A stretch of DNA of 64,000 nucleotides from contig JAHLKG010000011.1 in the NCBI GenBank assembly GCA_025526995.1, positions 806,001 through 870,000 of the forward strand. Reading direction: 5' to 3'. The notes beneath the pieces were generated by a model. The model saw only the letters and a list, made by a program, of their open reading frames with translations. It had not been told where the DNA came from and did no database searches. The stretch comes from Powellomyces hirtus. Its lineage: Eukaryota; Chytridiomycota; Chytridiomycetes; Spizellomycetales; Powellomycetaceae. Made by a program: the position numbers and the translations under genes. Positions 1 to 64,000 of this stretch are shown here, piece after piece; position 1 is the first letter of the stretch, and each line of letters opens with the position of its first letter.

Positions 1-822
1 CCGAAGCGCAGCCTTTCCTCACTCCTGCTCCACCCCCTGCGGGATGGCCGCCAGCTCCCATCACCCCTCCCCCTGCGCCACACCGACCGTCTTGCCAATA
101 TGAGTTCTTTGCCATTGTGAATAACCCTCCCCGCGGCTACCACGCGACTGGCAGCACCGGTCAATTGCTCATGCCCCCGCGCTCTGTTAACATTGGCCAG
201 TCTATCCGTGACATTGCGGAAGTGTGGAAATCCTTGGCGTATCTTAGCAAATTTGGCGTCTCACTTTGGGCTCACCAACCTTGCCAGGGCACGAATGAAG
301 TCCCATAAACAGCCCAAGCGTAACTCCAGCTCGGTCAGCTCAGCAGAGAACAGCCCACAACGAGGCCGGAAAGCTATTTTCTTCGAGCACAAAGCCCGCG
401 GTGTCTTACATTTGGCGTATGACGGCGACCTTCGTCCGTGGGAAATTATGCCCTTGCATGTGCCATTGAGGGTCCCGCTCATAGATGTTGAAAATCTGCG
501 TGATCGTGTCCTAAGCGCATCCACGGATTCATTCCCCGATTCCGGTGCCCGTGACGAACCTTCGTAAATCGCGGGGCCGAAAAGCTGTGGACGAAGGCAT
601 TGACCCGCAATCGCGTTGAAGTGTAATCTGTAGCGGCCACAACACTCAGTAAGTATCTGATGCACGAGAGACAACAAAAAGGCAAGTTCATGACGAACCT
701 GTGGAAGGTCACAGTCTGCATTGGGTGGAGGAGCAAAATGTTCCGTCGCGTTTCACAAGTTGGACAAGATATATAGCATCGTCATAGGATCACTTTCCAT
801 CAATTCTTTCTTCGCGCCCTTC

Positions 823-1144
823 AATTCTTTCCTCACAACCATCGGCTGCTATTGCCCAGATTTCAGTTGATTCTTCTTCGTCCTCTTCGGGAATTCATCA
901 TCCCCATTAAATCCTTCCTCTTCATCAAATTCCAACTTGGAAACAATAATCCCAGTCCACTCCGGCGCCGTGGAAGCTAAAGTAATTCTTTCCTCACAAC
1001 CATCGGCTGCTATTGCCCAGATTTCAGTTGATTCTTCTTCGTCCTCTTCGGGAATTCATCATCCCCATTAAATCCTTCCTCTTCATCAAATTCCAACTTG
1101 GAAACAATAATCCCAGTCCACTCCGGCGCCGTGGAAGCTAAAGT
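823..1144. repeat. Perfect 161-bp tandem duplication
   Basis: Positions 823-983 and 984-1144 read as identical 161-base units placed head to tail; the sequence diverges immediately outside. Identity over the whole unit means the duplication is very young or is an assembly artefact. 161 is not a multiple of three, so any frame crossing it would be shifted. Confidence 0.9.
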
Positions 1145-1209
1145 ACACATCAAGGATGTAGCGATGATTCGAGGCCGCTTGGATGTCGCGGTCAAAAACG
1201 GGCTGACCG

Positions 1210-1818
1210 TCAAAGTACACTGGTTGACATCCATGTTGGCATTGCTGCAGCTTCCGGATTGGGCCCCACCGTGGCTGTCTTTCGCCGCATTCGCATACGC
1301 GCTGTCAATCTCGCAGTGTGGCTGTAGACGGTGGCGGTCAGGTCTGTAGTGCCGAGGGGGAGCTCACTAAAAGCACCGAATCTCCAAAGTAAACTTCGGT
1401 CACGACCCAGTGAATGAACGTAGTGACGCAGATTTGCAGTGACTATTAATTCGAACATCATCCACTCAACCTGGGGTCTGCGCATATACCCCGCAATGTA
1501 GGCCACCGCTGCCGTCCTCTTCGCCGCCGACAACGCCTCCAGCAACTCTTGGATCAAATCCCACGTTACATTGTAGACCAGCTTGTCAAGCCCGTTATCT
1601 TGAAGTGCGTAGCGCATGATCAGACTGTCGACGCTGGTGACTACGTTATTCTCGCCATTGGATGGCTCGCAGAAGCGGGGGGGCACAACAAGGGGACGAG
1701 CTGTTCGCATTCTCTCGCAAAGTCTGGGTTTGAGATAAGGTAGATGATCCAGTGCATGGCGAGAGGTGGAAAAGCCGGGCGGTTTCCAGGGTCCAATGCA
1801 AACAGTTTGTTCTCTCAT
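1210..1818 (-). CDS. Doubtful open reading frame, unrecognised
   Basis: A 202-codon frame opens with ATG at 1818 on the minus strand. Its middle part (roughly residues 60-130) has a helical, protein-like composition, while the two ends look random. It overlaps another minus-strand frame at 1646-2245. No motif is recognisable, no clean intron joins it to other frames, and it sits in debris-like sequence. It may be a fragment of a lost gene or chance. Confidence 0.15.
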   Translation of the reverse strand: MREQTVCIGPWKPPGFSTSRHALDHLPYLKPRLCERMRTARPLVVPPRFCEPSNGENNVVTSVDSLIMRYALQDNGLDKLVYNVTWDLIQELLEALSAAKRTAAVAYIAGYMRRPQVEWMMFELIVTANLRHYVHSLGRDRSLLWRFGAFSELPLGTTDLTATVYSHTARLTARMRMRRKTATVGPNPEAAAMPTWMSTSVL

Positions 1819-4800
1819 TGCGCTCACCAGATGAGATCGTAAAACAGCCTGTTACGCTTGAAATGGGCCGTCGCAAACAAGGAGTAACCCGATGGACACG
1901 TGTGTGATCGCAACAAGCACCCGCCTGCGGTCGCCTTGGAAGCCGATAATTGCAGTCCCTTGTAGTGCGGACACCCGATATGAGAAAACGCTTTTGTTCG
2001 TCGGACTGGATGTCATTCCAGAATGGTTTGGGCGCCGACAGCGTTGCGCCCCTTTGGATGTGCCGCGCGTAGGGCACTGGCACAGAGACTTGACTCCCGG
2101 TTGCAGAGCACGGCATTGTTGGGAGTGTTGACGATGGTGGAACTTTGATGATTGGGAGAGACGAATTAAGTTCCTTCCACTTTTTATTCGTCCGCTGACC
2201 GGTACTCCGGGTGCGAAGCGATAAACGATTGACCAACGCTATCAACGTACGCCTGTGGAGGCGGCGCGGGGACGACGCGCGCTCTCTCCCACCCGGCAGC
2301 TTTTGATTGGAGCAATGACTGGACGAGAACCCGTTCTCGAGTAAAAAAGATCCAGATTTTTTGGTGCAACTGTTGCCACAAGCAAGTCTTGCAGATCATG
2401 AGTGGCTTTATTTTGTTCTTTGACGAAGATTTCACATTCATCGACAACCGCCAATATAACATTGTCGATGGAGATAGTCGTGGAAAATTCCGGTTGTCGT
2501 CGATACACACAAGCTCGAGAAGGAACTCGGGAGTGACTCCCCACATACTCCAGCCGCCTGGTCGATAAGGGGCGACACTGCGGCTACGCTGCAATATACT
2601 TGGTCTAACCGCCCTCCACCTGTCCAACCGGGTAACGGCAATGGTTGTCGGGGGAATTGGCCACCTAATCAATTTCAGCCTCGCTAAAGCCCTCGGACAT
2701 ATAGATCGATCAGCTGCTGAGGTCGGACGTCATCGGTACGTATCGTACATTGTCATGCGCCAGTTTGTTCCTGTATGCCAAAGGACGACACTATAATCTT
2801 CACGGACTGCCCAATCCCAGCATGTCGACCCAACCCGTCCCACGGTCGCCCCGACCGGGTTGGAATGGCCCCCGCATCTCCAGCCCTACATGTTTCCGCA
2901 CATGAACAAGATGGGGCGCAACTCCCTGGCCCCCAGCGAGATGGAATGCAAATCTCTCGGCCCCACCAAAACTACGAGCTCTGGCCCGGTGTAGCCTCGG
3001 TCGTCGTACCATGCGACCTCCTCTGCCGCCCTGAAGCACGTTCTGGTCAACAAAAATCAACGTATAATGGAATCGACGTCGGCGTATTGCAAACCACGCT
3101 TCGTGACCTCTGCAGGAATAGGCAAAGCTCATCTGAATCCTGAGGGTGGAACATACCTGGTCCGCCCAGGACCATTACAGAGCCAGCCAAGCTTCCTCTG
3201 CTAGCCTACAAACCGCGGCGTCACCCTCGCACGGCTCCACAGCGGAATTTAGAAGTGCGATGAGAAAAGCCACATGGCCCACCTCGCCGAGAAAATTAGC
3301 ACGGCCGATGCACCCGGTGCAAAAGCGGTTGACTTACCAAATTTTCGAGATTCCAAAACACTTTTTGCGAGGCTGAGGCGGGACCTTGGTATGGCATGAA
3401 GCTTTTCCTCTTGGGAGCCCCCGCCCCCTCCCCTTCCCCGGGATCATGGTCAAAGCGGATGAGGAGCCTACGCACAAGTTTTTGGAGCTGGCTTCCTAAA
3501 AGCCCTGGCTAATGTGATCGAGGAGGTAATGGTACGTACTGGTGCCGTGGTAACGTTACGTACGGTGCCGTGGCCGTCCATTCTGCCCAAGTAGCATTGC
3601 TGGTTCTAATCTTTAATGAAGACGAGAGGCCCCGAACTCGCGGCTGCGACAATTGCAATCACGAGACGGATTGTTACACCCTAAGTAGCCTGCCCATTCG
3701 AAGCCACGGACGTCCTCGACATCTCGAAAATGTTGGCAGAAGTCTGTCACCACGTACCTCGGAGATTCTTGGGAGACAGGCCCTGGGTCAAAGTCGCCGA
3801 CGAAATGTCAAGACCAATGATGAAGCCACACCCTAGGCTGTCATCGCGAGTGCTGAGGCGGTATCCTCAAAGTGGCACTTCGTTAAAAAAAATGAAGAAC
3901 CCCAACAGCACTCTTTGGCTCCTCCGTGAATGACTCGACTCCATATTCGCCGATAACGTTAACTAAATCCGGGTCGCATGAAAGGACACGGCCATCCCCT
4001 TCATAGCTCCTGACAGAATCACGGAAAACTTTCAGTTGCACCCACCGCGCAGCAACCGTTCTGGCGAAACGCTGATCTTTCCTCGATCGGCGAGTTTCTA
4101 CCAACTCGAGCTAGATAGATTAGGCTTTGGATTGTGAACGAGTAGTGGATGAGATGAGTTAGAGTGTCCACTATAGTTCGGAACAAAGGGTTTCCACGAA
4201 CAATTTGTCGTCTTAAAGCGGAATACTACTAAAAAAAACCCCTCACGTGACCAAGGATGCCAACCTACTTGGACAAGCGAATGTACGAACGACCAACGGG
4301 CCAGATTGATACCCGCCATGATGCAACTTTCAAACAACAATAGCTGTTATTGAGTACCAACAAATGTTGATGCATTGTCAGGTATCGATACTACTACTGC
4401 AGACGTGGATGGGGCATGATCACCTGGACTGTCTGCGTACGCTTATTGTGTGACCTACCACTGTGATCTAACACAACACCACGGTCTATGGAACCGCTAC
4501 GGCCAAAATGGGTCACAATGCAACGGACGTACCTGGCCTTGAGTTTGACACGGAACGGACGCGGAGGTCCCGGTGGATAAGGCGCGTGATTGCCGAGTAG
4601 CTCCCGATACCATTCGTTACATTGAAGCGTCACTGTCCAATAAATGGAAAGGGCAGGAGCTCTGACGTAAACGTTTCCACAACAAACCCGCATGACACAG
4701 ACAAATCTTGACAGGCGCAACATCACTGATCTTAAAAAGCAAACAGGGCAGCTGTGGCAACAGAAAACAATGGGAGCCAACCAGTGCGCTGTAGCGTCGC

Positions 4801-6745
4801 GAACAGGTTGACTGTTTGTGGAAGAAGGCGCTTCCCGACCTCTTCATTCACATCGATCGCACGAATGAGCAGCAATGGCATGCCAGGGCAATGACGCGCA
4901 AGCCAGGAATTGCTCACTGTGCTTCAGCCCCGAACCTATCGTCCAGCTTGCAGGGATAGCAATCCCAGCTTATTGCTCTGATAAGAGCTTGTTTCCCGAG
5001 AAAGTGGAGTGAAAACCAGAAACCCTATGTTCTCGACACAAGCCTTGTGCCGACCGAAGCCGTTGCCAACTTTGGTGCCTCCCTTGTTCATGACGAAAAG
5101 GTAGGCTTGGGCCGTCTACTAAAGGGCGCAGGGCTCCCGTTCCACACCTCGCGGATGCCAACATCATTTGGACACCACGAGAGGCAATGTATGATCATCT
5201 TTTTAAGAAAATCGAGTATCTCAAGCAAATCTTCATGAAGACTTCATCGAGTGCATCATTCAGCTTGTCACGACCAATTATATGTGATAGGCCGGGTTCA
5301 TCTCTGACGCTCCGCCAGCAATAAAGGATCTCTCGTTTTCATACCATTCAGCAACATCCTCACAACTACTCCCGTCATCGCACTCCTTGGTTTCTTCTTT
5401 TTTTTCCTTTCCGCGCTCTTTTGCCTCTTATCTGCAGAGATGTCTTGTTACTGTGGTCGCCCGGGACGGAGGATAGATGCTCTTAGATGACGGAAGGTCT
5501 CTTGGTTGAAACAACCCGATCAGGAATGGATCGCAGTTGCCACACCAGAACCGCGGCATTTTTACCGGGTGATCTGGATGTGGGACGAGCTTCTCAGCCG
5601 AACTACCGATAGGTTTTCGTCAAAATCGATAGAATTCCTTTGACGGAGCTGTTCCAAAAGGAATAGAAAGAAAGGACTGAATGTAATGCTCTCCGACTCT
5701 TCTTGAGCACGGCAACTCGGATGTAAGCCGCCTACGCGGTCAGGAAGACGTTCAAGACGTTCATGTTCCGCGTACCGGGTGTCATCTGCGGGATCCACTA
5801 CGTCTCTGATGCGTCCGACGACGAGGGAAATGAGGACAACGAAACGGAAGTCACTTCTGTGAAGAGAGCGAGTTGGCTCTTCCGACGAAGACTGCGATAA
5901 GAAAGTGGGCATCACGGGTGGAAGAGGAGTGACTTCTCTTATGACGATGTGCTCAAGAGTTCGAATCTCAAGATTCGGACGCTCAATGTATGGCCGCCCT
6001 TGTGCCCCTTTTCAACGGACCTGCATCTTGGCCTTGAAGCGCAGATGCGCAATACGTTTGCGGTAGAGGAAGGCCGCCGCTGTCTGTTACCATTAATCAG
6101 ACGGTTGTGGAGAACCTCCCGATGATGTCAGGAGACAACCCCGTATATGTTTGTCCTCGCTCTCGAGCATCCAACCGAGCGCTGGTATCTTTATTTCAAC
6201 AGACCAGGCGTCACGGTCGTGCCAATCCGCTGTATCGAAATCCGCATGATATGAAAGGGCACCCTGCGCATTCCAAGACAGTAGTCTCACACAGTGCCAT
6301 GTATGCAGCACTCTTCATTAGCAGCCCGTCGCCAGGGGCAATGGGGCGCACCGGTTCGCGGACCGGGCTCATAAATACCTTAAATACCTTCGGACAACGG
6401 CCTCTTCAGAGGCCTGGCGAGGCGGGTTTCGAGGCTCATGACCTCTTCGACATTCGGCCATGACGGGTTTTGACATTAGGCTCCAGTTATCGGCGGAGTT
6501 CCTTAAGTGAACCGGTGATGGCTGGCAAGCTCTCCCCATCGTGGCGCTTGCGCTGAGTCTTGTGGCCCAAGCGTTTCGGCTGTTCTACCTCCGCACGGCA
6601 TGCTATAGTGGTCTGCTGCTACAGGCCACGTATGGGCATCTGGAATGGGTCTTGCGAGATTTTCAGCGGTCCACTGCCTCGAATGCCTCGACCTCCTGAT
6701 CGCGGCCGACGATTGATTGGATTGCAAACGTAAAAAAACAGCATC

Positions 6746-7267
6746 GTGTGGCGTTTCTCGTTCTTGTGGTGGAATGATGGGATAGAGCGAGCCAATTCCA
6801 ATGAACACTCGCTGGTGCAATCCTGGGCACGCAACCCACTGATAGAAGCTCACTACGGTCGGCCAAACACACCTCGAGACTTGACCGGCGATCAGTTGAA
6901 GGTTGGTGGCATGCTGCACGAGCGAGCCCTGGTAAACATCACTACAGAGCCGCCCGGAACAGGCAAGACAGAGTTTATTGGGATCTGCCTGCGCTATCAC
7001 TTTGAGACAAAGATGCTTCTAAATGTTCTTATTGTGGCCCCATCGGAGATGATACTCTACCGTGACTGCGTGCTCACAACGGGTTCATGTTGGAGTGCAG
7101 CATTTACAATCTTTGTTTGGCTCCAAACGGCAGCCAGTGTCGCATGGCAAGATATCATGTACAGCGTCCCACGAGAAATGAGGAGCGGTTTCGCATGGGA
7201 ACCATGTGGAATGCCAAGAAACCAGTCTACTGGCTCAACATCTGACGACAAGTGTCTGTTCGACTAA
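6746..7267 (+). pseudogene. Relic of a superfamily-1-like helicase/ATPase
   Basis: The frame carries a Walker A motif of the PPGTGKT type at about 6950-6975, followed some 20 residues later by a hydrophobic strand ending VLIVAPSE. That pair resembles motifs I and Ia of UPF1/SEN1-like superfamily-1 helicases, which read PPGTGKT then a strand ending ApSN. The start would be a GTG, and the frame ends at 7267 with no helicase motif II, III or VI in the same frame. I could not place introns that restore a longer protein. It is best read as a fragment of a decayed helicase gene or mobile element; a chance Walker A match is possible but less likely given the correct spacing to the second strand. Confidence 0.35.
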
Positions 7268-7922
7268 CTGTCAAGGGAGACAATGTCAAGTCCCGGGAAG
7301 TAGAGTTGGTCGATCAAAAGGTCCATCAATTGCGGGAGTACGCAAAGTACCTCCCGCCTAAAGTTACAAACAAAGCAACCGTTGACTAGTAGTCACGAGG
7401 GACACCATGCGTCAAAATCTAGTTGCAACGGGAAACCACATCTTGCAACCCACCCCCACTCAGCAGAGCGAATGGCAGTGGATCAACTACCATGGAAATC
7501 GCTGTCCTGACTCGACCTGTTGAATGGTTAAACGGATGAGCGGCGGCAAGTCGAACTCTTTAGCAAGTGAGGTCGCAAGTTGGGCCTCCCGATCGCCACG
7601 AAGAAAATTCGCACAAAGGTGTAGCAGTATCGCTCGTTAGCACAAACAGGACGGGCTTCTCTTTGCCACCGGTACCGCCTATCATGCTTCGTTGTGCCTG
7701 GCGCTGCCAGATAGGCAAACTGCACGCCTTATTGGCAACTCCTTAATCAAACAGTCGCCCACAGCTGCTTTGGTACAAATCACCGAGCTCTGGCGAGATG
7801 GCGGGGTGCGCGTGCTTGTCACCAGGCGTTTTGTCCGCCAGGTAAGAATTTTCTGGTATTAATCACTATACTATTTTGGTAGTACCATCCCGGTTTCCTC
7901 GCTCGCCCGGCTCCGGCTCCTA

Positions 7923-7936
7923 CCCCCCCCCCCCCC
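7923..7936. repeat. Poly-C run of 14
   Basis: An uninterrupted run of 14 C. It is one of five G/C homopolymers of 13 or more bases in the window; all lie outside coding exons. Confidence 0.95.
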
Positions 7937-10900
7937 GCACGCAACCTACACCTTGGCGCAAGTTTTCTTCGTGGCTATCTGGGGTGAGACAAGAACGGAC
8001 AGCCTTTGCGGGCTTCTGAACCTTGCGGCAATGCACGCTCGCCGACGCGGTTGTAGCCAAGGTCAAGCCCGACTCTCCCGCCCGTGCCGCCGCCGAGTCA
8101 CAACCGCAAAAGACGTCATCACAAAAGAAAAGCAAGCATTGCAAAAAGCCCGCCGATCGGCTATAATTAAAAGCCATAAAGGCAAACTTGCGTGACGACG
8201 AAAAACGTGCCACAACTTAAAAAGCCCGCGCTCATTGATGCCGCAAATCTGCACATGCGTCTTCACTATGCGACAGACAAGGCAAAGGGATATTCAAGAA
8301 GCACTGGAGATTTTATCGCTTGCGCAAAATGCGGTAACACCTACATCTTCGACCTCTCCTTCTGGGATTTTGGAACGGAAGCCGTGAACGGTTGCACTTC
8401 CAAGCAGTGGACAAGGGCGGACAGCAACCGAAATGCTAAAAGTAGCTTATGTAGACTCATTAACAACAACACCGTCGCTTGGATTTGCCAACAGGAAGTC
8501 GTTGCCCTACTCAGGCAAGGTCCGAGTTTGTTGCCATACTTCTTGGACATTTCCGGTGAGGCGGGATGGTCTCCAACAGTAGCGACAATCAGCAATGCAT
8601 CATACACAATTCTGCTCAGTGCCTTATTATACGGATGATTCACTTGGGCCGGATCGTGATAGACATAAACCGGCGTCGGCCTGGGTACAGGATGTACTGG
8701 TATAGTTGGAGGCGGCGGGAATTTTGACCCTATGGTACCTTAACTTTAGAGACACCGCATGTTGGGGGGCTTTCGCTCTCTTTCTTGTTATCGGGATGAA
8801 CCTTGCGTTTGCTTGCAGAGGTAGGAGTAGCGACGACCTAAGACCGCCTGACCCCATGTCAATCCCCTTTGATGTTGCACATTGCGCATGGATAGCGAGA
8901 GGAAGTGGCCCCCAGCACTCTCAAAGTGCATGACAGCTCTGGAGCACGGCAAGGAACTCGTCGTAGAACTACTATTGAGAACGCCGCATTGGTGCTTCAG
9001 GAACAGAGGGACGGTCATATGCGGGACTTCAAATTGGCGAGAATAAAGCCCTGCGTGATAGTATTGATCCCCTTCAGGAAGTGATGTCCTTTCCAAAGCG
9101 TCGTCCGGCGGCGGGTGCAGCCAAAGAAGCAGTGAATGGATGGCCAGCCAGATGACTGCGGGCGGGGCCGGACCATTGGGGGCGTTCCAACTTCTCACAT
9201 TCGCCTCCATAAGAAGCCCCGTTTTACCTTGTCGCGCACATCGATGATCAGATCTGCTCTGAGCATTGGCCATGGGTTCCGACCTGATTTCGTTTGCTGA
9301 AATTGCTCCGTCACACCTGACGCAACTCCGGCCCAAGGACTTTAGTGTCCGAGTTTGGACGATAGTCATCTCTTGTCGGCCGGTCGACACAGGCCGATGA
9401 GTGCTTTGTCCTTGGCCCGAGGTAGACCTCCGAAGCAGATCCCATATCCATCTCCTTTAGCTTAATCGGCCGCGGTATCGCGCGGATTCAACAGACTTAA
9501 CAAACATTTTGCTGCTGCCTTTGCCAGGGATCTTGGCGGCGCTTGTCGACCAGTAGGTCCAAGTCGATTGTTAATTTTGAAAACCTCGATTTTGCGCCAA
9601 AGTTAGACTGCCGTTGCACATCCGGTGGGTGCACTTTTTTGAAACAGCAATGTACTCTTTCAAAGATTGCCGTTCGTTTCCTTAAGCTTGATGGGATGTG
9701 TGGTGCGGGGACGCGATGAATGGCTTTGTGAGCATGGGGCGAAAGCATTCGGAAGGCATGATAGAGCGACGGGGCATTCGTCCGTGATTAGGTGGCAGTC
9801 GGAGCGGTGGGATTTTTGTCAGTGTGAACCATGTCGCTAAGCTTCGTTCGCGCGTCTTGGCGTGCAGAGAAAATTCCTCGTCCTGGTCCTCTTCGTGGGT
9901 TGAAAACATGCTAAATGCTTGGGCCCTTCAGCAACGCAGAATTTGGTCCGGATCGTCCGTGGGCAGGCGTGAGTTACAGAATGTAAGGTTGTTGACCACG
10001 GATTGCATGTCGGCGGTTTCATGCAGCGAAAGTCGAAGAGTAGAGAGGTTGACAGTGATACTAGTGAGATTCATGGTCTCCGTCAGATAAACGCCAGAGC
10101 CTCGAACGTGACATCGTCGCCGTTGACGACATGTTCGAACCGAAACTCGTCCACTTGACCCCAATTTGGCCGGGTGAAGTCGGAGACATTGCTGGTGTAG
10201 GTTGTAATAGTCCGCCTTCGGCATTACAAAATCCAAAACGTCTATGAAGGAGGGGCAAATCAGTTGTTTGTTATCAGGTACTTTCAAATAGTTGCATTGT
10301 AATTCCCGTCATCGCTGCTATCCACTCGCCTGCACGTAGCCCGACAAGTTTTGAACGATGCGGGTGAACGTGGCTTTGGGGTTTATTAGAGCAGCTTGGG
10401 ATGTTCGTATTGTCCGCCAATCAAGCATTCTGGTTGATATTGTCCAAATGCTCCGCACCAACGGGTAGAATTCTGTTTAAGCAGTCCCGCTCCGCGGTTT
10501 CCAATATCTCATCCAGATGAATTGCGACCGGTTCCGGGTTTTTTTTCGAACATGCCATGCAAGATCAGCGTGATCCTCTTTCTTGCCTGAGTCGCAGTAC
10601 AGTGCCTGAAGTTCCTGGGTGGTGGTAACCCGCAGGGGTATGGTTGGTAGTACTGCTTGATGCTCACGATCTCTCGCATCATCATGGACGAAGTCCAAGA
10701 ACTGCTGTCGGAGACAGACATGTTGCTTATAATGCCTTCCGACAATGCAAGATCACTCTCCCGTGAAGGCATTGTCTCTCGTGGTGGCAGAAAGAACAGG
10801 ATTTGATGAAAATCCGCCGCTAATGGATTATCGCGACCTGTTCAAAATATAAGGGAATTCGAACCCCAAAACCGCATCACCCGATACGCGGCACCTCCAA

Positions 10901-13835
10901 CAGGTCAAGACGTAACCGCAAGGTCTAAGGGTTAGGGTGTGGTGTTGGAGTGATTCGCGGAGAGAACAAGACATGTAGAGGCACTGCGAGCGTTCGGCAA
11001 GCTTACACCCGGCTTCCTCTCAACGCCATCCCTTCAATGCAACATCTGACTACTTCGAGTCAGTGTCAAAGTTACCCTCATTCCCATGTACTCCACAATC
11101 TCTTTCTACGTCTGTGACCATGGGTGGAAATGCCAACGATCATCCTACCCAGACGGCCTGAGTGAAGTTGCAGAAGGTGGTCAGCGATGCAGCCAACCAC
11201 TCCTAACAGGAGTTCAGAACATACTTGTACGCCAGTTCGCTCGGCGATATCGACGATGAGGTCGTGGGGAGTTTACAAAAAGATGTCATCCATAAGGACA
11301 AGATCCGAGGGAAACAACGGCGTATAAAAGCTTCCCTGCCTTTCCTTGTCACAGTTTTGGCAGGACATCGCCACGGCATCCACAGACTCGGGCTCACCCT
11401 ACTACCTGTCGTGTCGTACGTCATCGATTCAAGCCTGCAAAAGATCTATAACATAGGACAATCTTACGCTCGGTCACTTAACGGAACTGCGCGCCTCCTT
11501 TAGACTGGTGGTGCAGCGACGATCAAGCTTCAAGGACCTTCTCTGCAACATTTTTGCACCACCTCTCGAGCTCATCGCCCATCCGGCAAAATACGCCGAG
11601 CTCGCAGACTACCAGTACTACCTATGCCCTACTCTCCGTGAAGCTCCGAGCCCGCATCGATTCTATGAAACGCGCGCCCTGCGGCCCTTCTTCTATAAGG
11701 AACGATCGATACCTGGCCAGGGGCGCCCCGCCAGCGGAACAACGAAAGGAGTGGGTTGCGGGGCTGCTTTGGCCAGGAACCAAAGATCTTCAGGACATCA
11801 GCTGGATGCGAAAGAGAAAGAAATGCTGGCATTCGCATTACAGAATGCTGGAAGGCAAACGTGCGCCTTTTTTCATCAGCCTATGGCCGGATACTTGGTG
11901 TGGGAAGAGACCATTATCAAGCTGCCTGATCTCTACGCGGAATGTCACAAGCTACCTCCAAGTAACATCGGGCGAGATCATGACAATGACAGCGTTGCTG
12001 CAGAGATTGACGTACAAACTACTTCATCTTATCAAAGGTGAGGGTTTTGATTCTACTCGTATTTGTTGATAGACATATGTAATAGCAGTGACCGTGACAG
12101 TATGCACCTGGGCCTTAAGAGGGTCTCGACAACGTGACACCGTTCACTGTCATCCGCCCACTACCACGACTTATTCTACTCCTGCCACGGCGATACCCCC
12201 GCAATCACTGCGAGAACTGGATCCCCAGTGCAACTAGAACGTATGTGTGAGTTGAGGACAAGACCAGCCGCTGATCTCACTTTGCATCAATTTCAACAGC
12301 AAGGCTAAACGGAAACCTGGATGACCTAGAACGACATCGAAATATCCTTCTCGTTTTTTCCCACAAACCCAACCCCTTCTGATTGTCGCGCCGTTCCCTT
12401 GCAGCCGAATGTCCACCAATGGGCGGACTACAATCCCAATATGCTGCACAGCATGGCCAGCAGAGAGGAGGTGACTAATAACGAAGTGCACAAGGCGGGC
12501 CTAGAACCCAGTTGATGTTCGTGAAACGGTACGACAGTGGTACGACACCCCCAAAGATGTGGGCTGAATTAGCGGCGATGCAACTCTCTGTGTCAACGTC
12601 AATATGAGACTCCATGAGCCACCACTCTTCAGACACTCAGATGTCTTGCAGAGGCATTGCGATGAGGTGCTCCAAGGGTGTGTTTGACGAGGTGGTCGGC
12701 GAGGAGATATCGAATGTAGTGGAGTGGCTGAAGCAAAACGTGCAAGTGTACCATCCGATGCAGTCAGTGATGCAAGTGTGACTGGCCAGAGGATGTACTG
12801 CAGTTGCTTCTTAATCTGACGGTGCCAGGCACGAAACGCAGTTAACAAGCCTGGAACCCAGACTCAGAAACCAGGTAGTTCACTGGGGTTGGCGGGAGGA
12901 ACACCCCCTACTTCAGGCTTCTCAAGTGCGCGTTAAATTGCCCGGTACTTGAATGGTCAAGAACTGCAAGCCTTTCCACAAGCAATCCCGTGCGAGGAAA
13001 AGTTATCGTTTCCGTTCCAATCTAAATGAGCTTCAGGCGACTACTTCCCGAGTATCCCTCCCCGAGGAGGAGTGGGGCGAGTCAGACTACCAGCACTACC
13101 TACCGCTGTCGCCCACCCTGCAGCAAGACCTTCAGCTATTCATTGTCGAGACCATGCAACTCGTAAACCTTCGCCCAGGTCCATCCCAGGAGAGATATCG
13201 CGACTCTGCACGATAGCCCTTCAAGTTGCAGCTCGACGGTCCGATCAAATCGATGTGGTAATTCGCCAGCTCAACAAGAACTTCAACACCTTGTGGGTAC
13301 CCGCACACGCTAATTTGATCCGGCAGCAGCAAGGGCAGTAGCAGCCCATGTCGGTTTATGTAATATTCCGTTGAGTAGCTTCAGTGTTAGGTAGTCTCCT
13401 GTATCTTGTCGTCGAGAATTTCTGACACATTTTCGTGGCAATTGAGTGGTCAGAGCTTGCACGGAAGACTGATTTGAACGCCTATGAATATAAAGAATGT
13501 GTCCCGCGTCCCGACAGCATATTGACCAGGAGAAGGAGAGTATTTCTGGAAACACTGTGTTGGTTTGTAACGAGTCCGAAGATTTTTGCAGTTTGACTGA
13601 TGAGATATGAGTGAGAAAAAAAAATAACGCCGAAAAAGTTGGGAATAAACATAGCTTTCCACCCATACTGTACATGTTTTATCTTGGACAGGGCCAAAAA
13701 AAAAAAAAAAAGATAAAAAGCAAGTTGTCAGCAGGTACCGGTAGGGTACAACATTGCTGGAGACACGTTCCGGCCATCTCGCGAAGTGTACGAGCAACAT
13801 CATTTCCGTGTTTGCATTGCTTCCCCGGGACAGAG

Positions 13836-15257
13836 ATGACTCAAATAAATCGCCACCTACTCGAAGATAAGATTCGAGGATGCATCTACGGCAGTATTCT
13901 GGGGGACGCCATGGGGCTCGCGACCGAATTCATGTCCAAACGCGAGGCGCATGCCATATACGGCGGTGACACACCACTGTCATTTGCCTCGATTTACCAA
14001 GACAGCCATCGGCGCAAATGGGTCCCGGGAGATTTCACAGACGATACCGATCAGCATATGATGGTTCTCGCATCACTCGTGTCACTGGGAAAGTCGGAGG
14101 GGATGATGTTAGACGGTGTGGATTTGGGGCAGAGGTTGGCGAAATGGTGCGAGAGTGGGTTCTTGACGCTCAGCAAACCGTCTTTGGGGGTGGGTGCCAC
14201 TGTCGGCAGTGTATTGACGCATGAGGATTTCAAGAAGGATCCATTCAAGGCAGCTTATAGCGTTTGGGAGAAGCACGGGTGTGATTTGGCGGCGAATGGG
14301 GCGGTGATGCGGACGGGAGTGATTGGGTGCTGGGCTTTTTGGGATGAGGAGGTTGTGGTACGGAATGCGGTTACGGCGGCGAGGGTCACCCATGCGGATC
14401 CGAGATGTGTGTTCAGCTCGGTAGTGGTGTGTGTGTTGATTGCGAGGATGTTGAGGGAGGCGATCTCGGATGGAATGCCCGTGAAACCCGTTGATGCAGG
14501 CAAGCAAACCGTTGCCGCATTTCCCCCGCTCAAAAAGCACAATGTGGAACAGTCACCGAGGTTTTACTTGCCAGAGGACATTCATCCGCCGGCTCAACCA
14601 ACAATCTGGTCCCGCGCTGCGGCATCGCTGCCCTGGAAGCCCACCGAATCTCAGCAATGGGCCACCATCTTCTCTGCCCTCGCGGACCGGATGAAAGGAG
14701 CGGGCGCCATCACGTTCGCCAAACTCCCTGACCAAACAGGCCCATCTCCCCAAAGCTACGTCTTCCCACCGGCTGATCCGCAGTGCATCGCCCATGTGCG
14801 CGCAGTCGTCAATGATTACAAGCCGTTGCTGGATATGTATGGCCCTGACGGGCCTGCCGCCAAATGGGACGCGGATATTGAGCTTCATTGTTTTGCACCC
14901 TCCATTGATGCCCTCGCATTGGATGATGCCCCGGCGCGTGGATACACCCTGAAATGCCTGGGTGGTGCGCTTTTTTGTTACACCCGCCAACAACTACCAT
15001 TGCAAAAGGACGACACGAACTCAGAGTCAAAGGGTTCTCATTTCAAGAATGTCATGACGGGACTGATCATGGAAGCTGGGGACGCGGACACAAATGGAGC
15101 TGTTGCAGGCGCTTTGGTCGGATGTAAGGTTGGATACGATAATTTGCCGCATGACTGGTTGGACGGTTTGAAGAACAGAGAGTGGATTGGGGAACGAGTG
15201 AATGCGCTGCTAGAGCGCGTTTTTGAGGGTTTGGATCAGGGGCTGCTGTCTACCTGA
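13836..15257 (+). CDS. ADP-ribosylglycohydrolase family protein (DraG/ARH-like)
   Basis: A single-exon gene of 473 residues. Members of this family remove ADP-ribose from proteins or small molecules using two magnesium ions. The N-terminus has the family signature GSILGDAMGLATEF (about residues 15-28). The first metal-binding block reads FTDDTDQHM (about residues 67-75). The C-terminal block reads GDADTNGAVAGALVG (about residues 412-426), which supplies the remaining metal-binding aspartates. A long middle insertion of about 150 residues separates these blocks, making it larger than the 300-350 residue bacterial enzymes. The frame is open further upstream, to 13611, but that part contains a poly-A run and low-complexity sequence; I therefore chose the ATG at 13836, directly before the conserved domain. 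No signal peptide is seen, so a cytosolic location is likely. Confidence 0.88.
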   Translation: MTQINRHLLEDKIRGCIYGSILGDAMGLATEFMSKREAHAIYGGDTPLSFASIYQDSHRRKWVPGDFTDDTDQHMMVLASLVSLGKSEGMMLDGVDLGQRLAKWCESGFLTLSKPSLGVGATVGSVLTHEDFKKDPFKAAYSVWEKHGCDLAANGAVMRTGVIGCWAFWDEEVVVRNAVTAARVTHADPRCVFSSVVVCVLIARMLREAISDGMPVKPVDAGKQTVAAFPPLKKHNVEQSPRFYLPEDIHPPAQPTIWSRAAASLPWKPTESQQWATIFSALADRMKGAGAITFAKLPDQTGPSPQSYVFPPADPQCIAHVRAVVNDYKPLLDMYGPDGPAAKWDADIELHCFAPSIDALALDDAPARGYTLKCLGGALFCYTRQQLPLQKDDTNSESKGSHFKNVMTGLIMEAGDADTNGAVAGALVGCKVGYDNLPHDWLDGLKNREWIGERVNALLERVFEGLDQGLLST

Positions 15258-16728
15258 GATTGATGCTCGGTCAGCTAGCATGCACAGAATAGATGCGCGC
15301 GGACGGTGTACCCCTCGGCATGAGACAGAATGAATACGAATCCCACGAAAGAGACAAGCGCGAGGACTGTGTACAGAATTGATTCGAGAAAATCCATACG
15401 TGAGGAATATGAGTACCTCGGCACACGTGTCTACTGTACATAAGACGAGCGTACGTCTGGGATTCCTTCTCTTCTAAAAATAGAAATACACTCCATAACA
15501 ACAAACAGATAAACTTACACCTTGCTATGCGTCCCAAGTCCGGATTTGCATGTACTTAACCGTTAGAGTATAGAGCTATTAGTTTAGTTCAACTATTGCT
15601 ATAGACTAACTTTTTTATTTAAATAATTGATTGTGAAAGTATAACTAATTAATTAGTTGTTTATACTCAATGTGTCCCAAGTCCAAGAAGACTGACGAAG
15701 CGAAGAAGCCATGGCAAAGAAACAGGACATTCTCCGCATTGCCACACACCGTCTTTTCGCGCCTTCGATGAATTCCCTGCCGATGTAAATTCTTTGTGGA
15801 TCAAAAATGACAGCCCTGGAGCGTTCTCAATCTCGGCGCCACTGTCGTCGCCGTTTCCCTCCTCGCTTCCACGCTCTTGTGGCGGTACTCGGGAGTTGCT
15901 ATTCCTGACGCGGCCGCTTCTCAGAACTACATCTTCGGATAACCTCCAGCAAATGGATGTTTTCCGCGCTGATCCTCCAAATATGGTTTCGAAAAGGTCT
16001 CATGAATTTCTTTCTATAATACGGAAGACGACTCAGTAGATTGGTGTTCGACAAAGGGGATATACCAATACTAATCAAGTGTGGTAATTTATGTCAAGTT
16101 CAATGCTTCACAGTCTCGACTAGTCTAGGAAACATGGCATACACCCTCCGCCCCGCGACGCTCCAAGCGACCACAATTTGCAGTTCTGTGTTCTGTAGAC
16201 ACTCCATTTAATTCATTAAAGCACTCACCAATCGGTCGCCGGCCGCTTCACAGGTTTCTTCCAGCCCCGCCTTTACCAACCAAACACGCAACGCAGGACT
16301 TCTCGAGTTGGGTCCTCGCCGCCTGCTTCCATAAGAGATAGGGATCCACAGCGCGATGGTGTTTCAGGGCATTGAATAACGTCCATCCACCGTCTCGGCC
16401 ATCGCCGAGTTTTTGCTCATGGACCAGATCGATAAACTCAGCTTTGGATATCAAGTTGTCCTGCTCGCGACAGTGCCAACATCAGATGTCAAGTGATAGA
16501 ATCAAAAGGGAAAGAGCAACTTACAGGCCATCTACCTTTCTCTTGCCGGACTTGTTCGTTCTGGGACGTGGAATGTGTCGGTGATTGATGAGCAGCAATA
16601 AGTTCGCGTTGTGCACTCTGTTGGTTCCAGTGTGCAGCCAGCCCTTTTCGTCGACATTGACAGCTTATTCAAAAGTTGAAGCAAACTGTCAGTCAGTCTC
16701 TCATTCCCCACAGAGCAGACCGTTAACC
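15258..16728. other. Intergenic region with no supported gene
   Basis: It holds the ADP-ribosylglycohydrolase 3' flank, an AT-rich insertion-like element at 15531-15684, and the mL67 promoter. Minus-strand frames at about 16248-16690 look partly protein-like but could not be joined into a consistent gene. Confidence 0.5.
15531..15684. mobile_element. Possible small MITE-like AT-rich insertion
   Basis: An 11-base direct repeat (GTCCCAAGTCC) occurs at 15531-15541 and again at 15674-15684. The 132 bases between them are strongly AT-rich and carry imperfect inverted ends (GAGTATA near 15566 against TATACTC near 15662). Direct repeats flanking an AT-rich, partly palindromic core is the layout of a non-autonomous DNA transposon with a target-site duplication. 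No coding capacity is present. Confidence 0.4.
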
Positions 16729-17516
16729 ATGCACAAACTGTACTTTTTCAGAAACCAGATCACCGCAAGGGTGCTGGTCAGCCCCACATTCCGGATGGAC
16801 GTACGTAGTCTTTGCATCATTCTCAACGCTCAGTCAAGTCGCTTTTCCTAACTTGCCCATCCCCACAGTCGTCGATACTGAACCAAATCGGCGAGCACCG
16901 GCCCGAAGTTAAGATTCGAGGCGACCACTGGGTTCCGTTCGCCGTGTTGACCGGCATCCAATCCCCTGAAGCCCTCGCCGCAATCCAAAAACGTGTCGTC
17001 AAAACAGTGTACGACCAACCCCTGGGTCAGTATCGTCTCCCCCTGCCCCAAGTCAAACGCAACCCATTCGAGCCTCGCCCGCCACGGGCTGAAGACCCAT
17101 TTGCGCTGAAACCACAGAAGAAAGGACCGACACCCCGGCGTGACCCCCTACGCACGTGGGAAGTCCCGAAAGAAGTTAGCGAGAAGATGAGAGATCTGTG
17201 CAGGGCTTTGATTGTTTCCCGCGAGGTGGCGGAGGAAGTCGAGCAGAGTGCTGCGAAGGGCGAACAGCAGTATACGCTGTGGTTTGAACGGGATCAGTAC
17301 CGTCATATGGTGGAGGAGAACGATGATGGACTTGTGTGGCCCGATTTTGTGGAGTACAAGAAGTTGGCGCTGTTGAGAAACAGATATCCGCTGGTGCCGG
17401 GTTTCGATAGGAAGGCTTTGCGGGATATGAAACCTCAACAGTTTGCGGCTGCGCAAAAGGCACAGGCGGAGGCAGAGAGACAGACGGAGGCACAGACGGC
17501 GGGGACCTCAACATAG
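16729..17516 (+). CDS. Mitochondrial large-subunit ribosomal protein mL67 (Mhr1 family)
   Basis: Two exons, 16729-16800 and 16869-17516, give 239 residues. The intron is GT..AG with a CCTAAC branch site and is phase 0. The N-terminus HKLYFFRN followed by a valine-rich strand resembles the YIFRN..GQVLYS start of yeast Mhr1. The segment RGDHWVPFAVL just after it corresponds to the RxDxW block of the same family. mL67/Mhr1 is a fungal mitoribosome protein, also reported to act in mitochondrial DNA recombination. The remainder is rich in proline and basic residues, then a helical tail ending in a Gln/Ala/Glu-rich stretch. The family assignment rests on the N-terminal third only. The upstream frame is open to 16585, but ATG 16729 aligns with the family start. 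Confidence 0.65.
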
Positions 17517-17743
17517 CCTTCATCGCCCGAGATCGTTTAACGCATTAGAAAGGGAGCGGCGGGAACCTCTGCTTATTTCGTTCTACAACCATACCTGCTT
17601 TGTTCTACATACTAGATAATACATGTACATTTTTTACGCCTAGCGCTACGTCTTCATATTGAGGGCTCCCTAACTTTAAACACGACGCAGTACGCCAGGC
17701 GCACGAAGCCCTTCCTATACAAGGACCGCACACCGCCTCCCTC

Positions 17744-20700
17744 TCATGCAAAAATGGTGTTTTCGACGACTACACAGCTCACCTCAAACGCTCGCATAAT
17801 TCTTCGCCAACACATCCGCGACGATCCACGAAAGCTCTTGCTCACCCTACTCTCCGCATATGCCGGTCCCGGACAGTACGCAAGCGCAAAGCACGCCGCC
17901 GCCCGCTGTCGTCTCTCATTCTCTGCCGCAACCGTATTCTGCTCTCCATTCCCAATGTGCAGAATCTCAGCGCGGGTGTCTCGAACCAGCGTCCCCAAAT
18001 CGGCGTTGATGCGCGCAGCAAGGTCCTGGGCTTTGCGACGACGGTGCATGCTCCCCGTGGCGGGCACACAGCCTGCAATCACATTCGCTTCCCGCCCGAC
18101 TTGCCAGACTCGTCGGATTTCGTGGAGGCGGTACGTGTACCATTCGGCGAGGTCGGAGAGTTCTTCCATGTGGTGTTCGTAGCCAATGCAGAGAAACTTG
18201 TGGGTGTTGAGGTCAAAACTCTGGTTGCGTGGATGCGCGGCAGACTTCACGTTCACGGCATCAAACAGCTGTCCCAACACCTTTTTCGACGTATACGTAG
18301 GGGTCCTCCCGCGCCCGTTCGCCATAAAATGCGGGCGTTGTCGGGCAGATAGTTCCTTCGGCATTTGGGCGGGCACACCGGATTTGTTATAATCAACCGC
18401 GACCGAATGCGCTCGTGCAAGTAGTAGACATTTCTCCGACTGCGGCCCATCCATATCCGCATTCGCTAAATGCGCCATCGCAATCAACCCGAGGCGATCG
18501 TTACGCATAAAGTCCAAAAAGAACGCGGTGATGTCCCGGGCAGTTATGGCGGCACCGTAGTGCCTTTTGGGGGGGTGAGGGTCGTAATTCATGGGAGTGC
18601 GATTGTGGTCGTGGAGTTGGAGAGCGGGGTCAAAGTAGACGGAATAGAGGTCCCCGTCGAGGTCGCTGCCGGAAAGCATGTTGGGGGTGGGGCGAATGCC
18701 TTTGGTGGAAAAGACGATGCAGTTGCGGAGATGGTAGAGCGCGGGTGCGTTGGCGACGCAGGTGAGTTGCATGACGTCGCCGGGGTGGAATGCGGGGAAC
18801 TTGAGGACGGTACAGGCGCCGGAGCGTGGGGTTTGTTCGGTAGATAGGAAGACGAAGACCTGTACAGATACCGGAAGAGTTTCCTCCTTTATTAGATAAG
18901 GATCCTGTTGCTTCCGCATAATAAATCTACTGCATACCTCGTTCTGCTCCAATATACCAGTCTCGTCACATACACCCATGAGCGTGTACGAGTCCTCCAA
19001 CGGGATCCGACTTTTTTCCTTGATCAAAGTCAGGCGCTCCAGCCTGACAGCATCCAGCAACGTCCTCAAATACTCGTCCTGGAGGAACGGGTATCCGACT
19101 TTATGCAATGTGCGGACCACAGCCGCAAGTGGATACCCGCGGTCAACTTCATATCTCTTCTCGCGTTCACGCCCGGCAGAGTTAGTCGAGAACGTGTTGT
19201 TGTAATGCCCCGCGAGTTCCTGGATGGCGATTCTGGGCATGGTCATCATATCGTTGAGACGATCCACGGCGCGTTGCTGTAAGTCGAGGAAGACTTTGTC
19301 CGGAACGCCGCGAACCCCCGAGAGGAGTGTGATGGCCTGTCGGTTAAGGAACGCTGGTATGAGTCTATCCGTTGTCGCGGCGACTTCGAGGGTAGTGGAT
19401 GAATGCTCGAACTTGATTTGCGATGGGCGGAGGTACAGCACGTGGTCGGTCAGCAGCGGGTTGACCGCTACGACGCCTTTCGCGCCTCCATAGCGAATTT
19501 GGAACACCGAGGGGGGCGGGTCCCGCGACTCGCCAAAGAAGCGGTCGGAGATGTCGCCGGCGAGTTCAGGGCTGATCTGCCCACATCCGTCGGTGAAGAT
19601 ATGGGTTTGGCCCGTGTTGGGGTCCTTGCGCTCGATGTCGGGGATCCGCGCAGAAGGAAGGTCATGCATGGTGGGGATGGTGCTGGTGAGGGCTTGTCCC
19701 ATGCGGGCGGCGTACTTGGCGACAACGTCGATGTGGCTGAAATCACCAAGTTCGGCGCGGATGGCGTCGCATGTTAAAGTTCTGCCTGTGTTCACAGCAC
19801 TGGGAACGTCGTCGTCTTGAGGCGCGGCAAAAAACCAGCAACTATGCTGTCGCAATTGGGATGATGAGAAGGCCAAAAATTTATACGTGCGTCCGGCCAA
19901 CGCCAAGCCCTCATTCAAAATCTTGGAAAACCGTCCGTCGAGAATCGAATCCATTTCGCCCGAGAAACCGACCATGCAGCGGTCCATACTTTCTTCTGAA
20001 AAATCGACGCGAAGGAAACGATCATGATGCTCTGCGTGCCTGCGGAGCAACCGGTTGGACTGCTCGGAGAATGGGCCACTGAAATGCACTCTCAACGGCG
20101 TCACGATCGCGTGGTAGACCATCACTTGCTCTTTCTCGATCGGGTCCCGTTCTTGCTGTAACATCCTCGGGGCTGTTCGAACATGGACCATGTCGCGAAG
20201 CCCTCCGTATCGTACGGGGTCCATGAGCGATTTTAGACGATCCAAAACAGTTGATGTGGAGATGGGTTCGAGGATCTGCCAGTCTTCGAGCTCCTCAATG
20301 GCATGGCTCGCCGCGCCCATTTGGTTCATGAACTCCGTCTCGGCACTTGCTTCGAACCACGTCAGGGTGCTGACGACATGCTGCGCGCCGTGCCGCTCGA
20401 CCGACGCAACAATATAGTCCGCGAACTCAGTATTGATGAGGACCTCCACATCCAGAACGTTGCGCGAAAGCAAAATGTCCAGTTGGCGGAGTACGGTGGA
20501 GGGGAGACCCTGCAGTGCCGGATGCGCGGTCGTGACAGTCCACTTGCCTGCCTGTGCCATCCTTGCGAACGCTTGTTGAATGGCTTGGGAAGGGACGTAG
20601 TTGGGCACAGGTTTCTCTGGGACTTCGCGGTGCGGCATAATGCACTGGCAGGCCTTCCTGATCTCGACCCAGTCGGCAGATGTACGGAACGTCAATTTAA

Positions 20701-21583
20701 GCGTCATCAACCGGGAGATGTACCCTTCGCTTCCATGAGTCAAAGCCGTGCAGTCAGAGCAACGAATGTCGTCCGAATCCGTCAACGCGATCGTGGCCAA
20801 CATAGCCCGCATCTGCGCAAAAAAGTCGGAGGAACCTCCACCTGCATTCCGCTTCTTGAACAGCTGGCCGACGCGGGAGAGACGCATATACAGCACATTC
20901 GAGTTAGCTGCGTTTCCTCTGCGGTTTTCATCAAACAGCAAAGCCGTGCGAGCATCGTGGGCAAGATCTTTGATATGGATGCGGTACTGGTAGAGCACGG
21001 AGTGACGTTCGAACGCGATCAGGAACACTCGCTCTTTGGTTCGGAACTCGATCGTCACATTCTGAGCGCTGTCCAATGTGTGATCGACACGGAACTGGAA
21101 CGAAGGCTGGGAAAAAAATGTGCCCAATTCGAGCGTCGCAACTGCAAACTTTTCATAAACAACTTCATCCTCGAACTGATCGTCGTTGGCTTGATTCGAT
21201 GTATTCCTATCAATGCGTAGCCTGCGTCCATTGCAGTAGATCCTGTTGTTCAGCGCCAGCAATCGGGACGCGGTGTAGACGTCTGCGCATCTCACGAAGG
21301 CGTGGCCTCGGTTTTGATTGAACATACGGTTGGGTTTGGGCAGGTGGCATTTGATTTGTGACACGGGGGTATTGATGGCGTTGGACAGACAGGTGAGAAG
21401 CTCCGGTTTGCTGACACTGTAGGGGATGCTCCCCACGTACAGATCGTCATTTGGGGATGGATTTCTAGCGGGAGAAGTATGTGGATATGTGCTTTGCTTT
21501 TGCCGGGGAGGATGTGAGCTAGTTTTCGACAGGTGCGCGATGCCCTGAGCGGAATGTGTGATCCGCAAGCTGCTGCGCCACAT
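17744..21583 (-). CDS. RNA-dependent RNA polymerase (QDE-1/RDR type) with N-terminal RRM
   Basis: A cellular RNA-dependent RNA polymerase of the RNA-silencing type, which copies single-stranded RNA into double-stranded RNA for Dicer. The frame is open from ATG 21583 to 17744. Residues about 45-125 form an RRM fold, with LYVGSIPY as RNP2 and GHAFVRCAD as RNP1. The conserved G(V)CDETGIL block lies shortly before the catalytic loop SGSDLDGDLY (at about 18650-18664), which holds the three metal-binding aspartates. A 78-nt GT..AG intron at 18860-18937 is in frame and free of stops; removing it joins DETGILEQNE to VFVFLS, as the family expects. Near the 3' end the family's closing motif (LSWIVADVL) is present but one base out of frame at the AAA of 17831-17833. 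With the intron removed and that base supplied, the gene would end at 17784 with 1,240 residues. Confidence 0.93.
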   Translation of the reverse strand: MWRSSLRITHSAQGIAHLSKTSSHPPRQKQSTYPHTSPARNPSPNDDLYVGSIPYSVSKPELLTCLSNAINTPVSQIKCHLPKPNRMFNQNRGHAFVRCADVYTASRLLALNNRIYCNGRRLRIDRNTSNQANDDQFEDEVVYEKFAVATLELGTFFSQPSFQFRVDHTLDSAQNVTIEFRTKERVFLIAFERHSVLYQYRIHIKDLAHDARTALLFDENRRGNAANSNVLYMRLSRVGQLFKKRNAGGGSSDFFAQMRAMLATIALTDSDDIRCSDCTALTHGSEGYISRLMTLKLTFRTSADWVEIRKACQCIMPHREVPEKPVPNYVPSQAIQQAFARMAQAGKWTVTTAHPALQGLPSTVLRQLDILLSRNVLDVEVLINTEFADYIVASVERHGAQHVVSTLTWFEASAETEFMNQMGAASHAIEELEDWQILEPISTSTVLDRLKSLMDPVRYGGLRDMVHVRTAPRMLQQERDPIEKEQVMVYHAIVTPLRVHFSGPFSEQSNRLLRRHAEHHDRFLRVDFSEESMDRCMVGFSGEMDSILDGRFSKILNEGLALAGRTYKFLAFSSSQLRQHSCWFFAAPQDDDVPSAVNTGRTLTCDAIRAELGDFSHIDVVAKYAARMGQALTSTIPTMHDLPSARIPDIERKDPNTGQTHIFTDGCGQISPELAGDISDRFFGESRDPPPSVFQIRYGGAKGVVAVNPLLTDHVLYLRPSQIKFEHSSTTLEVAATTDRLIPAFLNRQAITLLSGVRGVPDKVFLDLQQRAVDRLNDMMTMPRIAIQELAGHYNNTFSTNSAGREREKRYEVDRGYPLAAVVRTLHKVGYPFLQDEYLRTLLDAVRLERLTLIKEKSRIPLEDSYTLMGVCDETGILEQNEVCSRFIMRKQQDPYLIKEETLPVSVQVFVFLSTEQTPRSGACTVLKFPAFHPGDVMQLTCVANAPALYHLRNCIVFSTKGIRPTPNMLSGSDLDGDLYSVYFDPALQLHDHNRTPMNYDPHPPKRHYGAAITARDITAFFLDFMRNDRLGLIAMAHLANADMDGPQSEKCLLLARAHSVAVDYNKSGVPAQMPKELSARQRPHFMANGRGRTPTYTSKKVLGQLFDAVNVKSAAHPRNQSFDLNTHKFLCIGYEHHMEELSDLAEWYTYRLHEIRRVWQVGREANVIAGCVPATGSMHRRRKAQDLAARINADLGTLVRDTRAEILHIGNGEQNTVAAENERRQRAAACFALAYCPGPAYAESRVSKSFRGSSRMCWRRIMRAFEVSCVVVENTIFA
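18860..18937 (-). other. In-frame, stop-free 78-nt intron in the RdRP gene
   Basis: On the minus strand the segment starts GTATGCAG and ends CTGTACAG, with a CTAATAA branch-like site. It is exactly 26 codons without a stop, so both spliced and retained transcripts would be translatable. Retention would insert 26 residues between the DETG motif and the following conserved strand. Confidence 0.75.
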
Positions 21584-21769
21584 GTAGCCCGTGTTTGACG
21601 AGCGATACAACTTTATAACTTGCGTTGTTAATCTTACTCACTCGTTTGAAAGCAATGTCCTATCAGGTTCTGTTGATCTATATGAAACTTCATAGATTCC
21701 TAGGAGGAACTAAACGCTGGAGGGGATGCCAAGCGCAGGTTTGCTCAGGACACTACAGACAACTCTTCG

Positions 21770-22595
21770 CTATTGGAAATGCTTATGAGTTGGGTAAATG
21801 TCAGAATCCACCTTATCGAGTCTTGAGCCTCCGAACGGACCCAAGCTCATCGGAGACATGTTAGGCAGTGTTCCTATGTGAGGTGGAAGCGGGGAAACGG
21901 CCGGAAGGTCCGCCTCGTTTTCTAATATGCGGGTCCCTTTCGCCACTCCCGTCGCCGTTCCCCAGGTAGTCGCCATGGTCTTACATGTCCCCGTCGATTC
22001 CAGTGTGTTCTCACACTGCTGAGAATTCTGGCAGTCTTCTCGCATTGCGGACAGGAATGACAAGCCAAAGAGGTAAGCGGTCGTGAAGAGGAGTTCGCCA
22101 ACGAACATGACTTCACGTTTGCTAGGTTCATGACGTGTGGTAAAGTAAAGCAGATTATAACCGCGATGCCGTACAGCCGGGGAATTGGGATCAAGATGGC
22201 CACGTCCGCGCTCGGGTTCCCGGTGCTATCTTTCCGCAGCCGCGTGAGGACAGTGACCATCATCGTGGACACGACCATGTCCATGGAAAAGACGTAAAAA
22301 TGGGTCATGTTGGTCAAGATGCTGGTCGACGCTGCTGCGCTGATGTCCGTTTGTCCGCGGAACCACACAGCAATGGCTAATATGACTGCCCCACAGGCAA
22401 AGACGCCAAGGCCGGCGATCAAGACGGGGATGGCCCATCGTGGTACTTTCAACGTGCTGCGAAATAGTGCGAAGTGGTCGAGAACCAGAACATGGATTTT
22501 ACGGTTGTAACGATATTACTATCATGATATAACACTACAGCCGGCGTCCAGCCAACGATACTCTCGATACTACTACACTACAGATAATCGTAAAG
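21770..22595 (-). pseudogene. Polytopic membrane protein gene broken by apparent one-base losses
   Basis: Three consecutive minus-strand frames each encode part of a small multi-pass membrane protein. The first (about 22595-22470) reads into MFWFSTT. The second (to about 22140) continues with FALFRSTLKVPRWAIPVLIA and three hydrophobic helices. The third (to 21770) starts around REVMFVGELLF with a fourth helix, then a Cys-rich loop and a disordered tail. Each join needs one base more than is present, and both fit an extra T in a short T run. No GT..AG pair fits at the joins. A possible splice acceptor lies at about 22596, so an upstream exon may be missing. I do not recognise the family. It is either a decaying gene or a real gene hit by homopolymer errors in the assembly. 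Confidence 0.5.
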
Positions 22596-22897
22596 ATCAG
22601 AGTTTCGAACTGGGGCGGCTACCGTTGCCACCGCCACCGCCATCGCCACCGCCAACTGGAAGCCCCCTGATAAGGTTAAGGGCAAGCTGCGCATTGTTGG
22701 GACCGAGTTGCAAGGTTTGGAGCGCCCAACTGATCCAGAGCTCCGTTGGTTTATGGGGAATTGGGCCGGAATTTTTATGAAGGCGTTTTCGATGTCGTTC
22801 GGAGTTGCCCCTGGAAGGAGGGCGTTCATGAGGTCGCAAATTTTGCGGTGAAATCTGCGTCGGACTGCATGATGGAGTGAAGCGTGGAGCGAAAGAG

Positions 22898-22976
22898 AGT
22901 GTGTGCGTGTACGTTTGTGTGAGTCGGTATGTGTGTGGGTGTGTGTGATGGTGTGTGGGCATGGGTGGGTGTGGTT
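22898..22976. repeat. TG-rich simple-sequence tract
   Basis: About 80 bases dominated by GT/GTG units with interruptions, a microsatellite-like tract next to the foldback element. Confidence 0.8.
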
Positions 22977-23050
22977 GCTTCCCATTTTTTATGTTGCGGG
23001 ACGGAGATTGGAAACAAGAAGTTGCTGCACAGCCGATTCCGCTGATGAAG

Positions 23051-23303
23051 GCACTCCCGAAGCAGAAGCGTGGCAGTACATCTTCCTTTTCCAAATGCAC
23101 ACCCGAATCAGCGGAAAAAAAATAGAAAAAAAGGTGGAGGGCGATGCCATGGAGCAAGGAGATAGGAGGGCCCTGGCAGTGATGAAGGCACTCTCGAAGC
23201 AGAAGCGAGGCAGTGCCGACCTTTTTTTCTATATTTTTTCCGCTGATTCCGGTATGCATTTGGAAAAGGAAGATGCACTGCCACGCTTCTGCTTCGGGAG
23301 TGC
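23051..23303. mobile_element. Foldback (inverted-repeat) element with ~85-bp arms
   Basis: The left arm 23051-23135 and right arm 23219-23303 are near-complete reverse complements: the left begins GCACTCCCGAAGCAGAAGCG and the right ends with its complement. They are separated by about 83 bases. The arms start and stop sharply at GCACTCCC/GGGAGTGC. Inside the spacer (about 23181-23217) lies a third, direct copy of the arm terminus including its flanking GATGAAG, differing at a few positions. The layout fits a non-autonomous foldback/MITE element. A transcript through it would form a long hairpin. No coding sequence is evident. Confidence 0.75.
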
Positions 23304-24720
23304 GGAAGACGAGGCGGTCGAGAGCTGACGAGTCAATGAGGACATCGGTTCGTGTTGTTCCTCAACATGCCCACTGTTCCATTGGCTCTGATTTCTAGAT
23401 TGCGAAACATCAAACATGCTAACTCAATACGCTTTAGTGTCTAGCTTCGTTTTCAGGTCTTTAGCGTCCAAACCATCAAGCTGGTCAGCAACCATTTCAA
23501 TAACGTCCTTCAACTCCGTTTCTTTTTCCACTCCCAAATGTATCCCCGGAAATCTTTCTCTTGACCCCCGTCACAGGTCTTAAACCACCCACATCGATAG
23601 CCTTCATCTTCTCCACCAGGCGCGTTTTGTCTTCCTGGGTCAATTCATTGTATCCGTCGAATATCTTGGGCCGGGAGTGTTCGGTAGGATTGTGGCATTA
23701 TTATTAGTTTTTTTGTATTAACTACCATTCATGAATGTGGGAAATTATCCACATAGCTAGTTCAATATAGACAGCCACCAATAAAGATCATAACATAAAA
23801 TGGAGTAGCAGCAGGAATGTGGCGTAGCAATCAAAGTGGCGCAAGGAGGATTTACCAAACGGCAGGTAGGGCAGACGGCTTGGGAAGACGGGCTGTAGCG
23901 AATGTGTGCGAAGGGTTTATACGAGCGGCGGAAATCGAAGGAAAAGGGAAGAAAGAGAAACGTATGTTCAACCAAAATATTTCCGGACACGAAGGTAGAT
24001 GAAACTGAGCATGGAAAACACATTGGGACTGTCAGTTTAATGTGTGTTTGAGAGTCACAATGTTTTACCATCTAGGCACCATCGAGGCACCGCCCAGAAT
24101 GGCGACTTAATGCTGTTCATTTAGAGGCCCTTTTCAGCTTTCCGGGTTTTTCCTCCGATGACTACATAGCCAGCTGAAAATTCTGTAGCTGAAGCGGTGT
24201 TGGTCGATGTTTTCCAACCGTGTGCGATACTCAAACATTTACGCTGTAGCATATGCGACCAAGTAGAGTCGAGACTCTCTGTTGCTTTTGAGCCGAACCC
24301 ACTTACTGTAGGGGCGCTGATCTTGCGATACTTGCAATATTCAGTCTGTCACACTTGCGAAGGAACGAAGTGTGTCCGATAACTATAAAAGCCAAAGGTC
24401 CGCATTTGGGTTAATGAAATGCGTCAAGAAGAAATTCGGATCTTCTGACATGCGTGCGTACATGTCCCATTTCTTTTCCTTTCTATTTTTTTTCTTTATT
24501 TCTCTGTGTGGAGAAGAAGCACATGCCACTAGTTATACACTGTCATTCTAGCTAGATAAGACAGTACAGTCTGCAGTCAGCAAGTTCGCATTCGGCAGCT
24601 CGCTCAGCCGGGATAAAACTACGTCCTTCATTCCACCAGACCGTCCAAAGGAAAAAGCCTGGGAAAGGACACAGGGACAAAAAGACTTGTTAGACGTCGC
24701 CGATAGTTGTGTGACGAATC

Positions 24721-27700
24721 ATGGCCGATACCCCAACCAAGAGTAATGTAAATGGCGCAGACGTGAGTACCAACACTCCGTTCCCACAAGTACAGGACCG
24801 ACACGTCAGGCACAGCATATTCAGGAGCTCTCCAAGCCCCGCACATGGAACTGCGTCAAATGCTCAACAACTACCCCAACTACCACGTCCACCACCACCG
24901 GCATCGATGGAACACCCCACAACCACAGCAAATGCTGCTTTCTACCGCCCAATGACAGTTCACAGGAATAGCGGCAGCAGGGCAGCGACACCCGGCGCAC
25001 CTTTCACTCCGCGTTACAAGGATTTTCCTAAGGAAAGGGAAGGAGGGGATAGTGGTGGCAGTTATGGACAACATCATCAATCACAAGCGGGTCCGCCACC
25101 GCGAGTGCACCAGAGATTCGACCCGTTGATTAGACCCAGAGCACCTTGCAGATGTGGAGGCTGGCACTGGTCGGTTTACTGTGACAAAAAGAACAACGGC
25201 AACAACAATGACAAACACAACAATAGCAACAATAATAACAACAACAACAGCAACAACAATCGCGAGCCACCGGAGAGCTGCCGGTCCGACAACATCAAAG
25301 TGGAGAGGGGAGCAGAAGTTCTGCGAGAACACCACCATGGGGATCACCAGCATCAGCATCATCACCAGCGTTACCAACAGCCTCATCAGCAGCCGCAGTC
25401 TCGGCAGCATCAACATCACCAGCAACGTTGGCGGGATGAGGAATTATCAGATTCTCGACCTCTGGATGACTCAAGTAGCCAAGGAGGCAGGGGCAGAGAC
25501 AGAAGCGGAGCTTATCACTCGCGAGATGCGGAGCATTCAAGCTCTCGTTATGGGGATGAGGCAGGGAGCCAAAAAGGCAGGGATAGAGAAAGAGATGGAG
25601 CGTATCACTCGCGGGATACCGAGCCAACACATGCTCGATATCCGGATGACTCAAATAGCTACCGAGGCAGGGACAGAGAAAGGGATGGAGCTTATCACCC
25701 GCGGAATGTCGAGCCATCACATATTCGTTATGCGGATGCCCCTCATAGTCAACATGGCAGGCAGAGCGACAGAGACGGAGCTGAGCTCAACAAGAAGCAA
25801 AAGAAGGCCCAGAAGACCCCAGCCAAGAAAAGGAAGATCGATGCGGATGACGGTAGAAGCAGTAGCAATCGACGTAGATCTGAGGGAGTCGTGGAGGGTT
25901 CGGTAGAACTCCTCCATGTCAAAAACGAGGCTGTGGAGCCACCAATATGTGAGTTTGCGATGTGTCTTTCGTCCTCTCTTTGCGTCACATCTGACATGAC
26001 TCGCGCATGTGGCAGACGTAAGTACACCGCCACCTGCTCTATCATTACCGTCATCTCCTTCCAGCGCACAACCACAATCCCGAGCAAAAGCGGCCAGCGT
26101 CGTCGTGGCAGCAGAGACATCTCAACACCCCGCTTATCAGCCCGACACCAGACTCGCCGAAGCGTTGAATGGACTGATATCCCAACATCAAGAATTTCGC
26201 TCCATCGGTGCGAATGCCGTACTACCAGAACCGAGGAGCGGAAACGTCACCGACACCGCTGTAGACGACAACGCAAGAAGGCTGAAAAGGGGTCGCAAGG
26301 ACTATGATGACTCTGACAGTTCTAGAAATGATTCTTCCAGCGACTCGGATGACGAGCCCATGAGTTTGGATCGGATTGCGCTGCTGATTGAGAAGCAGAG
26401 AAGCAGATTCAAGATGCATACCGAGGAGGTGAGACCGCGCAGAAACTCGCTCGCGTTTTTGCTCCTATCACTGACTCGCTTGTGTATTTCAGGCACGGAG
26501 AGCGTCACGGCGCATGAATAAGCTCACAAAGAGGCTTTCCCGGATCGCAACATGCGGAGATTCCTCACCCATGATACGCTCCGCAGACGTTGGCAGATCC
26601 TCGCCGCGCTCGCCACAACGGGCACTCCGGACGCGGCCGCAGGAGGAGGAGCAGCGACATCCCGTGCCGCCCACCCCTCCACAAATAGATACCAGCTCGC
26701 CTACCACCAAGGCATCCGCAAAAGCAAAAGCAAAGACACCAAAACCATCGGTCCCGCTCGTACTGAAATCCAGCGACAAGATCGACGTTCTCTATGCGTT
26801 CAACACCACCAAAGCCGGGGATCTCGGCCGCAAACCGCGTACGCTTCTGCTACCGCCCAAAACGAACGGAGGACTGCGCCATACAGTCATTGCGTCGACC
26901 TTGGATGGTAATCTGCACCTCTTTGACAAGAGACTCAAGCGGCACTACCAGTCCATCCGACACGACGAGTTGCGCAATTACTGGCCGGAGGACATTGCCT
27001 GGGTTTCCCACAACATCCTCGCTGTTGCGGCAGCGGACAAGTCATGCCATAGCGCAACCAGAGGCGACGAACGCCTTATTCCACACCAGCTTGCTCTTAT
27101 ATACGATTGCAGCATGGGCAAGGGCAAGATGACGTATAAAGTACAACATTTGATACACAATACGCCACACGATAAAGGCGCTACGGTTATATACCCCTTC
27201 TCACTGTCGGGAAACAAGACGCACTGGTTGACTGGCGGCCTGGACAAGAAACTGGTATGTAGTCTCCTCACATGCTTTCCCAAAGGCCAGAGTCAAGACT
27301 TCCGCGTTCACATATTTTGCCCTTGTTAGTTTCTCTGGTCCTTTGACGGCAAATTTCAAACCACAGGCCCCGACCTCTACACCCGCGTCAACCACATTAG
27401 CGTGCACACCGAACATACGTCCTCGATTAACGCCATCCATTACAACAAACACAGCGAGATTTTGTACTCGGGAGGGCTGGACTGTAGACTTGTGGGCTGG
27501 TCCATTACCAATCAGAAGAATGTCCTACCACCGGATCGATTAGAGGGACGGATCAGGGATCTCACCGAAGTGCCGACCCAGCCTAATCTCATGCTTATTG
27601 GGTAAGCACTTTGCCCTCTCGAGTCCTCGCTTACACTTTTGCGTTGTTCAACAACTCTGCTTTCGCTACCTAGGTTCGCGGAAAATAAAAGACAGCTTCG

Positions 27701-28138
27701 TCTTTGGGACGAGCGTACCAACTCGTTTGTTCTCGAATTCGGAATGGGAAATAACGCCACCGAAGAACCTGTCAGAGACTCCACGCGGTACATGCACCCC
27801 AGCGTTCACCCCAACGGATACCTGGTCTCGATGGGCCAGCTCAAGGGGGGCAAAATCGGCATTTGGGATAGTAAGTCTCTTCCATCACAAAGGCTGTCGC
27901 GATAGATCTTGGAGTAACGCCTTCCTTTGTCTTTCCGTTCAAAGTGCGATATTCGGGTGTAGAACGAGCTCCAACACAACAAATCGACGGCCACAGCAAA
28001 CGCGTCATTGTCGCCAAATTCGACACTCATAAAAGCCGGGAATCGCTGATATCTATCAGCCATGACAATTCCATCAACTTCACTGACTATAAGCGACGGC
28101 AGGACGTGCCTCCGCAGAACCCAACCACCTCCGCATAG
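24721..28138 (+). CDS. Large WD40-repeat protein with disordered His/Asn/Arg-rich N-terminal half
   Basis: Six exons (24721-25948, 26016-26428, 26493-27254, 27330-27601, 27674-27870, 27945-28138) join in frame to 1,021 residues. The first half is low complexity. It has a CRCGGWHW patch near residue 145 that could bind zinc, then Asn-rich and His/Gln-rich tracts. These are followed by four imperfect ~33-residue repeats built on GRDRERDGAYH, and a basic KKQKKAQ..KKRK nuclear-localisation-like segment. An acidic SDSSxxDSSSDSDDEP stretch follows. The second half is a WD40 propeller, with blades ending in LHLFD, LFLWSF, RLVGWS, LRLWDE and IGIWD. Such proteins are scaffolds, and the basic and RD/SR-rich regions suggest a nuclear, perhaps RNA-related, role. 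I cannot name an orthologue. Introns have canonical GT..AG ends. Confidence 0.8.
25193..25262 (+). repeat. AAC-rich coding microsatellite (poly-Asn)
   Basis: An AAC/AAT tract within the first exon of the WD40 gene that encodes an asparagine run with a few Lys, Ser and His interruptions. Such tracts are length-unstable. Confidence 0.85.
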
Positions 28139-29194
28139 ATACCGATCGTTGTAGAAATTTCATAGAGCTGATCTATATTTCCACGTCCTGCAATGCCCCT
28201 TTGTCCACTTACCGTAGTCAGGACGCCTTGCCTCATGCGTCACAGGCGTCCCACCAGTAGGCCTGGGCTTCTCATATGACCCAACCTCCATCGAGCGTTT
28301 CTCTATATATGGATGGGCATGTCTTCAAAGCCCCTCTCACTTGCGACGCGTCCCGTCCAATTACATTGGGACGAAACTGCTCCAAATTGCATTTTATGAT
28401 CTCAAATTCTAACGTCCTCCAACCCACCATTATCCTTGTCCCATGTAGAGGCTACCCAACATGCTCAGGTGGTCCGAAAGGTCCGAAGCCTTTCCCACGC
28501 GTACGCGTCCTTTGGCCACGCTGTCCCACATCTGCCTAAGCCATAAAAGATATGCAGTTCCCCCCATCTCCCCATCGTTCTCTCCCACCATCTGCCCATC
28601 TTTGGCCTGTGCTTTCAACTTCTACCGCGATATGATGGGTTACTCAGTCTCTTGTGGAGTGTGTAGTTGGGGCCATCCGCAACCAAGTGCCTGCCGGGGC
28701 GGGGGACCGTTCTTGAAGTGAAGCTAGTCTGTTTGAGTTGTGATCGGCAGCCGGGAAGTGGAACGGGAAGATACCTCCAGGCGGGCGTCACTTGGGTGTT
28801 TCTGCTGAACTGCCGATCGTACTCTACCTCGAAATCTGACCATCCCAAGCCATCCGGACGGGGGTTTGAAAAGAGCAGATGAGGCAATATCATCGGGTCA
28901 CGACTTCACTGACGCGCTGCTCAACGCGTCCGAATTAACTACATAGCCACCGCGCTCTGTCCAAGGAATGCGCAGAACGGACGGCAACCTGAAGACTTTA
29001 AGACCGACTAAGAGAAAGTAATCTCATAATCGTTGCATACATTTGTGCATTCTGCACATCGTCGACCACTTAAGAGCCATCCGTAACACTTCTGAGTTGC
29101 CAAGCAACATTACAAGAGCTCTCCCGTCCAGATACAGTCATTTACCGTCATTCCTCTTTGAACAGCGATACTCATTTGTTGTGAACATTCTACT
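28139..29194. other. Intergenic, nothing recognised
   Basis: Both strands carry only short overlapping open frames with no motifs. It covers the WD40 gene's 3' flank and the upstream flank of the next small gene. Confidence 0.5.
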
Positions 29195-29649
29195 ATGGCC
29201 ATCTGTAGAGAACCTCGAAATGGAAGTCCGCGTTCTATATCAAGATCGCCAGGTTTTCGTATGTCGATTGGTCGCAAGGAACTTGACAACAAATTGGCTC
29301 GACTCTCGATATCGGGATTGGTAGATCCAAAGAAAGCCATTGGTTACACTCTCCCCAAACTGCTTACCACCCGAACAGCAGCGTTCTCAATGCTAATGTG
29401 ACGAAATATCGGGGGCTCATCGACAATTTGGACTTCTTACGCACCGCTGGAAATCACTGGGCACACCGGCCGACCCTGGTCGATCAAAACGGGGATGATA
29501 AGGTTTTGGACGCACTGACTATCAGGTCTCGTTTAGTTGACGCTTTTGAGGAACCGCACCCAGAATTTGGAAGACTGCAAGAAGTTTTACATGCGTTGCA
29601 GGCGTTGGCAAATGATCTTAAAGAAGACTTGATCGTGTCTACGTTGTAG
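29195..29649 (+). pseudogene. Small frame-disrupted gene with a HEPN-like GNxxAH motif
   Basis: An ATG at 29195 opens a frame running through LDNKLARLSISGLVDPKKAIGY to a stop at 29401. The next part is one base out of register: it continues as TAYHPNSSVLNANVTKYRG and reads to 29649. The join falls at the CCCC of about 29350-29353, where one more C would give a continuous protein of about 151 residues. The second part is helical and holds LRTAGNHWAHRP. An R..GN..AH block is typical of some HEPN-type (DUF4145-like) domains, which are often RNA-cutting. That link rests on one short motif and is inference. The gene lies directly upstream of the GIY-YIG gene on the same strand, about 530 bases away. 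Confidence 0.4.
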
Positions 29650-30183
29650 AATGAAGATTTATATTATATGTGCCATTGCACGACAATATCACTTTTTTCA
29701 GCTTCCCAAGCATATTCAAAAGCGGATAAAAGGGCTGGTCATCTGTCATTAGTCGAACGGCACCGCAATGAACGAGCGACGGATTAGGCGGCGCTCTTGA
29801 ACGTCGAAGACGAAGGGTTTCTAGCAGGCATTCGGCAACGCGGGTACAAGTCGGCGACCCCTGAGAAGTCGCCGGAGTTGTTCGTCTGCCATTTGTTTGT
29901 AAATGCTTGCGTTCTGTTTTCAGTTTATGTTCCAGCAGTCAACCCCACTGGATGTTTCAAGTTTTCGAGCTGTAATATGCCATTCAGATGGCAAGACCAC
30001 ACGCAAAACCCTTGCGTAAACCCCATATGCATGTTGTGGTCTCAAAAGTTCATCCTCCCCTATAGCATCAGCAAACGCGGTCCCGTATTGCCACAAAAAT
30101 CGCTTCGAACGCGTCCCTCAAAAAGTCAACACGCAAAAACCGGCTTTCGAAAGTTTTCGCAACTACCGGTGGCTTGAAGAGAT
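29650..30183. other. Intergenic between HEPN-like and GIY-YIG genes
   Basis: This is probably the promoter and 5' leader of the GIY-YIG gene. One frame (29797-30177) is open for about 126 codons but has no motif and no clear start; I treat it as chance. Confidence 0.4.
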
Positions 30184-32584
30184 ATGCAGTCACTTGCACG
30201 CATACAACTTGCAGCTGCAGACGAAGCAATCAAAAAGCTGGAGAACAGTGCTTGGCATCTGCTCGCATTTCGTCGGGAAGATCTCGATCCGGTCTCTTGG
30301 TCAGTATCTTCCATAATCCAGCCGGAAACCGGCAGCGCCGTGTACGAGCTCGCTGTGGTGTTGGGTGCTTCCACTACAGCGCTTCCTGCGGATGGTCACG
30401 TCCGGCCTCTCGTGAAATATGTTGGACAAACTCGCCAGCTCCAAAATCGGATGCTGGGCCATACGGGAATGCCGTTTCCAGCAAAGAGTGATAATAGACC
30501 CGCTGACATCACATGGACCGGAGCGCTGATAAATGAGGAAGTCCAGCAAGGTCTGAGCGTATACGTTCGACATGCGGTCTGTCAGAATGGAGAGGTTGCG
30601 TTAAGAGCAGAAGGTCTCATGCTCGACCGTTACTATTATCCATGGAACCGACAGAGTGAGCCCATTTCATGTTTCACATGGCAGGAAGAAATACTAAATT
30701 CCCCTGTCAGAGAATGCAAAGCCAGCAGATATCAAGATTGTGCGTAAAACACCCAAGAACATGCCTCCAGTGGATATGGAGGAATCCCAGAACATTGACC
30801 CGACATCTTACACCACACCGGGATCATCGGCATCACTTGCTCAGCCTTCGGACCCTATTTCAGCCTCTTCCTCAGCAATTTCTCAACCTTCAAGCGACAA
30901 ATCGGGATTACCACCAGTGCCGACACCTTCTGCCAAACCAGGAACGATTACACCGATACTTCCTGATGCTTCGGGCGCCATCACAACCGATCCCCTAGCG
31001 CCTACGCATCCTGTGGACGTCATATCAAATCTGCCAGCAGAACTTCAAGATTCGTCAGCTATCATCTTAAGCTCCCAGCTAGTCAATCCCGAAACCCCAA
31101 GTACCTGTTCACCACCTCCAATGATCCATCCGCAGCAGGCCATTGATAGAGGACCGTCAGCATCCTACAGCATTCCAGCAGTGAGCTCCAATACGTCCAT
31201 ACAGCCTCAACATCCACTCCAACAACAGCAGAAGTCAAAGAGGGAGGACGATGAAGGAAGTAGAGTTACGGCGACGCTATTCCGTAGACGCCAGGCTTAC
31301 AACAGCGAATGTCAACGAGACTGGGGCATGCAAATTGTTGCACATCTTGTGCGGAATAATACCAGATCTGCATCAAGGCAGGTGTGCGTGGAATTTGTTC
31401 AATCTGAACTGGAAAACAACTCCGAGCACTTGCCAAAGACCTACTTTGACGTCCTCATTGACTGCATTGAATTATTCACCAACAACGGTATGCACCGCAG
31501 CATAGACTGTTTGAGCCCGGTCTATTGATTCAGTGACGTTGATGCATTTTCAGATATCGTTGATCTTGAAGAACTTGCCCAGTGTCTCACCAAACTAGAG
31601 AAGGCAGCATCCGAAATCGGCGATTTTACGCATCAGGGATGGGAGAAGGCAGATAAATTGCGGCGGACGTTTGGGGATGCGCAAAAATCAAAGATCATCA
31701 ATCTCATGCGAGAAACGGGTCAGACCAAATCGATCGAGGAGCCTGAAGTGAGGCTAGTCCCCAGCTGCATCTGCGAATACGTCCTCAGTTGCATATTCTT
31801 GAATTACGCGGGGGTCCGCCGGACCGCAATCAACGCGTTTCAAAGTGACGCTGACGGATATCTAGACTATATAGCGGTCTTGTCGGCGATTTGGGAGGGC
31901 GGAAGGAGCGTCCAGATCGCAAAGGATGTGTATACCGAGATTGCAAATCTTTGCAATTGTCCCAAAGAGAAGAGGTTGAGTGAGTCGGTATGGAAAGATA
32001 GACTATATTATTTTGATAGGAACAGCACGGGGCGGGTCAAGACGGGCGTACTACTCTCGGAGATTCTGGTCGACTCATCTGCAGCGTGGAGGCCTCCTTT
32101 CAATGAGTGGCCCGAAGATAAGTTTCGGGTGGTCATTCAGCCATGGGTCGACGGTGACCATTGCGAGTATATACCTATTTTCGAGTTTATGGTCAAGCAC
32201 GGTCGTGAATGGAGGGTGAGGCTGGTTCTACTACAAACTGTCCTCATCAGACTCTCATGCATATTTCCCATTTGCGCACACCTCAGAGACAATTTGAAAA
32301 GCAACGGAAGGAGGAAGAGCAACGCAGAGCGGAACAAGCTAGAATGGACCGGCAGGAACACGAGGAAAAGAAACGGAAACGTGGTGAGGAAGGAGAAATC
32401 AAAGCTGAGGAGGATACAGAGGAGGTAAGAGATGCGTAAATGCGCAAATGGTGCGGCAGCTTTTTTCCAACTTGTGACATAAACTCATGATATGACTCGA
32501 ATGCGATGTATTGTGTAGGATGATCATGACCAGAAGAGCTTGAGAACAAACGAACCTGATCGGTACAGTTCGGGACATCTATAG
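30184..32584 (+). CDS. GIY-YIG-domain protein with Ser/Pro linker and EF-hand-like C-terminal half
   Basis: Five exons (30184-30655, 30711-31487, 31554-32215, 32287-32424, 32519-32584) give 704 residues in one frame. The first intron is 55 nt with a perfect TACTAAAT branch site. Residues 53-160 match a GIY-YIG nuclease fold: VYELAVV as the first strand, KYVGQT (78-83) as the YIG half, Arg89, His93, catalytic-type Glu143 and Asn155 in YYYPWN. A Ser/Pro/Thr-rich linker follows (about 165-335). The second half is helical, with two EF-hand-like loops (FQSDADGYLD and YFDRNSTGRVK) and a WRPPFNEWPEDKF block. A highly charged RQFEKQRKEEE-type coiled coil ends the protein. If the last intron is retained, translation stops at 32439 after 687 residues. 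GIY-YIG domains cut DNA in homing endonucleases, UvrC and SLX1; the target here is unknown and I do not recognise the full architecture. Confidence 0.72.
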
Positions 32585-33031
32585 GTCATCTGGGTGGAAA
32601 ACGGACAAACGTTGGACAGACACGGAACAAGTAATGATGAACGAATTATCGTCTTGGAGACGGTCGAACTCAAGAAATTGTCTGTACGATAATCCTGATG
32701 CAAGCCAACGCGAATTGCTGAATGTAAGATGTTAGGGATGTCATCAAGCCTGTCTACGTGCGTTCAAGGGGTGAGGGCTACGGAACACGGAATAAATGTA
32801 TACGGACTATATAACGGACTGGCAGCTGATGCCGAGAGTGTCTTTCTGGTAACGCGATTTGCTCAGGATTTGTTTCCTTGTTCCATTGGCATTCAAGGGA
32901 GCAACGCTCGATAAAAAATGCTTCCAACTGGCCGTGCAAGGAAAATCCTAGATTGTGCGGATGTGTATACTTTTTAATGATCCAGGTGGGGAGGGGATAT
33001 ATATATGGGTAGGTAGATACTCGGTCATCCT
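32585..33031. other. Convergent intergenic region
   Basis: The space between two converging gene ends; it holds 3' flanks and no supported gene. Confidence 0.6.
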
Positions 33032-34338
33032 TTACTTCTTCTCAGCAGAAGATGTCGCTTCTTTCCCCTTCTCCCCATTCTTCTCTCCATCCTTCTTCTC
33101 CGCGTCCTTATCTGCCTTGTCCGCCTTGGTGTCCTCCTTCATTTTTTTCTCACCCTCCTCCTTCCGTTCCGCATCTCTCAAGATAATCTTATTCTCAATG
33201 AGTCCATGCATCGCAATGACCGCTCTGATCAAACTCGACAGATACATGACAAGCAGCTCGTCGTTGGTCTGCACTGCGAACGCCTTGACAGTGTCGGGCA
33301 CGGCGAGGTTAGGAAGGAGGTTGAACATGTCTTGGAGATTGTATAAGATTTGGTGGTTAATGGGGAGAGAACCGGCGAGGACTTTGGAGAGATAGTCCCG
33401 AATTTCTTCCAGGCGTTGTTGCAGCCCCTTGAGTGAGTTGAGCTGGTTGGTGATTTGCGTGGAGAGGGTACCGACCGAGGTATCTTTAATGTCACGGAGG
33501 AGATGTTCGACGCCAATCTCTTCAGCCTCCTCGGCTTCAATGACAGAAGGCATGTGGTTGAATGTTTTGGTCGTGGCCGTGCCATCCTAAAAGAAAAACA
33601 GCATACTGATCAATCCAGGATTCAGAGTACCCAATTTCTTTGTCTCTGCCAAATTGCTGTTGTCCAATCATCCCCTCGTGCCTTCCGCCACATTGCTCTT
33701 GCCCACATTCATTCCATTGCTTACTCACATCATGAATCTCTTCAACGGCATAATACGCATCCGTTGGTATTCCCAAATCTTTGGGTTTCACATCAATGAT
33801 GACCAAAACCGGGTTCGGTATATATCGCTTGAACAGCTCATTGATCTCCAGATCCGACGCTCGCAGCTTGGGCCCGCTGTGGTACCATCCGACAATTTTC
33901 TCCTTGGCTGCGCAACGTAAGAGATATGAGAATGAGCGCTGTGAAATTGGAAGATAATGGTATTCCTCTGAAGTATGTACTCTTTCTCTCGCGCGCGCTT
34001 ACCATTCACTTTCTTGAACATATCATACATGGCTTCATGGTAATTATGATCCAGGAACCAAATCGATGGGTCCTTCTCATCTTCCTCAAACGGCACTGCA
34101 CCAAAAGCAAACGATCAACCTTCCGTTCTTCTTCCTTTTGCCTCTTCTCTTTCTTTTTGTCCTCTTTTTTCTTACCAGCATAACTATTCGCCACGTTGAC
34201 TTTATCTCCCACGGCCTGTCCCAGCAACACCCCCACTACACGCTTCTTGGTGTTGCGTGCCGTGCGGTTGTAGTGGTCCACCACGGACAGAAGAACGAGC
34301 GGGTGCACCACTACGCTCTTGGTTATGGCTGAAGGCAT
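33032..34338 (-). CDS. RPN8: 26S proteasome regulatory subunit Rpn8 (PSMD7), MPN domain
   Basis: Four exons (34176-34338, 34003-34095, 33729-33907, 33032-33586) encode 329 residues, the usual length. Rpn8 is the inactive MPN partner of the deubiquitinase Rpn11 in the proteasome lid. The N-terminus [17 protein letters not shown] and the GVLLGQ strand begin the MPN domain; VGWYHSGP holds the position of the JAMM motif. The metal-binding set is incomplete, as expected for Rpn8. The second half has the family's helical block with [11 protein letters not shown] and [19 protein letters not shown]. The last 45 residues are a Lys/Glu/Asp-rich tail, as in other Rpn8 proteins. All three introns have GT..AG ends. 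Its 5' end faces a gene-poor stretch. Confidence 0.95.
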
Positions 34339-36113
34339 GGTTCTGTGATGAGATGCGAGGTGATGTTCTTGCTCCGCGTGTGATGGTATAAATGCCTGTT
34401 GGAGAATGAGCGGATGGAAAGAGAAGTTGAGTACGCAGGGACTCCTTCCTTTGGCATCAAGCAATTGTTTCGCGAGTCCAAGACTACTATCACTTACCTT
34501 CCTGTGTCACTTGTGATTCTTATGACCAAAAAAACAATCGTTATCTTTGGAAACTGTGGATTCCGTTTGGACACACACGCGTCTTCAAGAATACGATGAT
34601 GACCACCCGACGTGTCTATCATTGAACGACATGCCATGGCAACAAGCGCGCACTTGAATTCGCTCGATGAGCAGTTTCAACGTAGAACGGTTCAAATCAA
34701 CGAGATTTTCTAGGTAACGCATAGGACGTTCAGCATCTCAATGTGGATGATTAAAAGAAAAAACGCAGGATATCAAACGCCCAAAGCAAAAAATCATTCC
34801 TCTAAGCTATATATTACGCTAGATAGGAATTATCCGTTTGCTGATGTTCTTCGTAATTCTGAAGAATAGGCATCGCTTGTATGGTTGGGCATCGATAAAA
34901 ATCGTCCATGCGGGATTGGTGTTCATAGGACATGTATCTTGTGACGTGGCCAATGACTGGAGAGAAAAGGACATAGACAGCCAACAATCGTGCGAAGGCG
35001 GATGATTTGTAGATCAGGGAATACAGTCGATTCCGGCCCATTTCTGTCTGGTACGACGTCTCACGTCGCTAAGGTTGGAGACCAAATTCCTCAGCTAATG
35101 AAGAGACCAAAACAAAGAGAAAACAAAGGAGAGAGGAGAAAGTTAGCGTAATGTTAGGGAAGGCATGCCAAGAAGCGCAAAGAGGGGAGTTGTCTATATA
35201 TACTTCTCCTTGTCCTCGTGTCCCCTGCTGCGTTCGTGCATTAAGCCTTATATCCGTGTATTGCACTGAATTGTACAAGATCATTTCCGCCTGATAAGTC
35301 GAACAAGCGAAAGCCAACTCCCGGGCGCCATGCACAATGCCCCAACTTTCTCCTTCACACATTCCAACTAGGCTTGCAATTCTCTTCGCCCTCTTTGTCC
35401 CAGCCACTTTTGTGCATTGTACCTCATATTTACATTGCAAAGAGATACAATTTCACTTTCGGATGAGAACTCACACAGCCAAAAGCCAATGCTCGTTGCG
35501 CAGTCTTCCGTTCTTATTCCCAAACCCTATGATTGTGCCTCTCAACCAATCCGTCCCTACGATCCCTGTGGTGGCTTCTACTGTAGCCCTAATCCGCGGA
35601 ACGTGTCCGGATCGCAAGCAGGACATCAATTTGTTTTCTATTTTCGTATGGACGTGCATGCTACCGATCTTAGCTTGATAACAGTTACGACAGAATTGTG
35701 ACCCCTGCTGACGACGATGATTCCAATCCCAATCTCAACTACTCGATCAGTCATCAGTCGACGTGTGCAGTCGTTAGTCTCGGAGTTGTCGTGTATGGAG
35801 TCAGAGCAGTGAATCAGTCTCCGCTTAATACCAAGTTGCACTATGCCTCCAAACACACATGCCCATCCACCTGCCGAGCACACATTATTGAGCTACCTCC
35901 TCTTGTGACACCCACATCCTATCCTTGTCTCCTTTGTCGATTCTTTTGTACTTAGACATCTCATCTTCATCACAAACACCAGCAGGTAATCCTCATGAAA
36001 CATCCTGGCCGAGTTGATTATCTAATAGTCTGGTCCCTCCACGCGCGTGATGGTCCTTGGCAGCGCGGTGAACGACAAAAAGGCAGGTTTTTCCTGCATT
36101 CGCTCGTTAAACG
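34339..36113. other. Intergenic with one doubtful small secreted-protein frame
   Basis: The first part is the Rpn8 promoter. A possible small secreted protein at 35337-35701 is listed separately. The rest shows only short frames with no motif. Confidence 0.5.
35337..35701 (+). pseudogene. Possible small secreted protein, frame-disrupted
   Basis: An ATG at 35337 is followed by a signal-peptide-like segment (LAILFALFVPATFVHC). The frame then loses its protein character. One base out of register, another frame reads IPKPYDCASQPIRPYDPCGGFYC and ends at 35701. Joined, they would make a Cys-containing secreted protein of about 120 residues. The join again needs one extra base, as in other accessory genes here. 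There is no independent support, so this may be chance. Confidence 0.25.
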
Positions 36114-36854
36114 ATGCAGTACGGAAGTCTTAAAGAACGTGGCGACATATTATCAATCACCAGGGATGACAACCCTTATTATCTAGATCTGGGTATTCAG
36201 CGGGAACATAGCGGAAGCGACCGATGGATTGTTCTCAGACGCAGAGCGGTCAGCTCCGTTACAGGGGAGGACATCCCTTACCTGAACATGCACTTGCGAT
36301 CTGCCGATTGGTATGATTACCACCGGAAAGTCGCTTCCCAGCAGCGATACGGGAGTGGGCAGAAGCGGGAGGATAACTGGACGTTTCACGGGTTCCCCTT
36401 GCTTGGCCTAGGCTACCGGGGCATGGCGCAAGTTTTCGAAAGAGGCTTGGGTGACATCGTGACGCACGGCCGGCGACCATTTGTCGAACGCGACATCAAA
36501 ACTGTATACGCCACGTGGCAAGAAGATCCTGTGAAATGCAAGCGCTACCTCTTACCACATGAGGTGGAAGAGGGTGAAAGGGGAACGTCATACATCATCG
36601 TCGGATCCGTGCAGGCGGTAGGAGGTGATGGGCGCCGTTGGGGAAAGGTTTTCATCCTGCGACCGAATGCTGCGAGAGAGGGCTACGAGTGCCTACCCCG
36701 CCTTGTTTACACAAATCGCGAAGGACAAGATCATGAGATGGCTGCGGAAGGATGGTATCTCAGCAATAAATGTCTGTTTCAGTTGACGGTGGGAGAGGCC
36801 ATGGCGATTCGTGAGGGTTTCCAGAGAGTAGTGAGTGATTTGGTACCATCCTGA
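36114..36854 (+). CDS. Orphan protein, 246 residues
   Basis: A single uninterrupted frame from ATG 36114 to the stop at 36852-36854. The amino-acid mix is that of a soluble globular protein, with aromatic-rich strands such as DNWTFHGFPLLGLGYRG and GTSYIIVGSVQAVGG. There is no signal peptide, membrane helix or motif I know. An upstream exon is possible because the start follows no strong context. Its length and balanced composition argue for a real gene, though the function cannot be given. Confidence 0.55.
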   Translation: MQYGSLKERGDILSITRDDNPYYLDLGIQREHSGSDRWIVLRRRAVSSVTGEDIPYLNMHLRSADWYDYHRKVASQQRYGSGQKREDNWTFHGFPLLGLGYRGMAQVFERGLGDIVTHGRRPFVERDIKTVYATWQEDPVKCKRYLLPHEVEEGERGTSYIIVGSVQAVGGDGRRWGKVFILRPNAAREGYECLPRLVYTNREGQDHEMAAEGWYLSNKCLFQLTVGEAMAIREGFQRVVSDLVPS

Positions 36855-37307
36855 TATGTTTAGGCTATGTGCTGTAGAGATAGGGCAACGGAATGCCCGT
36901 GCGATATGGCGTATTATCTGTTCTACTCCGTCGAGCGGACCACGCGTCCACCGCATGCAATTGCTTGTTGATGGCAGCCTTCATGCCAACGCTTAGCGCT
37001 TTGCAATTTCTTTAGTACTAGCAACCACCTATTGATATAACACGATATGAGCAGAATCAACGCCATTCTTTTCTCTTTCGGTTCTTTCGTTTTCTTGTTC
37101 CGAAACCAATAGATGTGATATGCAATCAAGATATACGCCACATTCAAGCACGGGCGCATCTGATATCTATTTACACCTGGTGGTGGACACGCGGGCGAAT
37201 GGCCAGCTACAGTAGAAGCGAGACAGCGGCCAATGTGGCAGCACATGCTCCGATCTCATCGTCACGTCTTTAAGATTTTCCGTCTATCAAAATGTGAATT
37301 CTGATGT
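36855..37307. other. Convergent intergenic region
   Basis: It holds the 3' flanks of the orphan gene and the peroxidase gene. No supported feature. Confidence 0.5.
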
Positions 37308-38400
37308 CTACGGCTTTCCGTTTCCCTTGCCATTGCCGTTGCCGTTTCCGTTCCCGTTTCCATTTCCGTTCCCATTTCCATTTCCATTTCCGTTCCCATT
37401 TCCATTGTTGCCATTTCCATTTCCATTCCCACCACCACCACCATTCGCACCGGGCGGCAACGGAATCGCCGGCGGGACGATGCCCGCACACAACACCACA
37501 CCCGGGTTCCCAAACTTGCCCATCTTGACCATCGCCTCTGAAAAGTCCTTGCTCCAGTTCTCCTGATCCCCCACATACTTTCTAAACTCGATTTTCGTGC
37601 GCGGGTCATTCGCAATGCCCACATCCGACTGCAGCCGCACCTGTCCCGCGGGCGCAACCGGACGGGAAAGGGTAGCGTTGTAAAACTCTACATCCCACAC
37701 CTCGGGCGTGCCGTCAAACGCCAACCCTTGCGAATCCACTACGGGCTCACTCGGCGGGGACGAAAACCGTTTCCCGCTCGTATGCGACCCAATCAACGCT
37801 GCCAGATCTTTCGTGCTCAGTCCTTGCCGTTTGAATTTGTTGATGATGGACGTGACGGGCTCCGTGTCGCTCGGCAGCAGCGTCGCGTCGTCCGCCGTGG
37901 CCGAGTCCTTTCGCCCAACGTAGAAGGGGATGCTGGGCCCGCCTGGACAGGATTGTGTGCCGAGGAGACCCGCGAGGTTGATGATGTCGGCGCGGGAGGC
38001 CTTGCCGCCAAAGGCATCGTAGACGGTGCGGAGGGCTGTGATGACGTCTTTGAGGCTGCGGCAAACATAACATAAGATTAGTAACCAGTTTTGGGATGGG
38101 GAACGAGGTTCATGACCCCAAAATAACTCACTGATCATTCTCCCTCGCACCCTCCTCACTCGCAAACTTCATAATCGACCCATTCGGCCCGCCCGTATTG
38201 CGTTTCCAATCATACGTGCCCGCATCGTGGAAATACAGTCTCACGGCCGCGCGCGCCAGCGGCGGGCACGGCGTAGACCCGAAGCGCGCCATGATGGCGC
38301 CCCGCACTTGCGTCCACAGCGCTTTGTCGCAGCTGGAGGATTGCGCTGACACAAATGGGGCAAGCAGAAGAGATAGGGAGAGGGAGAGGGAGAGACGCAT
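37308..38400 (-). CDS. Secreted haem peroxidase with Gly-Asn repeat tail
   Basis: Two exons (38132-38400, 37308-38055) encode 338 residues. Residues 1-19 are a signal peptide (RLSLSLSLSLLLAPFVSA). The distal haem pocket reads VRLYFHDAG, with the catalytic Arg and His; a Phe stands where class I enzymes such as ascorbate peroxidase have Trp. GGPNGSI and the GR.D block follow. The proximal haem ligand lies in LIGSHTSG. This is the plant/fungal/bacterial haem peroxidase superfamily, which oxidises substrates with hydrogen peroxide. Secretion and the Phe resemble class II, while the DAGTYD and GGPNGSI wording resembles class I. The last 38 or so residues are an almost pure Gly-Asn repeat, likely a flexible, wall-associated tail. 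The 76-nt intron has GTGAGT..CGCAG ends. Confidence 0.88.
37313..37434 (-). repeat. GGNAAY hexanucleotide repeat encoding Gly-Asn tail
   Basis: On the minus strand the end of the peroxidase gene is built from GGNAAY hexamers giving alternating Gly-Asn, followed upstream by a short Gly run. The hexamer period keeps the frame when units are gained or lost. Confidence 0.9.
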
Positions 38401-38875
38401 GATGGATGGTGTAGGTGCACGCAGGCGGCAGAATTAGACGACGAGGGCCTTCTCTCGTCTTTTATATGTGCTTTCAACTCATGGTGTGCAGAAAACGAAA
38501 CGGAAAAAACAATCGGGGAACGAACAGCTCCACAGTCCCAAAAAAAAAGTTCAGAACAGAGGTCGCCCCCCCCCCCCCCCCCCCGCGGAAAAAAACACAG
38601 GAAAACACATCCACACCCGTGCGCGAATCTATGTGCACCGTTCCGTTTACCAGCCATTATTCCTCTACCGGACCATCCATTTATTCTACAGCGTATCAGG
38701 TCGATTCTTGTCCCCGTCAAATTTTCGGTTCCACGGAGGCTTTTTGGTGCACGCGATCGCCGACCACAAGCACAAACAGGAAATGAAAAAACGCGCGGGA
38801 TCGCTCTGGCGCGCTCTTGTGTGCCGAACGAGTTGGACCTGGCGATTCTCTAAAGTTGGGACCATGGGAAAGTGC
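38401..38875. other. Peroxidase promoter region with long poly-C run
   Basis: The upstream flank of the minus-strand peroxidase gene. It contains a poly-A run (38540-38548) and a 19-C run (38566-38584). No gene is supported. Confidence 0.6.
38566..38584. repeat. Poly-C run of 19
   Basis: The longest G/C homopolymer in the window, about 165 bases upstream of the peroxidase start. It reads as G on the transcribed strand of that gene. Confidence 0.95.
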
Positions 38876-38880
38876 AAAAA
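38876..38880 (-). terminator. RNA polymerase III T-tract terminator of tRNA-His
   Basis: Five A on the plus strand (five T in the transcript sense) lie six bases beyond the tRNA 3' end, the usual polymerase III stop signal. Confidence 0.75.
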
Positions 38881-38886
38881 TGTCAA

Positions 38887-38957
38887 TGCCAAAGGGCGGA
38901 ATCGAACCGCCGTCCTCACTGCCACAAAGTGATGTGCTGCCACTATACCACTTTGGC
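38887..38957 (-). tRNA. tRNA-His (anticodon GTG)
   Basis: The minus strand folds as a complete 71-nt tRNA including the discriminator A. The acceptor stem pairs GCCAAAG with CTTTGGC. The anticodon stem pairs TCACT with AGTGA around the loop TTGTGGC, giving anticodon GTG for histidine. The T stem pairs GGCGG with CCGCC around TTCGATT. The D-arm reads GGTATAGTGGC, which is typical of eukaryotic tRNA-His. There is no intron. The 3' CCA is not encoded, as expected for a nuclear gene. Confidence 0.95.
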
Positions 38958-39572
38958 TCTCGATGAGAACAAAGAGTGTGATACAGCCATGGAGGTTGAA
39001 CATGGAAAACGGCCATCTTCACCCGCCAGGTTTGGACTCCTAAGCGGGTACCTTGACCCATATGCTCGATGCACATCAGGACTCTTGCCTAGGACTGCTC
39101 TTCCGGGTCATGTATGCAATGCACGGTTGATATTTAGGTCGCGATCATTGCCCCACTCAGCACATGCATGTTAATGTTGCCCTGTGCTTGTGGGTTTGCC
39201 CCGTCGCCTGGGTTTCGCCACTCATACCTGAAACATTAGCTACCTTCCTCTTGCTGACTACGCCTATTGCCACTACGCTCCCACCCGCTTGTCATGTCCT
39301 TCTCATCTCATACGCCGCGCCACATCGGATGGTCAAGACCCACAAATATGGACGCTCTGACATTCGCAACAGTTTCCCTCTTTTTGTATTGGTCGTGAAG
39401 ATAGTATATTCATGTATGCGGAACATATACATATATTGAGTAGTTCAGGGGGGGGGGGGGCATCGAAACTGAACACGGAATACAGTGTGCACCCGCGTTT
39501 GGGTCCGGTACGCCAAAAGCCGCGGGGGTTTGAGCACTGCGAAAGGGGGTCTTTTGACAGAAAAAGGTCCTG
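38958..39572. other. Intergenic, poly-G run
   Basis: The upstream flank of tRNA-His and the 3' flank of the prenyltransferase gene. It contains a 13-G run at 39448-39460. No gene is supported. Confidence 0.55.
39448..39460. repeat. Poly-G run of 13
   Basis: An uninterrupted run of 13 G, about 110 bases beyond the stop codon of the prenyltransferase gene. Confidence 0.9.
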
Positions 39573-40544
39573 TTAAACGACCGACCCTGATATCCAAACC
39601 GCGGCAAACACCGTCAACATGGCCAAATTGGTTTCCACCATGATTTTGCTGACAATGAATGGCGCGTCGTCGGCCGCATGCTCGGCGCCTTCTGCCAGGC
39701 GTGCCAACTTGTTTGCGACACCAATGGTCTGAGGGAGGGACACCGCGGCAAAGACGCACACCAAGACACGTTCGACAATGCTAGAAGCCGAGTACGCAAA
39801 GTAGATGGAGGCGAGGGCAAGGATATACTGTAACCGCAGGTAGATTTCGGACGAGCGTTTAACGCCCATGGTGGATGCAAAGGTCATCTTGCCGACGAAA
39901 CAATCCGCCTCCGTATCCACAATCATCATGGTTAGCAATCGACTGAATTGCAAGATGGCGTCCAAGACGACAATGGACGTCGCGACCGTCGGTAAGCGGA
40001 ACGTGGCGTCGGGGGACTGGGTATTGTATCCAAACAACAAAGTACCCACACTCAAGGTACTCGTCGTCAGAAACTCGTTCAAAGGCGTGTAAGCCAGTCG
40101 CAGGCCAGCATTGTATTGCGAACCGAGGGCCATAAACAAGAGGCCGTACGCCATCGTCTCGTTTCGAAAGGGCGTTTCGGAGGGGTGAAAGGCACGGTCG
40201 GTGAGGATGATGAGGACGGAGAGGGTTGCGAAACAGAGTGATGCAGCGAGAGCGGACCAGCGAGGTAAAATGCCGGCAACGAGGACACCCGCACCTCCAC
40301 TGGCGGCCGAGCCGGCCCGTTTCGTATTGGCTAGATCACCCAGGTAGTCATCATAATCATTGTAATAGTTCAAAGCGACGAGAAAACAACAGATCAGCGT
40401 GCTTATCAGGACGAGCGAGTAGACATTGAGGGAGGTGTCATTGTCGTAAGCGTAGGCGGCGGCGCCGACGAGGGCGCGTAGGACGGGTTCGACTGTAAAC
40501 TGGACGCGGCTGAGCTGCAGGAGAGCCTTCACCGTCTTCAGCAT
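39573..40544 (-). CDS. UbiA-superfamily prenyltransferase (MenA/UBIAD1-like)
   Basis: A single exon from ATG 40544, 323 residues, the family's normal size. UbiA enzymes attach isoprenoid chains to aromatic rings within the membrane. The first aspartate motif reads NYYNDYDDYLGD (about residues 58-69), followed by TKRAGSAASGGAGVLVAG, close to the MenA/UBIAD1 pattern. The second motif reads DTEADCFVGKMT, matching the D.E.D...GK.T block. Eight or nine hydrophobic helices can be drawn. MenA makes menaquinone from dihydroxynaphthoate, and animal UBIAD1 makes vitamin K2 or ubiquinone precursors. The substrate here is inferred only to the level of an aromatic quinone-type acceptor. The frame extends upstream from a GTG, but the ATG just before LKTVKALLQLSR is the natural start. 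Confidence 0.85.
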   Translation of the reverse strand: MLKTVKALLQLSRVQFTVEPVLRALVGAAAYAYDNDTSLNVYSLVLISTLICCFLVALNYYNDYDDYLGDLANTKRAGSAASGGAGVLVAGILPRWSALAASLCFATLSVLIILTDRAFHPSETPFRNETMAYGLLFMALGSQYNAGLRLAYTPLNEFLTTSTLSVGTLLFGYNTQSPDATFRLPTVATSIVVLDAILQFSRLLTMMIVDTEADCFVGKMTFASTMGVKRSSEIYLRLQYILALASIYFAYSASSIVERVLVCVFAAVSLPQTIGVANKLARLAEGAEHAADDAPFIVSKIMVETNLAMLTVFAAVWISGSVV

Positions 40545-41122
40545 GTTGGAACAGCTGATGTGAGAATTGCCGCGGGGGGTTACAATCCTTAACTTGTCTT
40601 TACCTTGGGACGAGCGGGTCACAACCGCTATTATATAGTCGTTCCGTTCATCCTCGGTTGGTTGGGGTTGGGGGTTGTCTCTGTTAACGTTATTCCGCCC
40701 GCTCCGTCAGTCATGATGTCAGTGAGTAGGGGGTCATGTCACGTGCTGCTCACAGTGGACATTGGAGAACAGAAACGCGATAGAGTTGTTCTGACAGTTG
40801 TGTGTGTGGTATGATGGTGAAGATATGGGACAGCTTTGACATCACGACAGGGGTTCTCTCGTATTCGCCCGTAAATATAGAGCAAGAGACATTTGGTAGA
40901 CCCACCCATAGAACTCCGAGCGAAACAAGGCCAACATTATTACGCTCCACACACACATATATACAGCCTAGCCTTTGCATTTCATGCTGGAGAGCAGGAC
41001 GTTTTCCCACCACTTGATTTCCTTACAGCGCCACAGGGTAGAGGTCCAGATCTAAATGTACTATATTGGTCGGGAAATGAGAGTGAAAAAAAAAATTGAA
41101 CTCTAACCGCTTGAACCGCAAT
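40545..41122. other. Prenyltransferase promoter and ArgRS 3' flank
   Basis: Both neighbouring genes are on the minus strand, so this holds one promoter and one 3' end. Nothing else is recognised. Confidence 0.55.
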
Positions 41123-43091
41123 CTACATAACCTCCAACACACTAATCCCCAACAACCCCAGGCCCGTTTTCAGCATCTGCGCGGTCGCATCACACAGGGC
41201 CAACCGACTCTCCCTTGTTTCCTGGTCAGGCGCGCGGAGGACAGGGCACACGGAATAAAACTGGGTGTAGGCTTGCGCAAGACGGTACAGGTACGTGCAC
41301 AGGTGGTGGGTGAGTGACGTGTCGAGGACCGTGTTGAGTTCGTCCGGAAACTGGAGGAGCGTGACGGCGAGGTTGTGTTCGGCGTGGTGCGCGAGTTTCA
41401 CGGCTTGCGGGGTGGGTGTGGATGATGGGGATAAGGAGGTCGAGGGCGCGAGGGTCGCGGTGGAGATGGTGGCGGTGAGGGATTCGACCGTGGTGGATGC
41501 AGCAACGTCCGCGGCGGTGGCGGCGGCACCGCGGGCGACGGAGCGGGCGCGGGTGTAGGCGTACATGAGGTAAGGAGCCGTGTTTCCCTCAAACTGGAGC
41601 ATGAGGTCAAAGTCGAACATATAGTCCTTGTCACGATGTTTGGACAGATCGGCGTATTTGATGGCGCCAACGCCAACCTTGTTGCCGATATCTTTCAGTT
41701 CAGCTTCCGTGAACGCGTCGCCTTTGGTGCGGGTAGCGTCCTTCTTTTTGGCGAGGACGTAGGCGCGCTCTTGGGCTTCCGCAATCAGTTCCGCCAGTTT
41801 GATGGTGCCGCCGTCTCGCGTCTTGAACGGTTTCTTGTCCCTGCCCATCATGGTGCCGAACCCGACGTGCGCGGCCGAGACAGAAGGAGGCAGGAAACCG
41901 GCGCGGGAGGCAACGTCAAAGAGTTGGCGGAGGTGGAGGGATTGGCGATTGTCGATGACGTAGAGCAGACGGTCGCCCTTGAGTGTGCGCACTCGGTAGC
42001 GGATGGCACCGAGGTCCGTGGCGGCATAACCGAAACCGTCGCCACTTTTCTGGACCATAAAGACCGGTTTATTTTTGCCAAAGTCCTTTGCAAACTCGGG
42101 TGTAAAGACGACCTTGGCGCCCCCGTCAACAACCAGCAGCCCGCACGCTGTCAGATCCTCCACGACCTTGGGGAGGTCATCATTGTAGAAGGACTCGCCG
42201 CAGACGTCGCTCCGGGTCAGGAGGGTGTCGAGTGTATCGTAAATTTTCTGGGCATGGCGCAACGACACATCCACGATCTTGAGCCACTGTGCCTTCATCT
42301 CCGGGTCGCCGGCCTGGAGCTTGACGACATTGTCACGGGCGCGTTCCTTGAACTCGGGTTCGGCGTCGAACCGGACTTTGGCTTGCACGTACAGCTGTTC
42401 GAGACCTTGCAGCTGGTCAAGGTCAACGTGGGTTTCGGCGTCATTGACGTGTGCAATTAGCATGCCGAATTGGGTGCCCCAGTCGCCCACGTGGTTCTGG
42501 GCAATAACTTCGGAACCGACAAAGCGGTGGATGCGGTGAAGGGCGTCGCCAATGATGGTGGAGCGGAGATGGCCAACGTGCTAACCAAAACAGAAACAAA
42601 AAAAAGGACAGTCAGAAAAAAGTAGTTCATTCTCCCACCGCATTCCGCAGCTCGGAAAATCCAAGACTCACCATTTCCTTGGCCAAGTTCGGACTCGAAT
42701 AATCAATGATAACCCTCTGCTTGACCTCCTCCACGCCATACCGTTCATCGCCCTTCCAAAACACCTCCTGGAGTCGATTTTCCAGATAACTATCATTCAA
42801 CCTAATATTGACGAATCCCGGTCCATCCACTTTGGCAGTGCCAATGTCGCCCAAATCGAGATGTTCAATCACGGCGGCGGCGAATTGGTGCGGGTCGAGT
42901 TTGAGTCGTTTCGCGGCCTGCAGGAGCCCGCGGACTTGAATGTCGCCAAAGGGGAGCGGGGCATTCGATTTGGCAGAGATCCAGCTGTTGGTGTAGGCGC
43001 AGTCGGCCACGGTGGCGATTTCGCCGGCGGCGGGGGAGGCGATTTTGATGGCGGCCAGCACGCGGGGACGGATGAGTTTGAGGACGCTCAT
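41123..43091 (-). CDS. Arginyl-tRNA synthetase (class I)
   Basis: Two exons (42672-43091, 41123-42580) encode 625 residues. The enzyme charges tRNA-Arg with arginine. The N-terminal part (about 1-125) is the tRNA-binding Arg-N domain. The splice junction falls between YSSPNLAKEM and the HIGH-type motif HVGHLRST. The KMSK-equivalent reads DKKPFKTRDGG, as in other ArgRS enzymes that lack a true KMSK. The DALR anticodon-binding domain at the C-terminus includes YTRARSVARG. An Ala/Ser/Thr-rich insertion of about 40 residues follows, before HHAEHNLAVTLLQFPD. The insertion is probably a disordered loop. No strong mitochondrial presequence is seen; fungi often use one gene for both compartments. It is divergent from the uS8m gene. 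Confidence 0.95.
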
Positions 43092-43503
43092 TGTTGTGTT
43101 TTGGGTGATGGTTTGGGGCGCAGAGGGCGCTGGGGATCCTTTTATGCTGTGGGAACGATCTGGTCGGTACAGCAGCGGTATCGGGGATCTCTCACTGGTA
43201 GGAAGACAAAAAAGCAACACAAAAAACAAAAAGAAAAACGCTTAACGCTAAGTGCAAGTTCTTTCTGAGTCACACACGTTTGTTTCCTAGTCACTTTATT
43301 CATTCATATTTTGATGCGTTTGAATGTGAGATGGCTTGGTGCCATAGCAACTACACACGTCCCATATCTAGCATGGGCTCCTGCTTGCCTTTGCCAAAGT
43401 CTGTTCGCTTCACAGAAACATTTCTAGAGATTGCAACCAAACTCCTTGCACGGAAATCACATTAACGGGCAAGAGTAGTAGATTCGCCCACCTCATCCCC
43501 ACA
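43092..43503. promoter_or_regulatory. Shared promoter region of ArgRS (-) and uS8m (+)
   Basis: The 412 bases between two divergently transcribed translation genes. No specific binding site is identified; the shared promoter is inferred from layout. Confidence 0.45.
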
Positions 43504-44046
43504 ATGGCACCCGTCCACAACCTCTGCTCGATGATTCAAAACAGCTTCCGCTGGCAACTGCGCTCCATCGCCGTCCCCGTCTCCACCACCAACAAGGAAA
43601 TCTGCCGCATCCTCTACGAAGAAGGGTTCATATCCTCCCTCGCTCAAGGAAACGAGACCGGACCGTACCCGCCAACACCACAACCCCAGTCATCACCACA
43701 ACCCTCCGCGTCATCACCACTCCATTCTGCCTCTGCACCAACATCCACCCCCCTGCCGCTGCCCCCGCGGCCCAACCCGGCGCGGCAAAAACTGTGGCTG
43801 ACGCTGAAATACCGCGACGGCCAGCCGGTGCTGCGCTCAATGAGTGCAGTCTCCAAACCCTCGCGCCGGGTCTTTGCCTCGCTCGCTGAACTGCAGGCTG
43901 TGGCGGCCGCTCGCCGCGCGGGCACTTTGTTGAAGGGCCAGCAAGTCGGCCAGGTTACCATTCTGAACACACCCTACGGTATCATCGAGTTGAAGGAGGC
44001 GCTGCAGAAGGAGGTCGGCGGGGAAGTCCTTTGCATCGCTGCTTGA
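43504..44046 (+). CDS. Mitochondrial small-subunit ribosomal protein uS8m
   Basis: A single exon of 180 residues from ATG 43504. uS8 binds the central domain of small-subunit rRNA. The N-terminal domain (about 1-50) is the first uS8 half, ending IYEEGFI-like (here ILYEEGFISSL). A Pro/Ser/Thr-rich insertion of about 40 residues separates it from WLTLKYRDGQPVL, the strand that normally follows directly. The C-terminal half ends VSKPSRRVF, TILNTPYGIIELKEA and GGEVLCI, the hallmark uS8 end. The low-complexity insertion is typical of mitoribosomal extensions. Targeting is inferred from the divergent sequence and the basic N-terminus. Confidence 0.9.
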   Translation: MAPVHNLCSMIQNSFRWQLRSIAVPVSTTNKEICRILYEEGFISSLAQGNETGPYPPTPQPQSSPQPSASSPLHSASAPTSTPLPLPPRPNPARQKLWLTLKYRDGQPVLRSMSAVSKPSRRVFASLAELQAVAAARRAGTLLKGQQVGQVTILNTPYGIIELKEALQKEVGGEVLCIAA

Positions 44047-44695
44047 GAAACTGGGCAAAACGAAGGCAAAGTGGAGGAACGAACCTGGGACAGGAAATGC
44101 ATTCCCGCATGATTCGCTTCCGCCTAGGAGACGGTGGTCGTTCATGCATGGTAGAATCAAGAGGATAGTGGGCAACCAGGATGCGCGAGCAAGAAGGCAT
44201 GATGGCGTACACATATATATATATATATATCTGTCAAAATACATATTTAATTGGCAAGGGGCTATCTTGAAGGTTGCTCTGGTTCCCCCCGCAGTCGCTT
44301 TCATGATCCCGAATTTCAAAAAACTCTTGGTGCACAGAAAGTAAAAGATACAGCTATCCCATTTCTCAAACGTTGCTGCATGGATACACATGAAATGATT
44401 GAGCATCGAAAAAGATTTGTGCAATGATTCAAAAAAAAAAAAATTACAGATGGGGGAGGATAGGGATACGGACAGACGGGAAGGAGGGAACGGATAGTTG
44501 ACAAAAGAGAGCGTAGAGATTAAGATGAGACATCCGGAAATGCAATTCATTTTAGGGGATTTTTTCTGCTTCTTCGGTCGGATTGCGGATAGTGACGACA
44601 CAGATCAGATATGGGTGGATGTTCTTTGCGAATGGAGTTGATGCGAAGAATCATCTCTCCGAAACATAAGGGTGACAGGACACGTGTCGAACCGA
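44047..44695. other. Convergent intergenic region
   Basis: It contains an AT dinucleotide tract (about 44210-44231) and a 13-A run (about 44431-44443). It holds the 3' flanks of uS8m and the KH protein; no gene is supported. Confidence 0.6.
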
Positions 44696-46281
44696 TTAGT
44701 AGTCGTTGTGGTCGGCTTCGGCGCCACCATCCTGGTGGTCGTCGTGGCTAGCGATCCTGCGCTGCTTTTCGGTTTCGAGCTGGTTGTAGATCATTTCGAG
44801 TGCAGTCTTGGTGGCAGCGTCGGTGCCGGTGATGGTGACGGTGCGGCTAGACTGGCCATCCTGCAGCTCGTCGATGCGGAGGCGGGCGCCCGATGCTTTG
44901 CGGATCTGGTTAATGAATGAACCGCCGCGGCCAATGATGCTTCCGACCATCTCGACGGGGATGGCGAGGGTCTGGACGCGCTGGTCGCCGGTGGTGGCAT
45001 CGTTGGCGGTAAAGTGGCCGTTGTTGGTGTTGCTGCTGGTGTTGGGTGTGGTGGGAGTGAGAGGGATAGCGCCTCCGGCGGATCCGACACGACCGGTACG
45101 TCGCGGAGTGCTGCCTTCGCCAAAGCTGGCGCGGCGTCCGCCGCGTCGTTCGGGGCCCGCAGAGCGGGGCGAGTGCTCGTAGTCACCGCCGTAACGGTCA
45201 CCTCTCGGGGAACGTGCGTTGCGGTTCTCGGGGGAGTAAAGGATGGTGCCGGTGACGCGGCCAATGTCGTTCAGAATGCACTCGCAGATCTGGTATACTG
45301 CAATCTGACTATGAGCGGGGGAAGCGAAAATCTCGAGTTAGCACAAGCCTAATGTACTACAGACACAGGACAAAGGCGATGTCTTCAATGAGATACGTAC
45401 ATAGAGTCAGCCAGGCCATAGATTTCAATGACGCGCTCGGTGGACTGCGGGAGCATGTCCTTAGAGACAGTGATCTTGGCGCCGGATTCCTCCTGGATAT
45501 CGCGGATGCGGGATCCGCCTTTGCCAATGATGGAACCCATGAGCTGGTGAGCGACCAACAAACGGACAGTAGTGCAGTCGGGCTGGACAGGTTCGCGTTG
45601 ACGGGGGCTTTCGACGGGGTTGTCGAGGAGATGTTTGGCGACAAAGTAGAAAGCCTGACAAAAATGCGAGTGACAGAAAATAGTGAGTTTTTTACCAAAA
45701 GCGCAGGATGAAGATCAGAATTTTTTTTTTTGGGAATTCCCAACTTTTTTTTTTTTGGCCCTGCTGTGACATACCTTGGCGAGAGAGTCGACGGTTCCCG
45801 AGACGGTCAAGACGCGCTCGTGGACGCCCTGGACGACCTTGCTAACACCGGCCTTGACGTTGGTGACGTCTCTGATTTCAGCCACGTTCTTTCCGCCCTT
45901 TCCAATGATGACTCCGGCTTCGCGGGTGGTGACCAGAGCACGAACGGTCAACTGGTGAGCACCGTCTGGGCCAGCGCTGTGGGGCCCGGCCGAAACGGCA
46001 CCATCGGCCGCGTCGTCGTAGTCGGCATTGCGCGGGGATGCAGAGCGATCCGTGTCAATGGGAGGAGGCACTGCGCCGGCAGGATGGGTGGAGGCTTCGG
46101 TATCCTTGGGGTCCTTTGTGATTGTGGCAGGAGCGGCGGGAAGGGGAGAGCCGGGGGTTGCCTGGGAAGGAGCGGCGTGGTGCTGGTGAGGCGGAAAGTC
46201 TGGGTCGAGGGAGAGACCGGTGAGACGGACCATTGGGTCGTCGTCGTAAGGGCTGGATCGACGTGCTTTGCTGGAGGCCAT
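44696..46281 (-). CDS. Triple-KH-domain RNA-binding protein (PCBP/Rnc1-like)
   Basis: Three exons (45775-46281, 45401-45654, 44696-45308) encode 457 residues. KH1 has AGVIIGKGGKNVAEI, KH2 has MGSIIGKGGSRIRDIQ, and KH3 has VGSIIGRGGSFINQIR, each with the GxxG loop that grips single-stranded nucleic acid. Three KH domains with KH1 and KH2 close together and KH3 near the C-terminus is the layout of poly(C)-binding proteins and fission-yeast Rnc1, which bind C/U-rich mRNA regions to control stability or translation. The first 105 residues and the linker before KH3 are disordered; the linker carries Arg-Gly and Ser-Pro sites that could be phosphorylated. Introns are 120 and 92 nt with GT..AG ends. 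It is divergent from the septin gene. Confidence 0.92.
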
Positions 46282-47327
46282 TTTAGCAGGAGCGGATTGC
46301 GAGGAAAGAATGATTGGATATGTGCCCGAGGGTAATAACAGAGGGAGGGCGTTGGTTGAGAGAAAGCCGGGGGGGTGAGAGTGAGTGGGACACGGGCGCG
46401 AGATCGGATGAGTGGGAGGGGGCAGAAGCGAGAGATCAGGGAGGGGGCAGAAGCGAGAGATCGGAAGGGGGGGTGTGGGGGGATGAGGGCGGCGGCGGGA
46501 GGAGAAGGTGGTGGGCGGGGGAGGGGAGGGAAGAGGGAGGGGAGTAGGAGGTGGGAGTGGGGGGATTGGGGGGTGGACTCTGTATGAAATAATGAAAAAG
46601 AACGAGCGACGGACGACGTGAGCGAGCGAGTCGATCGTGTTTCTCTTTCTTTCTTTTCAGTCTGCAAGCGAGTCTGCGAGTCTGCGAGTCAGTCAGTCCG
46701 TCAGTCAGTCAGTCACTCACAGACTACTGACTTGCAAGGCGATTTGAAGGGTTCACTTTAACGCTCCCAGATGTAGTGTTTAACTGGTATGCCTACGCAG
46801 AGTCACATGGCCATCCCGTGGGTGTCACCTGACTGTTGCAGTGCATTGGAGTGACGAGTGCACTGGAGTGAGTGCATGTAGTGTGGTTGGAGTGATTCGG
46901 CAGTGGAGACACAAAGGCAGGCAAAGCGGCAAAGGATGGATTGATTGGACACACAATCCCCCTCCCTCTCTGCGGCAGGCAGGCACGAACTTACTACGGT
47001 ACTCGGTCTACCCAGGACGCCGCCAGTCGGACCCAACCCCCCAATTTCCACCCGTTCATTCTCCCAGAGCTATCCCTCAACTGCACCCCACCGCTTCACC
47101 CGAACGAACAACTCCCTCGCAAACGAGCCTTTGCTTGGTTTCCCCCACTCATCACCACCAAAACGTACGTGTTTACCGGCGGCTCCGTGGGCGACAGTGC
47201 GCTCACCCCAACTGCGCGTTGATCTTTGATTCTCTATTCCCACGCATTGTGTTTTACGTTCGTTTGATTGCTTACCAGTCGCTACTTTCTGCCCCACAGC
47301 CCGTCTCTCGTCGGTCAATTTGGCACC
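46282..47327. promoter_or_regulatory. Shared upstream region of the KH protein (-) and septin (+)
   Basis: A divergent promoter region of about 1 kb. 46370-46570 is a long purine-rich strand (G/A over C/T) and 46658-46720 is an AGTC-type microsatellite. Assigning promoter function is inference from layout. Confidence 0.5.
46658..46720. repeat. AGTC/AGTCTGCG microsatellite
   Basis: Three AGTCTGCG-like units followed by about seven AGTC units with a few changes. Confidence 0.8.
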
Positions 47328-49245
47328 ATGTCTGGTGAGTAAGATCTTTGGAACGAAACCCTTAGAAGCAGGAAGGAAGCCGCTTGGGTGGCGCGCCTCC
47401 CCTTGGAAAACGACACTTTCGGAGAATGGCGGAGATCGATATTGCGTGGCAGACGACTGTCTCCCATACATGTGCTGTCCCTTGTCGTAGAGAAAGAGCT
47501 GCGGCAGTGGTGTGGGGCTTGAACACAACATGTCACTGACCAGCGTTCTCCTCCCCACCTCTCGCTTTCAGAAATTGTATCGGTAAGTGGACATTGGGTA
47601 TTTTCGTCCAGCAGCGTTCCACCAGCAAAACAACTCACTTTCTCGCTTTCTTTCTGCAGATCCCCATCGTCAAAAAAAAGCTTGCGGGTTACGTGGGTTT
47701 CCACAACCTGCCCAACCAGGTTCACCGCAAGTCGGTGAAGCGAGGATTCCAGTTTACCCTCATGGTTGTTGGTAAGTGCCAACAACTCCACCCGCCCGTT
47801 TCCGCAGGGCCGATATTGATTGCTGTGGACGTGTTTCAGGTGAATCTGGTCTCGGAAAGAGCACGCTCGTCAACACCCTCTTCAACAGCTCCCTGTACCC
47901 CAATAAGGAGAACAAGGAGCCAACTCACGATACTCCCAAAACTGTCGACATACAAACCATCAGCGCTGGTACGTCAATTTTGATCATTCTGATTCATCTA
48001 TATCGCTGTCAGAAAGCTCATGGACAATGGGCACATGTTCTCTTCAGATGTCGAGGAGAACGGTGTCAAGTTGAAGCTGACCGTCATCGACACACCCGGA
48101 TTCGGAGACTTTGTCAACAACGAGGAGAGCTGGCGCCCAATTCTCGAGAACATCGAGGCCCGCTACGACGCGTATCTGGAACAGGAGAACCGCGTGAACC
48201 GCAAGCGAATTGTTGACACTCGTGTCCACGCCTGCCTGTACTTCATCTCGCCCACCGGTCACTCCCTGAAGCCCCTCGACATTGAATTCATGCGCCAGTT
48301 GGCTGCCCGAGTCAACCTCATCCCCGTCATTGCCAAGTCCGACACTCTGACAGAGGACGAGATCAAAGCCTTCAAAGTCCGAGTGAGTAAAATGTTACAT
48401 TGTCTCGTCCGCTCGTCTGCGCTCAGGCCTTGGTACTAATGCCACTGTTGTTGCGGCAGATCTTGGAAGACATCACCTACAACAAGATCCAAATATATCA
48501 GCCTCCCATCCACGACAACGATGACCCAGAAACCATCCAGGAAAACAAGGACATCATCGTAAGTTGAACATTAGAAGAGCTCCACTCTCATGCGCTCTTT
48601 GGTGCTCATTGGATTCTGCTCCCATTGTTTGCCAGACCCGCATTCCCTTTGCCATTGTCGGAAGCGACAAAGAGGTTGAGGTGAACGGTAAGAAGGTCCG
48701 AGGACGAAAGTATCCTTGGGGTGTAATTGAAGTGGACAATGAGGAGCACTGCGATTTCGTTAAGCTGAGACAAATGCTCATCAGGTAAAGGTTGCGAGTC
48801 GTGATTATGTTTCGACATGAGACAATTGCCATTGTTTCGATACTCACAGTTAATCGCAACCGCTGTCAGGACCCACATGGAGGAGCTGAAGGAGTACACC
48901 AACGAAGTTCTCTACGAGTCCTACCGTATGGGCAAGCTGACACGTGGAGGCTACGATGTGTCATCAGAGACCTCTGGCATGAACCCTCTGTCCAAATTCG
49001 AGGAGGAGAAATTGGCGCACGAGCAAAAGATGGCCAAAATGGAGGCCGAGATGAAGGCAGTGTTCCAACAGAAGGTTGCTGAGAAGGAGAACAAGCTCAA
49101 GCAAAGCGAAGAAGAGCTCTACGCCCGTCACCGGGAAATGAAGGAGCAGCTTGAAAAGCAGCGATTGGAGCTGGAAGAGAAGAAGAGGCGACTTGATGGT
49201 GGAACACCGGAGAAGGGGAAGAAGAATAAGGGACTTTTCAAGTAG
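47328..49245 (+). CDS. Septin, CDC3/AspB group
   Basis: Eight exons (47328-47334, 47572-47582, 47660-47771, 47840-47968, 48048-48382, 48460-48558, 48636-48784, 48870-49245) join in frame to 405 residues. The first two exons are only 7 and 11 nt. Septins are GTP-binding proteins that assemble into filaments at the division site and cortex. The P-loop is [10 protein letters not shown]3 is DTPGFGD, and the G4 motif appears as AKSD. The septin unique element includes [21 protein letters not shown]-terminal coiled coil ([18 protein letters not shown]) follows, which pairs septins within the filament. The N-terminus [20 protein letters not shown] and the coiled coil are closest, from memory, to Aspergillus AspB. 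Septin membership is certain; the subgroup is likely. Confidence 0.95.
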
Positions 49246-49941
49246 AGATGAAGAAAACAAACTCATGCGCGCGCTGGCCACCCGATAAACTTAACCCTAA
49301 ACTTTTTACCTCCCACACAATCCTTCCTTTCTCCCCAACACCACCATTCTTCATACGAAAAATAAATGGATCTGACTTTAATAGATGTTCATTTACCATG
49401 GAAATGCCTCTGGGGAAGGGCACACCTTTTGCTGAAGGCACAAATGTCAGAGATGTCTGGTGTCATTATTTGTTGGAGGAGTGTGTTGTCAGGTACATTC
49501 AGTTGGACTGTCTGGGGGAACGATAATTCGACACGGACCGAGTTTGCGACAAACGTTGTATACTCGCTGGAGCTTTGCCGCTATGTTTGTTGAATGGAAT
49601 AAACCAGATATTCCTCCCCGTAAGACTCATGCCCAGCTCTCCACACACTGGAGACCAGACCAGGCGTCGGCACATTTTCATTCATGTTCCTTTTACGTTT
49701 TCGGATTTTGGACGCAGGCCGTGCGGCAGGACTTCCTCATTGGGCATTCAATAAGAGGCTTACGTGTAGTTATCGTGAATGACGTTGCATGACGCGCTCG
49801 CAAGTCCACCTCGAGTGTCATCAGCGAGAGAGACGCCAGGCAATAAAAGCCGGTCCCCCATCTCCCTACCGACCGCAAGAATCCCGCTCAACACCACAAC
49901 ACGCAACAAACCCCTTTCAACTCACCCCACACACACAGAAA
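49246..49941. other. Intergenic, nothing recognised
   Basis: The septin 3' flank and the promoter of the small orphan gene. Only short open frames. Confidence 0.55.
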
Positions 49942-50290
49942 ATGGACGCCCTCAAAAACGCAGCATCCGGCATGTTCAACAGCAGCGGCGGCGCCGGCAA
50001 GCCCAACCTCGCCGTTGGCGGCACCGCGGCTCAAACCGGGGTCGGCGCACCCAGCGCCGCCCTCCCTGCCACCCACAAACCCACCATGTTCGACCAGGGC
50101 ATCGATGCGGCCCAGAATGCGGGTATATTGCCCAAAACTGGCACTCAGCAAGGTATGAAGGAGACAGACAGACAGGACGAGGTGTGAGTTAGGGGGGCGA
50201 GGTAGTGACGTGTTTGGTTATTTCTTAGGCAATATGGTGGATATGGGCCAGAAAGCGTACGGATCGTACTCGGCGGGCCAGAAGAAGTAG
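49942..50290 (+). CDS. Small Gly/Ala-rich orphan protein, 90 residues
   Basis: Two exons (49942-50152, 50229-50290) with a phase-1 intron of 76 nt. The start is preceded by a CA-rich leader and an AAAATGG context. The protein begins MDALKNAASGMFNSSGG, has a Gly/Ala/Thr/Pro middle, then FDQGIDAAQNAGI and NMVDMGQKAYGSY, ending in two lysines. The repeated amphipathic helices resemble small stress-type or membrane-associated proteins, but no family is recognised. The splice keeps the frame and the translation is compositionally uniform, so a real gene is likely. Confidence 0.6.
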
Positions 50291-50553
50291 AGGGATTTGG
50301 TCAAATATCGATATCTCTCTACCCGCGAAAATCAACAACCTGAGCCGGCCCTACGGCGTCGTTACCCAAGCCCCTCCGCCTCACCCAAAAAGGTCTTTTG
50401 GTTGAAATGGTTCAATTCCCCCAGTCCCATCTGTAACATACACTGCACTCACACTCTGCGCACACGAGGCGTTTGAATACATGCGCTTTTTTTTGTCCGA
50501 AGCTCAGCATATGTATCGATACGTTTTGGTTCGAGAAGATTATTTCGCAGGCT
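50291..50553. other. Short intergenic flank
   Basis: The 3' flank of the small orphan gene up to the possible start of the OLD-like relic; no feature is seen. Confidence 0.5.
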
Positions 50554-53500
50554 ATGTTGCGTTGTAGGAATGGGGGAGGATGCGGGTTGGGAAAGCTCGT
50601 ATTTCACCCCGTTGTGTGCCGCAACCTCAGCCGACCTGGCCGTCAAGCAGTCGACACTCAACTGTCTTCTCCCACGTGCACTTTCGTTGGGCCGTGCCCG
50701 TCGGGCAAGACAAGCGTGCTTCGGCGACTGTCGCACTTTTGCGAGAGTTCTTTGACGTTCGAGGTATTAACGGATAGTCCAGGCGCACAACGTACAGTGC
50801 TTCAGCGTTTTTTTGACGATCATCTTCTCGATCGCGCCGGCCGGGCTGGTGACGACATCACGCTTTCCAGCAAGATCTCGTCCATGTACACGTTCCTGGT
50901 GACGAGCAATCCTGCTTTAGGTGGCGCTCCGTACGAATTCTAGGGCCTGAGCATGGAACCGCTGCTCTCCCGCTTCTGCACGGCAGCTTCATGCTTCCAC
51001 CTTCTGAAGCGGGAAACGACTTCCCGGGAATCAAAAGAGACTACAACTTCGCTTCCAAAGCGGCTGAGAAATGGCCTTAACGAAAAACACGTCCTCGGCA
51101 GCTGCGTCAGGTCATATACGCCAGCGTGGGCTAGCTTTGCTGTCCAACGTGGCGTTCGTGCCCCAGGACCACGGACTGCGCGACCGCACCTTTTGCGGTG
51201 AACCATTTTTCTTCTCTCGTGACTGGTTGAGTACCTGTCGCCTCGGCGATGATGCGTCCGCGTTCCTTCACATGCTCACGGGCCTTGTTCCGAATCCCGG
51301 AGCAACCTCGTCGGAAGATCCCAACGCCTTTATGAAAGACGTCGGCGCCACGTCGGTGACTGGTGGACCACTGCGCAATCTCTCGGGTGGCGAAAGCGAC
51401 GCCGTCTTCTGCCTTGCAGCATTGCTCGGTGTGTATCCGCCGGACTCGGCAGAATTGCGGCAGACGCGTCGTGTCCTCCTGCTGGACGATTCTGGACAGA
51501 ACTTGGGCGCCCACCAACAGTCACTCCTGCGATCCAAAATTGAAGCCACATGCATGGCGGTTGACTTTCTCCAAGTTATCATTGTGACACACCACGTGGA
51601 GATGCTCGATCCGCCTCGCCTGCCTAAAGGCGTCCTTCGCTTTTCCACCGACACGAACAGTTATTACGACAGGAACCAAGCGCTGGTTCGTGTGCGCGAG
51701 CTTGCCTTCTAGGGTAAAGCGCTCAGCAAAGAATACAGCGCCTCGATCATTTGGAACTGTACTTTGCTCGGGTTGTTGTCATCGTTGATGGCCGATCCGA
51801 CGTGGAGACGCTTTACCTCGTCGACTTGCATTTCCAAAAGCTCAACGCCACGCGTAACAACCTCGCGCCCAACAGTTCGCAACGACAAACTCTCCATGCC
51901 AACCTGCCAACCTCAAGCTGGTGAACGCGCTGGGCTATCGCGGCCTGGTGTGAAAGCTGGTGCTCACGGACGGGTGCAGCGATATTCGTCCCAACGCTTT
52001 GCTGTGCAGCGACCTCAACATCAACTTCCTCGCCGTTTATGATTTCGACGTGCTCTGCTTCGGTACCCAGCGTGCAAAAGAATGCAAAAGCCATCAAGTG
52101 CCTGACGCGGTACGGCGGTGGGTCCTCGCGTAGCATCTCTGAGGAACTCGCTGGCCTCGGCGGGCACATTTTCCATGCGCTCGACGGCTGCACCTGGCAG
52201 CAGTTCCGCGATGAGCGGCAGCCACGCACGCTTGGAGATCGTCCGGTGCTTACATCGCTCTACCCTCCATTGGTACATCAGTTGACCCTCATCTGCTTTC
52301 TCATCTGTAACGCGTTTGGGACCTCCTTGTTGGTGCCCCTTGATGCGCCTTGGTATCAGTGCGCCATGAAAGCCATCTACGACTCCCAGGGGGACAAATC
52401 TGTGCGCGATGCCGAATTCCGGCTGGCGGAGGCAAGTAAGGCGTACGCAGCTGCTCAAGAGCGGTGGGAAGATGATTGTTGACGTTGTGAGAGACCAGGC
52501 GGAGTCGCCCGCGCTTCTTTGCCTACAAGTATCGGAGCAGCGTGCTTTGGAAAAAGCCGAATTCGTGCTGGAAAAAGCTAAATCCGCGCTTGAGGAACAC
52601 AAGAGCGGTGCTACCTTCGTTGAGCGAAATTCTCGTGCTCGAACGGATTGGAGCGAGCACGCGGCGGCGCAATTCAATAGCGCTCCGTTTGACCCCAAAT
52701 TCGAAGACGCAAGGGTTACGGTGGCTACGGTCATGTCCTTCTTCCAGGACGAGTTTGACACCACCGTCGTAAGAGCCACCTCAGCCGATGCCTTCCTGCG
52801 CAACCTTTGCGGCCAAAACGATGCCGAAAAACGCTTCGCCTTCGACGAGCCGGCATCCGTGCTCCAATGGTTCGGCAGATCGGCCGGGAACTCGCAAATT
52901 GGTAATGAGCGGCGGCTTTTGGTTTGCGTGGAAATGGCTCGTAACAGGCAAATTGTTGCATGCCCTTACGATCATTCGGATGACGCGACGTGCGAGGAGC
53001 CCCCTCACATCATAAGCGTGTTGGCGCGCGCGCTTTCGTGTGCGCGTTGGCCAGCGCCGTGCAGCTTCGCGACGGCACTCCTGGAGCGATCCTCAGGGTC
53101 GTGCGAGGTAGCTGCACGCTACTTCGCATAGTCAGGTCTAAGGACAACTCGATTCTCGAAGAGTTGAGGATGGCAGACAAATACGGGCGGTCTCGCGCTT
53201 CCCAGCGGTGCGAAGACATTAGAGACATGTTGCATGTGCTGGCTAGCTTTGCAGCAAATGGTTGCGGAAATCCGGTCGCGTTTGTGTGGCCCCCGCAGAC
53301 CGCCGACATCGAGGGAATCTACTTTAACAAGAACGTGCTTGGCATGTCTCCTCCGCCCGTTCCACCGCCCTCGCCGCCTGCGCTGGCGGTCGATTCTGTC
53401 GCCAAATCTGATGCTGCATCACCACCACATGCTCCTACGCTCGTTCCCCCGCTGTCGCCCCCATGTGCTGACGGTCGATTCTGTTGCCAAATCTGATGCT

Positions 53501-53761
53501 GCATCACCGCCACATGCTCCTACGCTCGTTCCCCCGCTGTCGCCCCCTGTGCTGGCGGTCGATTCTGTTGCCGAATTGGCTGATTCCGTCGCCGAATTTG
53601 ATACTGCGGCCTCTGTTGCCGCTGCGCTTTGCTGGCAATCCGGCGAGCGTCGCCGTCTCGCCGAGCTCACGCACGAAATCAAAAGCCAGCTAGGGCGTGA
53701 GGACACGGCCGTGAAACAAAGGCGTCTCCAAGCGCTGTTCCGCTCCGACGCACACTGGTAA
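50554..53761 (+). pseudogene. Broken OLD-family-like ATPase/TOPRIM gene
   Basis: A 3.2-kb GC-rich, intron-free stretch in which successive frames carry parts of one long protein. The first has a Walker A, FVGPCPSGKTSVL (near 50690). A TAG at 50941 breaks it. The next frame (to 51712) has the ABC signature NLSGGE, a Walker B with D-loop (VLLLDDSGQNLGA) and an H-loop (VTHHVEML). A third frame has VVVIVDGRSDVETLYL, and a fourth, broken by TGA at 51951, has VYDFDV; these match the two acidic motifs of a TOPRIM domain. Further frames give a coiled coil and a C-terminal region with a 28-residue Pro-rich repeat, ending at 53761. The order ABC ATPase then TOPRIM is that of OLD-family nucleases, which are mainly bacterial and phage defence-type proteins. 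At least six frame changes and two stops are needed. The usual TOPRIM Glu is Asp here. Confidence 0.55.
53391..53585 (+). repeat. 84-85-bp tandem repeat (coding, Pro/Ser-rich)
   Basis: Units start CGATTCTGT at 53391, 53476 and 53560. The first spacing is 85 bases and the second 84. The 84-base unit codes for a 28-residue repeat (VDSVAKSDAASPPHAP...). The extra A in the first unit, at about 53463, shifts the frame. Confidence 0.85.
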
Positions 53762-55690
53762 CAGGATCACTCAGCCATCTTGGGATTGGCAAGATTCTTT
53801 CGAACGGCTTCGCAAGAAGCAAGCAGCCAACTTCGAAGCAATGTGAAATGAGAATTTCTGGCGGCAGTCGTGGCGCAGGTGCCGCCAACATAAATGTTGT
53901 TGGCGGAGAAGCAAGGATCAAAGGGAGAGAGAAAGGTTTTCTCGAGTTATAAGATAGAAAAATCTTCGGACGGATGGCATCACTGCATACTTGTCAAGCA
54001 GCATAAGGAGGGCACCCATTCCAAATAGTGTCATTTACAATCATTTCCTCTGCGCACATCAACACCGTCCGTCCTGCACAGTCTAATAATTGTTGCACTG
54101 TTTTGTATGATTGCTTATAAATTTGAGTTGCTAAAGCCAAATTCTCGAGAAATTCTGATTAATGCTGCACCGAAACGTCATGCCCGGATGGGTACGGTAC
54201 CAATTTGACAGGGCAACAAAGTTCAAGGTTTGGTTCTGGTTGTTGACTCTAAACCTCCCACCGGGCATTATTATAGTATACAAAGCATGTGCGGGGGATG
54301 GGTATCAACACGTTCTTGAACAGCGGTAGGCGATGGACATCCAACCCACAACCTCGGGACTCAGTGATGATAAGGGGAAGCGGCTTGGTACACGGTGCAT
54401 TTGTATACAAGCCTCTTTTCTGAACCAGTAATGTGGACAGTACCTCGCACTGGCAGCGGCGGGTGGTCAGTGAACGAAAACCTCAATTGTGTGCATGTGT
54501 GCACGCTTTGATCGCTATCGTGCTCTCGCCGGCTTGCCGCCATGTCGGAGTCCAGGTCTGTGCTGTGCTCTTTCTCCCTCCGGGATTGACCGGCGAGTCC
54601 CGGAGGGAGAAAAAGAGCGAGAGACAGGGGCGCGGCGACTCCGACACCGTATATTACACCGGGGTGCCAGGAAATACAGTACAATGATCGTGCCACCCAT
54701 GCGGAAAACCCAATTCCTTGCGGAAAGGAGGGAAAGGAAAAGACGAAAAAAAACCCCAGCTGAGCCGCGTTGCGAATTGCAATTGCCCATGTGGTATCAG
54801 GACAATGCGCCCATATAGCACGGTACACCGTCCCCGGAAGATGATTGCAAGCAACACGGGGCTGGTGCGCGCCCGTCCTACGCCGTACTCAGTCAGGTCC
54901 AGAGTCATCAGGTCGTTCATCAACGTGAAGGTCTCGGAGTGTGAAAATAATTTGACGTGGCTTGTGCGCGCTCCGGGAAATAGCCATTCTTTCACACTGA
55001 AAAAGAGCCACTCTGATGACCGAGAAATTGGGAGCGCGAAATCCTTTTCACACTTCCGTCCGTCACTCAGGGCTCTCGGTGTGCGAGAAAAAAGAAAAAC
55101 GTCGGGGGGACATCCGTTCCAGACGAGCAAAGTCCGCTGGGAGTGTGTGTTGCAAATCCGATCCCCACCCCACGGGCGCACATACCGTCCTTTGTCTCAT
55201 GAAAGCTGATTACGACGGTATTGCCCCGAATGCCACCCACACTGCTCGATAACACTCTGCACAACCACACCTCCCAAATGAAAAAAGTAACATTGAACAT
55301 GGGGTGCCGTCGATAGCCCCGTTGGCCACACCCTCGAATCCATAAAGGCGCCAAAGCTCAGACTCTCCCATTTCGACATCGCTTTGGCCCCATTGGCATT
55401 CTACCCAAACTCTTATGGTCATTTCCTGCACAGGGTCCACCCTTGCTGCTTAAGGGTTCACATGCTGCCGTACCCATACCTCAATCTAATCTAGTCTCCA
55501 AATATTCTTGGAACCTGTACGCGCGCGCCATTCCCCCACACACCTTCTCACGGGCATTACCCTTTTTTGGCCGAAACTCCTGCACTCGTCAGTCGGTCGG
55601 AGCACACCCCATCGTTTCTCCGCTGCTTCATAAACGATTTTTCACAATCCCACGTTTACTTACTGTTACCACTCGCGTCGGACAAACCCA
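53762..55690. other. Long intergenic region with hairpin
   Basis: No supported gene. It contains a strong inverted repeat at 54544-54645 and several weaker palindromic bits around 54930-55090. A minus-strand frame at 54654-55181 is open but its composition looks random. Confidence 0.5.
54544..54645. repeat. Inverted repeat / hairpin
   Basis: The left arm (54544-54585) and right arm (54598-54645) pair best over CTCTTTCTCCCTCCGGGA against its complement (with two extra A) and again at the outer ends GTCGGAGTC/GACTCCGAC. The loop is 12 bases. It is too G/C-rich and long for a chance palindrome, and could be a small foldback element. Confidence 0.65.
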
Positions 55691-57333
55691 ATGTTGGCAA
55701 AAACCAGTGTCGTCTTGTCGGCTCTTTGCGTCCTCGTGTTTGCCACAGTATGTTCCGCCCAGGCGCCCCGTCGGCCCCCTGTCGACCCGGACATGTGGAC
55801 GACGGTGCAGATGACTGATATGACCATAAGAGCGGTTTCGTTGACGTTGATGTCAGGTATGTGTCGGATAAACAACGAGCACGGTGCGGGAAAATTACAG
55901 CGCCAGAATGTTAACCGTTGTTCCTTCCAGTCAACGTTGCTGCGTATTGGCTCACGTTCAATAACAAGAACAGCACCGTCAGTCGGCTCATCCTCGCTTT
56001 CCTGCTTGCTTATCTCGGGGGTATCATCTGCCACGCTGTCCCTAAATTCCAGCGCGAAATCAACAATGTGTCGACAATGTACATTGGCAATTTGCTTTTC
56101 TTTTCGTCGGCGCAGATCTTCAACTGGGTTCTGTGGCTGGTGCGTCTCCTGGCTTTTGCTGCAAATCTCCGTTCCTGTCCATCTAATCTAACCGTGGTCT
56201 GTTGTCGTCTTCAGCGCTTCAACCTGGTCGTGCCCTTCCGCCACAAAATCCGCATCTTCACCATCGCCTGGTTGACTCTGGAAACACTCGGCACCGTTGC
56301 CATTTACATCTACTGGACCTACGCCGTCACGCAAGACAACTTTGAATGGCGGTCCTGGATTGCCAACGTGTACAGCAAATTCACCATTGCGCAGGCCGTT
56401 TCGGCGCTGTTCATGTCGGGTTATTTTGTGAAAGCCTACTATTTCCCCAAAATCATCGACGCTCGCGACCAGACGTCCAGATCCACCTTTGCGCGCCTGA
56501 TCACATCGGGCCTGTTTTACCTCGTCGCGGAATCCCTGCTGCATCTTGGGTTCTTTGTCCTTTACGAAATTGAGGCGACCCGCAAATACTACTCGTCCCT
56601 CACCCAGCTCGTCGCGGGAATCCGATTCATGCTTTTCCTCGTATTCGTCTACCAGATCCGCGACGCGTCCGCCCGGTCCGCAGCGTCCAAACTCTCTGGC
56701 AACGGATCAGGCGACCACACTGGATCCCTCACCCGCCGCACTATGGGAACCCTCCGTAGAGCCGACACGATCTCGTCCATGGTCAAGGACGACAACCACA
56801 ACAATATCTCTCAGATGCACACCCGCGCCCTCTCCCCAGGCCCGTACGGCGCTTACCCGAACCACCAAGACATCCACACCGACTACCCGATGTCCTCCTC
56901 TTCCTCCCAAGATCCAATCATGAGAGTCACTCACAACAACAACTCGAGCAGCTCCACCGTGTCGTACGACCAACCCAATTACCCGGCCCCGGCCCGTCGC
57001 GCCGTCGTGGGGTTTGCGCAACCGCCCATGCAGCTCAACCGCGTCACGGTGCATCAGATTGGAGCCGAGTCGCCCCCGCCTATACCGGCCTTGCGCTCCC
57101 CGGCCCCGTCCTCTCCGCTGCCCTATATTGGAAGCAACAACACCAACAACAACAATGAGTACCGACAACCGCCAGACTATGAGCTCGAGAAGCAAAATTA
57201 TTACCATAGTAACAATAATAACAACCGAGATTGGGACCGCAAGAGCGCAAAGCAGGAGTATCAGGTCCCGGACGCGGTCAATGGGAAACATGATGCGGAG
57301 GACTGGGCGAATCGTTTTGTGCGCAAGAACTGA
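55691..57333 (+). CDS. Seven-transmembrane protein with long polar C-tail (GPCR-like topology)
   Basis: Exons 55691-55856, 55931-56139 and 56215-57333 give 497 residues. A signal peptide (LSALCVLVFATVCSA) precedes seven hydrophobic helices, including ILAFLLAYLGGIICHAV, LLFFSSAQIFNWVLWL, TLETLGTVAIYIYWTYAV and LVAGIRFMLFLVFVYQI. The C-terminal ~210 residues are a Ser/Asn/Pro-rich cytoplasmic tail with Asn tracts and SP sites. The topology matches fungal receptor-like proteins, but I see no receptor-family motif, so function is unknown. The second intron (56140-56214, 75 nt) is in frame and stop-free, with a CTAATCTAAC branch region; if retained, 25 residues are added after the third helix. Confidence 0.75.
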
Positions 57334-58083
57334 AACACACGCAAGAAAGTTTTTTTTTAGATAATTACAGATAATTACCCCCTCTTACATACGCATCTCC
57401 CCCCCCCCCCCCCCCCTTCCATGCAAGAGCTGGTCTCTTGTGCGCACTCTACTACTATTTCACTCGGAACTGCTCGCTACTGATTGTAGACCTGTGCGGG
57501 CTCCCCTGGATACATTCACCTCCCCTCTTTTTTTACATAGCTTGTTGTAGGTTTAGTTTTATAGGTTTAAGGTGTGTAAAGTCTAGTTTTTTTTTTTTTT
57601 TTTTGCTTGTTGGTTTTCACGAGTTGCTTGGTGTAGAGAAATAGTTTGCTCATATGAAGTTAGAATAATTATGATGGGCTTTCTGAAACGAATGTTAATG
57701 GGGATAGGAATGAATTTTGTAAGCATTTGGGCCACACGCATAGCATTCATTGCTCCGCACATTGGTGTCATGTGTGTTGAGACACAGTCACAACAACAAC
57801 GGACGAAGGAAAAAAAAAATGGCAGAACGGGCGCATGAATTCACGAGACACCAAGACAGTAAACGGGAAGACAGGTGGTATAAGCATTAAATAAGCCATG
57901 AAACGCGGGAAGAGCGAATCAGGACGTCCTTCGGATATGTGTGTGGGCGCGAGTGAGTGAGTGTGGGTGGGGTAAAGGGATATGGGAGATTGGGGGTGTG
58001 GAAATAAAAAGTGGGTCGGGTGTGCGAGGGACGAGCCCCCATGTCCAGTTCTGCGATGTTGGGAGTGCGGGTACATTTTATTC
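57334..58083. other. Convergent intergenic region with poly-C run
   Basis: The 3' flanks of two converging genes. It holds an 18-C run at 57399-57416 and a poly-T run at about 57586-57604. No gene is supported. Confidence 0.6.
57399..57416. repeat. Poly-C run of 18
   Basis: It lies about 65 bases beyond the seven-transmembrane gene's stop codon, in its probable 3' UTR. Confidence 0.95.
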
Positions 58084-60865
58084 TTACATTTCTTCCGTGT
58101 AGTTCCTGAGGCGAGGGGCGGAGGGGGGGGGGGGGGAGGTTAGCAAGAGCGTGAGGGCCACGTTGTGTGGTGCGGCGGGGAAAAGGGTATTGGATTGATC
58201 CACTCTATTACGTGCTACTCTGTGACTTACCCGGGTATGAATCCCTCGACGGGCCCTTCGCCGCGGTCCACACGGGCTTTCCACCAGCTATGATGTGAAT
58301 GGGATGTTCGCAGAGCGAGAGAGACGTGGGGATGAGCAAAACGAGGAGCAGTGAGTAGGAGACCCGCAATCGGGAAGGGGGGAACGAATGTGTGTTTTCT
58401 TACCCATCCTCTTGTTTCTCCAATACATCAATCTCCTCTCCAGCCGTCACCGACAGGTCGCCCGGCGCGCCCTCAAAATCATACAGCATGCGAGCGCGCG
58501 ACATGGCTCTCTCCACAGGATGGGGCGGTTGGTATGGTGTCGCTGTCTCCCCACCTTCCTGCTCGAGATACTCGTCCTCATGCGACGGGGAGGATGGGGT
58601 CATGGACACATGATTGCTATTGCTGTGACTGTTGTTGGCCGCATGCACGTCGACGCTTCTGAAACTCGCCACCGAGTCCGGACTGAATGCCAACGGGCTG
58701 TTACCGAGTGGTGAGCCGTCGGGCAAGATAGCGGTGCCGTCTATCGCGGAGACGTAGGAGAGGAGTTTCTGTTTCCGCGCATTGATCCCCGCAACCCGCG
58801 CGTCCAAACTCGCAATCTGATCGTCGAGATCCCGCGCGACTTTGGGGTCTTGCGATATCTCGGGCTTCGACCGGTACACACTCATGAGTGTTTCACACCC
58901 CGTGCGTTTCTTATCGCAGTCGGCCAACTCCTTTTCGAGCGCTTTGACTCTCTCCACTGCTTTTTTCCGCCCGGCTTTCGACCCGACCCCCAACGCCACG
59001 ATCGCATCCTCTTTACTCTCATCCTCCAAATTCGATTTCGTAAACCCGCGACTCAAACTATTTTTCTTGACGCCCGCGCCTCCACTTAAACCCGTCGCAC
59101 TTCCCGACACGGGACTCGACCCCATCCCGGTTCCGCCGAGGGGCCGTTCCTCAAACTGGAAATCGGCCGGGATGGCCGTGTTGGTGCGGCACAGTTTGAC
59201 AAAGGTGGCCGAGTCGTAGTTGGCCGTGATTTTGCTGAAGATGGAGACCATGGCGTCGATCGAGGAGGTGATGGACGGCGTTTGCGCGTTCAGGAGGTCG
59301 GCGTACCGCAGGAACGCTCGCCGGGTAAAATCGATACGGTTTTGTTCGTCTTTGAGCTGGATGTCCTGGGGAAAGAGAGGGTATGCGAATGGGGTGCTGG
59401 CAGTGAGCTCGGGTGGAAGAAATTTGGACGCAAGCTCTTTCAACATACATCGAGTAGGTTCGGCAGCGTCTCTGTGAAAAACTGCTGTTTTGCTTCGTTC
59501 GTTTGTTCTATCCTCGCACAAAGCGAAAACCAACATCACCACGGTCAGCACATCAAGTGTACAGGGATAAATCAGAAACCCGTACCCAGAAAACACAGAG
59601 GGTGGAAAATAAACGCACTGCGATTATAACGTACGTACCTATGCATTGCCGGTACGCCGTCGCAGCGTCTTGCGCCACGATCGCCTTTTTCTCCGCGTCG
59701 GATCTCAGCTGCCACCCACCAAAAAAAAAAAGAAAAAAAAAAGAAAAAAAAAAAGAAAACAATATCGATGTTACAGCTCATCTCTTTTCATCCCATCTCG
59801 GTCCCGTTCATCAGGCATCATCACCACCCACAACAAGCTAAATTGCGGGTACCGAAAGGTTCCCGCCCATCTCCGTCAAACTCACACAACGCACTTTCAC
59901 TCTCACCCCTCACTCACCTTCTCAATATCCTTTGCCGTCTTATTCATATCCTGGTTCGCGCCCTCGTACGCCTGCCGCGCAGCATCCATATCTTTGGTCG
60001 CCTTGTCATACTTTTGCCGCGTCTTTTCCAGATGGTCTACTTGTTTGCGGTACTCGAGCGTGGTTTTGCGGATGTCGTCGAATTGCTAGGAGAAGGAAGC
60101 AGAAAAAAGGATCAAAAAAATGTTTTTGCTATCGCTTTTGATTTACTTACTTGTTTGAAATTCTTATCATTGTCTTTGATCTGGCTCTTGATACTCTTGC
60201 GCATCTCGCCGTCGAGTTGTTCGGCGAGGGAGGTGTGGAAGGCGGCGGTGTGTTCGGTGACGGTGAGGAGTTGGAGCCAGCTTTGGGCGACGGTCCTGGG
60301 GATGGTCACAGTAACAATCAATGAGAAGCCACTCGAAGGGAACCCCAGAAAAGTGTAGGTCAAGGCGGTTGGGGATTTCGAGAATATCTCTATCTCCACA
60401 TCCCAATTGTTTTCAACTCGATCCTCCACCGCTTCCAACTACCCTTCCCGCGCCTCACACACGTCTCTTGCAAAACAACCTACCCACTCATAACCGCCAT
60501 CCCAAACCCGCCCTTCTCCTTTGGCTTGGACGCCAGGGCCGCCTCCTTATGTCCACTCGCGAGCTTCTGGAGCGCTTTGGCATACTCGGCCTCGATCTCG
60601 CTGCGGCGCTTGAGAAACTCGTTGAACCGTTCGAGCGACTGCGTGCCGACTTTGGTGTACGTTTCCACGCATTCCCATTGATCCTGCCCGAGGAAAATGA
60701 AGTGATTAGATGGGATACGATAGATATGGATGGGAGTTGACTCGGAGAGTGGGTGAGGGCAGCCTGGAATTCGTTTTCATTTCTTTTGGTTTGTTTGTTT
60801 GGCGTGTTTAGTTTTTACCCTTCCGCACTTACCCACAGCGTCCGTCCAAACGTCGTTTCCGCCAT
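58084..60865 (-). CDS. F-BAR / HR1 / SH3 protein (CIP4/TOCA/Bzz1-like)
   Basis: Nine exons (60833-60865, 60484-60683, 60151-60295, 59918-60085, 59639-59708, 59449-59507, 58404-59365, 58231-58287, 58084-58105) join perfectly to 571 residues. Residues 5-250 form an F-BAR domain, starting FGRTLWDQWECVETYT with the FCH block RRSEIEAEYAKALQKLA; it binds and bends membrane. An HR1-type coiled coil follows the linker (KAVERVKALEKELADCDKK through KLLSYVSAIDG), which in CIP4/TOCA proteins binds Rho-family GTPases. The C-terminus is one SH3 domain: ARMLYDFEG, WWKARVDRGEG and GFIPGNYTEEM. Such proteins link endocytic membranes to actin nucleation. The single SH3 is like CIP4; yeast Bzz1 has two. A 14-G run (58123-58136) lies in the last intron. 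Confidence 0.93.
58123..58136. repeat. Poly-G run of 14 inside an intron
   Basis: It lies in the last intron of the F-BAR gene, reading as poly-C in the transcript, about 18 bases before the splice acceptor, where it would serve as part of a pyrimidine tract. Confidence 0.9.
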
Positions 60866-61368
60866 GTGGAACGATGTGCGTGGTGTCGGGCGGGGTTTAA
60901 AATCTAACGCGTCGCGGATATGAGTATGTGTTTCCAGTCAGGAAAGCGGTAGGCTAACGAGAATTTCGCTGTAATCGCTTTTCGATCCAGATCGTCGCGT
61001 GATCTTCTTCAAGTTAGTACCGTATGAAGGAAGAAATATGTCGGGTATATCGAGACCACGAAAAGAAGTGTGTCGCAGAGATTAAAGAATATAAGCTACA
61101 AAAAATGGCCGCAGAAACGTGCAGCCAATCAATCCAGACCAAAATATACCGTAATTCCCCGGGGAAGACATAATGAGAATGTTTGTCGATGCGCGATGCA
61201 CGAATAAGGTTAACTCTGTCGCGATTTAGAATCCGAACGTGCGTAGATGATAGCAGTTGTAAAGCTAGAAGGTACGGAAAACGACAATTTCTTATCTACA
61301 ATTTACACATTTACAGTCTACGAAACTTCCAAAAAAATCCAGTCCGTACAGTACGCCAAGAAAAGCAA
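60866..61368. other. F-BAR gene promoter and arrestin 3' flank
   Basis: Both neighbours are on the minus strand. No specific element is seen. Confidence 0.55.
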
Positions 61369-62634
61369 TCAAGCACCGAGAACGGCGATAGAAGCTTCCG
61401 CCGCTATCCCCTTCCCATAACTATTTACATCATTGGCAGACTTTTCGCCGCCGTCCGCACCATGGATACTGATCGGGATGCCAAACTCTGCCTTGTGTTC
61501 CTTGCCGTCAATGTCAGCAACGACCGTGACTTTGAGCTTGTGCGAGACGTTGACGTGGGAGCCAATGTAGCTCGGCAGCCACGTCGTTGGAGCGTCGTTG
61601 GAGATGGCAATGGGGAGCTCAACGACGGTGGTGCCGGCTCCTACGTCAATGGAACCTGGACCCAGAAGGGTGCGTTGTTCAAGATCGGACATGGTGTTGA
61701 TGGCGCAGCTGAGGGCGTAGTTGTCCATGTACCCGGCGCTAAAGAGACAGACAAATCAATACACCAAGCAAAGAATACGGTCACAGTGAGGTAAAGAGGG
61801 ACGCGAACGAAACACTACCAACCTGCATTTCGCCTCCTCCTTCAAACTCCATTGAACCTGCTTAAGGGTGACTTTGTCATCGGTCTGTGCGCCAATCAAG
61901 CGGACTGAGAGTGGGAAAGTGGGTGCCGGACCAAACTCCCCTGCATTGCCGGAAGTGTAAAAAACAATCCTGCTCGGGACGTCTACTTTGATCGCCACTC
62001 CTGAGGAACCCAGAGCTTCCGTGCGACTCTGAACGTCCCCCTCCTCATCCGTATCCGCAGGTCCGTTATGAAGACTGTAGGTGGGAAGGTCCGGCTCTGG
62101 AACAATTATTGTGCGAATACGAAGGACGGCGTCGACGGTCAGCAGCCTGGGGGTTTGCTTGAGCAATTTGGTGAACGCATTGCCCGCAGCGGCGTCGCGT
62201 TGGAGGTGGGCTGTAACGCCGTACCGCACTCCACCGCTCTTGAGGTGCAACGAGGCAAGATAGTCGGGTTTGATGTTGAATGCAAACGGGAAGCGGTTCT
62301 CACCAACCGTCAGTTGTGTGGGTTGCTCGAACACAGTGAAGGCAGCATGCCGTAACCTTTTAGCAGCCTGGCAATGGTTTCCCGGGTAGACAAGGAAAGA
62401 GGAGAATTCCTGGCCGACAAACACATAATCGAGTCTAGAGGCCGTGTGGGGCTTTGTGCATTCGACGAGAACGTGGCCTTCTACGAGAAGGTTGCGGGCT
62501 GGGTGCGAGTCGACGGGTTCTTCGCGGGAGCCTCTCAGTGCTTTGACGAGGACGGGTGCGGAGGTGAATACAACCTCAAAGCGAGATATGCCGGCGGGCA
62601 GAGCCGGACGGAAGCTGTTTGTGTTTGTAGGCAT
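61369..62634 (-). CDS. Arrestin-domain protein
   Basis: Two exons (61823-62634, 61369-61738) encode 393 residues. The N-terminal beta-sandwich has the arrestin pattern: NLLVEGHVLVECTKP, then FTVFEQPTQLTVGENRFPFAF, matching the GxxxFPF core of arrestin N-domains. The C-terminal lobe shows repeated beta strands, such as DVPSRIVFYTSG, FPLSVRLIGAQ, LKVTVVADIDGKEHKAEFGIPI, and the VELPIAI strand. Alpha-arrestins in fungi are adaptors that steer ubiquitin ligase Rsp5 to membrane transporters. No PPxY motif for Rsp5 binding is visible, so that role is not established here. The ATG at 62634 was chosen over an upstream TTG. Confidence 0.8.
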
Positions 62635-64000
62635 TTGCAAAATAATGGGGGGGTTTGAATGCGGAATTGTGAACTTGGCGGGGGAGAAACTCTGGCGGCG
62701 ACGGTTAAGAGTTAAGGTTGGTCAATCACGTCACGCGAAGAATGATTACGGTATGACTATGATGAAACGAGTGAAACATCCCACAACGAAGGAAGGAAAT
62801 CCCACCTTCACAGCTCATTCTTTCTCTTTCCTGAACCTTTTGCTTACCTTCGGATGCTACTGTTGATTTTCGGAAAGCTGGAATACTGCGTGCGGCAATC
62901 CGCACAGCTACACACAAACTTATCAATGTTGCGAATACTGTATCTCGCACAAGGAGATGTGATAAAACAAAGTTTTGAGAAATTTTTGATGGAAGACATC
63001 GCTTGAAAGCCGGCAATGGCTGCAGTCTGCATCGAGGTCATTTTCGCTCATTAAGTTGGCCATCGTTACGGCACACAGAACTGAGATATCGGGGTTGTGT
63101 GTGCCGACGACCGATGGACCATTGTGCTCCTGTAACCAAGCTCACCAAGAATCGATGTGCAGACGGCGGTAAGCGGTTTCATTGGATTTGATAGAGTTGA
63201 CATGGTATACCGATAGTGAAATGAAATTGCGAAAGTAAATTGGCTGGCCGTGTTAGGTGACGACCTCAGGCCCGTTTGCAGAGGTTTCGTTCGTGGTGTT
63301 GGTGATGGCATGTTGAGCCGTAGGTGCCAGTTAGGCGAAGTGTCTTTTTGGCAGCTGTCAGTGGACTACAGCTCAAATGCCCATGATTCTAGGAGAAGGC
63401 ACACTGATAGTGGGCAGATCGTCGTGACGAAGGCAATGTCGAATCTACTTGACGTTCTGCGACTTGTTCACGCATGATGAAGATGTTCGAAGAAGTCGGC
63501 TTTAGGAAAACATACGAACACTTGCTTTGCCAGATCGCTGGTGGGCCTCGCGCACACTTGGAGCTGCGGCCACAAATACAGTACCATTACGCAACCTTCT
63601 TCCTTTTCCGCCCTACCCACGACTCCATGAGCCAGAAAAGAAACACATTCCGCTCAATGGGAAATGCTGAAGAGAGCAAGAATCATTGATTACTATGCGT
63701 GTATGACGATTTAAAGATGTAGAACATGCGACCATTGATCTTTTGATGTATGATACAATAAAAATGTAAAACATGCAACAAGCGCTACATTCAATCGAAC
63801 AGCAGATCGATTTCCTTCGAACGGCGCGGGAGGGCCCTAAATAGTAAAGTAGAGATAAGAAAGTAGGAGTTAGCTTAAGAAAGCTAAGTAGGCTAGCGAC
63901 CCCTGCAACTGATCGTTCCCTGATGGTGCACCGATGACATCCACAAGTGACGGCGCCCCAGCAGATGATCGTCCTCTGATCATGCACCGATGATTACCCG
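62635..64000. other. Right-end intergenic region
   Basis: No supported gene. Near the end (about 63910-63995) a TGATCGT..CTGAT..TGCACCGATGA block occurs twice about 55 bases apart, perhaps the start of a repeat that continues beyond the window. Confidence 0.5.

What the first reader, a model, noticed from the sequence alone, without database searches (positions are those of the whole stretch)
50554..53761. OLD-like ATPase-TOPRIM relic in a fungal chromosome
Seen: Walker A, LSGGE, Walker B with D-loop, H-loop, then a VDGxSD block and a YDFDV block, in that order, across shifting frames in one GC-rich, intronless 3.2-kb stretch. Known: ABC ATPase followed by TOPRIM defines OLD nucleases, mainly bacterial and phage. 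Inference: a horizontally acquired, now decayed gene. The long C-terminal extension (coiled coil, 28-residue repeats) is not part of OLD proteins I know.
Basis: partly seen in the sequence, partly recalled or inferred. Interest (0 to 1): 0.75.

Follow-up and report, generated by a model that had tools for sequence, protein, structure and literature searches.

The report
Decayed fungal OLD-like nuclease gene
A chytrid fungus carries the broken remains of a gene for an ATP-driven DNA-cutting enzyme of a kind so far described mainly as a bacterial anti-virus defence, and the remains lead to a small, apparently undescribed family of intact relatives that seems to include at least one protist.

Summary
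In the chytrid Powellomyces hirtus, about 50554-53803 is one broken gene. Frame-aware alignment to an intact relative (P0003, 1085 aa) gives 199 identities over 507 aligned residues, score 657 against 56, 65 and 70 for three controls, with six frame changes and two in-frame stops in the first 1.65 kb. More breaks follow downstream. No second or intact copy was found in the assembly.
The six relatives (P0003-P0008) carry an ABC ATPase (P0008's model lacks the Walker A part), an OLD-like TOPRIM over Pfam's cut-off in 3 of 6, an insert of variable length, and WP....DIE.....K in 6 of 6, which matches OLD's third metal-binding motif. With the P. hirtus model they form one clade apart from 19 bacterial OLD proteins. 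P0007 appears to be Andalucia godoyi; P0004 is a EukProt transcript. A 2019 OLD survey reports homologs "absent in eukaryotes".
Recent horizontal acquisition is not supported by composition. The relic has aspartate for both catalytic glutamates, and is dead. The family is a new variant of the OLD kind; its role (ATP-gated DNA nuclease, perhaps defence) is inferred.

The parts
50554..53803 (+). whole relic of the OLD-like gene; 5' end uncertain (an ATG in frame 1 lies at 50554), similarity to P0003 starts at 50659
50659..50940 (+). N-terminal ATPase lobe, frame 1; Walker A at 50683-50721; TAG at 50941
   Evidence: PADLOC GajA match over the Walker A region, E 5.6e-4
51068..51709 (+). ATPase core, frame 2: Q-loop VPQDHG, LSGGE, Walker B (D in place of the catalytic E, S in place of P), D-loop, H-loop
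   Evidence: P0003 E 5.6e-34; P0004 E 3.5e-15
51736..51897 (+). TOPRIM first half, frame 1; LYFAR..VDGRSD (D in place of the catalytic E)
51906..52067 (+). TOPRIM second half, frame 0; in-frame TGA at 51951; DxD motif YDFDV
   Evidence: 48% identical to P0003 397-450
52072..52302 (+). GGHIF..W..PPLVH block after the DxD, frame 1
52303..53226 (+). insert between the DxD and DIE motifs, frames 1 then 2; charged stretch 52532-52603; no detectable similarity to P0003
   Evidence: best score 46 v 42 for the reversed control, and that 46 lies before 52303
53227..53338 (+). conserved block with WPPQTADIEGIYFNK, frame 1: likely third metal-binding motif of the TOPRIM
   Evidence: score 108 v 32 for the reversed control
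53348..53576 (+). three copies of a 28-codon Pro/Ala-rich repeat, spacing 85 and 84 nt
53552..53803 (+). C-terminal tail, frame 2, with a premature TAA at 53759
   Evidence: E 3.8e-6 with low-complexity filter and composition correction off; E 4.2e-4 to 53809

Best explanation
The stretch is a single-copy pseudogene in Powellomyces hirtus. It derives from a family of OLD-like proteins: an ABC ATPase head whose pairing is gated by ATP, fused to a two-metal TOPRIM nuclease, with a large variable domain inserted in the TOPRIM between the DxD and DIE metal motifs. Intact members probably nick or cut DNA under ATP control, most likely against foreign or mobile DNA, as OLD, Gabija and retron ATPase-TOPRIM proteins do. 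In P. hirtus the gene is dead: frame changes and stops break it and both catalytic glutamates have become aspartate. Shown: homology, motif order, decay in this assembly, no second copy found, native composition. Inferred: ATP gating, nuclease activity and a role in defence.
For: Frame-aware alignment 657 v 56-70. Seven hits to the ATPase core among 7819 candidates, E 8e-127 to 1.2e-6, one being the P. hirtus model itself and six being relatives. Pfam OLD-like_TOPRIM over cut-off in 3 of 6 relatives and below it in the other 3. PADLOC Old hits in 4 of 6 (P0003, P0004, P0006, P0008; E 9.2e-12 to 2.3e-7). Foldseek first hit TsOLD, E 1.9e-5 (on a weak model). TOPRIM profile v bacterial OLD TOPRIM 70.8 v shuffle maximum 17.8. 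WP....DIE.....K in 6 of 6 relatives; an OLD-type motif [DNST]-[IMVFL]-E..[LFI] lies 60-160 residues past VEG in 16 of 19 bacterial OLDs against 7% of shuffled segments (274 of 3800), one of them (L049) reading WPAGDIES; these are the metal-B ligands by PMC7049728. One clade, support 100/99. No second copy. GC3 0.634 v 0.662. Unbroken RdRP, ArgRS and ADP-ribosylglycohydrolase Pfam matches in the window argue against a generally frame-broken assembly.
Against: The relic alone reaches no family cut-off for TOPRIM or OLD. Both AlphaFold models are poor (mean pLDDT 42.2 and 38.1), so the placing of the DIE motif in the active site rests on sequence. PADLOC mad3, an ATPase family, is the best hit for 5 of 6 relatives and the only one for the relic's ATPase piece; Old leads only for P0003. 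VIA-align's leading rows are Rad50, AriA and SMC heads over the ATPase, and 6p74 is not in its 50 rows. P0007 has DSE for DxD. Four of six relatives are metagenome or unnamed. No raw reads were available to rule out assembly errors.
Confidence: 0.8

Rival explanations
1. A bacterial OLD gene acquired recently by the fungus and then decayed.
For: OLD proteins are described from bacteria, archaea and some viruses (PMC6755086 abstract); the alignment shows no intron-sized gap; one bacterial OLD shares a WP..DIE block (L049).
Against: GC3 and codon usage lie in the range of five window ORFs. A pattern scan of the GTDB collection gave 2 confirmed loci, a generic archaeal OLD-like protein and a ZnuC. 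In 200 genomes of the phylum of an alphaproteobacterium, 162 had some match, the best 36.5 bits over the P-loop; only the best candidates per genome were scored. The family is a clade apart from 19 bacterial OLDs. An older transfer is not excluded.
Confidence: 0.1
2. An ordinary SMC, Rad50 or ABC-transporter pseudogene, the TOPRIM-like motifs being chance.
For: Rad50 and SMC heads are among the leading rows of the VIA-align list; Pfam SMC_N is hit in 6 of 6 relatives at E 0.01, over its cut-off only in P0005.
Against: The TOPRIM half aligns over its length in the relic, is over Pfam's cut-off in three relatives, and beats 50 of 50 shuffles. SMC and Rad50 carry coiled coils between Walker A and the signature, not a TOPRIM after the H-loop (recalled).
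Confidence: 0.03
3. The gene is intact in the organism and the breaks are sequencing or assembly errors, or are spliced out as the NCBI model proposes.
For: NCBI carries a stop-free gene model over the region (P0002).
Against: That model starts in the upstream gene and skips the DxD half of the TOPRIM, which aligns to P0003 at 48%. Some lesions are not indels (in-frame stops; E to D at two catalytic places). Neighbouring domains are unbroken.
Confidence: 0.07
4. An endogenised piece of a virus or other mobile element of chytrids.
For: A patchy distribution fits selfish or anti-selfish genes (inference).
Against: No relative confirmed in IMG/VR by two pattern scans or with P0006 in 50,697 phage records; of the repeats found in 48000-57000 none flanks the relic; one copy.
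Confidence: 0.05

Closest known systems
OLD nucleases, Class 1 (P2 Old, T. scotoductus OLD 6p74)
   Same: ATPase then TOPRIM in one chain; llFAr.vILVEG, DxD and a later [DNST]-x-E motif
   Different: LDEPGQNLGA at Walker B/D-loop, where the consensus of 19 bacterial OLDs reads EEPEahLHP, and an SGGQ-type signature; 125-543 residues from DxD to the WP..DIE block against 45 residues from D433 to S478 in TsOLD (numbering)
Gabija GajA (Class 2 OLD)
   Same: ATPase-TOPRIM with a helical domain at the metal-B ligands (PMC6755086, passages); GajA match at the relic's Walker A, weak GajA matches in 6 of 6 relatives
   Different: insert of other length; whether a GajB helicase lies next door was not tested
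Retron ATPase-Toprim I-B (Class 3 OLD)
   Same: single-chain ATPase-TOPRIM; PADLOC matches in P0003, P0004 and P0006
   Different: whether a reverse transcriptase or msDNA gene lies next door was not tested
Mad3 (MADS) and Rad50/SMC ATPases
   Same: ABC head; mad3 is the best PADLOC hit for 5 of 6 relatives and for the relic's ATPase piece
   Different: the mad3 profile (374 positions) matches the ATPase part only
Cran1, archaeal OLD-family ATPase (PMC12796447)
   Same: OLD-family protein with nickase and ATPase activity, by its synopsis (passages)
   Different: no sequence comparison made here

Membership tests
OLD family nuclease | N-terminal ABC ATPase and C-terminal TOPRIM in one chain | tested here: met
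   Relic: order of motifs and alignment. Relatives:
OLD family nuclease | Match to a curated OLD TOPRIM profile over its cut-off | tested here: inconclusive
   Relatives: 3 of 6 over cut-off. Relic: 0 of 8 pieces, 15.6 of 23.2 bits when read with X at breaks, no ring
OLD family nuclease | Metal ligands E...D, DxD and [S/T]-x-E plus a basic residue | tested here: inconclusive
   Relatives: VEG..D in 6 of 6; DxD in 5 of 6, DSE in P0007; DIE and K in 6 of 6, D where OLD papers give S or T. Relic: the first E is D
OLD family nuclease | Dimerisation domain inserted in the ATPase | tested here: inconclusive
   Some 105-140 residues lie between Walker A and Q-loop in the five relatives with both, but the models are too weak to fold them
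OLD family nuclease | Nuclease activity | not testable with these tools
   needs a purified intact relative
Class 2 OLD (Gabija) | UvrD-like helicase gene next door | not tested
   neighbours were not scanned for a helicase; contigs of the relatives could not be fetched
SMC/Rad50 | ABC head with no TOPRIM after the H-loop (recalled) | tested here: not met
   TOPRIM present

The most novel reading that the evidence does not exclude
Eukaryotic microbes have their own class of OLD-like ATPase-TOPRIM nucleases, contrary to the published 'absent in eukaryotes', with an SGGQ-type ABC head and a fast-changing insert inside the TOPRIM that may be the target-sensing part; it acts as an innate DNA-defence nuclease that lineages gain and lose, and P. 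hirtus shows one such loss.
Probability: 0.4. Interest if true: 0.72.

Novelty: new variant of a known kind. Interest (0 to 1): 0.5.

Why it matters
OLD-type ATPase-TOPRIM nucleases are studied as bacterial and archaeal proteins, and a survey of 833 homologs states that they are absent in eukaryotes (PMC6755086, passage). A clade holding a protein labelled as a jakobid's, a EukProt transcript and a chytrid relic says otherwise, and names intact proteins that can be expressed and assayed. It also shows that a public gene model is a chimera.

Tried and rejected
A search with the 214-aa ATPase piece alone found nothing; the length filter shuts out full-length relatives. The profile search with A1 returned only P0003, as only the candidates sharing most words were scored, so the family list is a lower bound. 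IMG/VR: 32 pattern matches, none confirmed; two WPP-DIEG matches were taken as chance, no match to the family better than E 0.05 in either stretch and none to its ATPase core. GTDB collection: L011 is a ZnuC, L010 a generic archaeal OLD-like protein. Two AlphaFold models were poor; only the first was used for fold searches. Of 25 bacterial OLD loci, 19 passed an ORF filter and 6 were dropped. My first motif count there, 14 of 19, used wrong anchors in two sequences; one search gives 16 of 19 and a shuffle control. Recent horizontal transfer by composition: not supported (its codon score was trained on the same five ORFs, two of which miss their Pfam cut-off). Splice sites of the NCBI model: of seven gaps that I delimited from alignment edges, two start GT and end AG at those edges; the edges are approximate and the real splice sites were not worked out. 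P0002 was left out of A2 and A3. Paper searches for OLD, Gabija, TOPRIM or P. hirtus with eukaryotes, fungi or transfer listed none that by its title or the start of its abstract describes this family; apart from PMC7049728, PMC6755086, PMC10568477, PMC12796447 and PMC7050145 none was opened.

Full report
Where it is. The window lies in a 29.3-Mb genome of 60 contigs. The NCBI protein model P0002, 'hypothetical protein DFJ77DRAFT_440919 [Powellomyces hirtus]', matches the window piece by piece, identical apart from the ends of the aligned pieces and the stretches it skips, so the host is the chytrid Powellomyces hirtus (Spizellomycetales). That model begins in the upstream gene (MDALKN..., 49942) and strings relic fragments together across gaps.

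What is there. Aligned frame by frame to P0003, a 1085-aa metagenome protein, the region 50659-52300 scores 657 with 199 identities over 507 aligned residues; reversed protein, minus strand and neighbouring DNA score 56, 65 and 70. Six frame changes and two in-frame stops fall in this part; two of the frame changes, near 50900-50945, lie in a poorly conserved stretch and are the least certain. Downstream the insert (52303-53226) shows no similarity to P0003 above control (46 v 42), then the block with WPPQTADIEGIYFNK scores 108 v 32, and a tail match runs past the TAA at 53759 to about 53803 (E 3.8e-6 with filters off; 4.2e-4). Repeat spacing of 85 and 84 nt marks another break.

Is it decayed? 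Besides the breaks, Walker B reads LDDSG where 6 of 6 relatives read LDEPG, and the TOPRIM starts VDG where 6 of 6 read VEG. RdRP, ArgRS and ADP-ribosylglycohydrolase match their Pfam profiles unbroken in the same window. No second copy was found with the relic's DNA, P0003 (six matches, all inside the relic) or P0006 (one, inside it); Pfam OLD-like_TOPRIM rings nowhere in the genome, not even at the relic, so that scan is a weak test.

The family. One search gave seven proteins among 7819 candidates: the P. hirtus model and six relatives. P0004 comes from EukProt; P0007 is a EukProt entry named ANDGO_01337, a prefix that I recall as Andalucia godoyi (the genome paper PMC7050145 was searched for that tag without a hit); P0003 and P0006 are from JGI, P0005 from JGI and another source, P0008 from ENA, hosts unknown. 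All six have VPQDHG, a signature motif (LSAGE in P0003, SGGQ in the others), LDEPGQNLGA, THH[VI]EML and VEG..D, and WP....DIE.....K 125 to 543 residues after the DxD. P0008's model starts at VPQDHG and lacks Walker A.

Is it OLD? Pfam OLD-like_TOPRIM is over its cut-off (23.2 bits) in P0003 (25.8), P0007 (23.8) and P0008 (26.1), under it in P0004 (22.3), P0006 (19.9) and P0005 (17.2). The family profile finds 6p74 (T. scotoductus OLD) second in the PDB at E 4.5e-10, after ST1066, and aligns its EVLFAKRALLVEGYGD and HDEDV segments to the family's TOPRIM (5.6e-9 and also second with A1). By PMC7049728 (section 18 read) the OLD ligands are E377, D381, D431, D433, S478 and E480, with R487. In 16 of 19 bacterial OLD sequences a motif such as DIEHYL, NIEQHL or TFEVDF lies 60-160 residues past VEG, against 274 of 3800 shuffled segments; L049 reads WPAGDIES, close to the family's own block. 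I infer that DIEG is this motif. hhalign of the alignments gives probability 99.3 over 193 columns of ATPase C-lobe and TOPRIM; TOPRIM alone gives 98.0, score 70.8, shuffles at most 17.8 in 50. Foldseek puts 6p74 first, E 1.9e-5, on a model of mean pLDDT 42, so this is weak support; VIA-align on the same model lists ATPase heads, without 6p74 in its 50 rows. PADLOC gives Old for 4 of 6 relatives, but mad3 is the best hit for five of six. In a tree of 27 rows the seven family rows form one clade, 100/99; the archaeal OLD-like L010 falls on their side of the midpoint on a long branch, and the root is not known.

Where else. Pattern scans of IMG/VR and of GTDB genomes, a tblastn of phage records with P0006 and a profile search of 200 genomes of one bacterial phylum (162 with a match, best 36.5 bits over the P-loop, few candidates scored per genome) gave no member that I could recognise. 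The pattern scans need exact short words, and the last protein search was cut short by its candidate limit, so absence is not shown.

Origin. GC3 of the relic is 0.634 against 0.662 for five window ORFs, and its codon score (0.045) lies between theirs (0.014 to 0.186). So no sign of recent foreign origin remains. Old vertical inheritance with losses and old transfer are both open.

In print. PMC6755086 (passages) reports 833 OLD homologs 'absent in eukaryotes'; PMC10568477 (passages) and PMC12796447 (passages) treat OLD proteins of bacteria and archaea. The searches list no paper on a eukaryotic OLD family by title or start of abstract; the library holds open-licence papers only.

How it would work. 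From the OLD papers: the ATPase head pairs and binds ATP, and the TOPRIM cuts DNA by two metals. Intact relatives keep nearly all those residues, so an ATP-gated DNA nuclease is the likeliest reading, and defence against foreign DNA its likeliest use, neither shown. The relic itself can hardly do anything of the kind now.

Noticed in passing
window 49942-53493: Public gene model DFJ77DRAFT_440919 is a chimera of a short real gene and relic fragments; it omits the DxD half of the TOPRIM.
   Followed up: partly
window 54568-54615: Hairpin with 18-nt arms, 94% complementary, 12-nt loop; a DNA search with the 1239 bases around it matched only itself in the genome.
   Followed up: partly
window 17744-21610, minus strand: Unbroken RNA-dependent RNA polymerase of the RdRP Pfam family, E 7.9e-169.
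   Followed up: no
L010 470-3007: Archaeal OLD-like ATPase-TOPRIM with LDEPGQNL, on the family's side of the tree on a long branch.
   Followed up: partly
L049: A bacterial OLD-like protein with LWPAGDIES, the same WP..DIE block as the family; a possible link between the two groups.
   Followed up: no
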